Source of the DNA: an uncultured Candidatus Saccharibacteria bacterium
GTDB lineage: Bacteria; Patescibacteriota; Saccharimonadia; Saccharimonadales; Saccharimonadaceae
Direction: 5' to 3'
Length of the DNA: 40,690 bases
NCBI GenBank assembly: GCA_946415265.1
Contig: CAMKRV010000006.1
Location: forward strand, 1-40,690
This document shows positions 1-40,690 of the stretch, one piece after another; the stretch's first letter is position 1, and every line of letters starts with the position of its first letter. Position numbers and translations under genes: made by a program. The notes beneath the pieces were generated by a model. That model saw nothing but the letters and a program-made list of their open reading frames with translations. It ran no database searches and was not told where the DNA came from.

Positions 1-391
1 ACTCTGGCTCCGCGTCCTCATTCGCAAAGACATATTCGTACTGGAGTCCAAAGATCGCGCAGTTCTTAGCGATTTCTGAGTCATTATCACTCATCGTCTG
101 TTTCTTATAGCTATCTAATACGGCATCAATATTATATTTTTCGCTCGCTTGATATTCGACCGGGTTCCCGAGCAGGTATCCTACATTCGTATCTACAATA
201 TACTTCGCATGGTTGATCATTACTTTGTTATTGTGGAGTAGATCAGGCTTCTCTCGGTGGAGGATGTCCTGATCCCCAATATAGTAGCGGTCTAGTGTGT
301 CAAATCGCTCTCGGCGCTTTTCGTTGTAAGTAATGGCCTCCTTGATTACGGTTGCGTTGATTTCGGTATCTTTTGGTAGGGTATATTTCAT
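1..391 (-). CDS. phage portal protein, SPP1 gp6-like (partial, C-terminus beyond left edge)
   Basis: The first 130 residues of a portal protein are present; the rest lies left of the window. The portal is the dodecameric ring at the capsid vertex through which DNA is packaged and to which the terminase docks. Visible signature: an N-terminal helix with a YYIGDQDIL-type segment followed by NHAKYIVDTNVGYLLGNPVEY-like text, the hallmark of the SPP1/Gp6 portal family in phages of Gram-positive hosts. The ATG at 391 is preceded by GGAAAGGA and lies 2 nt after the terminase stop, so the two are co-translated. Capsid genes should follow to the left. Family assignment is from remembered motif resemblance. 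Confidence 0.87.
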   Translation of the reverse strand, partial: MKYTLPKDTEINATVIKEAITYNEKRRERFDTLDRYYIGDQDILHREKPDLLHNNKVMINHAKYIVDTNVGYLLGNPVEYQASEKYNIDAVLDSYKKQTMSDNDSEIAKNCAIFGLQYEYVFANEDAEPE

Positions 392-393
392 GA

Positions 394-1854
394 TTATCCT
401 TTCCAATAATAGTTGCGGTGCCTAGCTCGCGGAGAATTAAGCACCGATTTATCGAGGAGTTCCACCTCTCGTGGCTCAGAGACATATTCATAAATGCTCG
501 CCAGTACGTCTACCGCATCATCGTGAGCGTTTTTACCTTTCTTTTGGTAGCTCATGACTTGGCGATAGAACTCTGGGAAGCGTTGCCGCCATCCGAGCGG
601 CATATAAATATGATTCTGAACCCAAGCGGAAGACGCTAGGATCCTCGATTCCTTATTATGTGTCTGTGGAACTGCACGAATATCACAGCGATTGCTTGAA
701 TATTTCTCGTTCAGTATTCGCTCTACATTCCGGGCAAATCCTCGGCCGCCATTATTACTCTCAATATGCGCCGTAGTGGTTTCTCCAGAGAATAAAAGGT
801 CGGCTACTTGATTTTCCGTCGTCTCCATCGCGTCATCAGTAAATACTAAATCTGTAATATAAAACTCGTTTTGGTAGATTATGCCATTTATAGAGCACAG
901 GAAGTCTGTTCCAGTATCGGCAGTATCGGTAAAGTTAATTACTTCGGAATGCGGTGGCAACTTTTCCCATTCTTTGAACTCGCCGTAGAGTCTGCCACCC
1001 ACATCAATTGGTTGCTGATTGTAGTTCGCCTCGACGATATCTTGGTTCATTTCTCGAGTTTTGATTTCATAGTCATGCCGGCTCAGTATTTCGTCGCAGA
1101 GCATTTCGCCATCATCTTGGACGGCTTTCATAGTAATCGTCTCTACGTCGTCTCCATAGGCACTCACGATCCGTCCGGCAAGGTCTCCGAGCGCCCAGCG
1201 TGTCATAATTACTATCACTTTCCAGTCATTGCCCTCGAGACGTTGAATCATTGTATTTGTAAACCACGCCCAATGTTTGTCCAGTGTCATCTCATTATAG
1301 GCTTCTTCGGCGTTTTTGATGATATCGTCAATCAGAACTATATTTGCGCCAAAACCTGTTGCGGTGCCAGTCGGAGAAGTCGCAAGGTAATTATTCTTGC
1401 TACTTCCGGTCAGCGCCCATAGGCTTGCACTCGCTTGGCCGCGTTTAATTTGGGTATGAGGAAAGATATCGGAATAGACTATATGATTATTATCGGCTTT
1501 GCGCTCCGAAATCGTATCTCGTACTTTTCTTGCGAATGATGTAGATAGAATTTCATTATATGATCCGGTCATTACTGCTATCTCTGGATTCTGACCGAAT
1601 AGCCATTCTACAAGGCAGGTTGCCGTAAAGCTCTTATAGTGACGTGGTGGCAGGTTTATTACGAGGAAGTGTTTCTTGCTTTGTTTCATGAAACCTTGAA
1701 TCTTATTACAGATTTCTGTCAGGTACTTCCGGCTCTTTTGGTAATGATTAGGGTAGAGAAGTCGACAATAGCCAATAAAACTCTTGCGAGCTAGAGATAA
1801 TCTCATCTCACGAACTTGATCTTGATCTAGTCTCAATTCTTCAATCGTTGGCAC
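394..1854 (-). CDS. terL: phage terminase large subunit (TerL)
   Basis: Packaging motor: an N-terminal ATPase drives DNA into the prohead and a C-terminal RNase H-like nuclease cuts the concatemer. Seen in the 486-aa product: Walker A variant LPPRHYKS at 68-75 (the usual Gly is Tyr), Walker B NIVLIDDI at 171-178, nuclease acids in FTDTADTGTDF, then IESNNGGRG and the terminal HDDAVD at 444-449. Length is typical of the family. The start is GTG at 1854; it shares one base with the stop of the gene upstream (TAGTG) and has GGAGAAG as ribosome-binding site. It sits between the small-terminase candidate and the portal, the classic packaging order. Confidence 0.93.
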   Translation of the reverse strand: MPTIEELRLDQDQVREMRLSLARKSFIGYCRLLYPNHYQKSRKYLTEICNKIQGFMKQSKKHFLVINLPPRHYKSFTATCLVEWLFGQNPEIAVMTGSYNEILSTSFARKVRDTISERKADNNHIVYSDIFPHTQIKRGQASASLWALTGSSKNNYLATSPTGTATGFGANIVLIDDIIKNAEEAYNEMTLDKHWAWFTNTMIQRLEGNDWKVIVIMTRWALGDLAGRIVSAYGDDVETITMKAVQDDGEMLCDEILSRHDYEIKTREMNQDIVEANYNQQPIDVGGRLYGEFKEWEKLPPHSEVINFTDTADTGTDFLCSINGIIYQNEFYITDLVFTDDAMETTENQVADLLFSGETTTAHIESNNGGRGFARNVERILNEKYSSNRCDIRAVPQTHNKESRILASSAWVQNHIYMPLGWRQRFPEFYRQVMSYQKKGKNAHDDAVDVLASIYEYVSEPREVELLDKSVLNSPRARHRNYYWKG

Positions 1855-2324
1855 TATTCGTCTTCTCCTAATAGCTTGCGTAGTTCTTCTACGGTTAGTT
1901 CATCGTACGGACTTTTCTTTTCCTCATAGATTTCCATATCTATCGGTTGAGTAGGTAAGCCCTCAGCTTGATTCATTGTTTCTACGAAGTCTTTGGTACT
2001 TCTTACGGCTCGGCTAGCTTGCGCTAAAGCAAGATATTCGCCATATGGAGTCTTTTTGTTGTTTTTAGCGTCTTGAATGCGTTTTTCTACTTCTTCGGTA
2101 GGAACGCTCCAAAGTTTCCTTAGTTGGTATCTTGGCGAATGCTTCGGGTAGAAATGGTCGTCATCATTTATATTGTAGATATCCTGTGGTCTGTCACGGA
2201 AAGTCGTTGGTGGTTGATACCCTTTAATGAAACGGCCTTTTGCGTCTCGTTTTTTATCCACTTGTAAACAAGTGGATGACCTCTGTTGCTTTTTGGTCGT
2301 TTTTTTAGACTTTTTCGTGGTCAT
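1854..2324 (-). CDS. putative terminase small subunit (DUF5681-like N-terminus)
   Basis: A 156-aa basic protein directly upstream of TerL. The N-terminus is Lys/Thr-rich and followed by a KRDAKGRFIKGYQPP segment that resembles the GRFxKGxSGNP motif of DUF5681 proteins found next to terminases. The C-terminal part is helical and acidic, ending in an EELRKLLGEDE tail. By position it is the best candidate for the DNA-recognising small terminase. I chose the ATG at 2324 because GAGG lies 7-8 nt upstream; a longer in-frame version would run 54 nt further into the methyltransferase gene. It overlaps the 3' end of that gene by 20 nt. Function is inferred from position plus weak motif resemblance. 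Confidence 0.55.
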   Translation of the reverse strand: MTTKKSKKTTKKQQRSSTCLQVDKKRDAKGRFIKGYQPPTTFRDRPQDIYNINDDDHFYPKHSPRYQLRKLWSVPTEEVEKRIQDAKNNKKTPYGEYLALAQASRAVRSTKDFVETMNQAEGLPTQPIDMEIYEEKKSPYDELTVEELRKLLGEDE

Positions 2325-3606
2325 TATTGGCCTCAACTTTCGGCGTAAAATCTTCCCATCCGGTGTCATCATCGTCATGGTCGAGCTTGTTTATGAAACG
2401 GAAGTAACGTTTTCTAATTACATCGCAGAATTTTGGATCTAGCTCCATGCCATAGCAAATACGGCCGGTCTGTTCAGCGGCGATGATTGAGCTGCCGCTA
2501 CCAGTAAATAAATCGAGCACGATTTGATTCGGTCTTGAGCTGTTCATCATCGCGTTCGCTCCGAGAGTTACTGGTTTCTGCGTAGGATGAACGTAAGTCG
2601 TCACTTTGTCGCGATCAAAATCCCAGACCGTTGATTCGTTCCGAAGATTCTCAATCATCTTAACGAGCTGTTCTTTTTTCATCTCGTTAAGGTCTCGGCG
2701 CTTTAAGCCAAGAACGGTCTTTTTGTCACGTCCGCCATACCATTTAGCGTGATGATCTTTGCGCCATAGGTACATACAGGCCTCGTGTGCGTAGTGATAG
2801 TCGTAGCGTCCAAGCGTCATGCCTTTGTTCCAAATCAATTCCTCTTTATAAACGAAGCCGACATCTTCGAGCGCCTTTCTGAACTCAATGTGATTGCTAC
2901 TAGCGAACCAGCAGTAGACCGCCGCTTCTGGGGAAACAAAGCCCTCGGCTGCTGAAAATGCGTCGAAGAGGAAATCGTATAGCACAGTATCTTTGAGATC
3001 GTCGTTCTTGATTGAGCCTCGGCGCTTGCTCTTGTAGTTTACACCATATGGCGGATCGGTATATAGCAGGCTTGCAGTTTTGCCATTCATTAGCGTTTCT
3101 ACATCCTCAAGTTTTGTGGAGTCGCCGCACATTAGTCGATGTTCGCCAAGCTTATATACTTCGCCGTATTTACTAACCGGCTCGTTTTTTTCATCTAGTT
3201 CTGGCGCTATATCTTCTTCGATTTCTTTTTCCGGCTCGTCTAGTTCAATATCTAAGCCAAGATCGGCAAGATTCAAATCTCCCCATTCTTCAGAAAGTTT
3301 ATCTAGATCCCACTCGCCGTTATTGACGTTGTCGCGGATCACAATTTCGCGTTCACGTTCTTCAGTTAAGCCCTTAAGAAGATAAGTTGGCACTTCCTTT
3401 AAACCGAGATATTTAGCTGCATCGTAGCGCTGATTACCGGCAATAATTACGAGTTCGCCAGTACGGTCAGAGAGAAGAAGCGGCCTCGCCTCGAAATAAT
3501 CTGGATTATCTTTTATGGATTTTACAAGTATCTGAAAATCTTCACTAGATATTTTCCGAGGATTATTTTCAAGTTTCCTTAAATCTTCGAGTTTTCGGTA
3601 TTCCAT
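2305..3606 (-). CDS. ParB-like domain fused to DNA amino-methyltransferase (phage)
   Basis: A 433-aa two-domain protein. Residues 1-100 are ParB/sulfiredoxin-like (AGNQRYDAAKYLG at 56-68), a domain common in phage methyltransferases. Residues 145-420 form an N6-adenine or N4-cytosine methyltransferase: catalytic TDPPYG at 183-188, HPTQKP at 340-345, and SAM-binding LDLFTGSGSS at 364-373. Catalytic motif before SAM motif is the order of beta-class enzymes. An acidic linker (about 120-145) joins the domains. It may protect phage DNA from host restriction or mark packaging substrates; the target sequence cannot be read from the gene. It is the second gene of the leftward packaging operon and carries its own ribosome-binding site (AAAGGA). 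Confidence 0.88.
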   Translation of the reverse strand: MEYRKLEDLRKLENNPRKISSEDFQILVKSIKDNPDYFEARPLLLSDRTGELVIIAGNQRYDAAKYLGLKEVPTYLLKGLTEEREREIVIRDNVNNGEWDLDKLSEEWGDLNLADLGLDIELDEPEKEIEEDIAPELDEKNEPVSKYGEVYKLGEHRLMCGDSTKLEDVETLMNGKTASLLYTDPPYGVNYKSKRRGSIKNDDLKDTVLYDFLFDAFSAAEGFVSPEAAVYCWFASSNHIEFRKALEDVGFVYKEELIWNKGMTLGRYDYHYAHEACMYLWRKDHHAKWYGGRDKKTVLGLKRRDLNEMKKEQLVKMIENLRNESTVWDFDRDKVTTYVHPTQKPVTLGANAMMNSSRPNQIVLDLFTGSGSSIIAAEQTGRICYGMELDPKFCDVIRKRYFRFINKLDHDDDDTGWEDFTPKVEANNDHEKV

Positions 3607-3642
3607 TTTTGTCCTTTCTTAATATTTACGGCCACACGACCA

Positions 3643-4074
3643 TTATTTTCTGATTTGATGTGGGTAATTTCGATCATATCTATTCCTTTCTTTATATCTT
3701 CGGCTTGATTCTTCGAGGATCTCAACCAGATCTGCTATTGTTTTTGGTGGAAATTTTCCTCGGTATCCGATAAATCGCATCTCAAAGCGTCTACGAAGAC
3801 CTTTATCGGCTTCGTCTGTTACAATTCCAGCTTCAATCGCAATCCGATTTAGTGGCAGGTAGAAGAGATAGAGTCTTTTGCCACGTACTCGCGCCCAGAA
3901 AGCCTTATTGAGCTTACGTTCGACTAGAATATCATCTAGCGCATACATCGCTTGTTCTAGCGCCTCTAAATACCGATATTTAGTTATGCATTGTTTTCTG
4001 TGGGTAGCAAAGCGGTCGCAGACGACACGCGTCGTCGTTAATACCTCCAGCTCCCGGAGTGAAATGTTTTTCAT
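3643..4074 (-). CDS. unknown phage protein, first gene of packaging operon
   Basis: I do not recognise this 143-aa protein. It is strongly basic (many Arg/Lys, including RRYKERNRYDRN near the end), mostly helical, with no membrane segment or signal peptide. A middle region (ARVRGKRLYLFYLPLNRIAIEAG) could be a small nucleic-acid-binding fold. In phages of Gram-positive bacteria the gene just upstream of the terminase is often a late-gene activator (ArpU/RinA type), so a regulatory role is possible, but that is positional inference only. The start is supported by AAGGCGG upstream. It is separated from the divergent lysis genes by the compact promoter region at 4098-4231. Confidence 0.6.
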   Translation of the reverse strand: MKNISLRELEVLTTTRVVCDRFATHRKQCITKYRYLEALEQAMYALDDILVERKLNKAFWARVRGKRLYLFYLPLNRIAIEAGIVTDEADKGLRRRFEMRFIGYRGKFPPKTIADLVEILEESSRRYKERNRYDRNYPHQIRK

Positions 4075-4097
4075 TCCGCCTTTCCTTGATTAAGTAA

Positions 4098-4121
4098 TAA
4101 AAAAGAGGCTCGCATAGAGCC
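4098..4121 (-). terminator. early intrinsic terminator/attenuator in packaging-operon leader
   Basis: Read leftward, GGCTC-tatgc-GAGCC is followed by TCTTTTTT. It begins only about 10 nt after the predicted start of the leftward transcript, so it would stop transcription within ~35 nt unless relieved. Confidence 0.55.
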
Positions 4122-4127
4122 GCAATT
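4118..4127 (-). promoter_or_regulatory. leader box AATTGCGGCT (leftward copy)
   Basis: The 10-mer AATTGCGGCT occurs here on the minus strand and at 4203-4212 on the plus strand, forming an inverted repeat around the divergent promoters. Both divergent transcripts therefore carry the same box, each time overlapping the 5' arm of a terminator-like hairpin. Confidence 0.5.
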
Positions 4128-4137
4128 AATTACCTTT

Positions 4138-4143
4138 ATTATA
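4138..4143 (-). promoter_or_regulatory. -10 of leftward packaging promoter
   Basis: TATAAT on the minus strand preceded by TGG (extended -10). It mirrors the rightward -10 only 12 bp away; the two arms TTATTATA and TATAATAA are perfect inverted repeats, so the two promoters overlap and probably exclude each other. Confidence 0.6.
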
Positions 4144-4155
4144 CCATAATCGTGA

Positions 4156-4161
4156 TATAAT
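4156..4161 (+). promoter_or_regulatory. -10 of rightward lysis promoter
   Basis: TATAAT preceded by TGA (extended -10), no convincing -35. Predicted start near 4168. Confidence 0.6.
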
Positions 4162-4202
4162 AAGAACAAGCAGTAAGTTCAGAGACGCTCTTATTGCTCC
4201 AG

Positions 4203-4230
4203 AATTGCGGCTATTATATGGCCGTTTTTT
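4203..4230 (+). terminator. terminator-like hairpin with second AATTGCGGCT box in lysis leader
   Basis: GCGGCT-attatat-GGCCGT followed by T6, with the AATTGCGGCT box at 4203-4212 forming the 5' arm. The stem is about 6 bp including G-U pairs, so moderate at best. It lies between the rightward promoter and the first lysis gene and could act as an attenuator. Confidence 0.45.
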
Positions 4231-4261
4231 ATTGGCCCAACGCTAATAAAGGAGCAAAAAT

Positions 4262-4510
4262 GTGACATCTGAAGATATAGAGATTAAAGTCGCAAAGCTC
4301 GAAACGAAGATGGATACCATCATCGATACGGTTGCACTCATTAATAAGAAGTTCGACGATTTGATGGATGATCGTGTCACGCGTAGGGAGCTTGATGAAT
4401 TTAAAGCCGAGGTTAAGAGGAGTATGCTCGCGCGAACACTTCTCACTACGGCTCTAACTTGTGTAATTACCGCGCTCATTAGTTATGTGATCGCGGATTT
4501 ACTGAATTAA
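4262..4510 (+). CDS. XhlA/hemolysin-like small lysis protein (coiled coil + C-terminal TM)
   Basis: An 82-aa protein: residues 1-55 form a charged heptad-like coiled coil ([20 protein letters not shown]), residues 57-80 a single transmembrane helix. This is the layout of XhlA-type holin-associated proteins next to phage endolysins. The start is GTG at 4262, 7 nt after GGAG. The ATG at 4260 overlaps it but is followed at once by TGA (ATGTGA), so ribosomes starting there make nothing; this start-stop may dampen expression. It is the first gene of the lysis cassette, 11 nt before the endolysin. Family is inferred from topology and position, not strong sequence recognition. Confidence 0.7.
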
Positions 4511-4521
4511 AGGAGGCTATT

Positions 4522-5466
4522 ATGCTTAAAGGTATTGATATTTCGCATTGGCAGGCGAATTTAGATATCGCCTCTACTGGCGCACAATTTGTTATTTGTA
4601 AGGCCACTCAGGGTACGACTTTTGTCGATTCGAGCTGTGATCGCCATTATCAGATTGCTAAAAGACTAGGCTTGAAACTTGGTGTTTATCACTACGCTTC
4701 CGGTGGCGATCCTGTCGCAGAGGCCGATTTCTTCGTCCGCAATATTAAAGGCTATATCGGCGAAGCTATTCTTATTCTCGATTGGGAAAAGAATCAGAAC
4801 GGCCGTTATCACGAGCATGCTTCGTGGTGCCTAAAATTCTTGAATCGAGTTAAGGAATTGACAGGAGTTAAGCCGCTCATCTACATGAGCGCTAGTGTTA
4901 TCAAGGCTGCCGATTGGTCTTCGATTGTTGCCGGAGATTACGGATTGTGGGTTGCCGGTTATCCAGATAATCGTGATAGTTGGGATATTCCTCAATTTAT
5001 CTGGAATGTATCGCCATGGCCTTTCTATGCTATTTGGCAATACACTAGCTCTGGTGGTCGCCTTGATCGCGATGTCTTTATGGGTGATAGTACGGCTTGG
5101 GATAAATACGCAGCCATTAATGGCCAGCCAGTAAATCCATCTCCTGCACCGGCTCCAGCAAGGAAAACAAACGAAGAGCTAGCTACTGAGGTTATTCGTG
5201 GTGATTGGGGAAACGGACAAGATCGCAAGAACCGTTTAACTGCCGCAGGATACGATTATGGTGCTGTTCAAAGCATTGTTAATCAAAGGCTTGGAGGCTC
5301 AACTAACTCGGGTGGATCTGGCGAGGTCTGGTATACTGTCAAATCTGGAGATACGCTTTGGGCTATTGCTCAGCGTTATGGTACTACTTATCAAGAAATC
5401 GCTCGGCTTTCTGGTATTTCGAATCCGAACCTAATCTACCCAGGACAGAGAGTGAGGGTGAAATAA
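4522..5466 (+). CDS. phage endolysin: GH25 muramidase with CW_7 and LysM wall-binding domains
   Basis: Cleaves the MurNAc-GlcNAc bond of host peptidoglycan at lysis. The 314-aa protein has a GH25 catalytic domain (1-195) with DISHWQ at 6-11 and the catalytic DWE at 87-89; a single CW_7 (Cpl-7-type) repeat at about 217-257 ([17 protein letters not shown]); a Gly/Ser linker; and one LysM domain at 270-313 ([17 protein letters not shown] ... IYPGQRVRV). There is no signal peptide, so release depends on the holin next door. AGGAGG precedes the ATG and the stop overlaps the holin start (TAATG). Use of CW_7 and LysM implies that the host wall is conventional peptidoglycan. Confidence 0.95.
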
Positions 5467-5675
5467 TGCTACCAGATAAGGTTTACGAAGTTCTGCGTTG
5501 GCTCATAGCAGTTTTTCTACCGGCGCTTGGCGTATTTTTCTCAACGCTTGCAGAGGCTTGGCACTGGAATCTACCGACAGAGGCGATTCTGACTACTTTG
5601 TCGGCCGTAGAGCTGTTTTTAGGTGCTATTTTCGGTATTTCTAAGGTAATCTACGATCGGAAAACTAATGCCTAA
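5466..5675 (+). CDS. phage holin (two transmembrane segments)
   Basis: A 69-aa protein with two predicted membrane helices (about 11-31 and 40-62) joined by a short WHWNLP turn and a basic tail ending DRKTNA. Size, topology and position directly after the endolysin match small holins that form the membrane lesion letting endolysin out. The start ATG overlaps the endolysin stop, giving translational coupling. An in-frame upstream extension would run inside the endolysin gene and has no support. No named holin family is claimed. Confidence 0.82.
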   Translation: MLPDKVYEVLRWLIAVFLPALGVFFSTLAEAWHWNLPTEAILTTLSAVELFLGAIFGISKVIYDRKTNA

Positions 5676-5691
5676 GATGACTTATGGGGAA

Positions 5692-5819
5692 TAAAAAAAG
5701 ACCTGTTAGGTCTATCTGGTTCGCCCTTGATAGGCACATCAGAAGGGGGTGTTACCCAAACAGGCACTTCCTTAGGCGACTCGCGCGCAGTTAGCGCCGC
5801 CGGCCTATCAAGAGTTCTT
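5692..5819 (-). ncRNA. structured small RNA candidate, ~128 nt, with own promoter and terminator
   Basis: Read leftward, an extended -10 promoter (TGATATAAT) is followed by an RNA closed by a perfect 10-bp stem: CTTGATAGGC (5803-5812 read on minus) with GCCTATCAAG (5726-5735). Inside are two arms, one with GGCG/CGCC (5775-5778 with 5795-5798) and one with GGGT-aac-ACCC (5747-5757) extended by AAGG/CCTT. The RNA ends in AGACCT-aac-AGGTCT followed by seven Ts. There is no open reading frame of note. It lies antisense to nothing but abuts the lysis operon's 3' end. I compared it by eye with SRP RNA, 6S, RNase P and tmRNA and see no match. The three-way-junction fold and terminator are direct observations; function is unknown. 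Confidence 0.72.
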
Positions 5820-5825
5820 AAGTAT

Positions 5826-5853
5826 ATTATATCATATATATTCAATAGAACAA
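5826..5853 (-). promoter_or_regulatory. promoter of the leftward ncRNA
   Basis: Minus strand: TTGTTC, 16-bp spacer, TATAAT with extended TGA. Predicted start near 5819, 7 nt before the closing stem of the ncRNA. Confidence 0.65.
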
Positions 5854-5868
5854 AATCCCGAAAAAGAC

Positions 5869-5897
5869 TTGTAAAAATCTCAAATTAAGGTTAAATA
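5869..5897 (+). promoter_or_regulatory. rightward promoter before structured leader
   Basis: TTGTAA, 17-bp spacer, TAAATA. The predicted start (about 5904) coincides with the first base pair of the GC-rich stem that follows. Confidence 0.5.
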
Positions 5898-5904
5898 CAA
5901 ACAC

Positions 5905-5987
5905 CTTGCGAGGATCCGGCCGCGATTAGTGGAGTCAGTCGAGCAGGCCGCTCCTCTCGATGTGGCGTCGCGGCCTCGCAGGGCAAG
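5905..5987 (+). ncRNA. GC-rich structured 5' leader (cis element candidate)
   Basis: The transcript appears to begin with a nested hairpin: CTTGC (5905-5909) pairs with GCAAG (5983-5987), GGCCGCGA (5918-5925) with TCGCGGCC (5968-5975), TCGAG (5939-5943) with CTCGA (5956-5960). It stands out in an AT-rich neighbourhood. The ribosome-binding site of the first small gene (AAGGAG, 5995-6000) lies 8 nt beyond the stem and is free. It could be a 5'-end stabiliser, a protein-binding leader or a riboswitch-like element. No known riboswitch class is recognised. Confidence 0.6.
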
Positions 5988-6004
5988 TTTAATCAAGGAG
6001 ATTT

Positions 6005-6112
6005 ATGGAAATACCGGTAAAACAATTAGATAATCCGCTTCCTAATCCATTGGATATTAGAGCTTGCGATGAGTTCTTCGAAGCCCTGGCTAATGAAGAA
6101 GTGGAGTTTTAA
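6005..6112 (+). CDS. 35-aa acidic small protein
   Basis: Begins MEIPVKQLDNPLPNPLDIRA and ends in a run of acidic residues (EEVEF). A strong AAGGAG lies 4 nt before the ATG region and its stop overlaps the AAGGAGG ribosome-binding site of the next gene, so it looks truly translated. No domain is recognised. Small acidic phage proteins in this position are sometimes DNA mimics or inhibitors, but nothing in the sequence proves that. Confidence 0.6.
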   Translation: MEIPVKQLDNPLPNPLDIRACDEFFEALANEEVEF

Positions 6113-6120
6113 GGAGGAAT

Positions 6121-6426
6121 ATGGCCGACAATAATAAAGACAAGCTTCACGAGGCCGTAAAGTTAGTCAATGACGCTATTATGGCTGAGTATAAGCGCAT
6201 CGAAGAAATCGCCAAAACTGAAGAGGGCGATCCTATCTTAATCGAGGGCGAAACTACGGCCGGTTATTTCTGTCATATGATGGTGGATCCTAAAGATGTG
6301 GCGAAAATCGTTCTCGATTATAATTATCCAGTTTGGCATATTCTCGGAGAAGATTATCCCGATGGTATGTGGGAGGACTTAGGTCGAAAGTTCGGTCTGG
6401 CGACGGTGTGTTCAATTGATTTATAG
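6121..6426 (+). CDS. unknown phage protein, 101 aa
   Basis: Not recognised. An acidic soluble protein; the first 45 residues are helical (KLHEAVKLVNDAIMAEYKRI), the second half mixed with aromatic residues (YNYPVWHILGEDYPDGMWEDL). No Cys cluster or membrane segment. It has a consensus AAGGAGG ribosome-binding site 3 nt upstream of ATG and is followed 8 nt later by the zinc-ribbon gene, making a three-gene unit from the 5869 promoter. Confidence 0.65.
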   Translation: MADNNKDKLHEAVKLVNDAIMAEYKRIEEIAKTEEGDPILIEGETTAGYFCHMMVDPKDVAKIVLDYNYPVWHILGEDYPDGMWEDLGRKFGLATVCSIDL

Positions 6427-6434
6427 GAGCTGCT

Positions 6435-6785
6435 ATGAGCTATATTGGAATTCTCGAATATGTGATCGGCGTGATCCACGATAAGGATATCTGGTACTAT
6501 GTCGGCGATAAGGACTCGAACGGCAAAAGGTTGCGCTCCGATGAGCGTTATTCCTCGTTTCTAGTCGACGCCAAACGTTATGACGATGAAGATATTTTGC
6601 GAGAAGAATTAGAATCTCTACCAAAGACTTTGACCTATAAGATTCTCGAGATTCAGCGCTGCCCGAAGTGCAAGAAAGAGTTCACGGAATATCCGGCTCT
6701 CTCGCGTGAGGACAATGAGACCGAAATTTGTCCGGAGTGCGGAGTTAGAGAGGCGCTCGAGGCCTATTATAGAGCGAGCAAATAG
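6435..6785 (+). CDS. zinc-ribbon small phage protein
   Basis: A 116-aa protein with a C-terminal zinc ribbon: CPKC at 77-80 and CPEC about 20 residues later. The N-terminal 70 residues are beta-rich (IGILEYVIGVIHDKDIWYYV). Similar small ribbons occur in phage early regions as nucleic-acid or protein adaptors; the exact role is unknown. GGAG precedes the ATG by 7 nt. Last gene of the small-ORF unit; the perfect terminator at 6814 follows. Confidence 0.7.
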   Translation: MSYIGILEYVIGVIHDKDIWYYVGDKDSNGKRLRSDERYSSFLVDAKRYDDEDILREELESLPKTLTYKILEIQRCPKCKKEFTEYPALSREDNETEICPECGVREALEAYYRASK

Positions 6786-6813
6786 CATACTATATTACAT
6801 CATAAAACTGCAT

Positions 6814-6840
6814 AAATGCTAGGTTTTACCTAGCATTTTT
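6814..6840 (+). terminator. intrinsic terminator
   Basis: ATGCTAGGT-ttt-ACCTAGCAT followed by Ts, closing the small-ORF unit. The hairpin is symmetrical and also has an A-run on the left. Confidence 0.88.
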
Positions 6841-6865
6841 AAGGTGTTTGCGATATAATATTAGT

Positions 6866-9460
6866 ATGACTCTTTTAGAGTATTTCAATAAATATCCGAG
6901 CCTTGATTCACCAAAAGCTGTTTTGGAGAGACTTTTTGTTTCTAGCGTTTTTTATCCTGATTTTGGAGATAAAGGTTTAGAAATTCTTACGCCTCAAGTG
7001 CCTATCTATAATGATAGTACTGGTGAGAACTATTTTATTGACTTTGTTCTTGAAACTCCAACAGCTAAATACGCTATCGAAACGGATGGCCTCTATTATC
7101 ATGCCGCAGGCGCTGTTAGCAAAGAGTATTTTAGTAAACTACAACGCAAGCAGAACGAAATTATCAACCAAGGATATAGACTTTTCCGCTTGACTAGCAC
7201 GAACATAAAAGAAAATCCCGGCGATGCTAAATATGAGATGCGTAGGTTCTTTATCGCCGATAAATACTTAGACGATCTGCGGAAGGGGGTGTCTGATGGT
7301 ATTCATCCTCACGAGATACAGCAAGAGGCGCTCGAAAAGTTGGAGGAAACTCGTGAAAAAGGCAACAAGCGCGGTCTAGTCTGTATTGCCACTGGGGTAG
7401 GCAAGACGTATCTTTCGGCTTTTGATGTTAAGTTAACTGAATCTGACAAAGTACTATTCGTAGTTCATATAAAAGAAATTCTCAGGCAAAGTGAAGCGTC
7501 CTTTGAAGATGTGTTGTTCGATCGTCGAAAGCAAATGGGATTCCTGCATGGAGAATTAAAGGATATTGATAAAAACATCATCTTTTCATCTATTCAGACT
7601 ATCGGTAAAGAAAGATACTTAAAACAATTCGATCCTGAATATTTTGATTATATTATTATCGATGAGACTCATCATATTGCGGCCGAGTCTTATAGAAGAT
7701 TATTTGAATATTTCAAACCCAAGAAATTCTTCCTAGGCCTTACGGCAACAAGAGAAAGGACCGATCGTAAAGAGATTCTGCCTTTCTTCAACAATAACTT
7801 AGTTTACGAGATTGACCAAAAAACAGCTATTGATAAGGCTATGCTTGTACCTTATAAATACTATGGCTTTAAGGATGATGTAGATTATAGCGATATTCGA
7901 TGGAACGGTTTTAAATATAATGTCCAGGATTTGAATAAAGCATTAATGATTGAACGTCGAGATTCGGCAATTTTGGATAAGTTCAAAGAGTATTGTCCGA
8001 ATCGAAAAACCATTGGATTCTGCGTTTCAATCGAGCACGCTAATTATATGGCTGATTTGTTTAATAGAAATGGTTTTTCTGCGATTGCTATACACTCGAA
8101 ATCCGAGGATGAAAATTCGATTGATATTCCAAAAGAAACTGCTGAAAAAATAAAAGCTTTCAGGGATGGAAAATATCAGGTCGCCTTTGTCGTTGATATG
8201 TTTAATGAGGGTGTAGATGTTAAAGACGTTTCATGTCTTTTGTTCTTGCGTCCAACAGAGTCCAAGACTATTTTCATCCAGCAAATGGGACGTGGTTTAC
8301 GTTTGTCTCCAGCAACGAATAAGCAGGATGTTATCATTCTTGACTTCATCGGCAACTATAAAACAGCATACAAAATTCTTACAGGATTAGGCTTGACCGG
8401 CGGAGGACTTGGAGGATTTGTACCAGTCGAGGGTGGTAACGAACGCGAAAAGAAAATGCTGTATAAGTATGACAATAACGGATCGGCTGTTTATTTCCAG
8501 GACGAAGTGATAGATGTTCTAAAAGAAATCCAATCCGCGTCAACAAAGGAGGTTCAGAAAGAACTAATATCAGAGAAATGGGATACGTACGGTAAATATT
8601 TGGCTGAATCTTCAAGAGACAATTTGTATTTCAAATTAGGTCAGCAAAATAAAGATATTGTTTCTCAACTTGAGGCAATTGCTATCCTTAAAAAGAATCA
8701 AGGTATTGATGATGAAAGTTTTAAGGATCTTCTTAAAGCAAACAATATTTCGGGTATGACGGCAGGTTTTAGGAGTCTATTTCTAGGTAAAGTTCTGGGC
8801 TTGTTAAAAACTCCTAGCGATATAACCGAAATCTTCGACGAAATACAGTCACGTGTCAATGCAAAAAACGGTGGCGACTTCGGCGTTATCGCAAATTATG
8901 ATGATATTCTTACGAGACAACTTGAAAAGATGGCATACTTTAGCCCAATCAATAGTCCAACGAATAAATACAGGTCAAGAGAGAATCGTGTTCAATATAC
9001 ACAGATTGGTACTTATATAATTCCTTTCATAGCTTTACTTATTAATGAACTAAGAGAAAAATATGATTATAATGATAATCGATTGAGCTATGATGAGATT
9101 GAATTTTTCGCCGCATTTGCGCATAGCTTAGATGAATATGAAAGTGTTGCTGAGATGATTTCAGAGTATCGTCATTACGACAATAAGCCTGAATTGACGA
9201 AATATTTGAGGAAATCTACAGAAAAAGCAGATTTGAGAATTCGCTCCATATTGAAGTATGTTTCTTATTTCAATGTAGATAATGATGGCGTAAAGATCTT
9301 GGACGAGAATATTGAGGCCGTTGCGCAAAAATGCATGGAGCTCAAAAAACTAATAGACGATAATAAAATAATCGATCCATCAGTCGCCGAAGAAATGTAC
9401 CTAAAGATGTTATACTCCAAGGAATCTCTTATTGATTTTCATAATAATCATCGAGCATAG
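6866..9460 (+). CDS. PD-(D/E)XK-like nuclease fused to SF2 helicase (restriction/defence)
   Basis: An 864-aa protein. Residues 30-130 resemble DUF559/Vsr-type PD-(D/E)XK nucleases: FIDF with D59, then IETDG with E72/D74, a downstream K/R-rich helix and GYRLFRLT. Residues 145-500 are a DEAD/DEAH helicase: IQQEAL Q-motif, Walker A ATGVGKT at 175-181, DETH at 266-269, TAT at 293-295, and QQMGRGLRLSP. The last ~350 residues are helical and unrecognised. Such proteins act as restriction or anti-phage effectors that translocate on and cut DNA; two methyltransferases lie directly downstream on the other strand. TATAAT at 6854-6859 overlaps any longer in-frame start, so I chose the ATG at 6866, 6 nt after the -10: probably leaderless. 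Confidence 0.85.
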   Translation: MTLLEYFNKYPSLDSPKAVLERLFVSSVFYPDFGDKGLEILTPQVPIYNDSTGENYFIDFVLETPTAKYAIETDGLYYHAAGAVSKEYFSKLQRKQNEIINQGYRLFRLTSTNIKENPGDAKYEMRRFFIADKYLDDLRKGVSDGIHPHEIQQEALEKLEETREKGNKRGLVCIATGVGKTYLSAFDVKLTESDKVLFVVHIKEILRQSEASFEDVLFDRRKQMGFLHGELKDIDKNIIFSSIQTIGKERYLKQFDPEYFDYIIIDETHHIAAESYRRLFEYFKPKKFFLGLTATRERTDRKEILPFFNNNLVYEIDQKTAIDKAMLVPYKYYGFKDDVDYSDIRWNGFKYNVQDLNKALMIERRDSAILDKFKEYCPNRKTIGFCVSIEHANYMADLFNRNGFSAIAIHSKSEDENSIDIPKETAEKIKAFRDGKYQVAFVVDMFNEGVDVKDVSCLLFLRPTESKTIFIQQMGRGLRLSPATNKQDVIILDFIGNYKTAYKILTGLGLTGGGLGGFVPVEGGNEREKKMLYKYDNNGSAVYFQDEVIDVLKEIQSASTKEVQKELISEKWDTYGKYLAESSRDNLYFKLGQQNKDIVSQLEAIAILKKNQGIDDESFKDLLKANNISGMTAGFRSLFLGKVLGLLKTPSDITEIFDEIQSRVNAKNGGDFGVIANYDDILTRQLEKMAYFSPINSPTNKYRSRENRVQYTQIGTYIIPFIALLINELREKYDYNDNRLSYDEIEFFAAFAHSLDEYESVAEMISEYRHYDNKPELTKYLRKSTEKADLRIRSILKYVSYFNVDNDGVKILDENIEAVAQKCMELKKLIDDNKIIDPSVAEEMYLKMLYSKESLIDFHNNHRA

Positions 9461-10448
9461 CTTTTACGCCTTTTGAAACAGCGTAAGATAGCTTTACGGG
9501 AACAGCATTACCAACTTGTTTATACTGCTTTAGTCGTGGACCACAGAATACGAAGTCGTCTGGAAATGTTTGGATTCTAGCTCCCTCGCGTACCGTTAGA
9601 GTCCTATCTTCATATGGATGCGTCACGTATCCTACAGATGGAGTATCAAACCTCGTGGTTAATGTTTTTGATGGTTTGGTGGGATCTATCCTGCCATATG
9701 CTCCACTATGGATTGATTTAGTTTGCAATTCTGGTGGCAGATTTGTCCAGTTTTGGCCGGGTTTTAACATTTGAACTCTTTTTAGCGTTACTCCAGTAAG
9801 CTTTCTCGGCTCATGATTTGGTGCATTCTCCGGGATATCCTTGAGAGCCTCTCCGACCGACACCTTATTCGGATGCTTTGTAGGGAATATATTTTTCTCG
9901 CCAATTTTATTAGCCATTATTATTACACGTTCGCGAGCTTGAGGAACGCCATAATCTGAAGCGTCTAGTAACTTGTAGTCAGCCTTATAGCCTCGATTTT
10001 CGAAACTTAATAGGATATCTTTAACTATGCCGCCATTATGACTAGATAATATGCCTTTAACATTCTCTATGATCGCTACCTTTGGTTTTACTATGTCTAG
10101 GATTCGGAAGTATTCTTTATATAAGAAGTGTCTTGGATCATCCGAATTGTCAATTCCTTTACGTATTCTATATCCGGCCATTGAGAAAGACTGGCACGGG
10201 ATACCACCGACGACTAAGTCCACTTCCTTATCACCAATAATGTCGCGAATTTGCTTTTCTGTAATCTTTGACACGTCTCCGTCTATAAATGGAGTGTCTT
10301 TATGGTTATATTTATATGTTTCAGCCGCATATTCATCAAAATCGTTTGCGAATAATGTTTTAAAGCCATTTTCTTCGAACCCCATCGCAAGGCCACCAAC
10401 TCCAGCGAATAAATCAACTACGCTATAATGTCCATCCGAATTTGCCAT
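9429..10448 (-). CDS. C5-cytosine DNA methyltransferase (Dcm type)
   Basis: A 339-aa 5-methylcytosine methyltransferase. Motif I VDLFAGVGG at 11-19, catalytic GGIPCQSFS with C85, ENV at 128-130, QARER at 170-174 and the final QVGNAVP near 320 are all intact. The target-recognition region (about 200-280) is compact. Start ATG at 10448 has GAGGAG 7 nt upstream; the longer in-frame version lacks this. It overlaps the upstream amino-methyltransferase by 26 nt and the convergent helicase gene by 32 nt at their 3' ends, an unusually tight arrangement that ties the three genes together as one module, most simply restriction plus two protecting methylases. Confidence 0.93.
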   Translation of the reverse strand: MANSDGHYSVVDLFAGVGGLAMGFEENGFKTLFANDFDEYAAETYKYNHKDTPFIDGDVSKITEKQIRDIIGDKEVDLVVGGIPCQSFSMAGYRIRKGIDNSDDPRHFLYKEYFRILDIVKPKVAIIENVKGILSSHNGGIVKDILLSFENRGYKADYKLLDASDYGVPQARERVIIMANKIGEKNIFPTKHPNKVSVGEALKDIPENAPNHEPRKLTGVTLKRVQMLKPGQNWTNLPPELQTKSIHSGAYGRIDPTKPSKTLTTRFDTPSVGYVTHPYEDRTLTVREGARIQTFPDDFVFCGPRLKQYKQVGNAVPVKLSYAVSKGVKAMLDDYYENQ

Positions 10449-12009
10449 CAGGTTGCTCCTCGTAATTAAATGTTTTAGCAATAAACTTATCAATATCTAG
10501 TAACTTATCGTCAGAGCCGTAATACGCTCGCTCTTTGATGATTCGTGGGATTAGTTTTTCGTATAAATCCGCTGTAGTCACATACTTCTGTTTCTTAGTG
10601 AATTCTTTTATTGTATCTAGTATGATTTGCTCACCATTTTTGTGGTCATCAGAGAATTCACAAGGTTTATCTAACTTTTTAAATGTGTAGACAAAGTCTC
10701 CCTTAAGAGTGTTTTTGCGATTTAGCCCTTGGGTGCCAGACGCGACGGGTTGATCCACCCATTTAACGTTAATTAGGTCAAAGCCTGCAGAATAGACGGC
10801 GTCAATTACTATCTTCCAATACTTAACGTGACGATTATTAAAGGTAAATGACATATAACTATTCTTTTTAAGTACTCGATATACTTCTTTGAATACTTTA
10901 TCGAGCCTCACAGAGTAATCTTTTTCGCGTTTATTCCTGTAAGGATCTATAATAATTTCATTCTTATAGTCTACTGTATGATTGAGCCAAGTCGACCAGA
11001 ATGAAGACAGAGCAAAGTAAGAAATACTATCACCGTATGGCGGATCCGTAAATACGTAATCAACCGTTTCATCATCTAGAAAACTTATTTTTTCGCTACT
11101 CGTATTACTGATTTTATACTCGGTCTCGGTAAGTAGTTTTTCGACATCTTGTTTGCCTTTAATAATTTTCTCGAGACGCATTCTTAGGGTATTAATAGCG
11201 TTTTTCTCGGCATGAACTTTTGGCACCCAGAACTTACTAATCTGCCATCCGGATTTACCATTTACGGTCTTTTTATCGGCCGGGATCATGCTGCTGAAGT
11301 TTGGGAGAGCAGAAGAGAACACCAGCAATAGTACATCTCTGATTTTCTTATCATTGATTTTATTAATACCCGTAATCACAAAAGCCGCAATCAGTAGGTT
11401 TCTCTCAGTGAATAATTCGTTTATATACTCTTTTCCGCTCCTCTTCACATAATCCATAATCTTGTCTTTTGGATAAGATATATAGCCGAGATCTTCATAT
11501 TTTTTTAGCACTTCTTTAGCTAATTCCGCTCTAGCGATATCGGTTTCGTCGGCATCTTTGATCATTCGTACGGTATCTCTGTAATATTTTATCCTGACCA
11601 ATTTGCCTTCTTCCCATACAGCATTGTCTATTAGCCAGTCGTTTCCATCTTCTCCGGTTGTATAAGTTAGATCAATAACATCCTCGGGAATCGAGTCTAT
11701 TACGTCTTCAAATTTTTGTCGCAGATCGTCATAGTCGATACCGGTCAGCAGTGTAGTTTCAGTTATGAAACAAGCCATAGGATTCAAATCTATCCCAATA
11801 GCTTTTCTTTCTAGCTTATTAGATTCGATAGGTACACCACCACTCCCCATGAATGGATCTAGGACAGTGTCGCCTTTTTTTGTGAATAGATTTATATAGT
11901 CATCAAGAAGATTATGAGGTTTTCTACCCCAATATTTATGGAGCATGTAGTATGATGGGTGCGCTTGCGGCACTACTGATAATTGTTCGAGCTTTTCCTC
12001 CACTTGCAT
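10423..12009 (-). CDS. DNA amino-methyltransferase (N4/N6) with large insertion
   Basis: A 528-aa protein. N-terminus HPSYYMLHKYWGRKPHNLL followed by SAM-binding DPFMGSGG at 51-58 and catalytic TDPPYGDS at 321-328. SAM motif before catalytic motif is the alpha/gamma-like order; about 260 residues between them probably hold the target-recognition domain. The 'HKYWGRKP' opening is typical of a family of methylases often found in defence islands. It starts 7 nt downstream of an extended -10 (TGGTATAAT, minus strand 12022-12017) and so is likely leaderless. The C-terminal 80 residues are helical. Substrate sequence unknown. Confidence 0.87.
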   Translation of the reverse strand: MQVEEKLEQLSVVPQAHPSYYMLHKYWGRKPHNLLDDYINLFTKKGDTVLDPFMGSGGVPIESNKLERKAIGIDLNPMACFITETTLLTGIDYDDLRQKFEDVIDSIPEDVIDLTYTTGEDGNDWLIDNAVWEEGKLVRIKYYRDTVRMIKDADETDIARAELAKEVLKKYEDLGYISYPKDKIMDYVKRSGKEYINELFTERNLLIAAFVITGINKINDKKIRDVLLLVFSSALPNFSSMIPADKKTVNGKSGWQISKFWVPKVHAEKNAINTLRMRLEKIIKGKQDVEKLLTETEYKISNTSSEKISFLDDETVDYVFTDPPYGDSISYFALSSFWSTWLNHTVDYKNEIIIDPYRNKREKDYSVRLDKVFKEVYRVLKKNSYMSFTFNNRHVKYWKIVIDAVYSAGFDLINVKWVDQPVASGTQGLNRKNTLKGDFVYTFKKLDKPCEFSDDHKNGEQIILDTIKEFTKKQKYVTTADLYEKLIPRIIKERAYYGSDDKLLDIDKFIAKTFNYEEQPDGKFGWTL

Positions 12010-12016
12010 ATCTTTT

Positions 12017-12022
12017 ATTATA
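12017..12022 (-). promoter_or_regulatory. -10 of methyltransferase operon
   Basis: TATAAT with extended TGG on the minus strand, 7 nt before the ATG of the methyltransferase. Confidence 0.65.
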
Positions 12023-12097
12023 CCACTTTTATAACAAAATTGAAGATGAATAGAGACATGAAATAATAGATAAAGATTAGCGTTTTTAACGAAAATG

Positions 12098-12106
12098 TGT
12101 TATAAT
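12098..12106 (+). promoter_or_regulatory. rightward promoter P1 (extended -10)
   Basis: TGTTATAAT with TTTAAC-like sequence upstream. The dyad GCCAC-tcct-GTGGC starts about 10 nt downstream and could be an operator. Confidence 0.5.
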
Positions 12107-12175
12107 AATAGATGTGCCACTCCTGTGGCGTAATTTGATAGTAACCTAGGCAATGCGATCGGTGGATCGAAGTCG

Positions 12176-12203
12176 TTGACTTATATTTTACTTAAGGTAT
12201 AAT
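12176..12203 (+). promoter_or_regulatory. rightward promoter P2 (TTGACT-16-TATAAT)
   Basis: One of the best sigma-70-like promoters in the window: TTGACT, 16-bp spacer, TATAAT. It drives the attenuator-like leader and, if read through, the integrase operon. Confidence 0.7.
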
Positions 12204-12231
12204 AGAATTAATCAACGAAATTGCGAATAAC

Positions 12232-12282
12232 GGCTCCGCCTTAGGAGCCAAAGCTCCTATGACGAAAAATAGGAGCTTTTTT
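12232..12282 (+). promoter_or_regulatory. attenuator-like leader with mutually exclusive hairpins
   Basis: Four segments: GGCTCC (12232-12237), TAGGAGCC (12242-12249), AGCTCCTAT (12252-12260) and ATAGGAGCT (12269-12277) followed by T6. Segments 1:2 and 3:4 form a protecting hairpin plus a 9-bp terminator; segments 2:3 form a 7-bp antiterminator with a CAAA loop. If no readthrough occurs, P2 simply makes a ~70-nt RNA. The alternative pairings are directly visible; regulation is inferred. Confidence 0.65.
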
Positions 12283-12293
12283 AGGACTTCCTG

Positions 12294-12320
12294 ACGATCC
12301 TTATCCGGATTACGGATCGT
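12294..12320 (+). repeat. inverted repeat (ACGATCC/GGATCGT)
   Basis: A perfect 7-bp inverted repeat with ATCCGGAT nested in its loop, between the attenuator and the first gene. It could be a repressor operator or an RNA hairpin. Confidence 0.5.
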
Positions 12321-12358
12321 GCAATAATATCAAATTAATTCTCGTGGAGGTACGAGTT

Positions 12359-12418
12359 ATGTGTATTTTTGCGAGCTTCTTCAGGAGCGGTAATTATGGG
12401 AAATCCAAGCATCAATGA
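12359..12418 (+). CDS. possible 19-aa leader peptide overlapping next gene
   Basis: ATG at 12359 preceded by GGAGG (7 nt spacing) opens a 19-codon frame starting MCIFASFFRSGNYG that stops at 12418, 20 nt inside the following gene. The ribosome-binding site is stronger than that of the gene it overlaps, which suggests translational coupling. It may be chance. Confidence 0.35.
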   Translation: MCIFASFFRSGNYGKSKHQ

Positions 12419-12695
12419 CATTGTCAATGGATATTCCTTTAAAAGGAATAACAATGACATTGTGCAAAGACCAAAAACACGCCAAGAAATTGAACGCGCT
12501 GACCGGATCGCCGACATCGTTTGTCGCAAGATCGGGAGCAGTGGTGCGAGGGCGTTCTATTGCAAGGCGGCCTATGAGCTATCAGAAGACCAGATCTATA
12601 GCCTCGTAGAAAAAGCACTTAAGGGCCGTTGCCCGGTTAAGTATCTGTCTTGGTTGTTATCTCATCAATTAGGAACTAACGCTAGCCGCAGTTAG
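12396..12695 (+). CDS. unknown small protein upstream of integrase
   Basis: A 99-aa soluble, mostly helical protein: RPKTRQEIERADRIADIV, then ARAFYCKAAYELSEDQIYSL and a short C-terminus. Not recognised. Located directly upstream of the integrase, where excisionases, integrase regulators or replication-initiation fragments often sit. I chose ATG at 12396 (AGGAG 8 nt upstream) over an in-frame TTG at 12369 that lacks a binding site. Ends 37 nt before the integrase ATG, so they are one operon. Confidence 0.65.
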   Translation: MGNPSINDIVNGYSFKRNNNDIVQRPKTRQEIERADRIADIVCRKIGSSGARAFYCKAAYELSEDQIYSLVEKALKGRCPVKYLSWLLSHQLGTNASRS

Positions 12696-12732
12696 TTTGA
12701 GAGACTGGCTTCGCCTAGCAGAAAGGACAATA

Positions 12733-13638
12733 ATGAAGCCAGATATTTCATTAACTGAGGCTTTCGAGCTGTTTAGGGTGGAACAAATAGTATATAAGAA
12801 TCAGTCGGATCGTACCGAAGAAATGCATGGTTTAGCTCTCAGGCTACTCCTTGAGTTTTTTGGCGAGGATATCATGATGTCCGAATTAGATTTTGACAAG
12901 ATTCGTAGGTGGAAAGATTGGTTATCCAAAAATAAGAAGCCCAACACGGTTCGCGGTTACATCATTAAATTGCGCGTCGTTGTTAAGCATCTCCAATTAA
13001 AGGGTTATCCAGTTATTAACCACGAGTTGATCGGGATCCCGAAAAGGGATGCAACGGTCGTCGATTTTCTTGAGGTAGATGAAGTCAAGAAGTTGATCCA
13101 AGCTACATTTAAGAAGTCTCCCGGCTACTCAAAATTCAAAAGGTATCGTAATCGTGCTATGCTTTCGTTGCTTTTTAGTTCCGGTGTTCGCAACGGTGAG
13201 CTTTGTGCTATTAATGCCTGTCAAATTAAGCCGGGGGACAATACATTTACCATTATCGGAAAGGGCAATAAATCTCGTCTTTGCTTTATGGATGATGAAA
13301 CTCATAAATATATTGACGAGTATATGGCTCTGCGGAACGACAATTGCCCGGCGCTGTTTGTTTCGGAGAAGAATAAATACGCTAGAATCTCAAATGAGGT
13401 CGTCCAGATGGTGGTCAAGAATAGCGCTGAAAAGGCAGGCTTACGTAAGTCGGTTCATCCGCACACTTTGAGGCATTCATTTGCCACGGATCTACTCCGT
13501 AATAATACCAATATTGTGTATGTTAAGGAGTTTCTCGGCCATGAAAGTATCCAGACCACCATGACCTACACTCATGTCGTCGATGAGGATCTTAAAGCTA
13601 TTCATATGGCCAAGCATACTACTATCGCAGTCGCATAA
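12733..13638 (+). CDS. int: tyrosine recombinase / phage integrase (XerC/D-like)
   Basis: Catalyses site-specific integration and excision of the prophage. The 301-aa product has an N-terminal SAM-like core-binding domain (about 5-95) and a C-terminal catalytic domain with the full set of residues: R153 (SGVRNGE), K178/K180 (GKGNKSR), H244-x-x-R247 (HPHTLRHS), H270 (FLGHES) and nucleophile Y279 (TYTH). No arm-binding domain is visible, so it is a short XerD-like enzyme. I chose the ATG at 12733 because AAAGGA sits 6-8 nt before it; a TTG 36 nt upstream is less likely. It is followed by a terminator and, 250 bp on, by the tRNA-derived attachment site. Confidence 0.94.
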   Translation: MKPDISLTEAFELFRVEQIVYKNQSDRTEEMHGLALRLLLEFFGEDIMMSELDFDKIRRWKDWLSKNKKPNTVRGYIIKLRVVVKHLQLKGYPVINHELIGIPKRDATVVDFLEVDEVKKLIQATFKKSPGYSKFKRYRNRAMLSLLFSSGVRNGELCAINACQIKPGDNTFTIIGKGNKSRLCFMDDETHKYIDEYMALRNDNCPALFVSEKNKYARISNEVVQMVVKNSAEKAGLRKSVHPHTLRHSFATDLLRNNTNIVYVKEFLGHESIQTTMTYTHVVDEDLKAIHMAKHTTIAVA

Positions 13639-13649
13639 TGCAGCCTACT

Positions 13650-13678
13650 AAAATCAGTTCAAAAGTGGGCTGATTTTT
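13650..13678 (+). terminator. integrase terminator
   Basis: AAAATCAG and CTGATTTTT flank a 12-nt loop; the T-tract is part of the 3' arm. Confidence 0.8.
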
Positions 13679-13891
13679 AATGGAATTAACTCATTTTTCG
13701 GATTTTTATGTTATAATGAATGTAGGAAGTTTAATAACAAGGGTTCGTAGTTTACAGGTGCGAATCTTAAGCTTTCGGTATAGATTACAACCAAATAATT
13801 CGACTATCGTGCTTAGCGGCACTGACAAGTTGTCTGGAGCTATAATCTCGTACCTTACCTTGTAGAACTAGCAATTGGCTAGGTGCTATCA
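13679..13891. other. phage-side attachment region, no gene
   Basis: No credible gene: an open frame at 13680-13865 has no codon character and lacks a ribosome-binding site. It contains an extended -10 (TGTTATAAT, 13709-13717) reading toward the attachment site, and CCTTACC (13853-13859), the inverted copy of GGTAAGG (13893-13899) within the tRNA fragment. These may be recombinase-binding arms. Together with the tRNA fragment and the following terminator it makes up the 370-base gap between integrase and the next gene. Confidence 0.55.
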
Positions 13892-13935
13892 TGGTAAGGA
13901 TGAGGTCACCGGTTCAAGCCCGGTTCGCGGCTCCA
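13892..13935 (+). other. attR: 3' half of tRNA-Thr(GGT) (prophage/chromosome junction)
   Basis: From the anticodon loop onward the sequence is a canonical tRNA 3' half: TGGTAA (anticodon GGT, Thr), GGATG (3' anticodon stem), AGGTC variable loop, ACCGG-TTCAAGC-CCGGT T-arm, TCGCGGC acceptor strand, T, CCA. No 5' half exists upstream: bases before TGGTAA cannot form the anticodon stem and GCCGCGA is absent nearby. This is the expected product of integration into a tRNA gene, with the crossover near the anticodon loop. The functional tRNA should be at the left end of the prophage. Confidence 0.85.
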
Positions 13936-13947
13936 TTTTTTTTGTGT

Positions 13948-13991
13948 AAAAAAACACCCAGGTGGTATTTTACAAAGAGACAACCTGGGTG
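13948..13991 (-). terminator. terminator of the leftward DUF5684 gene
   Basis: Minus strand: CACCCAGGT ... ACCTGGGTG followed by T7. Confidence 0.88.
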
Positions 13992-14008
13992 ATTTGTAAT
14001 GTAGTCTA

Positions 14009-14530
14009 TTAGTTCTTAAGATTTTTCTTGCTGTATTTAGATTTGCCAAAACCAAGAATTAGCCAGAAGATGTTTGGCAAGAAGATGAGGCCGATAGTGT
14101 AGCCAATTCCGTGACCGAATACTTTAGATGTCCGATATGCGTAAGTGATACTGGCCCAGATTTCAACAATTGCGGTGATCGTGAGGGCGATAATAGTCAT
14201 AGGATGAACGCTGTAGTTAAAATTGCTGATTTGCGCTCCGGTCATGGCGTATGGATTAAATCCATCAACAGTGAACATGATAGAGGCACAGATGTTAATG
14301 GCGATCAGCCACCAAAACCAGCTTTTCATATTAACGATTTTGAACATGATATATACATTATAGATAGGGATAATAGATTTCCAGCCTGGTTCGCCGGCTT
14401 TTTTGAATATTTTCCAGTTGGCTACGACCATAAGGACGAAGAATACTATCGCAAAGATTACGAAGAAAGCAGTCATTGCGCCCACAGCTCCGCCAACTGC
14501 GGCGGCTTCAGCGGTAGTTAAGTTTTTCAT
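14009..14530 (-). CDS. DUF5684-like membrane protein
   Basis: A 173-aa integral membrane protein with about four transmembrane helices (residues 17-38, 68-88, 110-130, 145-165). Between the first two lies the motif WKIFKKAGEPGWKSIIPIYN, the signature I associate with DUF5684, a family often next to signal peptidases. Molecular function is unknown. ATG at 14530 has AGGAG 7 nt upstream and an extended -10 (TGTTATAAT) about 32 nt upstream. It is the first chromosomal gene right of the prophage and points toward it. Confidence 0.8.
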   Translation of the reverse strand: MKNLTTAEAAAVGGAVGAMTAFFVIFAIVFFVLMVVANWKIFKKAGEPGWKSIIPIYNVYIMFKIVNMKSWFWWLIAINICASIMFTVDGFNPYAMTGAQISNFNYSVHPMTIIALTITAIVEIWASITYAYRTSKVFGHGIGYTIGLIFLPNIFWLILGFGKSKYSKKNLKN

Positions 14531-14561
14531 TAAATACTCCTTTTGTTATATTATTGTTTTT

Positions 14562-14570
14562 ATTATAACA
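14562..14570 (-). promoter_or_regulatory. extended -10 promoter of the DUF5684 gene
   Basis: TGTTATAAT on the minus strand; transcript would have a ~25-nt leader with a normal AGGAG. Confidence 0.6.
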
Positions 14571-14623
14571 TTAAGCTTGTGCTTAGGGTAGATATTTTAT
14601 CGATTATGTTCGTCTGCGGAACC

Positions 14624-15262
14624 CTAGTGGCCGTGATGGTGCTTGAAGAATTTAGGAAAAATAAGTTCCAAACCAAATTTAAGAATAATGATTGAAATTA
14701 TGATACTAATGTAGGCTTCGACATCTATATGCCAAATTAAATAGATGGTAGCAGAAAATAATACTGCGCCGCTAATAATACTGTCATTAATGGTTTCTAC
14801 GCTGCTAGCGATTAAAGTGTCCGATTTTACCTTAGTGCCGGTGGTTTTGAGATAACGGCCCAAGATGAACTTAGCAATAATACTGCCGATTAGAACGATA
14901 ATGATTGGCACGGAATACTCAACTTCTTCGGGTTCAATGATTTTTTCAATGCTTTCTATAAAGATATGAATACTTATGGCAATGATGATGGTAGCAATAA
15001 GAATAGCCCCGAAGTGCTCTATTTTTTCATGTTTCTTGGCAAATTTTTTGCTGGTACCAAGTTTTTCGCTTGTGATAACGATGATGCCGGATAAGGTATC
15101 TATTAATCCATGGATAGCATCGGAAGTGATGGCTATGGAATTAGAAATTGCGCCAATAACAACTTTGAATATGGCTAATAATAAATTAACTGCGATAGCG
15201 ATAAAGCCGGCCTTAATGACGGTTTCGTTGTGCGGATTGGATTTAATGTTATGTCCTGGCAT
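14624..15262 (-). CDS. cation diffusion facilitator (CDF) transporter lacking C-terminal domain
   Basis: A 212-aa membrane protein of the CDF family, which exports divalent cations (Zn, Mn, Fe or Co) by proton antiport. The TM2 metal site is SDAIHGLID; the TM5 equivalent is SVETINDS, with Glu where His/Asp is common, so the metal preference may differ from classical Zn transporters. About six helices are visible. The cytoplasmic ferredoxin-like domain typical of ~300-aa CDFs is missing; the protein ends in HHHGH, a possible metal-binding tail. ATG is 8 nt after TAAAAT (extended TGT), so the mRNA is probably leaderless. Divergent from the SDR operon. Confidence 0.85.
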   Translation of the reverse strand: MPGHNIKSNPHNETVIKAGFIAIAVNLLLAIFKVVIGAISNSIAITSDAIHGLIDTLSGIIVITSEKLGTSKKFAKKHEKIEHFGAILIATIIIAISIHIFIESIEKIIEPEEVEYSVPIIIVLIGSIIAKFILGRYLKTTGTKVKSDTLIASSVETINDSIISGAVLFSATIYLIWHIDVEAYISIIISIIILKFGLELIFPKFFKHHHGH

Positions 15263-15270
15263 ATGCTATG

Positions 15271-15279
15271 ATTTTAACA
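15271..15279 (-). promoter_or_regulatory. extended -10 of CDF gene
   Basis: TGTTAAAAT on the minus strand, overlapping the spacer of the divergent SDR promoter. Confidence 0.5.
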
Positions 15280-15285
15280 CGATTT

Positions 15286-15294
15286 TGGTATAAT
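15286..15294 (+). promoter_or_regulatory. extended -10 of SDR-polY operon
   Basis: TGGTATAAT; no good -35. Predicted start about 15301, with AGGAGG before the ATG at 15317. Confidence 0.6.
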
Positions 15295-15316
15295 AAAGAA
15301 AAGTAAAAGGAGGACT

Positions 15317-16078
15317 ATGTTTAGTTTGAAAAGTAGAGTAGCAGTAGTATCGGGGGCATCTTCTGGATTAGGAAAACAAATGGCACTTGCCTTTGCACGA
15401 CAAGGAGCAGATTTGGCGATTTTGGCACGGAGAATCGAACGACTGGAAGAGTTTAAGCCGGAATTAATCAAAGCTGGCGCTAAAAAAGTAGTGGCGATAA
15501 AGTGTGATGTGACGTCTACGGAAGATATTGATGCGGCAGCTGCAAAAGTAGAGAAAGAATTTGGTAAAGTAGATATTTTATTAAACTGCGCCGGATCTTC
15601 CAAAGATAAAGGCGTGCTGGAGATGACGGACGAAGAGTGGGATTTTACTATTGCGACGGACGAGACTAGCGTGTTTAAAATGACACGTGCTTTTGCAAAC
15701 ATTATGAAAAAGAATAAATATGGGCGGATTATTAATATTGCATCGATGTATGGCTTGGTGGGGAATACGGAGATTCATACTGTAGCTTACCATGCTTCTA
15801 AAGGTGCGGTGGTGAACTTTACTCGTGCTGTAGCGGCGGAATTGGCTACAGAGGGTATTACTTGCAATGCGATTTGCCCAGGATATTTCGAGACGGAGCT
15901 TACTAAGGCAGTACTAGATACGCCGAGGTTTCAAGAATTTGCTAAAACTCACGTACCAATGGAGCGTTATGGCAAGCCTGGTGAACTGGATGCGGCTGCG
16001 GTATTTTTGGCATCCGAAGAGGCTTCGTATGTAACCGGGTTGATCATGCCAGTAGATGGCGGCTATACTTGTATCTGA
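15317..16078 (+). CDS. short-chain dehydrogenase/reductase (SDR)
   Basis: A 253-aa classical SDR, NAD(P)-dependent. Nucleotide-binding GASSGLGK at 13-20, NCAG at 90-93, catalytic S143, Y158 and K162 (YHASK), and the C-terminal PVDGGYT typical of the FabG/gluconate-5-dehydrogenase branch. Residue R38-R39 after beta-2 (LARRIERL) suggests NADPH use. The substrate cannot be told from sequence; fatty-acid synthesis is generally absent in these organisms, so a sugar or detoxification substrate is more likely than acyl-ACP. AAAGGAGG precedes the ATG. It overlaps the polymerase gene by an ATGA junction. Confidence 0.9.
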   Translation: MFSLKSRVAVVSGASSGLGKQMALAFARQGADLAILARRIERLEEFKPELIKAGAKKVVAIKCDVTSTEDIDAAAAKVEKEFGKVDILLNCAGSSKDKGVLEMTDEEWDFTIATDETSVFKMTRAFANIMKKNKYGRIINIASMYGLVGNTEIHTVAYHASKGAVVNFTRAVAAELATEGITCNAICPGYFETELTKAVLDTPRFQEFAKTHVPMERYGKPGELDAAAVFLASEEASYVTGLIMPVDGGYTCI

Positions 16079-17427
16079 TGAGCTGTTATATAGCGATAGA
16101 TATAAAATCTTTTTATGCATCGGTAGAATGCGTAGAGCGAGGGCTGGATCCGCTGACTGCAAGGCTGGTGGTGGCGGATGCTTCGCGCACAGAAAAAACG
16201 ATATGTTTGGCTGTATCGCCAGCCTTGAAAGCGTTGGGCTTGCCGGGCCGGCCACGGTTGTTTGAGGTACTCCAAAAGACAAATAATTTTATTATTGCCC
16301 AGCCACAAATGCGTAAGTACATGGCGGTAAGCGCGAAAGTATTCGGTATTTATGCTAAATATATAGCAACGGAAGATATTCATGTATATTCTGTAGACGA
16401 AGCGTTTTTGGATGTGACTCATTATCTCGAGAATTATCATTTGACGGCACGTGAACTGGCAATGACGATAATCAAAGATGTATTGGTACAGACTGGTATT
16501 ACGGCTACGGCTGGAATTGGTACAAACATGTATTTGGCGAAGGTGGCAATGGATATTGAAGCCAAGCATATCCCGGCAGATGAAAATGGCGTGAGAATTG
16601 CAGAATTGGACGAGAAAACTTATCGACATAATTTGTGGACACATCGTCCTTTGACTGATTTTTGGCGAGTGGGACCAGGATATGCTAAAAGGCTAGCGAA
16701 GTTAGGTATCTGCACTATGGGCGACTTGGCACGATATTCTATAAATGGCTCCGCTAAACTATATGAAACTTTTGGGATTAATGCGGAACTTTTAATAGAC
16801 CATGCATGGGGTTGGGAACCTACGACAATCCGCGATATTAAAAATTATAAATCTGACAATCATAGTATTAGTATAGGTCAGGTGTTATCTGAGCCTTATG
16901 ATTATGATAAGGCCAGGCTAATAACTTGGGAAATGGCGGATGCGCTGAGTTTGGAACTTGCAGTGAAAAATCTTGTAACGGATCAAATTGTGCTAACGGT
17001 GCAATACGATGCAAGCAATAAATCTACCGGCGAAAGTGAAATCGATTATTATGGCAGAAAAGTACAAAAAGCGGCACACGGTACGATTAATTTGGGAGAG
17101 TTTACAAATTCTGGTAAAAATATCACGTCAAAAGCTTTGGAGCTTTTTGACGATAAAGTAAAACATGGATTGTTAGCGCGAAGATTTTATATCGTCGCAA
17201 ATCATGTAAAAATCGATAATGTAGAGAATTGTTCGTTAAGGCAGTTAGATATCTTTACGGATTATGATAAAAAACGTAGAGAGACAGAAAAAGAAAAACG
17301 CTTACAAGAGGCGGAAATTAAGATTAAACAAAGGTATGGCAAAAACTCAATTTTGAAATTAAAGAATTTTGAAGAGGGGGCGACGATGCGAAAACGTAAC
17401 GGCCAAGTGGGAGGACATAAAGCATGA
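16078..17427 (+). CDS. Y-family DNA polymerase (UmuC/DinB-like)
   Basis: A 449-aa translesion polymerase without proofreading. Palm-domain motifs: IDIKSFYASVE at 7-17 (catalytic D8 and steric FY) and YSVDEAFLDVT at 104-114 (D107, E108), followed by a helix-hairpin-helix region (GPGYAKRLAKLGICTMGDLA) and little-finger domain. Length and a C-terminal basic tail match the UmuC/UvrX branch found with YolD proteins in Firmicutes rather than short DinB. The start overlaps the SDR stop (TGATG), and the next gene overlaps its end by ATGA. Mutagenic bypass in a small genome that lacks many repair genes is the likely role. Confidence 0.92.
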   Translation: MSCYIAIDIKSFYASVECVERGLDPLTARLVVADASRTEKTICLAVSPALKALGLPGRPRLFEVLQKTNNFIIAQPQMRKYMAVSAKVFGIYAKYIATEDIHVYSVDEAFLDVTHYLENYHLTARELAMTIIKDVLVQTGITATAGIGTNMYLAKVAMDIEAKHIPADENGVRIAELDEKTYRHNLWTHRPLTDFWRVGPGYAKRLAKLGICTMGDLARYSINGSAKLYETFGINAELLIDHAWGWEPTTIRDIKNYKSDNHSISIGQVLSEPYDYDKARLITWEMADALSLELAVKNLVTDQIVLTVQYDASNKSTGESEIDYYGRKVQKAAHGTINLGEFTNSGKNITSKALELFDDKVKHGLLARRFYIVANHVKIDNVENCSLRQLDIFTDYDKKRRETEKEKRLQEAEIKIKQRYGKNSILKLKNFEEGATMRKRNGQVGGHKA

Positions 17428-17624
17428 AAAATGATTTTCCCTATACAGATATTATAGATTTGCCACATTTTCATGCCGAAGGCCGACCATATATGCCAAA
17501 TTCGGAACGCGCAGCGCAGTTTATGCCGTTTAAATCTTTAAGTGAATATAGTAATTATGTAGATGATAAGACGGACGAAGTAAACGGCGCGGATGATGCA
17601 AATTATACGATTGTTTTAGATTAG
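17424..17624 (+). CDS. YolD-like small protein
   Basis: A 66-aa protein with the core [17 protein letters not shown], which matches YolD-like proteins (RxxQFxPFxxLxxY) that nearly always accompany UmuC-type polymerases. Its role there is thought to be accessory to the polymerase. It overlaps the polymerase stop by 4 nt (ATGA), so translation is coupled. The acidic C-terminus ([12 protein letters not shown]) is unremarkable. Confidence 0.8.
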
Positions 17625-17650
17625 TGTATAATAAGAAAAAAGGAGTTAAA

Positions 17651-18187
17651 ATGTATAAAGGTACTAAAACTGAAGAAAACTTGAAAAAGGCTTTTGCGGG
17701 TGAAAGTGAAGCACGTAATAAATATGATTTTTTTGCTTCCAAAGCCAAAAAAGATGGTTTCGAACAAATTGCGGCTATTTTTGCCGAGACTGCGCTAAAT
17801 GAAAAAGAACATGCTAAGATGTGGTATAAAGAGTTACATGGTGGTGCGGTAGAACCTACGGATATTAATCTAGAAGCGGCGGCGGCTGGTGAAAATTATG
17901 AGTGGACTGATATGTATGCTGGGTTTGCTAAAACTGCGCGTGAAGAAGGTTTTGAGGAATTGGCAGTAAAGTTCGAGGAAGTGGCGGCAATTGAAAAAAC
18001 CCACGAAGAAAGATATCGTAAGCTACTTGCAAACGTAAAAGATAAAAAAGTATTTTCTAAGGATGGCGATGTGATTTGGGTATGCCGTAATTGTGGACAT
18101 ATTGTGATTGGTAAAGACGCGCCTGAGGTTTGTCCGGTCTGCAATCATCCACAGGCATATTTTGAAATAAAGCCAGAAAATTATTAG
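17651..18187 (+). CDS. rbr: rubrerythrin
   Basis: A non-haem iron peroxidase that removes hydrogen peroxide in anaerobes. The 178-aa protein has the N-terminal ferritin-like diiron domain with paired E..ExxH motifs (NEKEHAKMW and [10 protein letters not shown]) and a C-terminal rubredoxin-like domain with CRNC and CPVC iron ligands (about 147-166). All ligands are present. ATG at 17651 has AAGGAG 8 nt upstream; TATAAT overlaps the end of the preceding gene, so it can be made separately from the polymerase operon. With the anaerobic ribonucleotide reductase it argues for an anaerobic or microaerobic niche. Confidence 0.95.
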
Positions 18188-18215
18188 ATTGCAAGATAAC
18201 AATTTAAAAGTATTG

Positions 18216-18352
18216 TCTCATAATTTGCTACACCTCGGAAGCTTCGTGATGTAATAATAAATTTTGTCACATCACTCCGCTCCTTCGACGGCAAGAATCT
18301 GCTTGAAAGCAGATTGTGCCTTCATGTTCCTCGATTGTAGTAAATTATGAGA
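18216..18352. repeat. long-hairpin element A (137 nt)
   Basis: Outer arms TCTCATAATTTGCTACA (18216-18232) and TGTAGTAAATTATGAGA (18336-18352) pair over 17 positions with one wobble. Inside are GTGATGT/ACATCAC (18246-18252 with 18269-18275) and AATCTGCTT-ga-AAGCAGATT (18296-18315). GCTTCG precedes the first inner stem and CGACG the second, as in element B at 27740. It has no ORF. The plus strand ends in a short T-tract, so it could also end the rubrerythrin message. Confidence 0.7.
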
Positions 18353-18423
18353 TATTTTTCAGAGTTTTACGGTGAGGAAAAAAGAGCTACAGGTGCAGCA
18401 GTGCTTTTGCTCCACTCAGAAAA

Positions 18424-18458
18424 TAAAACGAGAGTGCAAGCACTCTCTATTGTTTTTT
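18424..18458. terminator. bidirectional terminator
   Basis: GAGAGTG-caag-CACTCTC with A/T tracts on both sides (GTTTTTT on the right, AAAATAAAAC on the left). Confidence 0.75.
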
Positions 18459-18463
18459 ACTTA

Positions 18464-18475
18464 TGGAGCCGCAAG
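18464..18475 (-). other. duplicated tRNA-Thr 3' end (relic attachment site?)
   Basis: TGGAGCCGCAAG repeats the last 12 bases of the tRNA gene at 18546-18557, 82 bp away in the same orientation. A short direct repeat of a tRNA 3' end is what a tRNA-targeting integrative element leaves. Confidence 0.45.
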
Positions 18476-18511
18476 AGCAAGGGCACTTTAGCCCCACTCA
18501 AAAAAGCAATC

Positions 18512-18535
18512 AAAAATGCAAGCATTTTAGCTTGC
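18512..18535 (-). terminator. tRNA-Thr terminator
   Basis: Minus strand GCAAGC-taaaat-GCTTGC followed by ATTTTTG. Confidence 0.75.
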
Positions 18536-18545
18536 TTTTTGTTCG

Positions 18546-18621
18546 TGGAGCCGCAAGTCGGACTTGAACCGACGACCTGCCGCTTACAAGGCGGCTGCTC
18601 TACCAGCTGAGCTATTACGGC
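18546..18621 (-). tRNA. tRNA-Thr (anticodon TGT)
   Basis: Full cloverleaf on the minus strand, 76 nt: acceptor GCCGTAA/TTGCGGC (one G-T pair), D-arm GCTCAGCTGGTAGAGC, anticodon stem GCCGC/GCGGC with loop CTTGTAA (anticodon TGT), T-arm GTCGG-TTCAAGT-CCGAC, encoded CCA. An extended -10 (TGTTATAAT, minus 18639-18631) lies just upstream. Confidence 0.96.
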
Positions 18622-18630
18622 GTTAGGTTT

Positions 18631-18639
18631 ATTATAACA
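18631..18639 (-). promoter_or_regulatory. extended -10 of tRNA-Thr(TGT)
   Basis: TGTTATAAT on the minus strand, about 10 nt from the mature 5' end. Confidence 0.65.
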
Positions 18640-18700
18640 CATTTTGTATGTTTTTCGGAAAAAACTTACGCGCTCTCTTGAGTGTGCTATAATTATGGTT

Positions 18701-19858
18701 ATGGATATAGCGTTAGTTGTTTTAGGGGTAGTAATTATTATTTTATTAGTGGTGCTAATTTTCAAAAAGCCAGCGCAGCCGGAACTATCGGCCGATTTTA
18801 AAACAATGGAGGAGCGGTTGATCCGCGTAGAGGGTGAAGTGGGGAAAATTAATCCAGCAATAGACCGCAATTTTCGCGAGAACCGTAAAGAGATTAATGA
18901 AAATCTAGAGCGGATGCAGAATAGTAATGCAAGGAGTATTGAGCAATTGCGTACCGGCAATGAGAAAAAGCTTGAAGAAATGCGTGAGACGGTGGACGAG
19001 AAACTAAAGGCTAGCGTAGAAAAAAGGTTTAACGAAAGCTTTAAATCCATTTCTACACAACTAACGCAAGTGTATCAAGGTTTGGGGGAGATGAAAAACT
19101 TGGCTACTGGCGTGGGAGATTTGAAAAAGGTAATGGAAGGTGTAAAAACACGAGGAATTTATGGTGAGGTACAACTAGGTGCTATAATTGAAGATATTTT
19201 GAATAAGGCGCAGTATGAAGAAAATGTCGCTACTAAGAAAGGTAGTAGCGATAGAGTAGAGTTTGCAATCAAGATGCCGGGCAAAGATGACGATAGTTTA
19301 GTTTACTTGCCAATAGATAGTAAATTCCCGGTAGAAAATTATTCGCGTTTGATTGCGGCATACGAAAATGGCGAAAAAGTGGAAATAGAAAAATATTCTA
19401 AAGCTTTAGCTGCAGACGTAAAGGAACAGGCGAAAAAGATTTCTACTAAATACTTAGATCCGCCAATGACGACAGATTTTGGGATAATGTTCGTACCGAC
19501 GGAGAGTTTGTATGCGGAGATTTTACGGATACCTGGCTTAAGTGATGAAGTACGACAAAAACATCACGTGTCTATTACCAGTCCATCTACTTTGCCTGTG
19601 GCGCTAAATGGGCTTTTGATGGGATTTAAGACGGTAGCGATAGAAAAACGTTCGGCGGAGGTGTGGCAGACGCTTGGCGCAGTAAAAACACAGTTTGGAA
19701 AGTTTTCGGACTTACTTGAGGGCGTGCAGAAAAAATTACAAGAATCGGCCAATAAGATTGAAAGTGCCAAAACTACTTCGCGCCAGATAGAGCGAAAGCT
19801 TAAGAATGTAGAAGAATTACCAGAGAGTGAATCTGTGAAACTGATTGGTGAGATTTAA
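18701..19858 (+). CDS. rmuC: RmuC-family DNA recombination protein
   Basis: A 385-aa membrane-anchored protein: one N-terminal transmembrane helix (about 3-24, VVLGVVIIILLVVLIF), a long coiled coil (35-130), then the RmuC nuclease-like domain with RGIYGEVQLG, KMPGKDDDSLVYLPIDSKFP and FGIMFVPTESLYAEIL. RmuC limits inversions between short inverted repeats; the domain resembles restriction endonucleases. I chose the ATG at 18701, 7 nt after TATAAT (TGCTATAAT), so the mRNA is probably leaderless; the ATG at 18695 would precede the predicted transcription start. It stands alone. Confidence 0.92.
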   Translation: MDIALVVLGVVIIILLVVLIFKKPAQPELSADFKTMEERLIRVEGEVGKINPAIDRNFRENRKEINENLERMQNSNARSIEQLRTGNEKKLEEMRETVDEKLKASVEKRFNESFKSISTQLTQVYQGLGEMKNLATGVGDLKKVMEGVKTRGIYGEVQLGAIIEDILNKAQYEENVATKKGSSDRVEFAIKMPGKDDDSLVYLPIDSKFPVENYSRLIAAYENGEKVEIEKYSKALAADVKEQAKKISTKYLDPPMTTDFGIMFVPTESLYAEILRIPGLSDEVRQKHHVSITSPSTLPVALNGLLMGFKTVAIEKRSAEVWQTLGAVKTQFGKFSDLLEGVQKKLQESANKIESAKTTSRQIERKLKNVEELPESESVKLIGEI

Positions 19859-19883
19859 CTACCGCATAAAAAACATTAGCGGG

Positions 19884-19912
19884 TTGACTTTTTGAGTAAA
19901 GTATGTTAAAAT
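19884..19912 (+). promoter_or_regulatory. sigma-70-like promoter (TTGACT-17-TAAAAT)
   Basis: Well-spaced -35 and -10 upstream of the small membrane protein gene, followed by a ~45-nt leader and AAGGAGG. Confidence 0.7.
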
Positions 19913-19964
19913 CATAAGTGATATACGTCTATATTTGGACTATAGGTCGAGAAGGAGGGATTCG

Positions 19965-20363
19965 ATGAAACATGTCCTTAAGATGTACGTACTTTATTTT
20001 TTGGGAAATTCTGTAGTCTATTTATTTGTGGACTCTTTTAGGGAGTTTATTGCCGGTACATATACGATGACGGGGAAATTACATGTCAGTCTTATGCTGA
20101 TAGCTGTTTTAAGTATCGTGTCGGTATTGGCAGATAAAATTTGGAGAGTTATCCCCAAGAAAGACGAAGGAACGTTGCAAGTTCGTTTAGTAGTAGTAGC
20201 TGTAATAATCATCGCGTTGTCGGCAATTACGGACTTTTGCCTAACAATATTGGCATCACGTTTTGTTGATTTACGTATGACGCAGTTAGACTGTATGCTA
20301 TTGGCTGGTCTTTGTCAGGCTCCATTAATCGCCGTAATGGCGGATTTCCCAAGAAAAGATTAA
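19965..20363 (+). CDS. unknown small membrane protein, four TM
   Basis: A 132-aa protein with about four transmembrane segments (residues 7-25, 38-58, 75-100, 108-124). Not recognised. It has a good promoter, AAGGAGG and its own terminator, so it is a monocistronic, probably well expressed gene. A charged linker with IPKKDEGTLQVR lies between TM2 and TM3. No transport or enzyme motif is visible. Confidence 0.7.
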   Translation: MKHVLKMYVLYFLGNSVVYLFVDSFREFIAGTYTMTGKLHVSLMLIAVLSIVSVLADKIWRVIPKKDEGTLQVRLVVVAVIIIALSAITDFCLTILASRFVDLRMTQLDCMLLAGLCQAPLIAVMADFPRKD

Positions 20364-20385
20364 CTCCGCCGTGTGCGGAGTTTTT
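20363..20385 (+). terminator. intrinsic terminator
   Basis: ACTCCGC-cgtgt-GCGGAGT followed by Ts, starting in the stop codon of the membrane protein. Confidence 0.9.
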
Positions 20386-20404
20386 CCTTAGGATCAGTAG
20401 CTAT

Positions 20405-21073
20405 TTAAAACGTGCGAATTTTATCGAATGGGAAGAGACGAAGAATCACTGGGCCAATGATGCGGCAGTAGGGAATAGTGCCAAGGCCATTTCTAGAATC
20501 CCAAGAATTGGAACCTTCGCGATTGTCGCCCGAAACGAATAGTTCGCCTTCTGGCACGGTAACATCTACTTCGCCAGAAGTATGTTCTTTGGGGCCATCG
20601 GTGTCAGACGTGCGCCACTCTTTATCGTAGATAAAACCATCTGGGTGTTCTTCATTATAGATTGTCATTATGCCGTCTTTCACGGTGACGCGCTCACCCG
20701 GAAAAGCGATCACACGTTTGATAATGTATTGGTCGCTAACGTTGGACGGTACGTTGCAGGTCATAGGGTGTTCTACGCCCTGGGCTTTATATTCGGCGAC
20801 TTTAGCTTCATCTTCGTTAAGAAATACGATGATTTGTCCGCGCTCTGGCACGTATTCGTTGCCGGTGAAATGCGCCCAAGAAACTGCAGCGCGGTTAACT
20901 ATCACGCGGTCGTCGCCGTGAAGGGTATTTTCCATACTGCCCCCTACTACATTGTATGAACGGTAAATATACGTATTGAGAAACATCGTGCCAAGCACAA
21001 TGGCACCAATAAAGCCGGCGAGACTCAAAATATCTTTCAAAAGTGGGTGTTTTTGGAAAAAAGTTGGTTCCAT
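20405..21073 (-). CDS. lepB: signal peptidase I
   Basis: Removes signal peptides from secreted proteins at the outer face of the membrane. 222 aa: N-terminal anchor (about 15-35), catalytic GGSMENT with S46, catalytic Lys in YIIKRVIAFPGE (K119), and box E SGDNREGSNSWDSR. All catalytic residues are intact. ATG lies 7 nt after TGATATAAT, probably leaderless. It is divergent from the next membrane protein gene. It would process the surface proteins found further right. Confidence 0.95.
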   Translation of the reverse strand: MEPTFFQKHPLLKDILSLAGFIGAIVLGTMFLNTYIYRSYNVVGGSMENTLHGDDRVIVNRAAVSWAHFTGNEYVPERGQIIVFLNEDEAKVAEYKAQGVEHPMTCNVPSNVSDQYIIKRVIAFPGERVTVKDGIMTIYNEEHPDGFIYDKEWRTSDTDGPKEHTSGEVDVTVPEGELFVSGDNREGSNSWDSRNGLGTIPYCRIIGPVILRLFPFDKIRTF

Positions 21074-21080
21074 AGCATCT

Positions 21081-21089
21081 ATTATATCA
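21081..21089 (-). promoter_or_regulatory. extended -10 of lepB
   Basis: TGATATAAT on the minus strand, 7 nt before the ATG; leaderless arrangement. Confidence 0.65.
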
Positions 21090-21113
21090 TTTTTAAGTTT
21101 AATTTAAAATAAG

Positions 21114-21122
21114 TGTTATAAT
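21114..21122 (+). promoter_or_regulatory. extended -10 of membrane protein-htrA operon
   Basis: TGTTATAAT, 8 nt before the ATG at 21131; leaderless arrangement. Confidence 0.65.
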
Positions 21123-21130
21123 ATATAAAT

Positions 21131-21913
21131 ATGGCAGACTATGTATTAGCTAGAAAATCACGCAATATTGCAAGTAATCTGGTACATATATTCTTGAATA
21201 TTTTGTTGGGTGTGGGCTCAGTACTAGTGACAGTACTTTCGGCGAGTCCGGTGTTGGGACTGCTGTTGGTATTGGTGTCAAAATGGCGAGTTTTCGCAGT
21301 GCGGGGGAGATACTTATGGCTAAATATTAAGTCCAACTTGGTAGATATTATTGTAGGCGTAAGTGTGGTGCTAATTACTTATTATGCTGGCGCAACTTTC
21401 TTGCCAGTAGATGCATTATTAGCGATATTTTATTGTGTTTGGTTGCTCTTCATCAAGCCGATGTCGTCTGAGAAAGCAACTTTGACGCAATCTTTGATTG
21501 CGGTATTTTTGGGGATGAGTGCAGCGGCTACTGCGGCAGCAAATTTGAACGCAATAGTAGTGGTACTGGTAGCGTTTTTAGTGGGGTATGCGGCTAGTCG
21601 TCACGTATTAGTGCAAAGTAGTGACAGGGATTTTACTTTGACGACTTTGGTATGCGGACTTGTGTTTGCCGAAGTGGCCTGGCTTTGTCAATCTTGGGCA
21701 ATAATTTATACTTTTGGTGCTTCTGGGATACGTATCCCACAGGTGGCGATAATTTTAACGATTTTTGCATTTGTATATAATTACGCAAGACAAGCGATGA
21801 TTAAATATCAAGATGACTTTAGATTTAAACATATTTTGGGGCCAGTGGTGTTTGGCATAGTCTTGATAGGCATAATTGTTATTTGGTTTAGTAATCCAAT
21901 ATTTAATATATAA
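21131..21913 (+). CDS. unknown polytopic membrane protein
   Basis: A 260-aa protein with roughly eight hydrophobic segments spread over the whole length and a basic RRS/KSR-type N-terminus. Resembles no transporter family I can name. One arginine/lysine-rich loop (YARQAMIKYQDDFRFKH) separates the last two helices. It sits 9 nt upstream of the HtrA protease and shares its promoter, so a link to envelope quality control is possible. Probably translated from a leaderless mRNA. Confidence 0.7.
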   Translation: MADYVLARKSRNIASNLVHIFLNILLGVGSVLVTVLSASPVLGLLLVLVSKWRVFAVRGRYLWLNIKSNLVDIIVGVSVVLITYYAGATFLPVDALLAIFYCVWLLFIKPMSSEKATLTQSLIAVFLGMSAAATAAANLNAIVVVLVAFLVGYAASRHVLVQSSDRDFTLTTLVCGLVFAEVAWLCQSWAIIYTFGASGIRIPQVAIILTIFAFVYNYARQAMIKYQDDFRFKHILGPVVFGIVLIGIIVIWFSNPIFNI

Positions 21914-21922
21914 GGAGGTAAA

Positions 21923-23161
21923 ATGGAAAACGATAAAAAGGGTGAAATTTCTGAAGCAGAAAAAATTGAAACTGCAGATAACAGAGATAAAACCATGAAG
22001 GAAGCGCCTAGCGTTTCTCCGAAAAGTTCGGAGTGTGTGGCCAAGAAATGCTGCGGTAACGCTGCGATTGTGATGTCTGTGCTGGCTTTGGTGATGGGTG
22101 GCTGCGGATTAGGCTTCGGCTTAATGGCTTATCAAAAATCTTCTACACCATTAACTTTTCTAAATAATGGAGCAGATGGAAATTCGGCAAATTTCGTGGA
22201 AGGTTCAATTGCGGAGATTGCGGATAAGGTGTCGGCGAGCGTAGTATCTATCGTGACATCTACCAAGACACGTAACTTTTTCGGGCAGGATTATGAATCT
22301 GCGGCGGCAGGTACGGGAATTATTGTAACTAGTGATGGCTATGTGCTAACTAACAAGCACGTAATTAATGGTGCCACTAGCATAAATGTAGTGTTAGACG
22401 ACGGTACAACTTATGAAAACGTAGAATTAGTTGCTACTGATCCGCTAAATGATGTTGCTTTTCTCAAGATAAAAGATGCTTCCAATTTAACACCTGCAAC
22501 TTTGGGCGATTCTAAGACTCTAACCGTAGGTCAGCAAGTGATGGCGATAGGCAATGCTCTAGGACAATACCAAAACACCGTGACAGTAGGCGTGGTATCT
22601 GGACTGGGACGGTCTGTAACGGCATCGGATGGCTCGGGCTATAATACCGAAACTCTCAGTGATATGATTCAAACTGATGCAGCAATTAATTCTGGTAATT
22701 CCGGTGGTCCGCTGGTAAATGCTGCGGGTGAGGTGATCGGTATCAATACTGCTACTTCTACTTCGGCAGAGAATATGGGGTTTGCAATTCCAATTTCTTC
22801 AGTAAAAGGAATGTTGGCACAATTAATTGAAACTGGTAAGGCGGAACGAACATATCTAGGTGTATATGCGGCGGAAATCACGCCTGAAATTGCCAAAGCC
22901 TATAATTTGCCGGTAAATGCTGGGGCGTACCTGTATAGCTCGTCTACTTATACTGCCATTGTGAAGGATAGCCCGGCGGCTAAGGCAGGGCTAAAAGATA
23001 AAGATATTATCACCAAGGTAAACGGTGTAGAGGTAGGCAAAGCCGGAACTTTGACTGATTTGATTGGTGAATACAAGCCTGGCGATACCGTACAGCTAAC
23101 CGTAATCCGTGAAGGGAACGAAATTGCGGTAAATGTTACGCTTGAGGGTTATAAAAAGTAA
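21923..23161 (+). CDS. HtrA/DegP-type serine protease with PDZ domain
   Basis: A membrane-anchored envelope protease for misfolded proteins. The 412-aa protein has a cytoplasmic acidic tail, one transmembrane helix (about 46-70), and a trypsin-like domain with H146 (LTNKHVI), D177 (PLNDVAF) and S260 (GNSGGPLV). A C-terminal PDZ domain spans about 315-408 (SPAAKAGLKDKDIITKVNG). The triad is complete. AGGAGG precedes the ATG. The last 26 nt overlap the 3' end of the convergent prmC gene. Confidence 0.94.
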   Translation: MENDKKGEISEAEKIETADNRDKTMKEAPSVSPKSSECVAKKCCGNAAIVMSVLALVMGGCGLGFGLMAYQKSSTPLTFLNNGADGNSANFVEGSIAEIADKVSASVVSIVTSTKTRNFFGQDYESAAAGTGIIVTSDGYVLTNKHVINGATSINVVLDDGTTYENVELVATDPLNDVAFLKIKDASNLTPATLGDSKTLTVGQQVMAIGNALGQYQNTVTVGVVSGLGRSVTASDGSGYNTETLSDMIQTDAAINSGNSGGPLVNAAGEVIGINTATSTSAENMGFAIPISSVKGMLAQLIETGKAERTYLGVYAAEITPEIAKAYNLPVNAGAYLYSSSTYTAIVKDSPAAKAGLKDKDIITKVNGVEVGKAGTLTDLIGEYKPGDTVQLTVIREGNEIAVNVTLEGYKK

Positions 23162-23909
23162 GAATAAAACCACGGGTCTCTAGGTGCTGGAGGCCTTTTT
23201 TGGTGGCGAAATTAATGATTGCTTGGTGTTGGCAAGGATCGGCCTCTAGAATTAGATATTTAGAACTTGCGGCATCTATTAGTTCCTTGATGAGTTTGAG
23301 GCCATGATCTGTGGCATAGAGAGCAATGGCTGGCTCAAAGCTTAGAGATTCTCTATCTAGCCAATCCCAATCTTGATCTACGTAGGGTAAATTCGCGACT
23401 ATCACATCAGGGGTAAACTTGACATTATCAAGAAGGTGTGATATAGTGAAAGATAGATGGACGCCATGGTTTTGGGCGTTTTTTTGTGCGATCTGCAGAG
23501 CCTTTTTGGAAATATCTGTAGCATGAACTTCCGCCTCGGGGAGTTCTTTTTTGATGGTGATAGCAATACAACCTGAGCCGGTGCCAACGTCTAGGATGGT
23601 AGGGTTTGGCGGAAGTACGCGCTTAGAAGGCTTTACTCCAGGCAAATACGGTTTACCAGCGAGATTTAATATGGTATCGATGATTTGTTCGGTTTCGGGA
23701 CGAGGAATTAGAACGTCCGGCGTGACTATAAAATCACGGCCATAGAAGTCGCTTATACCCAGAGTATACGCTTTGGGCGGGTCCTGCCGCCTTTTCCTCC
23801 CCCAAAATTTTGCGTTCGCAAACATTTTGGGGGTCCCACTCCAGGCGTCACCCGCCTCTGGCGATGTTGTCTGTTGTCGATGCTGGTTATTCGGCGAGGC
23901 TGCGCTCAT
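23136..23909 (-). CDS. prmC: PrmC, release-factor glutamine methyltransferase, with unusual N-terminus
   Basis: Methylates the GGQ glutamine of release factors; prfA lies directly upstream with a 23-nt overlap. In the 257-aa protein the SAM motif is [10 protein letters not shown] at 107-116 and the substrate motif is NLPY at 173-176 (usually NPPY). FYGRDF and LIPRPETE are conserved. The usual ~80-residue helical N-domain is reduced to about 45 residues of low complexity ([21 protein letters not shown]), and residues 26-37 are encoded by a perfect GC/AT palindrome at 23799-23833, which looks like an inserted repeat. The start could be later, but the reading frame stays open to the prfA overlap. 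Confidence 0.9.
23799..23833. repeat. 35-bp palindrome inside prmC
   Basis: CCCCCAAAA (23799-23807) pairs with TTTTGGGGG (23825-23833) and TTTGCG with CGCAAA inside, a 15-bp stem with a 2-nt loop. It stays in frame and encodes [12 protein letters not shown]. Confidence 0.75.
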
Positions 23910-24924
23910 GTTTGACTAGCTCTCGGATCAAATCTTCTATGTCACCATCCATAACGGCGGGGATGTTGCTGCGGGAATAATGGATGCGGTGATCAGTAAC
24001 ACGGTCTTGCGGAAAATTATAAGTGCGGATTTTTTCGCTGCGGTCACCAGTGCCAATGAGGGATTTGCGCGCTTCAGATGCGTTTTTGATTTCTTCTTCG
24101 CGTTTTTTCTCTAAGAGACGAGAGCGCAAAATATTCATAGCTTTGATGCGGTTTTGTTGCTGGCTGCGTTCGTCCTGCATGGCTACTACTAGGCCGGTAG
24201 GCAAGTGAGTGATGCGGACGGCAGAGTCTGTAGTATTAACGCCCTGGCCGCCGTGACCACCAGAACGGTAAATGTCGATACGGAGATCTTCGGGCTTGAT
24301 TTCCAAATCTTGCTCGCTAGCTTCAGGAAGTACGGCTACGGTAGCGGTAGAAGTGTGAATACGGCCCTGGCTTTCGGTGACTGGTACACGTTGTACGCGA
24401 TGCACGCCGCCCTCGAATTTAAGTTGACCATAGGCGTTGTCGCCGGATACTTTGAAAATCACTTCTTTCATGCCACCGGCTTCGTTGGCATTTTGACTGA
24501 TGAGCTCAGGTTTAAGACCATGACTCTCGGCATATTTAATATACATACGGTAAAGCTCGCCGGCGAAAAGACTGGCTTCATCGCCACCGGCACCAGCACG
24601 GATTTCGATAATGGCCGGCTTATCGTCGGCTGGGTCACGTGGTATCAGGAGTTCTTCTAACTTTTCTTCGGCTTCGGTGATGGCGGTCTTGAGGTTTTTG
24701 ATGTCTTCTTTAGCAATGTCGCCAAGTTCAGGATCATTTACTAGATCCTCGGCTTCTTTAAGATTAGCTTTGTCTTGGGTAATTTTAGTGTCTAAATCAA
24801 CAATTTCATGAAGTAGGCTGGCGCGCTTAGACTTAGCGGCAAAATCTGGATCGCTAAAAGCGTCTGGACGAGCCAAGAAGGTTTCTATCTCTTGTAATTC
24901 GGTTTTTAATTTTGATAAATCCAT
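23887..24924 (-). CDS. prfA: peptide chain release factor 1
   Basis: Terminates translation at UAA/UAG. The 345-aa protein has the codon-recognition PxT tripeptide (PVT, 181-183, in [14 protein letters not shown]) and the catalytic GGQ at 225-227 ([10 protein letters not shown]). Both identify RF1 rather than RF2. Slightly shorter than the usual ~360 aa. The ATG is 6 nt after TACAAT on the minus strand, suggesting a leaderless message. It is followed by overlapping prmC, which modifies it. Confidence 0.96.
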
Positions 24925-24932
24925 GGTATAAT
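24924..24932 (+). promoter_or_regulatory. extended -10 of tRNA-Val
   Basis: TGGTATAAT overlapping the prfA start region on the other strand. Confidence 0.6.
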
Positions 24933-24947
24933 TGTATCATACTTTTT

Positions 24948-25024
24948 GGATCCATAGCTCAGTTGGCTAGAGCGTACGATTCACATTCGTAAGGTCGCAG
25001 GTTCGAGCCCTGCTGGATCCACCA
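24948..25024 (+). tRNA. tRNA-Val (anticodon CAC)
   Basis: Acceptor GGATCCA/TGGATCC, D-arm GCTCAGTTGGCTAGAGC, anticodon stem TACGA/TCGTA with loop TTCACAT (anticodon CAC), T-arm GCAGG-TTCGAGC-CCTGC, encoded ACCA. Confidence 0.95.
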
Positions 25025-25031
25025 GCGATAT

Positions 25032-25055
25032 ACGCCTGCAGTTGGGGCGTTTTTT
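25032..25055 (+). terminator. tRNA-Val terminator
   Basis: ACGCC ... GGCGT followed by T6. Confidence 0.75.
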
Positions 25056-25060
25056 CATGA

Positions 25061-25088
25061 AAAATCCCCGGTATCGCGTATACCAGGG
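25061..25088 (-). terminator. terminator of leftward membrane protein gene
   Basis: Minus strand CCCTGGTAT-acgcg-ATACCGGGG followed by ATTTTTC. Confidence 0.85.
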
Positions 25089-25095
25089 ATGGGTG

Positions 25096-25488
25096 TTATA
25101 GTCTTCCTTGTATTCGTTTCGTAGTAAAGATGGCTTGGGCCATCATTGTGGCACAACCGAATAATAAACCCATGAATAAGGATGCTGACGAATCTACTAA
25201 GATATTCGTTAACCATGCACATGTGATCGTTACTGCGTAGCCGAAACAGGCGACCGTGAATACGATTTCTTCGCCGTAGGGGCAAAAACAAAATACGGCA
25301 AAGCTGATAACAGCGACAGTAACGGAAACGCCTACTGCCCAGCCGATTTGGTGGTTTATTATCATCGCAATTTCAATGAATAATATGGTAATTGGGGTGA
25401 CATTAGCGACGATGAGACCTAGACGCTTCTTCTTTTGCTTATGTTTCTGTTTCTGTTTCGTGCGATCATCTCCTTTTAAATCTTGCAC
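25096..25488 (-). CDS. unknown small membrane protein, four TM
   Basis: A 130-aa protein with a highly basic N-terminus (KQKQKHKQKKKRLG) and about four transmembrane helices after residue 24. Not recognised; similar in size and topology to the protein at 19965 but not in sequence. The start is uncertain: GTG at 25488 follows TACATT by 5 nt (leaderless), while AAAAGGAG lies 12-20 nt inside this frame and is not followed by a normal in-frame start codon (ACG would be at the right distance). Confidence 0.62.
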   Translation of the reverse strand: MQDLKGDDRTKQKQKHKQKKKRLGLIVANVTPITILFIEIAMIINHQIGWAVGVSVTVAVISFAVFCFCPYGEEIVFTVACFGYAVTITCAWLTNILVDSSASLFMGLLFGCATMMAQAIFTTKRIQGRL

Positions 25489-25590
25489 TACAGAATGTAA
25501 CGCGAATTATTCTTAATGTGCTACCGATAGACGGCGTTATGTCTATAATATCATACTTATGTATAAATGTCAAATTGTGGAGAGTTGACT

Positions 25591-25647
25591 ATGGGTGGGG
25601 ATGGTGGTAGGATTGTGGTTGTGGTAAAAAGAAAGGTAGAGTCATGA
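25591..25647 (+). CDS. possible 18-aa upstream peptide
   Basis: ATG at 25591 with GGAG 8 nt upstream gives MGGDGGRIVVVVKRKVES and stops in an ATGA overlap with the next gene. It probably couples translation of the membrane protein, or is chance. Confidence 0.35.
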   Translation: MGGDGGRIVVVVKRKVES

Positions 25648-25910
25648 AAAAGTTTTTCTTGTATTTGGTGAGGTGGCAGCTGAGTTCGCCAATACTGGCG
25701 GTATGCATGGTGTGGATGGGCGGATGGAACGTAGCTATAGCCACAATAGTGGCAAATTTGATTGGTGGATGTATATTTTTTTGGGTGGATAGGTGGATAT
25801 TTGGAGATAAGAAGGTGGAGGGCAGGAAGAAGAAGGTTACCGCTGGTGTGGAGGAGTTGGCAGGGGTAGAGGTGGTGGTTGGTGGTAACGAGAAACAAGG
25901 CTTAAGTTAG
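25644..25910 (+). CDS. unknown small membrane protein, two TM
   Basis: An 88-aa protein with two hydrophobic segments (about 5-27 and 28-50, LVRWQLSSPILAVCMVWMGG and IVANLIGGCIFFWVDRWIF) and a charged C-terminal tail rich in Lys, Glu and Val. No family name is offered. TATAAT at 25544-25549 is upstream. Its last 4 nt overlap the end of the convergent surface-protein gene. Confidence 0.6.
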   Translation: MKKFFLYLVRWQLSSPILAVCMVWMGGWNVAIATIVANLIGGCIFFWVDRWIFGDKKVEGRKKKVTAGVEELAGVEVVVGGNEKQGLS

Positions 25911-27610
25911 TTGGCGTTGACCATGCAACGTACGGGACGACCTAAGCACTTATAATTGAAAAAGCCGCCTGGCCATATACCCGTTTTCTTAAAAATTAGG
26001 TTGTAGGCGTTGTCATTATTGATAATCGTGCTGGACCAATATAGACCGGTGCTACCTAAATCGCTGAGTGAACCATCATTGATATAGCCGAACTGTTCAA
26101 AATACAATGGGGACGTACGAAGAAGGTTAAAACCACCGTCTACGTAGGCATTACTGGATCCACTCCATACTCCTTGCTGCTGCATTAAAGCACCATACTT
26201 GCCATTAACTGGCAAATCCCAGTTCTTTGGACAGACTGAATTAATCGGACTACCAGTAGTGATCGTCGCATTGTTGCTCGCTATTACTGCAGGCCAGTTA
26301 TAATAATTACCAAAGTGCGTATGCTGACAACCAAAAATATCATTATTGTTCACGCTAGTGCAGGCCTGCAGTGACGTATAATTATTTTCCACATAGGAAG
26401 AAGGATTGGTATACCTATATCTTTCTCCTGGATCTGCAGAATATGGGTTATTATTATTGTTTGTCCAGTTAGCAGCAGTATTGCCACTCATGACTATTGT
26501 GTCGGCGCGCTGGACGCCTTCACCATCTATAGTACTAGGCAGCCAAGACACTATACCGGTAGTTTCGTCTTTACTATACCCAGTCTCTGCCGTATAGATA
26601 GTTTTACCATAAGAGTCTGGGTCTATATCAGACGTTTCTGAAGTTAAAGCTATTTCATGTGACAAATCTAAATCTAAATTCTGCGTCATCCAGCAATTGT
26701 TGTCTTTAAGTTTAGCTACCCAATATACCTTATCATCTCTTACGTCTATAAGTTGCATACCTTTTTCTCCATCTGTGTCTATGGATTTACATATGGTGGG
26801 CGTCATATCCTGCATCTTAAAGTAGCCATTATGCATTTTAGCTCCTGAAGCGATAAAGGCGTCTAGCATGGTAGTAGGTATAGTATTAGATACTGCGGTG
26901 AAGTTAATTACGTTGGTATATTCTCCACTGGGTTGAGTATTACTGGCTCTTGCTGCTATTTTAAAGTTTACTGTACTATTGGTACTATCTGCTTTTTCTA
27001 CTAATTTAATACCAGTATTAGTATATAATGGTAAACCATTATAGCCAGTACTAGCATTATCATAATCTCCACTAATCCAATTAGGATTAGGAGTGTCTGG
27101 AGTAGAAGCAGAACTACAGTTAGATATACAATAACTATAACCCCAGGTATTATTAGTGAAGCTAGAGAGTTCTGATACATTGGATGATAATGAAGTAAAG
27201 GTATAGTTATTATCTATTGTGTTAACGAGATTGGTAGTATTGTAGCCATTATTGGTATTATTATTGCCTCCTACTGTAGCGAATAGGTTGTAGCCTTCTG
27301 CTATGTTAGTAGAAACATTTATTGTAATAGTATTACTATCTACTGCATTGCCACCTGGGACTAGATTATTAATAGTAAGACTAGGATTAGAAAGAGTAAT
27401 GCTTAGTTTAGGAAGGAAAGTGAAGCCAATATCTACATTGCTAGAATAGTCTAAGGCAGAAGTGTTTATTGTATTCGTAAAACTTAACATTATGATTGCT
27501 GAACTTAATGTTATGATTTTTTGCACCCCTGTAAAATGGGCATTTAAGTTTTTTAAAAACAATGTTATATTTTGGAAACTTAATATTATGTTATGTTTGT
27601 TATTCCGCAT
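25907..27610 (-). CDS. secreted/cell-surface protein with FISUMP-type domain
   Basis: A 567-aa exported protein. An N-terminal signal or anchor (about 29-50, VQKIITLSSAIIMLSF) is followed by a Ser/Thr/Asn-rich beta region (55-250) and a C-terminal domain with MQLIDVRDDKVYWVAKLKDN, CWMTQNLDLDL and GLYWSSTII, matching the FISUMP (TIGR02145-like) domain that Saccharibacteria and other CPR use in paralogous surface proteins. Ten or so cysteines are in the second half. No sortase signal or C-terminal TM is seen. GAGG precedes the ATG. It likely takes part in host contact or shielding; a seven-C tract at 27677-27683 upstream is a possible slippage site. Confidence 0.8.
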   Translation of the reverse strand: MRNNKHNIILSFQNITLFLKNLNAHFTGVQKIITLSSAIIMLSFTNTINTSALDYSSNVDIGFTFLPKLSITLSNPSLTINNLVPGGNAVDSNTITINVSTNIAEGYNLFATVGGNNNTNNGYNTTNLVNTIDNNYTFTSLSSNVSELSSFTNNTWGYSYCISNCSSASTPDTPNPNWISGDYDNASTGYNGLPLYTNTGIKLVEKADSTNSTVNFKIAARASNTQPSGEYTNVINFTAVSNTIPTTMLDAFIASGAKMHNGYFKMQDMTPTICKSIDTDGEKGMQLIDVRDDKVYWVAKLKDNNCWMTQNLDLDLSHEIALTSETSDIDPDSYGKTIYTAETGYSKDETTGIVSWLPSTIDGEGVQRADTIVMSGNTAANWTNNNNNPYSADPGERYRYTNPSSYVENNYTSLQACTSVNNNDIFGCQHTHFGNYYNWPAVIASNNATITTGSPINSVCPKNWDLPVNGKYGALMQQQGVWSGSSNAYVDGGFNLLRTSPLYFEQFGYINDGSLSDLGSTGLYWSSTIINNDNAYNLIFKKTGIWPGGFFNYKCLGRPVRCMVNAN

Positions 27611-27739
27611 CTTCTTACCTCACTTAGAGTTTGATTTTTAGGTTTCTACCGCATAATGAATTACGCAAAAGTACCTCCCCCCCTACAGTGCCATCTTTGT
27701 AATATATGAAAAGGCGTATACAAAAATGGCACCGCAAGG

Positions 27740-27872
27740 GTGCAATAATCAAACATTTCCTAGGCTTCGCCGTTGAAAACACGTTGACTTCCTTACGATG
27801 CCAATTCCATTTTCAAACGACGAACGATATGAAATATCGGCGACCTTTTCTTAAAATGTTTAATTATTGCAC
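27740..27872. repeat. long-hairpin element B (133 nt)
   Basis: Arms GTGCAATAATCAAACATTT (27740-27758) and AAATGTTTAATTATTGCAC (27854-27872) pair with one mismatch. Inner stems CGTTGAAAA/TTTTCAAACG (27771-27779 with 27810-27819) and CGATAT-gaa-ATATCG (27825-27839). GCTTCG precedes the first inner stem and CGACG the second, as in element A. The sequence outside these words differs. Confidence 0.7.
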
Positions 27873-27982
27873 TTTTATTGTAGCGCGCAAAAAATAAAAA
27901 ATCAACACGAAAAATTAGCAAAACAATGAACATAAAATGCTGAAAAAATCCAATGAAATTAAGCATAAAAAGTCTTGTAAAT

Positions 27983-28036
27983 CCATATATAGTGGTGTAT
28001 ATTAGATATTAAGCACTAAATGTGGCGTATAGTGTA
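27983..28036 (+). promoter_or_regulatory. possible NrdR-box-like repeats upstream of nrdD
   Basis: CATATATAGTGGTGTA and GGCGTATAGTGTATA share TATAGTG at 27988-27994 and 28028-28034, 40 bp (about four helical turns) apart. Half-sites resemble the NrdR consensus ACACTATATATTGTGT, but the match is imperfect and the spacing differs from the usual ~31-32 bp. Confidence 0.35.
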
Positions 28037-28110
28037 TAAGTGAAGAATACATTATGCGCAAGATAAAAAGTCATACATTAACCATTTGGACAGAATTTGA
28101 AGGAGGTAAA

Positions 28111-30306
28111 ATGTTCAAACGTATAGTAAAACGTGACGGTAAAATTGCGAAATTTGATCCGGAGAAAATTACCGAGGCTATCGCCAAGGCGGGCTTGGTG
28201 ACGGAAGAGTTTAAATATGAGCGCGCAAAGGCTTTGACAGATAAAGTATTGAAACGCGCAGAAGAAGAAATAAAAGTACGTACGCCAAATGTAGAGCAAA
28301 TTCAAGATTTGGTAGAAGAAGTATTGATGGAATCTTCTTTCAAGAAGACGGCGCGGGAATATATTCGCTACCGCCAGGAAAGATCTAGGCGACGGGCGGC
28401 AAAATCTGATTTGATGCAGATTTATCGCACGATTTCGCACGCAGACGCGAGCGAAGATTCCGACGTGAAGCGCTCCAACGCAAACGTAGATGGCAACTCG
28501 GCCATGGGTAAAATGTTGCAATTCGGTGCAGAGGGTTCTAAGGTATTTGCTAAGACATTAATGCTTCGTCCAGACATCGCCGCGGCACATGATAATGGTG
28601 ATATTCATATTCATGATTTAGATTTCTACGCAACTGGTACACTAACTTGTTGCCAGAGTGATCCGTTCGTGCTATTTGAAAATGGCGGGTTTAATACTGG
28701 GCATGGACATTTACGCACGCCGAATTCAATTGGCTCTTATGGAGCCCTAGCGGCGATTTTGCTCCAGGCCAACCAGAACGAACAACATGGTGGGCAATCT
28801 ATCCCGAATTTTGACTACGCAATGGCGCCGGGCGTAAATAAATCTTTCCGCAAAGCCTTGAAGCGTAATCTTGGCAAATATAATAAGTTTACCGGCAAGA
28901 AGCTAGACCTAGAAATTAAAGATACTTATGAATATGGTGACGATAAGAAACTAGAAAAAGCAAAGTGGCCGAAAGAAGTGATTGAGGCATCTAACGAGGA
29001 TGTGGAGCGTGAAACTTTCCAGGCGATGGAAGGGTTTATCCATAACCTAAATACGATGCACAGCCGGGCTGGCGCACAGGTACCATTTACCTCTATTAAC
29101 TTTGGTACTGATACTACACCGGCAGGGCGCTTGGTATCGAAGTATCTTTTGGAGGCTACCGAAAATGGTCTAGGTAAGGGCGAGACACCAATTTTTCCAA
29201 TTTCTATCTTCAAGGTAAAAGAGGGCGTGAATTATAATCCAGAAGATCCGAATTATGATTTGTTTAAGAAATCTATGGAAGTATCTGCGAAAAGATTGTT
29301 CCCGAATTTCTGCTTTATCGATGCACCATATAATTTGAAATATTACAAGAAAGGCGATTATCGCACTGAGATTGCAACGATGGGTTGCCGGACGAGGGTA
29401 TTTGCCAGTGTGTTCCCAGAAAGTGACGGTATTGTAACTGGTCGCGGAAACTGCTCGTTTACGACAGTGAACTTGGTGCGGATTGGCATAAAACACGGGA
29501 TTTGCCTAGGTGAGCGCAAAGAAGCTGATTGGGAAGGATTTTATAGGGAGCTAGACGAGAAAATGGACCTAGTGAAAGATGAGCTTTTGGAGAGGTTTGA
29601 ATTCCAGGCCAATCAGCACGTGCGCAACTTCCCGTTCCTTATGGGGCAAGGGAACTGGTTCGGCTCAGAAAAGTTGGGTTGGAACGATACTTTGCGCGAA
29701 GTGATTAAACACGGGACATTGTCGATTGGGTTTATTGGCTTAGCGGAGACGTTGGTGGCGATGGTAGGCAAACACCATGGTGAAGACGAAGATGCGCGCG
29801 AATTAGGGCTAGATATCATTACTCATATGCGTGAAAAGTGCGACCAGTATTGCAAGAAGTATAAGTTGAACTTCTCGTTACTGGCGACGCCGGCAGAGGG
29901 TATCGCTGGACGCTTTACCAAGATTGACCGTAAAGAATTTGGTGTAATTCCGGGTGTGACTGATAGGGATTTCTACACTAACTCGTTTCACGTGCCAGTA
30001 TATTATCCGATTTCAGCATTTGAGAAGATTGAAATTGAGGCACCGTACCATAATTTGTGTAATGCAGGGCATATTACCTATATTGAGCTAGACGGTGATC
30101 CATCGCAAAATATCGCGGCGTTTGAGGCGGTGATACGCAAGATGCACGATGAAGGAATTGGCTACGGTTCAGTAAATCACCCGGTAGATCGTGACCCAGT
30201 ATGTGGATTTTCGGGGATTATTACTGGCGATAGGTGCCCACATTGTGGTAGGCTAGAAGGGGATTTGCCTTTTGAAAAAGTTTGTAACTGCGCTAAAGGC
30301 GAATAA
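28111..30306 (+). CDS. nrdD: anaerobic (class III) ribonucleoside-triphosphate reductase, NrdD
   Basis: Makes deoxyribonucleotides using a glycyl radical. The 731-aa protein has an N-terminal ATP-cone (3-95, KRDGKIAKFDPEKI), then the NrdD barrel with HIHDLDFYATGTLTCCQSDP (C180/C181), GGQSIPNFDYAMAPGV and MGCRTRVFAS. The C-terminal finger is degenerate: first Cys replaced (RDPVCGF at 694-700), CPHC at 709-712, and the protein ends VCNCAKGE instead of continuing into the RRVxGYL glycyl-radical motif I expect. Start ATG at 28111 has AAGGAGG 7 nt upstream; a 57-nt longer frame lacks one. Its activase gene follows with an overlap. Confidence 0.9.
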   Translation: MFKRIVKRDGKIAKFDPEKITEAIAKAGLVTEEFKYERAKALTDKVLKRAEEEIKVRTPNVEQIQDLVEEVLMESSFKKTAREYIRYRQERSRRRAAKSDLMQIYRTISHADASEDSDVKRSNANVDGNSAMGKMLQFGAEGSKVFAKTLMLRPDIAAAHDNGDIHIHDLDFYATGTLTCCQSDPFVLFENGGFNTGHGHLRTPNSIGSYGALAAILLQANQNEQHGGQSIPNFDYAMAPGVNKSFRKALKRNLGKYNKFTGKKLDLEIKDTYEYGDDKKLEKAKWPKEVIEASNEDVERETFQAMEGFIHNLNTMHSRAGAQVPFTSINFGTDTTPAGRLVSKYLLEATENGLGKGETPIFPISIFKVKEGVNYNPEDPNYDLFKKSMEVSAKRLFPNFCFIDAPYNLKYYKKGDYRTEIATMGCRTRVFASVFPESDGIVTGRGNCSFTTVNLVRIGIKHGICLGERKEADWEGFYRELDEKMDLVKDELLERFEFQANQHVRNFPFLMGQGNWFGSEKLGWNDTLREVIKHGTLSIGFIGLAETLVAMVGKHHGEDEDARELGLDIITHMREKCDQYCKKYKLNFSLLATPAEGIAGRFTKIDRKEFGVIPGVTDRDFYTNSFHVPVYYPISAFEKIEIEAPYHNLCNAGHITYIELDGDPSQNIAAFEAVIRKMHDEGIGYGSVNHPVDRDPVCGFSGIITGDRCPHCGRLEGDLPFEKVCNCAKGE

Positions 30307-30857
30307 TGACAGATTGGCATAAAATTTCGTTAGAGAAACTTGCCAAGCAGGTGGAAACGCCGGATGGATACATCCGGCTTTCCGGCCCACTAGAGCATGA
30401 TAATATCGTAAATGGCGATGGGTTGCGCGCTGTGGTATGGACGCAGGGTTGTCCGAATCATTGCCCTGGATGTCAGAATCCGGAGACTTGGGATTATGAG
30501 GCTGGATTTTTAGTAGAAATTGATGAAATTACGAAAAGACTTTCTGATTTTAAAGGACAGGCTGGGCTGACGTTTTGTGGTGGCGAACCATTTGCGCAGG
30601 CCAAAGCTTGCAAGCAAATAGCTGATTATGTGCGAAAGGAACTGGGTTGGAACGTCTGGAGTTTTTCGGGTTTTACTTATGAAGTAATTAAAGAATATGG
30701 CGGTGAACCATGGGAATTTTTGAAGTCTCTCGATGCGCTGATAGACGGGCCATTTATCCTAAAAAAACGGGATCTCAGCTTGAAATATCGTGGATCCAGT
30801 AATCAGAGATTACTACATCTGGAGCCTGGTACTGGCAAAATTGTGAGCGTAGAATAA
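30306..30857 (+). CDS. nrdG: NrdG, radical-SAM activase of NrdD
   Basis: Generates the glycyl radical on NrdD using S-adenosylmethionine and a 4Fe-4S cluster. The 183-aa protein has the cluster-binding CPNHCPGC at 49-56 and GLTFCGGEPF, the GGE motif for SAM. It starts inside the nrdD stop (TAATG), so the two are co-translated in fixed ratio. Intact cluster ligands make the missing glycine motif in NrdD more puzzling. Confidence 0.94.
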   Translation: MTDWHKISLEKLAKQVETPDGYIRLSGPLEHDNIVNGDGLRAVVWTQGCPNHCPGCQNPETWDYEAGFLVEIDEITKRLSDFKGQAGLTFCGGEPFAQAKACKQIADYVRKELGWNVWSFSGFTYEVIKEYGGEPWEFLKSLDALIDGPFILKKRDLSLKYRGSSNQRLLHLEPGTGKIVSVE

Positions 30858-30862
30858 ATTTG

Positions 30863-30871
30863 CTATAATAA
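30863..30871 (+). promoter_or_regulatory. extended -10 promoter of envelope protein gene
   Basis: TGCTATAAT just after the nrdG stop; a ~15-nt leader with GGAGG follows. Confidence 0.55.
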
Positions 30872-30891
30872 TAGTAAGTTTGGAGGCAAAA

Positions 30892-31749
30892 ATGGAAAAT
30901 GCGTTTGTGGTGACGCCGATGAGCCAAAATTTTAGTTTGGAGCCAGGTAAGACTTACAATGGTAGTATTACGGTAGCAAACTCAGGGAGTGCTACAAGTG
31001 ATTTTGCGTATAAAATATCTGTGGCGCCATATAGCGTGATGGGTGAAGGATATGATGCGGATCTCGCCACAATGTCCAATAGATCTATGGTGGTGGATTG
31101 GATAAAAGTTGAGAATCCTAAGGGAACTTTGAAGCCAAACGAGACGGTACAAATTAATTTTACAATTACTGTACCCGAAACGGCTCCGGCGGGCGGACAA
31201 TACGCATCGCTTCTAGTGACGGAGGATACTGAGGCGGCAAGTAATCAAGGGGTAAAGGTAAATAGCGTTTTTGAAATCGCGAGCCTGGTATATGCCAATG
31301 TAGCCGGAGAAACTGTAACCGGTGGCGAAATACTTGAGAATAATATTCCAGGTTTTGTGATGGCTGCACCAGTGAAAGTCGGGGCATTAATTTCTAATAC
31401 TGGCAACATACATCAAACGGCAACTACTGTGCTGGAAGTAAAAAACCTGATTACCGGTGAAACTATTTTGCCTACCGAGCAAGACGATGGACGACATAGT
31501 GAAACTATAATGCCGGAGACCACTAGGCGGGCAGAATATGAGATTGCCGGATTGCCAGTAGTAGGCGTGGTGCGCGTGAGTCAGACTATATATTATAATG
31601 GTGTATCTTCTATTGAAATGAAAGATATGTTGATCTGCCCGATTTGGTTTATGGTGGTGACTTTTGTAGTGATATGTGGTGTAATATTTGGTGGCATTTT
31701 TGGTATTAAAACTTATAGGCGCAAAAAGTCGGCGCGAAAAATCACCTAA
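30892..31749 (+). CDS. DUF916-like envelope protein without signal peptide
   Basis: A 285-aa protein: an Ig-like beta domain at about 5-120 (FSLEPGKTYNGSITVANSG, NFTITVPETAPAGGQYAS) resembling the DUF916/WxL-associated peptidoglycan-binding domain, a second beta domain at 140-240, and a C-terminal transmembrane helix (about 248-272) followed by YRRKKSARK. This layout normally faces outward, yet no signal peptide precedes it; upstream in-frame codons run into TAG. GGAGG supports the ATG at 30892. Either export uses another route or the N-terminus has been lost. Confidence 0.7.
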   Translation: MENAFVVTPMSQNFSLEPGKTYNGSITVANSGSATSDFAYKISVAPYSVMGEGYDADLATMSNRSMVVDWIKVENPKGTLKPNETVQINFTITVPETAPAGGQYASLLVTEDTEAASNQGVKVNSVFEIASLVYANVAGETVTGGEILENNIPGFVMAAPVKVGALISNTGNIHQTATTVLEVKNLITGETILPTEQDDGRHSETIMPETTRRAEYEIAGLPVVGVVRVSQTIYYNGVSSIEMKDMLICPIWFMVVTFVVICGVIFGGIFGIKTYRRKKSARKIT

Positions 31750-31803
31750 AGTACTTGTGTTTTGCTGGGAAAAAGTAGTATAATAATGATAAACATAACC
31801 TAA

Positions 31804-32760
31804 ATGGAAAGAAATATGCATAAAAAGGCTATTGTGGGATTGATGGGGGTGTTAGCGCTAACTGGTGCTGTTTTAGGAAGCGGTATAGCGTTTGCAGATG
31901 ATTCAGTGGACAGTGGTTCTACTACGAATGATACTACGAATACAGTTTCTAGCTCTGCTTCAGCTAATGCATCCGTAACGGTAAGTGCGGCATGTAGTTT
32001 TGAGAGAAGTGGTAGCGGCGAATATACTGGTATTTTAGCTAACAATAGCAGCGCAACGATTACTGGTAGTACTTTTGCTGTGTCTTGCAATGATGCCGGA
32101 GGATATGATATTTATGCGGTAGGATATTCAAATAATACTTTTGGCGTTACGGATTTGATTTTTAACAATACTATAGATAGCCCTTACAATATCAAAACTG
32201 ATGGCACCGGGAGCAATTGGGGAATGAGTCTAACCGCGGCCTCTACCGACAAACCAGTAATAGTTAGTGGCTTTGGTGATTCTAAAAATCCACATGTTAT
32301 CCCGAGTACTTACACAAAGATAGCTTCGTATAATGGGGCAACTTTAGGTGATAGTGATAGTGATAATTTAGTTCCTCAGAATATCACAGTGTCATATACG
32401 GCTAATGCTTCTTCTACCCAGCCTGCTGGGACTTATACCGGAGCAGTGAAATACACCATGGTGCATCCTGTCGCAGTCAATGTGCCGTATTTTGTAGTCT
32501 TTAATCCCAATGGTGGCAGCATACCGAGTGACGGTTCAGCTACATCGGTTGCGACGACCATGAATGACCAAGCCATATTTGCAGATGAGCAAACGACACT
32601 CGCGACTAATGAATATACTAGGACAGGATACACCTTTGCAGGATGGAATACTAAAGCTGACGGCACAGGGACTTCGTATGCAGATGCTGCTGAAGTTGTA
32701 AACCTGACTACTGCTGGGGGAGAGGTTATACTGTACGCAACGTGGACTGAAAATACATAA
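31804..32760 (+). CDS. secreted protein with Listeria-Bacteroides repeat (Flg_new/InlB B-like)
   Basis: A 318-aa secreted protein. The signal peptide (about 5-31) ends GIAFADD with an AxA-like cleavage site. A Ser/Thr/Asn-rich beta domain follows (40-215), and a C-terminal Listeria-Bacteroides repeat (about 230-315) has FVVFNPNGGS, GYTFAGWNTKADGTG and VILYATWTEN. Such repeats act in surface adhesins. No anchor is visible, so it is either released or held non-covalently. Two starts are possible (31804 and 31816); neither has a good ribosome-binding site, and TATAAT at 31779-31784 implies a very short leader. Confidence 0.82.
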   Translation: MERNMHKKAIVGLMGVLALTGAVLGSGIAFADDSVDSGSTTNDTTNTVSSSASANASVTVSAACSFERSGSGEYTGILANNSSATITGSTFAVSCNDAGGYDIYAVGYSNNTFGVTDLIFNNTIDSPYNIKTDGTGSNWGMSLTAASTDKPVIVSGFGDSKNPHVIPSTYTKIASYNGATLGDSDSDNLVPQNITVSYTANASSTQPAGTYTGAVKYTMVHPVAVNVPYFVVFNPNGGSIPSDGSATSVATTMNDQAIFADEQTTLATNEYTRTGYTFAGWNTKADGTGTSYADAAEVVNLTTAGGEVILYATWTENT

Positions 32761-32800
32761 TGATGTTTAATGTCTTTTGCTACTGTTAATATTGTATTGA

Positions 32801-32809
32801 TGTTATAAT
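32801..32809 (+). promoter_or_regulatory. extended -10 of gpsA
   Basis: TGTTATAAT, 7 nt before the ATG at 32817; leaderless arrangement. Confidence 0.65.
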
Positions 32810-32816
32810 AAATAGT

Positions 32817-33596
32817 ATGAAAATTGCGGTTTTAGGAGCGGGGGCGTTTGGTACGGCGCTCGGAGGGATTTTGGCCGATAAGGGCTACGATATCGATTAT
32901 TATGATTCACGATTGGAACGTGAAAAATTATCAGACGTGTTGGCGGACGCTAAATATATAGTACTTTGCGTGCCATCTAAAGCAGCGCCGTTTCTGCTAC
33001 CATATCTACCCAAAAATAAACCTCTGATTGTGGCGACAAAAGGGATACTGTCTGATAAAATATTTGCAGATTTTAAAGACTTTATGGTACTAAGTGGCCC
33101 AGGGTTTGCCGACGATATAAAAGCAGCCAAAAAAACTAAACTGACGGCCACAGATGATAGAATAATTGAATTATTTAGCACAGATTATCTTACTTTCGAT
33201 AAAACCGACGATAAACGTGGGGTATTAATGTGTGGCGCACTAAAAAACGTGTATGCTATACTGGCTGGGCTAGAGGAATTAGAGCCGAATACAGAAGAAC
33301 ATGCTAGATTCCTAACAGAGGTGTCGGAAGAAATGAAGGCGCTTCTTTCAGCCAATGACGCGCAGCCAGAAACGGTAGATTTGGTATGTGGCAAAGGGGA
33401 TCTTAAGATCACCTGTGCTTATCCTTCGCGCAATTATGAATTTGGGCGGATTTTATGCAAAAATCCTAATGCTGAGCCAGAAAAGACCGTCGAAGGCATA
33501 TCTACATTAAAGCGCATTAAGCGAGGCGAGATAATAGTACCCGCCGAGGTCATAAAGCTAAAAGAATTGATAGCTAGGAGCGATAAATGGGCCTAA
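32817..33596 (+). CDS. gpsA: NAD(P)-dependent glycerol-3-phosphate dehydrogenase (short form)
   Basis: Reduces dihydroxyacetone phosphate to glycerol-3-phosphate, the backbone of phospholipids. The 259-aa protein is shorter than the usual ~330 aa. Seen: Rossmann GAGAFGTAL at 7-15, VATKG at 72-76, catalytic K143-N144 in CGALKNVYAILAG, and GDLKITC near 189-195. Losses are mostly in loops of the first half. Leaderless start. It overlaps the helicase gene by 10 nt. Confidence 0.9.
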   Translation: MKIAVLGAGAFGTALGGILADKGYDIDYYDSRLEREKLSDVLADAKYIVLCVPSKAAPFLLPYLPKNKPLIVATKGILSDKIFADFKDFMVLSGPGFADDIKAAKKTKLTATDDRIIELFSTDYLTFDKTDDKRGVLMCGALKNVYAILAGLEELEPNTEEHARFLTEVSEEMKALLSANDAQPETVDLVCGKGDLKITCAYPSRNYEFGRILCKNPNAEPEKTVEGISTLKRIKRGEIIVPAEVIKLKELIARSDKWA

Positions 33597-36500
33597 ATGC
33601 CAAGCAAAAAGAGGCCGTAGAGTACTTAGACGGGCCGCTTTTGGTGCTAGCGGGGCCAGGTACGGGCAAGACACAACTACTATCCGAAAAAGTGGCATAT
33701 ATTTTAAAAAATACGGACACTAACCCAGAGAATATTTTGTGTTTAACTTTTACCGAGACTGGCGCTTCTAATATGCGTGAGCGCTTAAAAAGTATTATCG
33801 GCAAAGATGGCCTAAAGGTAAATATTGGCACTTACCATGCCTTTGGTACGGATATTTTAACTCAGTATAAAAATTATGCAGAGGATTATGATAGAAAGCT
33901 AGACTCTGCCATAGACGAAGTAACGCAGTTCAAAATCGTTCGTGACATCCAGAATAAATTACCGGGGCGCGATATTTTGCGCGGTGATAATGTGAAGGAC
34001 ATTATTAGCGTGATATCTTCGGCAAAATCTGCGGGACTTTCGGCAGATGATCTTGCAAAAATCGCCGAGCAAAACTTGGAGGATTCTAAAGTATTATCCG
34101 AAGCGATTTCGCCATTACTCAAAAATATTGTTCCACGTGCATTTAAAGAATCTTACGAGAATGCTTACCGGCCAATATATGAGATACTTATAAACTATGC
34201 AGACGCACGACCGATTTTGCCTGGAGTGGAGCGTTCTATCGCAGGGCTAGCGCAAGGTCTAAAAATAGCCATAGTAGAAGCAGAATCTGCGGAAAAAATT
34301 AAGCCGCTTTCTAGCTGGAAAGATAAATATTTCGAAAAAGACGAGAAGGGAAATTACCGACTCAAAGATCGCGTGGCTAATAAAAAATTGCTCAGTATTG
34401 CTAAGGTAATGGGCGAGTATGATGAGTATTTGTGTGATAATGGCCTATATGATTTTGATGATATGATTCAAGAGGCAGTACGAATACTAAAAACCGATAA
34501 TGGTTTTAAGCTTACGCTACAGGAACACTACCAATTCATCATGTTGGATGAGTTTCAGGACACTAATCCATCGCAATTTGCGATAATCAAACAGCTAACA
34601 GACTACGAAAAGCCAATGATTATGGCGGTGGGCGATGATGATCAGGCGATTTATGAATTTCAGGGAGCGCTTTCTACAAACTTAACAGATTTTCAGGCAC
34701 ATTACGGGGCAAACGTAATACCACTGGTAGAAAATTATCGTAGCACACAAGAAATTTTGGATTTTTCACACAAGATTATCAACCAAGCGCCGGATAGGTT
34801 TGCGGATAAGGAATTAATAGCTCATAAGCCCGCGCCGGAAAACACGCAGATTTTTCGCCATGAATTTTTAAGTTCGGACATGGAGTATGATTTTATTGCA
34901 CGAAAAATTCATCAGCTGATTAAAGCTGGTGTAAAGCAAAGTGACATCGCTATAATTTCGTATAAAACTAAATATTTTATGCCGCTTTTGCCATACCTGA
35001 AGGCGCGACCAGAGATAAAAATTGCTTATGAGAAGCGCGATAATTTATTTGAGGATGAAGTAATACACGAAATTCTCACTTTGGCACGGTTTATTTATGA
35101 AATAAAGAATAATCTGAGTGGCAATACGTCTATTTTGGAAATTTTGGCATATCCATTTTTTAAATTACCGATGTTAGAAGTAATAAAAGTTACCAGTGAG
35201 GCCAGAAAAGATCGTAAGGCGATATTTGAGCGTTTGGCTACTTCAGAAAATGCGGAAATTAAGCAGGTGACGGAGTGGCTAGCAAATTTAGTGGCAAAAT
35301 CGTTTACTGAGCCGCTAGAAATAATATTAGATTATATAATTGGTACGGCAGAGTTAAGCGGCTACCGCTCGCCACTCTTAGCATATTATACAAAAGATGA
35401 CGAATATAGGGCATTTAATCTATATGAGAATTTGGCTTCACTGAGGGGAAAGTTGAGAAAGCATTTTGGCGAGAAGAATCTAAAATTGGATGATCTAATT
35501 GATATGATAGATGATTATGAAGCCGCTGAAATGACACTGAATAAGATTAGCCCATATAAAGATGCAGATGAGGTCGTACAAATACTAACCGCACATAAAG
35601 CTAAGGGGCTCGAATTTGAATATGTATTTATTATATCGGCAGACCATGTGGCATGGGGCAAAGGTAAGGGAAACAACAACTTATTGGCTCTACCGAAAAA
35701 CTTAATGCAGATACGACACACTGGCACCACGGACGGAGAGAAACTACGTATATTGTACGTGGCTTTAACGCGGGCAAAAAGTACGCTATATATTACTAAT
35801 TCTTTGCATGATTTTAATGACAAAGCGCCGGATAGATTAGAGTATTTCGAAGAGTATACGGATGGTGACGAGGTAATTTCGCCATTAATTCCGGCCGGAA
35901 AAGTAGATTGCCACTATGAAGCAAGCGCGTCCGTTTCTTCCGACAAAACAGAGAATCTGAAGCATTGGTTGGCGCCATATACCAAGCTAACGCCCGATAT
36001 GCGAGCAATCTATCGGGATAGAGTGAAGAATTGGCGAATGTCCGCGTCGAGCCTAACTTCGTTTATAGACATCGTATATGCTGGCCCAGTGGAGTTCTTT
36101 AAGCGGCAAATTCTGCGTGCGCCGGCAGAACCAGAAACGGAAGCTTTAGCTTTTGGTGATTTGATACATAAAACTTTCGAGATGGTGACGAATCAAGGGA
36201 TTTCTGACGAAAAAGCAGTAGAGTACTTTTTGGCAGAACTCGAGAAAAAGGAATTACCACAAGATATTATGCAAAAAATTCGCGAAAAGGGCCCGGCTGA
36301 TCTTGCGGTTTCATTAAATAAATTCGGGGAGATTTTGCGCCAGGGTAAGGCGGAAGTAAATCTTGCACCAGAGAAATTATCTATAGATGGTGTGCCAGTA
36401 ACTGGTAAAATCGACCATATATTGATAGATGATAATGCCAAAACGATTGAAATTTATGATTTTAAGACCGGTGGCTATCACAAAGAAAAATGGCGCTCGC

Positions 36501-36829
36501 ACGCTACATTATATAAATATATGTTGCAATTAGGGTTTTATAAGTTGCTCTTAAATAATTCGCCGACTTATAAAAAATATAAGGTGGAGCGGGCACATAT
36601 ATTATTTGTTACGCCAGATAAAGACGAAGAAGTATATGACAAAGTCTATGAATTTAACGATGAGGACGAAAAAGAGTTGGTCGATTTAATGCGTACTATA
36701 TATAATATGGTAGAAACTTTGAATTTTATGGATGATGCGGAGATATTCAGGATGGCGGATGACAATTTGGGGCTTAAAGATATCAAAAACTTCATTGAGC
36801 TACTGCTTGCAAAAAGCATCAAGATATAA
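33587..36829 (+). CDS. UvrD/Rep-type helicase with C-terminal RecB-like nuclease
   Basis: A 1080-aa ATP-dependent DNA helicase-nuclease of the AddA/UvrD group for double-strand-break processing. Helicase motifs: NAKQKEAV (Q), GPGTGKT at 23-29 (I), LCLTFTETGA (Ia), MLDEFQDTNP (II), VGDDDQAIYEFQG (III), ENYRSTQEIL (IV), TAHKAKGLEFEYVF (V) and LYVALTRAKS (VI). After residue 840 a PD-(D/E)XK nuclease follows: GDLIHKTFEM, KIDHILIDD and IYDFKTGGY with its nearby QLGFYKLLL helix. Both activities look intact. No AddB partner is in the window. Confidence 0.93.
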   Translation: MGLNAKQKEAVEYLDGPLLVLAGPGTGKTQLLSEKVAYILKNTDTNPENILCLTFTETGASNMRERLKSIIGKDGLKVNIGTYHAFGTDILTQYKNYAEDYDRKLDSAIDEVTQFKIVRDIQNKLPGRDILRGDNVKDIISVISSAKSAGLSADDLAKIAEQNLEDSKVLSEAISPLLKNIVPRAFKESYENAYRPIYEILINYADARPILPGVERSIAGLAQGLKIAIVEAESAEKIKPLSSWKDKYFEKDEKGNYRLKDRVANKKLLSIAKVMGEYDEYLCDNGLYDFDDMIQEAVRILKTDNGFKLTLQEHYQFIMLDEFQDTNPSQFAIIKQLTDYEKPMIMAVGDDDQAIYEFQGALSTNLTDFQAHYGANVIPLVENYRSTQEILDFSHKIINQAPDRFADKELIAHKPAPENTQIFRHEFLSSDMEYDFIARKIHQLIKAGVKQSDIAIISYKTKYFMPLLPYLKARPEIKIAYEKRDNLFEDEVIHEILTLARFIYEIKNNLSGNTSILEILAYPFFKLPMLEVIKVTSEARKDRKAIFERLATSENAEIKQVTEWLANLVAKSFTEPLEIILDYIIGTAELSGYRSPLLAYYTKDDEYRAFNLYENLASLRGKLRKHFGEKNLKLDDLIDMIDDYEAAEMTLNKISPYKDADEVVQILTAHKAKGLEFEYVFIISADHVAWGKGKGNNNLLALPKNLMQIRHTGTTDGEKLRILYVALTRAKSTLYITNSLHDFNDKAPDRLEYFEEYTDGDEVISPLIPAGKVDCHYEASASVSSDKTENLKHWLAPYTKLTPDMRAIYRDRVKNWRMSASSLTSFIDIVYAGPVEFFKRQILRAPAEPETEALAFGDLIHKTFEMVTNQGISDEKAVEYFLAELEKKELPQDIMQKIREKGPADLAVSLNKFGEILRQGKAEVNLAPEKLSIDGVPVTGKIDHILIDDNAKTIEIYDFKTGGYHKEKWRSHATLYKYMLQLGFYKLLLNNSPTYKKYKVERAHILFVTPDKDEEVYDKVYEFNDEDEKELVDLMRTIYNMVETLNFMDDAEIFRMADDNLGLKDIKNFIELLLAKSIKI

Positions 36830-36830
36830 T
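36825..36830 (+). promoter_or_regulatory. -10 of small-protein transcription unit
   Basis: TATAAT overlapping the helicase stop; drives a ~115-nt leader, the 53-aa gene and the terminator at 37130. Confidence 0.5.
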
Positions 36831-36952
36831 ATATATGGTATGTACGCAGTTTTCGAGATTGCTAGGTACCTGTTGCGATGAGTGCCGTGTGGTTTCGGTG
36901 ACCGTATATGAAATATGCAAAATATAGCACTTTTGAAAGGTGGTGAAAATGA

Positions 36953-37114
36953 GTGGGCGATATCGTTATAAAAGATCTGACAATGGGTCGATCTTGGACT
37001 TTTACTCCGACCAATGCTGGCTACTATGCTGCAGCAGCGAAAATCGAAGAGATTATTCAGCAAGGTCATAGGGCCGGAGGAGATGTAGGTCGCGTAAGGT
37101 CTTATACTGGATAA
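36953..37114 (+). CDS. orphan 53-aa small protein
   Basis: GTG at 36953, 9 nt after AAAGGTGGTG (one mismatch from a perfect Shine-Dalgarno), gives MGDIVIKDLTMGRSWTFTPT followed by NAGYYAAAAKIEEIIQQGHR and a Gly/Arg-rich tail. It reads like a real soluble protein; an ATG 4 nt earlier in another frame gives a Cys- and Ser-rich 40-aa product that does not. I recognise no family. It has a promoter and terminator of its own. The leader at 36837-36950 contains several tiny ATG frames and a GGTGACC-containing hairpin. Confidence 0.55.
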   Translation: MGDIVIKDLTMGRSWTFTPTNAGYYAAAAKIEEIIQQGHRAGGDVGRVRSYTG

Positions 37115-37129
37115 ATCACTCCCACAGAT

Positions 37130-37155
37130 GGCAAGACTTCGGTCTTGCCATTTTT
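37130..37155 (+). terminator. intrinsic terminator (UUCG tetraloop)
   Basis: GGCAAGAC-TTCG-GTCTTGCC followed by ATTTTTC. Confidence 0.93.
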
Positions 37156-37183
37156 CTTGAAGTGTGGTAGAATAAGACTAATT

Positions 37184-37393
37184 ATGGCAAAGAAGAATAA
37201 TACTAAAAGAAAGCTTGTTGGTCTAGTTTCTGAGGAATCTGGAGTTCGTGCGTATTACACCAAGAAAAATACCATGAATACACCCGATAAATTAAGTCTT
37301 AGAAAGTATGATCCGGTGCTTCGTAAGCATGTTCTCTTCGTAGAGACTAAGAAAAACCTTGGCCGCAACGAAGTAAAGGAAAAGAAACGTTAA
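37184..37393 (+). CDS. rpmG: 50S ribosomal protein bL33
   Basis: A 69-aa ribosomal protein with the bL33 signature: KLVGLVSEESGVRAYYTKKN, NTPDKLSLRKYDPVLRKHVL and a basic tail. The C-terminus (ETKKNLGRNEVKEKKR) is longer than in most homologues. No zinc-binding Cys pairs are present, so it is the C-minus form. TAGAAT lies 10 nt before the ATG, with no ribosome-binding site; leader is absent or very short. An in-frame upstream start falls inside the preceding terminator and is rejected. Confidence 0.92.
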   Translation: MAKKNNTKRKLVGLVSEESGVRAYYTKKNTMNTPDKLSLRKYDPVLRKHVLFVETKKNLGRNEVKEKKR

Positions 37394-37418
37394 AAAATCC
37401 CCCGAAAGGGGGATTTTT
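37392..37418. terminator. bidirectional terminator after rpmG
   Basis: AAAAAATCCCCC-gaaa-GGGGGATTTTT. Confidence 0.9.
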
Positions 37419-37426
37419 GATATAAT
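37418..37426 (+). promoter_or_regulatory. extended -10 of CofE-like gene
   Basis: TGATATAAT directly after the rpmG terminator, 9 nt before the ATG at 37436. Confidence 0.6.
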
Positions 37427-37435
37427 AATATTGCG

Positions 37436-38161
37436 ATGAAAATTGAATTTATTCCGATTAAGACTAGGGTCGTCCGTGCCCCAAAGGATGACATATATGA
37501 TATTATCGATTCGCTTGATATTCGGGAAGGCGATATCCTTTTTATTACTTCTAAAATTATGGCGATACATCAAGGTAGAACTTGTAAAATTGGCAGTATA
37601 CAAAAGGATTCCTTAATCCGCCAAGAAGCCGATAGATATTTATTATACTCAAATACTGCGGGGAATTTTAATGTAAATCTCACCGTGACACAAAATGTAT
37701 TAATTCCTGCCGCAGGAATAGATGAGAGCAACGCAAATGGATATTACGTACTGTGGCCGAACAACATAGATGGTCTCTGTCGGGAAATTCGTCAGCATTT
37801 AGTTGGGAAGCATAAGATTAAGAAGTTGGGTGTCGTGGCGACCGATTCGCATACAACACCGCTTCGTTGGGGCGTAACCGGGATTACGATTGGACTTGCG
37901 GGCGTAGAGCCATTGAGAGATATCCGTGGAAAAGAAGATTTATTTGGGCGCAAGCTGCAACTGACGAAGGTTGATTTAATAGATCCATTGACCTCAATGG
38001 CGGTATTATTAATGGGTGAGGGAGATGAATGCACGCCAATTGTGATTCTGCGTGGATACGATGGAATACCATTTTCCGATACCGCATCGATGAAGGATTT
38101 CAAAATTGAACCTGAAATGGATTTATATGGGCCACTTATTGAAGCTTTACCGAAAGTTTAA
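37436..38161 (+). CDS. CofE-like (coenzyme F420-0:L-glutamate ligase family) protein
   Basis: A 241-aa protein resembling the F420-0:gamma-glutamyl ligase fold: EGDILFITSKIMAIHQGR near 30-50, GVVATDSHTTPLRWGVTGI at about 132-150 and the family's GLAGVEPLRDIRGKEDLFGR. No F420 biosynthesis gene is nearby, and F420 is not expected here, so the real acceptor may be something else, such as another gamma-glutamyl ligation. Such orphan CofE-like genes are common in CPR genomes. It converges with the GH57 gene, overlapping by 4 nt. Confidence 0.75.
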   Translation: MKIEFIPIKTRVVRAPKDDIYDIIDSLDIREGDILFITSKIMAIHQGRTCKIGSIQKDSLIRQEADRYLLYSNTAGNFNVNLTVTQNVLIPAAGIDESNANGYYVLWPNNIDGLCREIRQHLVGKHKIKKLGVVATDSHTTPLRWGVTGITIGLAGVEPLRDIRGKEDLFGRKLQLTKVDLIDPLTSMAVLLMGEGDECTPIVILRGYDGIPFSDTASMKDFKIEPEMDLYGPLIEALPKV

Positions 38162-39357
38162 CTATATTGCAACAAACGGTAGTTTATGTCGCGGAGGACG
38201 TTCTCAAAATACATGAAACTTTCGTATGGGGAGGCGTAGGCCGAAAAGTAAGCGTGTACGTCGCCATCATGCCAGTATTTAGTACACATAGAGTATGGGT
38301 GGTCTGACGTGGTCATATAACGCCAATCTTTAATCAAATCTTGATCTTTAGTGGCAAGTAGTTTTTCGCGCATATTGTATAAATCGTTCATAGCAGATGT
38401 CTGCATAGAATTAGAGAGCCAAGCGGACAAATCGCGTTCAGTATCGGCCCAAGTGACAGTTTCTGGCATGGAAATATCACTAATAGGTTCGGAAATATCA
38501 CAAGCCTCTGATACTGTAACGAATTTATTTTCGTATTCGGAAAGCCAAGCCGGAATTAGATTATTCATGAAGCTAAAAATACCGGTATCTTGCCATTGAT
38601 GCTCGCCGAAGGTTTCAAAATCCATAAATAAATTAATTAGATTACCGCGCAAGCATTCCATATTGAGCCAATTTTGATATTTTGGCACGGTGAGCGGCCA
38701 CTCATCCCAATTACGATTAGAAAAACGGAAGGCTATGTCGTCTGACAAACGATAATTTTTAAGTAATAATTTTAGATTCTCACAGCCAGACGGACGATAG
38801 ACGTAATTTGGGCTCCTCCAACCAAGAATTTTATCCCAACCTTCGGCCAGGATGCCTTTGTAGCCTTTTTCTTCGGCCCAGTGAGCAAGATTATCATTAT
38901 ATGCAAGCTCGGTATTACGAAATACTTGTGGAGTTACGCCAAAAATTTCTTTAATTTTGCGAGTATGTTGTTCTACTTGAGTGTTAAATTCGTCCAGATT
39001 ATAGAAAAATGCCAATGAGTGGTAATATGTTTCGCCAACGATTTCTACTTGGCCGCGTTTTACCATACGGCGGATTTGCACAATGAGTTCTGGCGCCCAT
39101 TTTTCGGCTTGCTCTAACCAGGTACCCGTAATAGAAAACGAAACTTTGAACCCGGGATATTTTTGCATATTTTTTTCGAGGAGATTAAGCATAGGGCGAT
39201 AAGATTTATCGGCGACCTTCCTAAAAATACGCTCGTTGGATTGACGGCCATTGTAATGATCGTGGAAATAATTAGAATCGTTGCCAACATCAAAAATAGA
39301 ATATTCGCGATAACGAACTGGCTGATGGATATGTAAATACAAACAAATCGCGCGCAT
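38158..39357 (-). CDS. GH57 family glycoside hydrolase (alpha-amylase-like)
   Basis: A 399-aa enzyme of family GH57, which acts on alpha-1,4 or alpha-1,6 glucans with retention. Seen: LHIHQPVR at 8-15 (family motif), the nucleophile E150 in FRNTELAYND, and acid/base D246 in LFMDFETFGEHQ. No signal peptide, so it works in the cytoplasm. It starts one base after the stop of the glycosyltransferase gene (TAGAATG), so the two are co-translated, as expected for a glycogen-like or capsule-glucan synthesis and trimming pair. Confidence 0.9.
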   Translation of the reverse strand: MRAICLYLHIHQPVRYREYSIFDVGNDSNYFHDHYNGRQSNERIFRKVADKSYRPMLNLLEKNMQKYPGFKVSFSITGTWLEQAEKWAPELIVQIRRMVKRGQVEIVGETYYHSLAFFYNLDEFNTQVEQHTRKIKEIFGVTPQVFRNTELAYNDNLAHWAEEKGYKGILAEGWDKILGWRSPNYVYRPSGCENLKLLLKNYRLSDDIAFRFSNRNWDEWPLTVPKYQNWLNMECLRGNLINLFMDFETFGEHQWQDTGIFSFMNNLIPAWLSEYENKFVTVSEACDISEPISDISMPETVTWADTERDLSAWLSNSMQTSAMNDLYNMREKLLATKDQDLIKDWRYMTTSDHPYSMCTKYWHDGDVHAYFSAYASPYESFMYFENVLRDINYRLLQYS

Positions 39358-39358
39358 T

Positions 39359-40585
39359 CTACCTAAACCTCTTATGTTTGATATTTCTATTATAGATCTT
39401 TAGACACTTTTTCGCAACTTGGTTCCAGGAAATTTTCCGGTATTCGTGTTTAACGTTATTCTGCAGGCTCTTGCGAAGCGCAGGATTTTCTGCTACTGCC
39501 AATATTTCATCCGCCAACTTTTTTTCATCCCAGAAATCATATTTAAGAGCAGACCATATGATTTCCGATACGCCAGATTGCTTAGTAAGAATTAAAACGT
39601 CGCCGTGGTGGGCAGCCTCGAGCGCGGTAAGACCAAATGGTTCAGAAATGGAGCTCATTACAAAAACATCAGATACAGAATAAATATCGCGAAGTCTTTT
39701 GCCACGGATGAAGCCGGTAAAGATAACATTTTTAGAAATACCTAAATCTGCAGCTAGATTAATTAATTCGTTGCGTTCTTCGCCATCGCCTGCAAAAAGA
39801 AATATTAGCTTGGGATTTTTAGAAAGCGCCATAGCGGCGGCACGCATAAGGTTATGTAGACCTTTCTGTACGGTAAAGCGGCCGACCGTAGAAACCACAG
39901 TGTAGCCAGCTGATTTGAGGCTCCTCAGATAATTATAGGCATTGTTATCGAATTGATACGCTTTATTTTCGTAATTTTCGTCGAGGGAATTATAGACTAC
40001 GGTGATTTTAGAAAGTGGAATGTGATATTTTTCGTGAACGATACGCTTGGTGGTCTCTGACACGGCAATAATTTCGTCGGCAAGCATTAAGCCCTCGCGC
40101 TCTACTTCATGAATGAGTGGATTGCCATAGTGCATTCCGGCGCGATCATATTCTGTAGCATGGACATGAGCGATGAGTGGGATTTTGTACTTTTTCTTGG
40201 CCAGAACGCCCGCTTCATAAGTGAGCCAATCGTGAGCGTGAACGACATCAGGCTTATATTCCATGAGATATTTTTCGACAAATTCGCAATATGATTTCTG
40301 AACATCGCGAATAGAAACTAATTTTTCTTTTTCCACAGTAGGGATAATTTTTTCTAGCAAACGCAAAGATTCATAAGCGCCACCGCCGTAACGATAAATA
40401 GGATCCAGATGAGTGGCAGATAAAATTTTCATAAATTTGATTTCTGGATGATCTGCTTCGTACGGAACGACAAAATCAATGTCTGCACCTTGGCTAGCAA
40501 GTGCACGTGCCATATTAAGACAGGCAACACCAAGTCCCCCGCTATTATGCGGTGGAAGTTCCCATCCTAACATAAGTATTTTCAT
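39359..40585 (-). CDS. GT4/GT5-type glycosyltransferase (glycogen-synthase-like)
   Basis: A 408-aa GT-B glycosyltransferase. The N-terminus MLGWELPPHNSGGLGVACLN is the starch/glycogen-synthase-like donor loop; VVHAHDWLTYEAG is typical of the acceptor domain; the second half carries VGRFTVQKGLHNL and SEPFGLTALEAAHHG (the EX7E motif) binding the nucleotide sugar. The product is probably an alpha-glucan, given the linked GH57. I chose the ATG at 40585: TGATAAAAT ends 7 nt upstream, making a leaderless start; a start 9 nt earlier would overlap the -10. Confidence 0.88.
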   Translation of the reverse strand: MKILMLGWELPPHNSGGLGVACLNMARALASQGADIDFVVPYEADHPEIKFMKILSATHLDPIYRYGGGAYESLRLLEKIIPTVEKEKLVSIRDVQKSYCEFVEKYLMEYKPDVVHAHDWLTYEAGVLAKKKYKIPLIAHVHATEYDRAGMHYGNPLIHEVEREGLMLADEIIAVSETTKRIVHEKYHIPLSKITVVYNSLDENYENKAYQFDNNAYNYLRSLKSAGYTVVSTVGRFTVQKGLHNLMRAAAMALSKNPKLIFLFAGDGEERNELINLAADLGISKNVIFTGFIRGKRLRDIYSVSDVFVMSSISEPFGLTALEAAHHGDVLILTKQSGVSEIIWSALKYDFWDEKKLADEILAVAENPALRKSLQNNVKHEYRKISWNQVAKKCLKIYNRNIKHKRFR

Positions 40586-40592
40586 CTCTACC

Positions 40593-40601
40593 ATTTTATC
40601 A
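40593..40601 (-). promoter_or_regulatory. extended -10 of GT4-GH57 operon
   Basis: TGATAAAAT on the minus strand; leaderless arrangement with the ATG at 40585. Confidence 0.55.
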
Positions 40602-40608
40602 CGTTTTA

Positions 40609-40617
40609 TGGTAAAAT
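40609..40617 (+). promoter_or_regulatory. extended -10 of tRNA-Trp
   Basis: TGGTAAAAT, about 20 nt before the mature tRNA 5' end. Confidence 0.5.
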
Positions 40618-40637
40618 GATAGGGAACATTAAATTTT

Positions 40638-40690
40638 AGGGGTGTAGCTCAGTTGGTAGAGCAGCGGTCTCCAAAACCGCGTGTCGTGAG
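40638..40690 (+). tRNA. tRNA-Trp (anticodon CCA), cut by right edge
   Basis: AGGGGTG acceptor strand, D-arm GCTCAGTTGGTAGAGC, anticodon stem GCGGT/ACCGC with loop CTCCAAA (anticodon CCA), variable loop; the T-arm begins at the window end. Confidence 0.93.

Follow-up and report, generated by a model that had tools for sequence, protein, structure and literature searches.

We found that a prophage of an ultra-small Saccharibacteria bacterium, located in the left part of the window, by which we mean the whole 40,690-nucleotide stretch analysed here (contig 6 of a 773-kb draft genome), carries a short gene for a predicted small RNA (sRNA) that is an insert in this prophage and is absent from about ten related prophages and phages. 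Comparison of its copies indicated a real, covariation-supported RNA family that is uncatalogued in Rfam. We favour, with a probability of roughly 0.6, the reading that this is a stand-alone, horizontally gained sRNA gene, an 'RNA moron' of the prophage whose product would act in trans. The features discussed are listed in Table 1.

Table 1. Coordinates of the sRNA gene, its parts and its surroundings (window positions unless stated otherwise).
Feature	Position	Strand	Details
Large terminase (TerL)	394-1854	-	ordinary large-terminase type
ParB-methyltransferase	2305-3606	-	
Endolysin (GH25, CW_7, LysM)	4522-5466	+	neighbour of the insert, outside it
Holin, Dp-1 type	5466-5675	+	Pfam PF16938, PHROG 881
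Inserted segment, 185 bp	5665..5849		replaces one G of the ancestral GAAAA-G-AAAACCCCGAAAAAGAC, close to the holin gene's 3' end
sRNA gene, about 128 nt (predicted)	5692..5819	-	match to model R2 (136.5 bits; the model itself includes this copy) and homologues in G198 and G106
Extended -10 promoter element TGATATAAT	5834-5826	-	sequence, alignment A4, shuffle test
P1 closing stem, 5' strand	5804..5814	-	11 pairs with 5724-5734
P2 arm	5775..5801	-	outer 4 bp, bulge, inner stem
P3-P4 arm	5740..5772	-	UAAGGAAGU ... UGGGYAACACCCCCUUC; invariant columns in alignments A4/A6
P1 closing stem, 3' strand	5724..5734	-	pairs with 5804-5814
Invariant sequence GGGCGAACCAG	5716..5726	-	final P1 bases and the linker preceding the terminator
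Intrinsic terminator AGACCTAACAGGTCTTTTTTT	5713-5692	-	six-pair hairpin, then T7
Leader hairpin, upstream of the next small ORF	5905..5985	+	covarying; outside the insert
Integrase	12697-13638	+	
2108-codon gene with LPD38 domain (G198:C1)	L073 4651-10977	-	carries the sRNA unit antisense

The initial annotation had proposed an undescribed RNA with its own transcription signals, built from an extended -10 element, a perfect 10-bp closing stem and a strong terminator. All of these are present on the minus strand within 5692-5834, and the promoter and terminator signals are conserved in the three copies of the unit described below. From the position of the -10 box, the sRNA is predicted to start near 5819-5820. 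The inverted repeat CTTGATAGGC/GCCTATCAAG joins 5803-5812 with 5726-5735 in 10 perfect base pairs, or 11-12 when G-U pairs are counted. The window has two cases of an extended -10 element followed 80-190 nt on by a hairpin and T6, and 200 dinucleotide shuffles had none; 10-bp inverted repeats by themselves are not rare, with 11 in the window and 2-13 in the shuffles. The folding energy of the sRNA strand was unexceptional (z about -1.9; core -1.5), and the complementary strand of the window copy folded better (z about -3.3; core -3.0). The inner stem of P2 is weak in the window copy. The junction and the strand of the RNA are established through the homologues, and the window sequence alone would show neither.

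The homologues were detected with a single-sequence covariance model, built for this first search on the better-folding plus strand. Among 174 same-genus genomes it identified two, G198 and G106 (E 9e-8 and 2e-7), both of them Candidatus Saccharibacteria MAGs of the same genus as the window genome. Three copies are thus known in total, one per genome, and 3 of the 174 genus genomes carry the unit. Everything from promoter to terminator is common to all three, including the -10 box, the closing stem, the internal arms, the linker and the terminator. In both homologues the extended -10 element is TGGTATACT, at the position equivalent to that of the window element, and the terminator consists of a hairpin and a T-run of six. 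Only on the minus strand is the hairpin followed by a T-run, which fixed the strand of the sRNA as minus. The three-sequence model scored the homologues at 130-138 bits, values that are high by construction.

RNAalifold analysis of the three sequences produced a three-way junction and the terminator, with 93.5% of the cells of the consensus structure pairing. The fold with two internal arms that had been proposed for the window copy is therefore the consensus of the three sequences, although not the minimum-energy fold of the window sRNA. At 10 of the 36 pairs both sides had changed but still paired, as counted on the sequences from which the structure was derived: five in P1, two in the P2 arm (one outer and one inner pair) and three in the terminator hairpin, next to which the T-run is unchanged. 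None of 500 column shuffles reached the observed covariation, and sliding the partner by 1-3 columns left 0-1. Compensatory change in the closing stem had been set as one test of the initial annotation, and P1 indeed keeps all of its 11 pairs (100%) in the three sequences; for example, CUUGAUAGG/CCUAUCAAG in the window has CCUAGUGG/CCACUAGG as its counterpart in G198. The P3-P4 arm is the most sequence-conserved part. Both of its segments, as well as GGGCGAACCAG, are nearly invariant, and the P3 loop between the two segments varies in length by 24-28 nt. One pattern running across P1, P2 and the terminator would be hard to obtain without selection for RNA structure. Since there are only three copies the conservation statistics are thin, and since G198 and G106 are closer to each other than to the window copy the compensatory changes may represent few independent events.

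The site of insertion is documented by relatives that lack the unit. Two IMG/VR phages (endolysins 86% identical) are colinear with the window and have the site uninterrupted, and the same uninterrupted site was found in eight same-genus prophages (G181, G111, G126, G101, G009, G032, G001 and G168), an example of the empty site being GACCGAAAAGAAAACCCCGAAAAAGACTTGTAA. The insert alters the C-terminus of the holin from ..DRKENPEKDL to ..DRKTNA and truncates its reading frame, with the former coding tail persisting to the right of the insert. A-rich sequence was found at or adjoining the insertion sites of all three copies. No target duplication was seen at the window, G198 or G106 copies, where A-rich sites could conceal a short one, and no terminal inverted repeats were seen at the three copies, of which the window copy alone has established exact ends. 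Further along the prophage, between the lysis genes and the integrase, positions 6848-12009 contain a helicase-type restriction gene and two DNA methyltransferase-like genes, likely a phage-borne restriction-modification system. Upstream of the integrase gene lies a second intergenic stretch that resembles a transcription unit (12097-12285, plus strand). It has an extended -10 element TGTTATAAT and an additional promoter-like pair (TTGACT/TATAAT), and its strong hairpin with a T-run ends near 12283; it matched no Rfam family.

The other two copies reside in different surroundings, and no neighbour gene is common to the three. The G198 copy lies on a 198-kb contig, in frame within the 2108-codon gene, in a prophage with major-head, tail-fibre and amidase genes and a site-specific recombinase-like gene at its flank. 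Translations read by eye suggested chromosomal flanks, with FtsH- and MurJ-like genes on one side and Tgt-, CysS- and RecR-like genes on the other. A search of IMG/VR for empty sites of the 2108-codon gene turned up no relative. The part of this gene that precedes the sRNA unit has relatives that are short separate ORFs in G007, G110 and G027. The G106 copy (MAG Tb.RUG.198) is intergenic and close to a contig end, with a YbjQ-like gene on one side and tRNA-Val on the other; its location among housekeeping genes looks chromosomal, the alternative being a decayed phage end. No empty site was found for it, and the arrangement differs in neighbouring genomes. We also noticed that the end of contig G106:C41 (L074 8718-8858) and the end of G106:C15 (L190) have exactly 141 bp in common at tRNA-Val, as expected for a branch of the assembly graph at the 3' end of the tRNA, which may mark an integration site used by part of the population.

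Searches further afield yielded no additional members. No Rfam 15 family scored above gathering anywhere in the window, and a relaxed search with the three copies gave chance matches only, in line with the initial comparison with known bacterial RNAs. BLASTN against phages and plasmids returned nothing beyond chance, and against 100 relatives only short chance matches, mostly AT-rich. The exact closing-stem pattern had zero matches in IMG/VR; searches of IMG/VR and about 85,000 genomes with core-motif patterns recovered the two known homologues only, with the rest at chance score, and model R2 detected no further copies in 393 order-level and 380 phylum-level genomes. As the large-scale searches called for exact motifs or applied strict filters, they may have overlooked diverged members. 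A match in G051 (E 0.04) was not counted, as little is kept beyond the terminator and P1 is broken. A limited literature search found no sRNA in Saccharibacteria or their phages, about which little seems to be known.

The initial annotation had also tied the RNA to the divergent structured leader. This leader (Table 1) is a second, covarying RNA structure, independent of the sRNA: it was found in eight prophages and phages, with both-side changes at 7 of 37 pairs, and most relatives without the insert retain it, which speaks against the proposed connection. In the related prophages of G044 and G168 the leader is absent, and hardly any gap separates the conserved AGGTTAAATACAA motif from the ATG of the next gene. 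Where the leader is present, its invariant CCGCTCCT could base-pair with AAGGAG, the Shine-Dalgarno sequence of the gene behind it, and so mask it.

Based on these data, we propose how the sRNA gene might work. Host RNA polymerase would read it from the extended -10 element to its own terminator, yielding an RNA of about 128 nt that would fold into a three-way junction of P1, P2 and P3-P4, with a short linker and the terminator behind it. Compensatory change is tolerated in P1, P2 and the terminator hairpin, which therefore look like a scaffold, whereas the P3-P4 arm and the linker are nearly invariant in sequence and so probably form the surface that contacts a protein or another RNA. As the three copies share no neighbour, action in trans is most likely, probably through the P3-P4 arm and the linker, by an accessory RNA expressed from the resident prophage and presumably of benefit to prophage or host. 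In the three genomes GGGCGAACCAG has no other exact complement, making simple antisense pairing through the whole of it unlikely; the sRNA may instead bind a protein or pair through other parts. The gene has the marks of a moron in that it is inserted among phage genes and absent from close relatives (the eight prophages and the two IMG/VR phages), with its own promoter and terminator as conserved sequence signals. The exact empty sites provide natural controls, and a comparison of carriers with non-carriers allows tests of any effect of the sRNA on lysogeny, lysis timing or competing phages.

The main rival of this moron reading is that the insert is a small non-autonomous mobile DNA element, similar to a MITE or a Rickettsia palindromic element, with the RNA as a mere passenger. 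This is possible, and we consider it distinctly less probable. It would account for the clean insertion relative to the empty sites, for the three unrelated A-rich locations and for the in-frame copy in a 2108-codon gene, as is reported for Rickettsia palindromic elements (PMC10969869). However, each genome holds a single copy and the remaining 171 genus genomes none, and neither terminal inverted repeats nor a target duplication was seen, though a short duplication could be hidden at the A-rich sites. Furthermore, what is conserved extends from the -10 box to the terminator, and a DNA element needs neither a T-run nor a covarying terminator. We entertain just as tentatively a transposable sRNA gene, in which promoter, structured RNA and terminator would move together between Saccharibacteria phage and host genomes. 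It might land at A-rich sites, on one occasion leaving a protein frame on the opposite strand open. Should it move by itself, it would be exceptionally small for a mobile unit and would carry a complete RNA gene as its cargo. Retro-insertion of the RNA, to which T-run priming and the A-rich sites could have pointed, was set aside, as the conserved -10 box would be outside the transcript.

The remaining explanations appear far less probable than a mobile element. A junction aptamer, a linker and a terminator form a usual layout of a riboswitch, and the sRNA could on that ground be a ligand-sensing attenuator. We think this improbable, since the roughly 1.6 kb downstream on the same strand is without a convincing gene (the next notable minus-strand gene is at 3643-4074), no convincing same-strand gene lies near the G198 copy either, and Rfam offers no match. 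Even more doubtful is the lysis-related regulatory or packaging role suggested in the initial annotation. The sRNA gene converges on the holin gene in the window, as would suit antisense control of the lysis genes in cis, and a packaging RNA of the phi29 type likewise has a three-way junction. Yet about ten relatives keep the lysis genes with the site empty, and the examined stretches of these relatives, among them one with an 88% identical TerL, did not reveal the unit. The homologous copies do not adjoin lysis genes, which speaks strongly against either role. As relatives with the same genes manage without the sRNA, neither role is supported. Equally implausible is a conserved plus-strand peptide (..PGSPLVANQEGGVTQ..), a linker of a large phage protein with the window and G106 copies as gene fragments. 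The frame does run open across the unit in G198, as it does in the window copy (ORF 5727-5888). In G106, however, its length differs by 4 nt, which is not a multiple of three, and it contains a stop; no sRNA segment is visible in the related genes of G007, G110, G027 and G185. The changes in the stems are paired, and the strand that keeps the promoter and terminator is the opposite one, on which, in agreement with the initial annotation, a reading of the three-copy alignment revealed no conserved ORF.

Among known systems, the packaging RNA of phi29 (pRNA, Rfam RF00044) resembles the sRNA in being phage-borne with a three-way junction. In contrast to it, the sRNA gives no RF00044 match, has relatives of its phage that do without it, and is not located beside packaging genes, the ordinary TerL gene being 3.8 kb away. 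Rickettsia palindromic elements, of about 150 bp, are reported to occur in frame within protein genes (PMC10969869), and the same review points to studies of MITEs and of the evolution of small RNAs in Coxiella. Like these elements and MITEs, the unit measures about 150-185 bp, contains internal palindromes and occupies unrelated sites, once in frame in a protein gene; unlike them, it is single-copy per genome and carries complete transcription signals, and the window copy, in contrast to that of G198, truncates the frame it entered. The moron reading finds its closest parallels in prophage-encoded sRNAs and anti-sRNAs such as AgvB of E. coli O157 prophages (PMC4104026), and in accessory 'moron' loci, which are expressed in lysogens (PMC7067206). 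The present RNA, predicted from sequence, differs from these in its structured three-way junction and its Saccharibacteria host; it shares with them a gene that is seemingly self-contained, accessory to the phage and absent from relatives.
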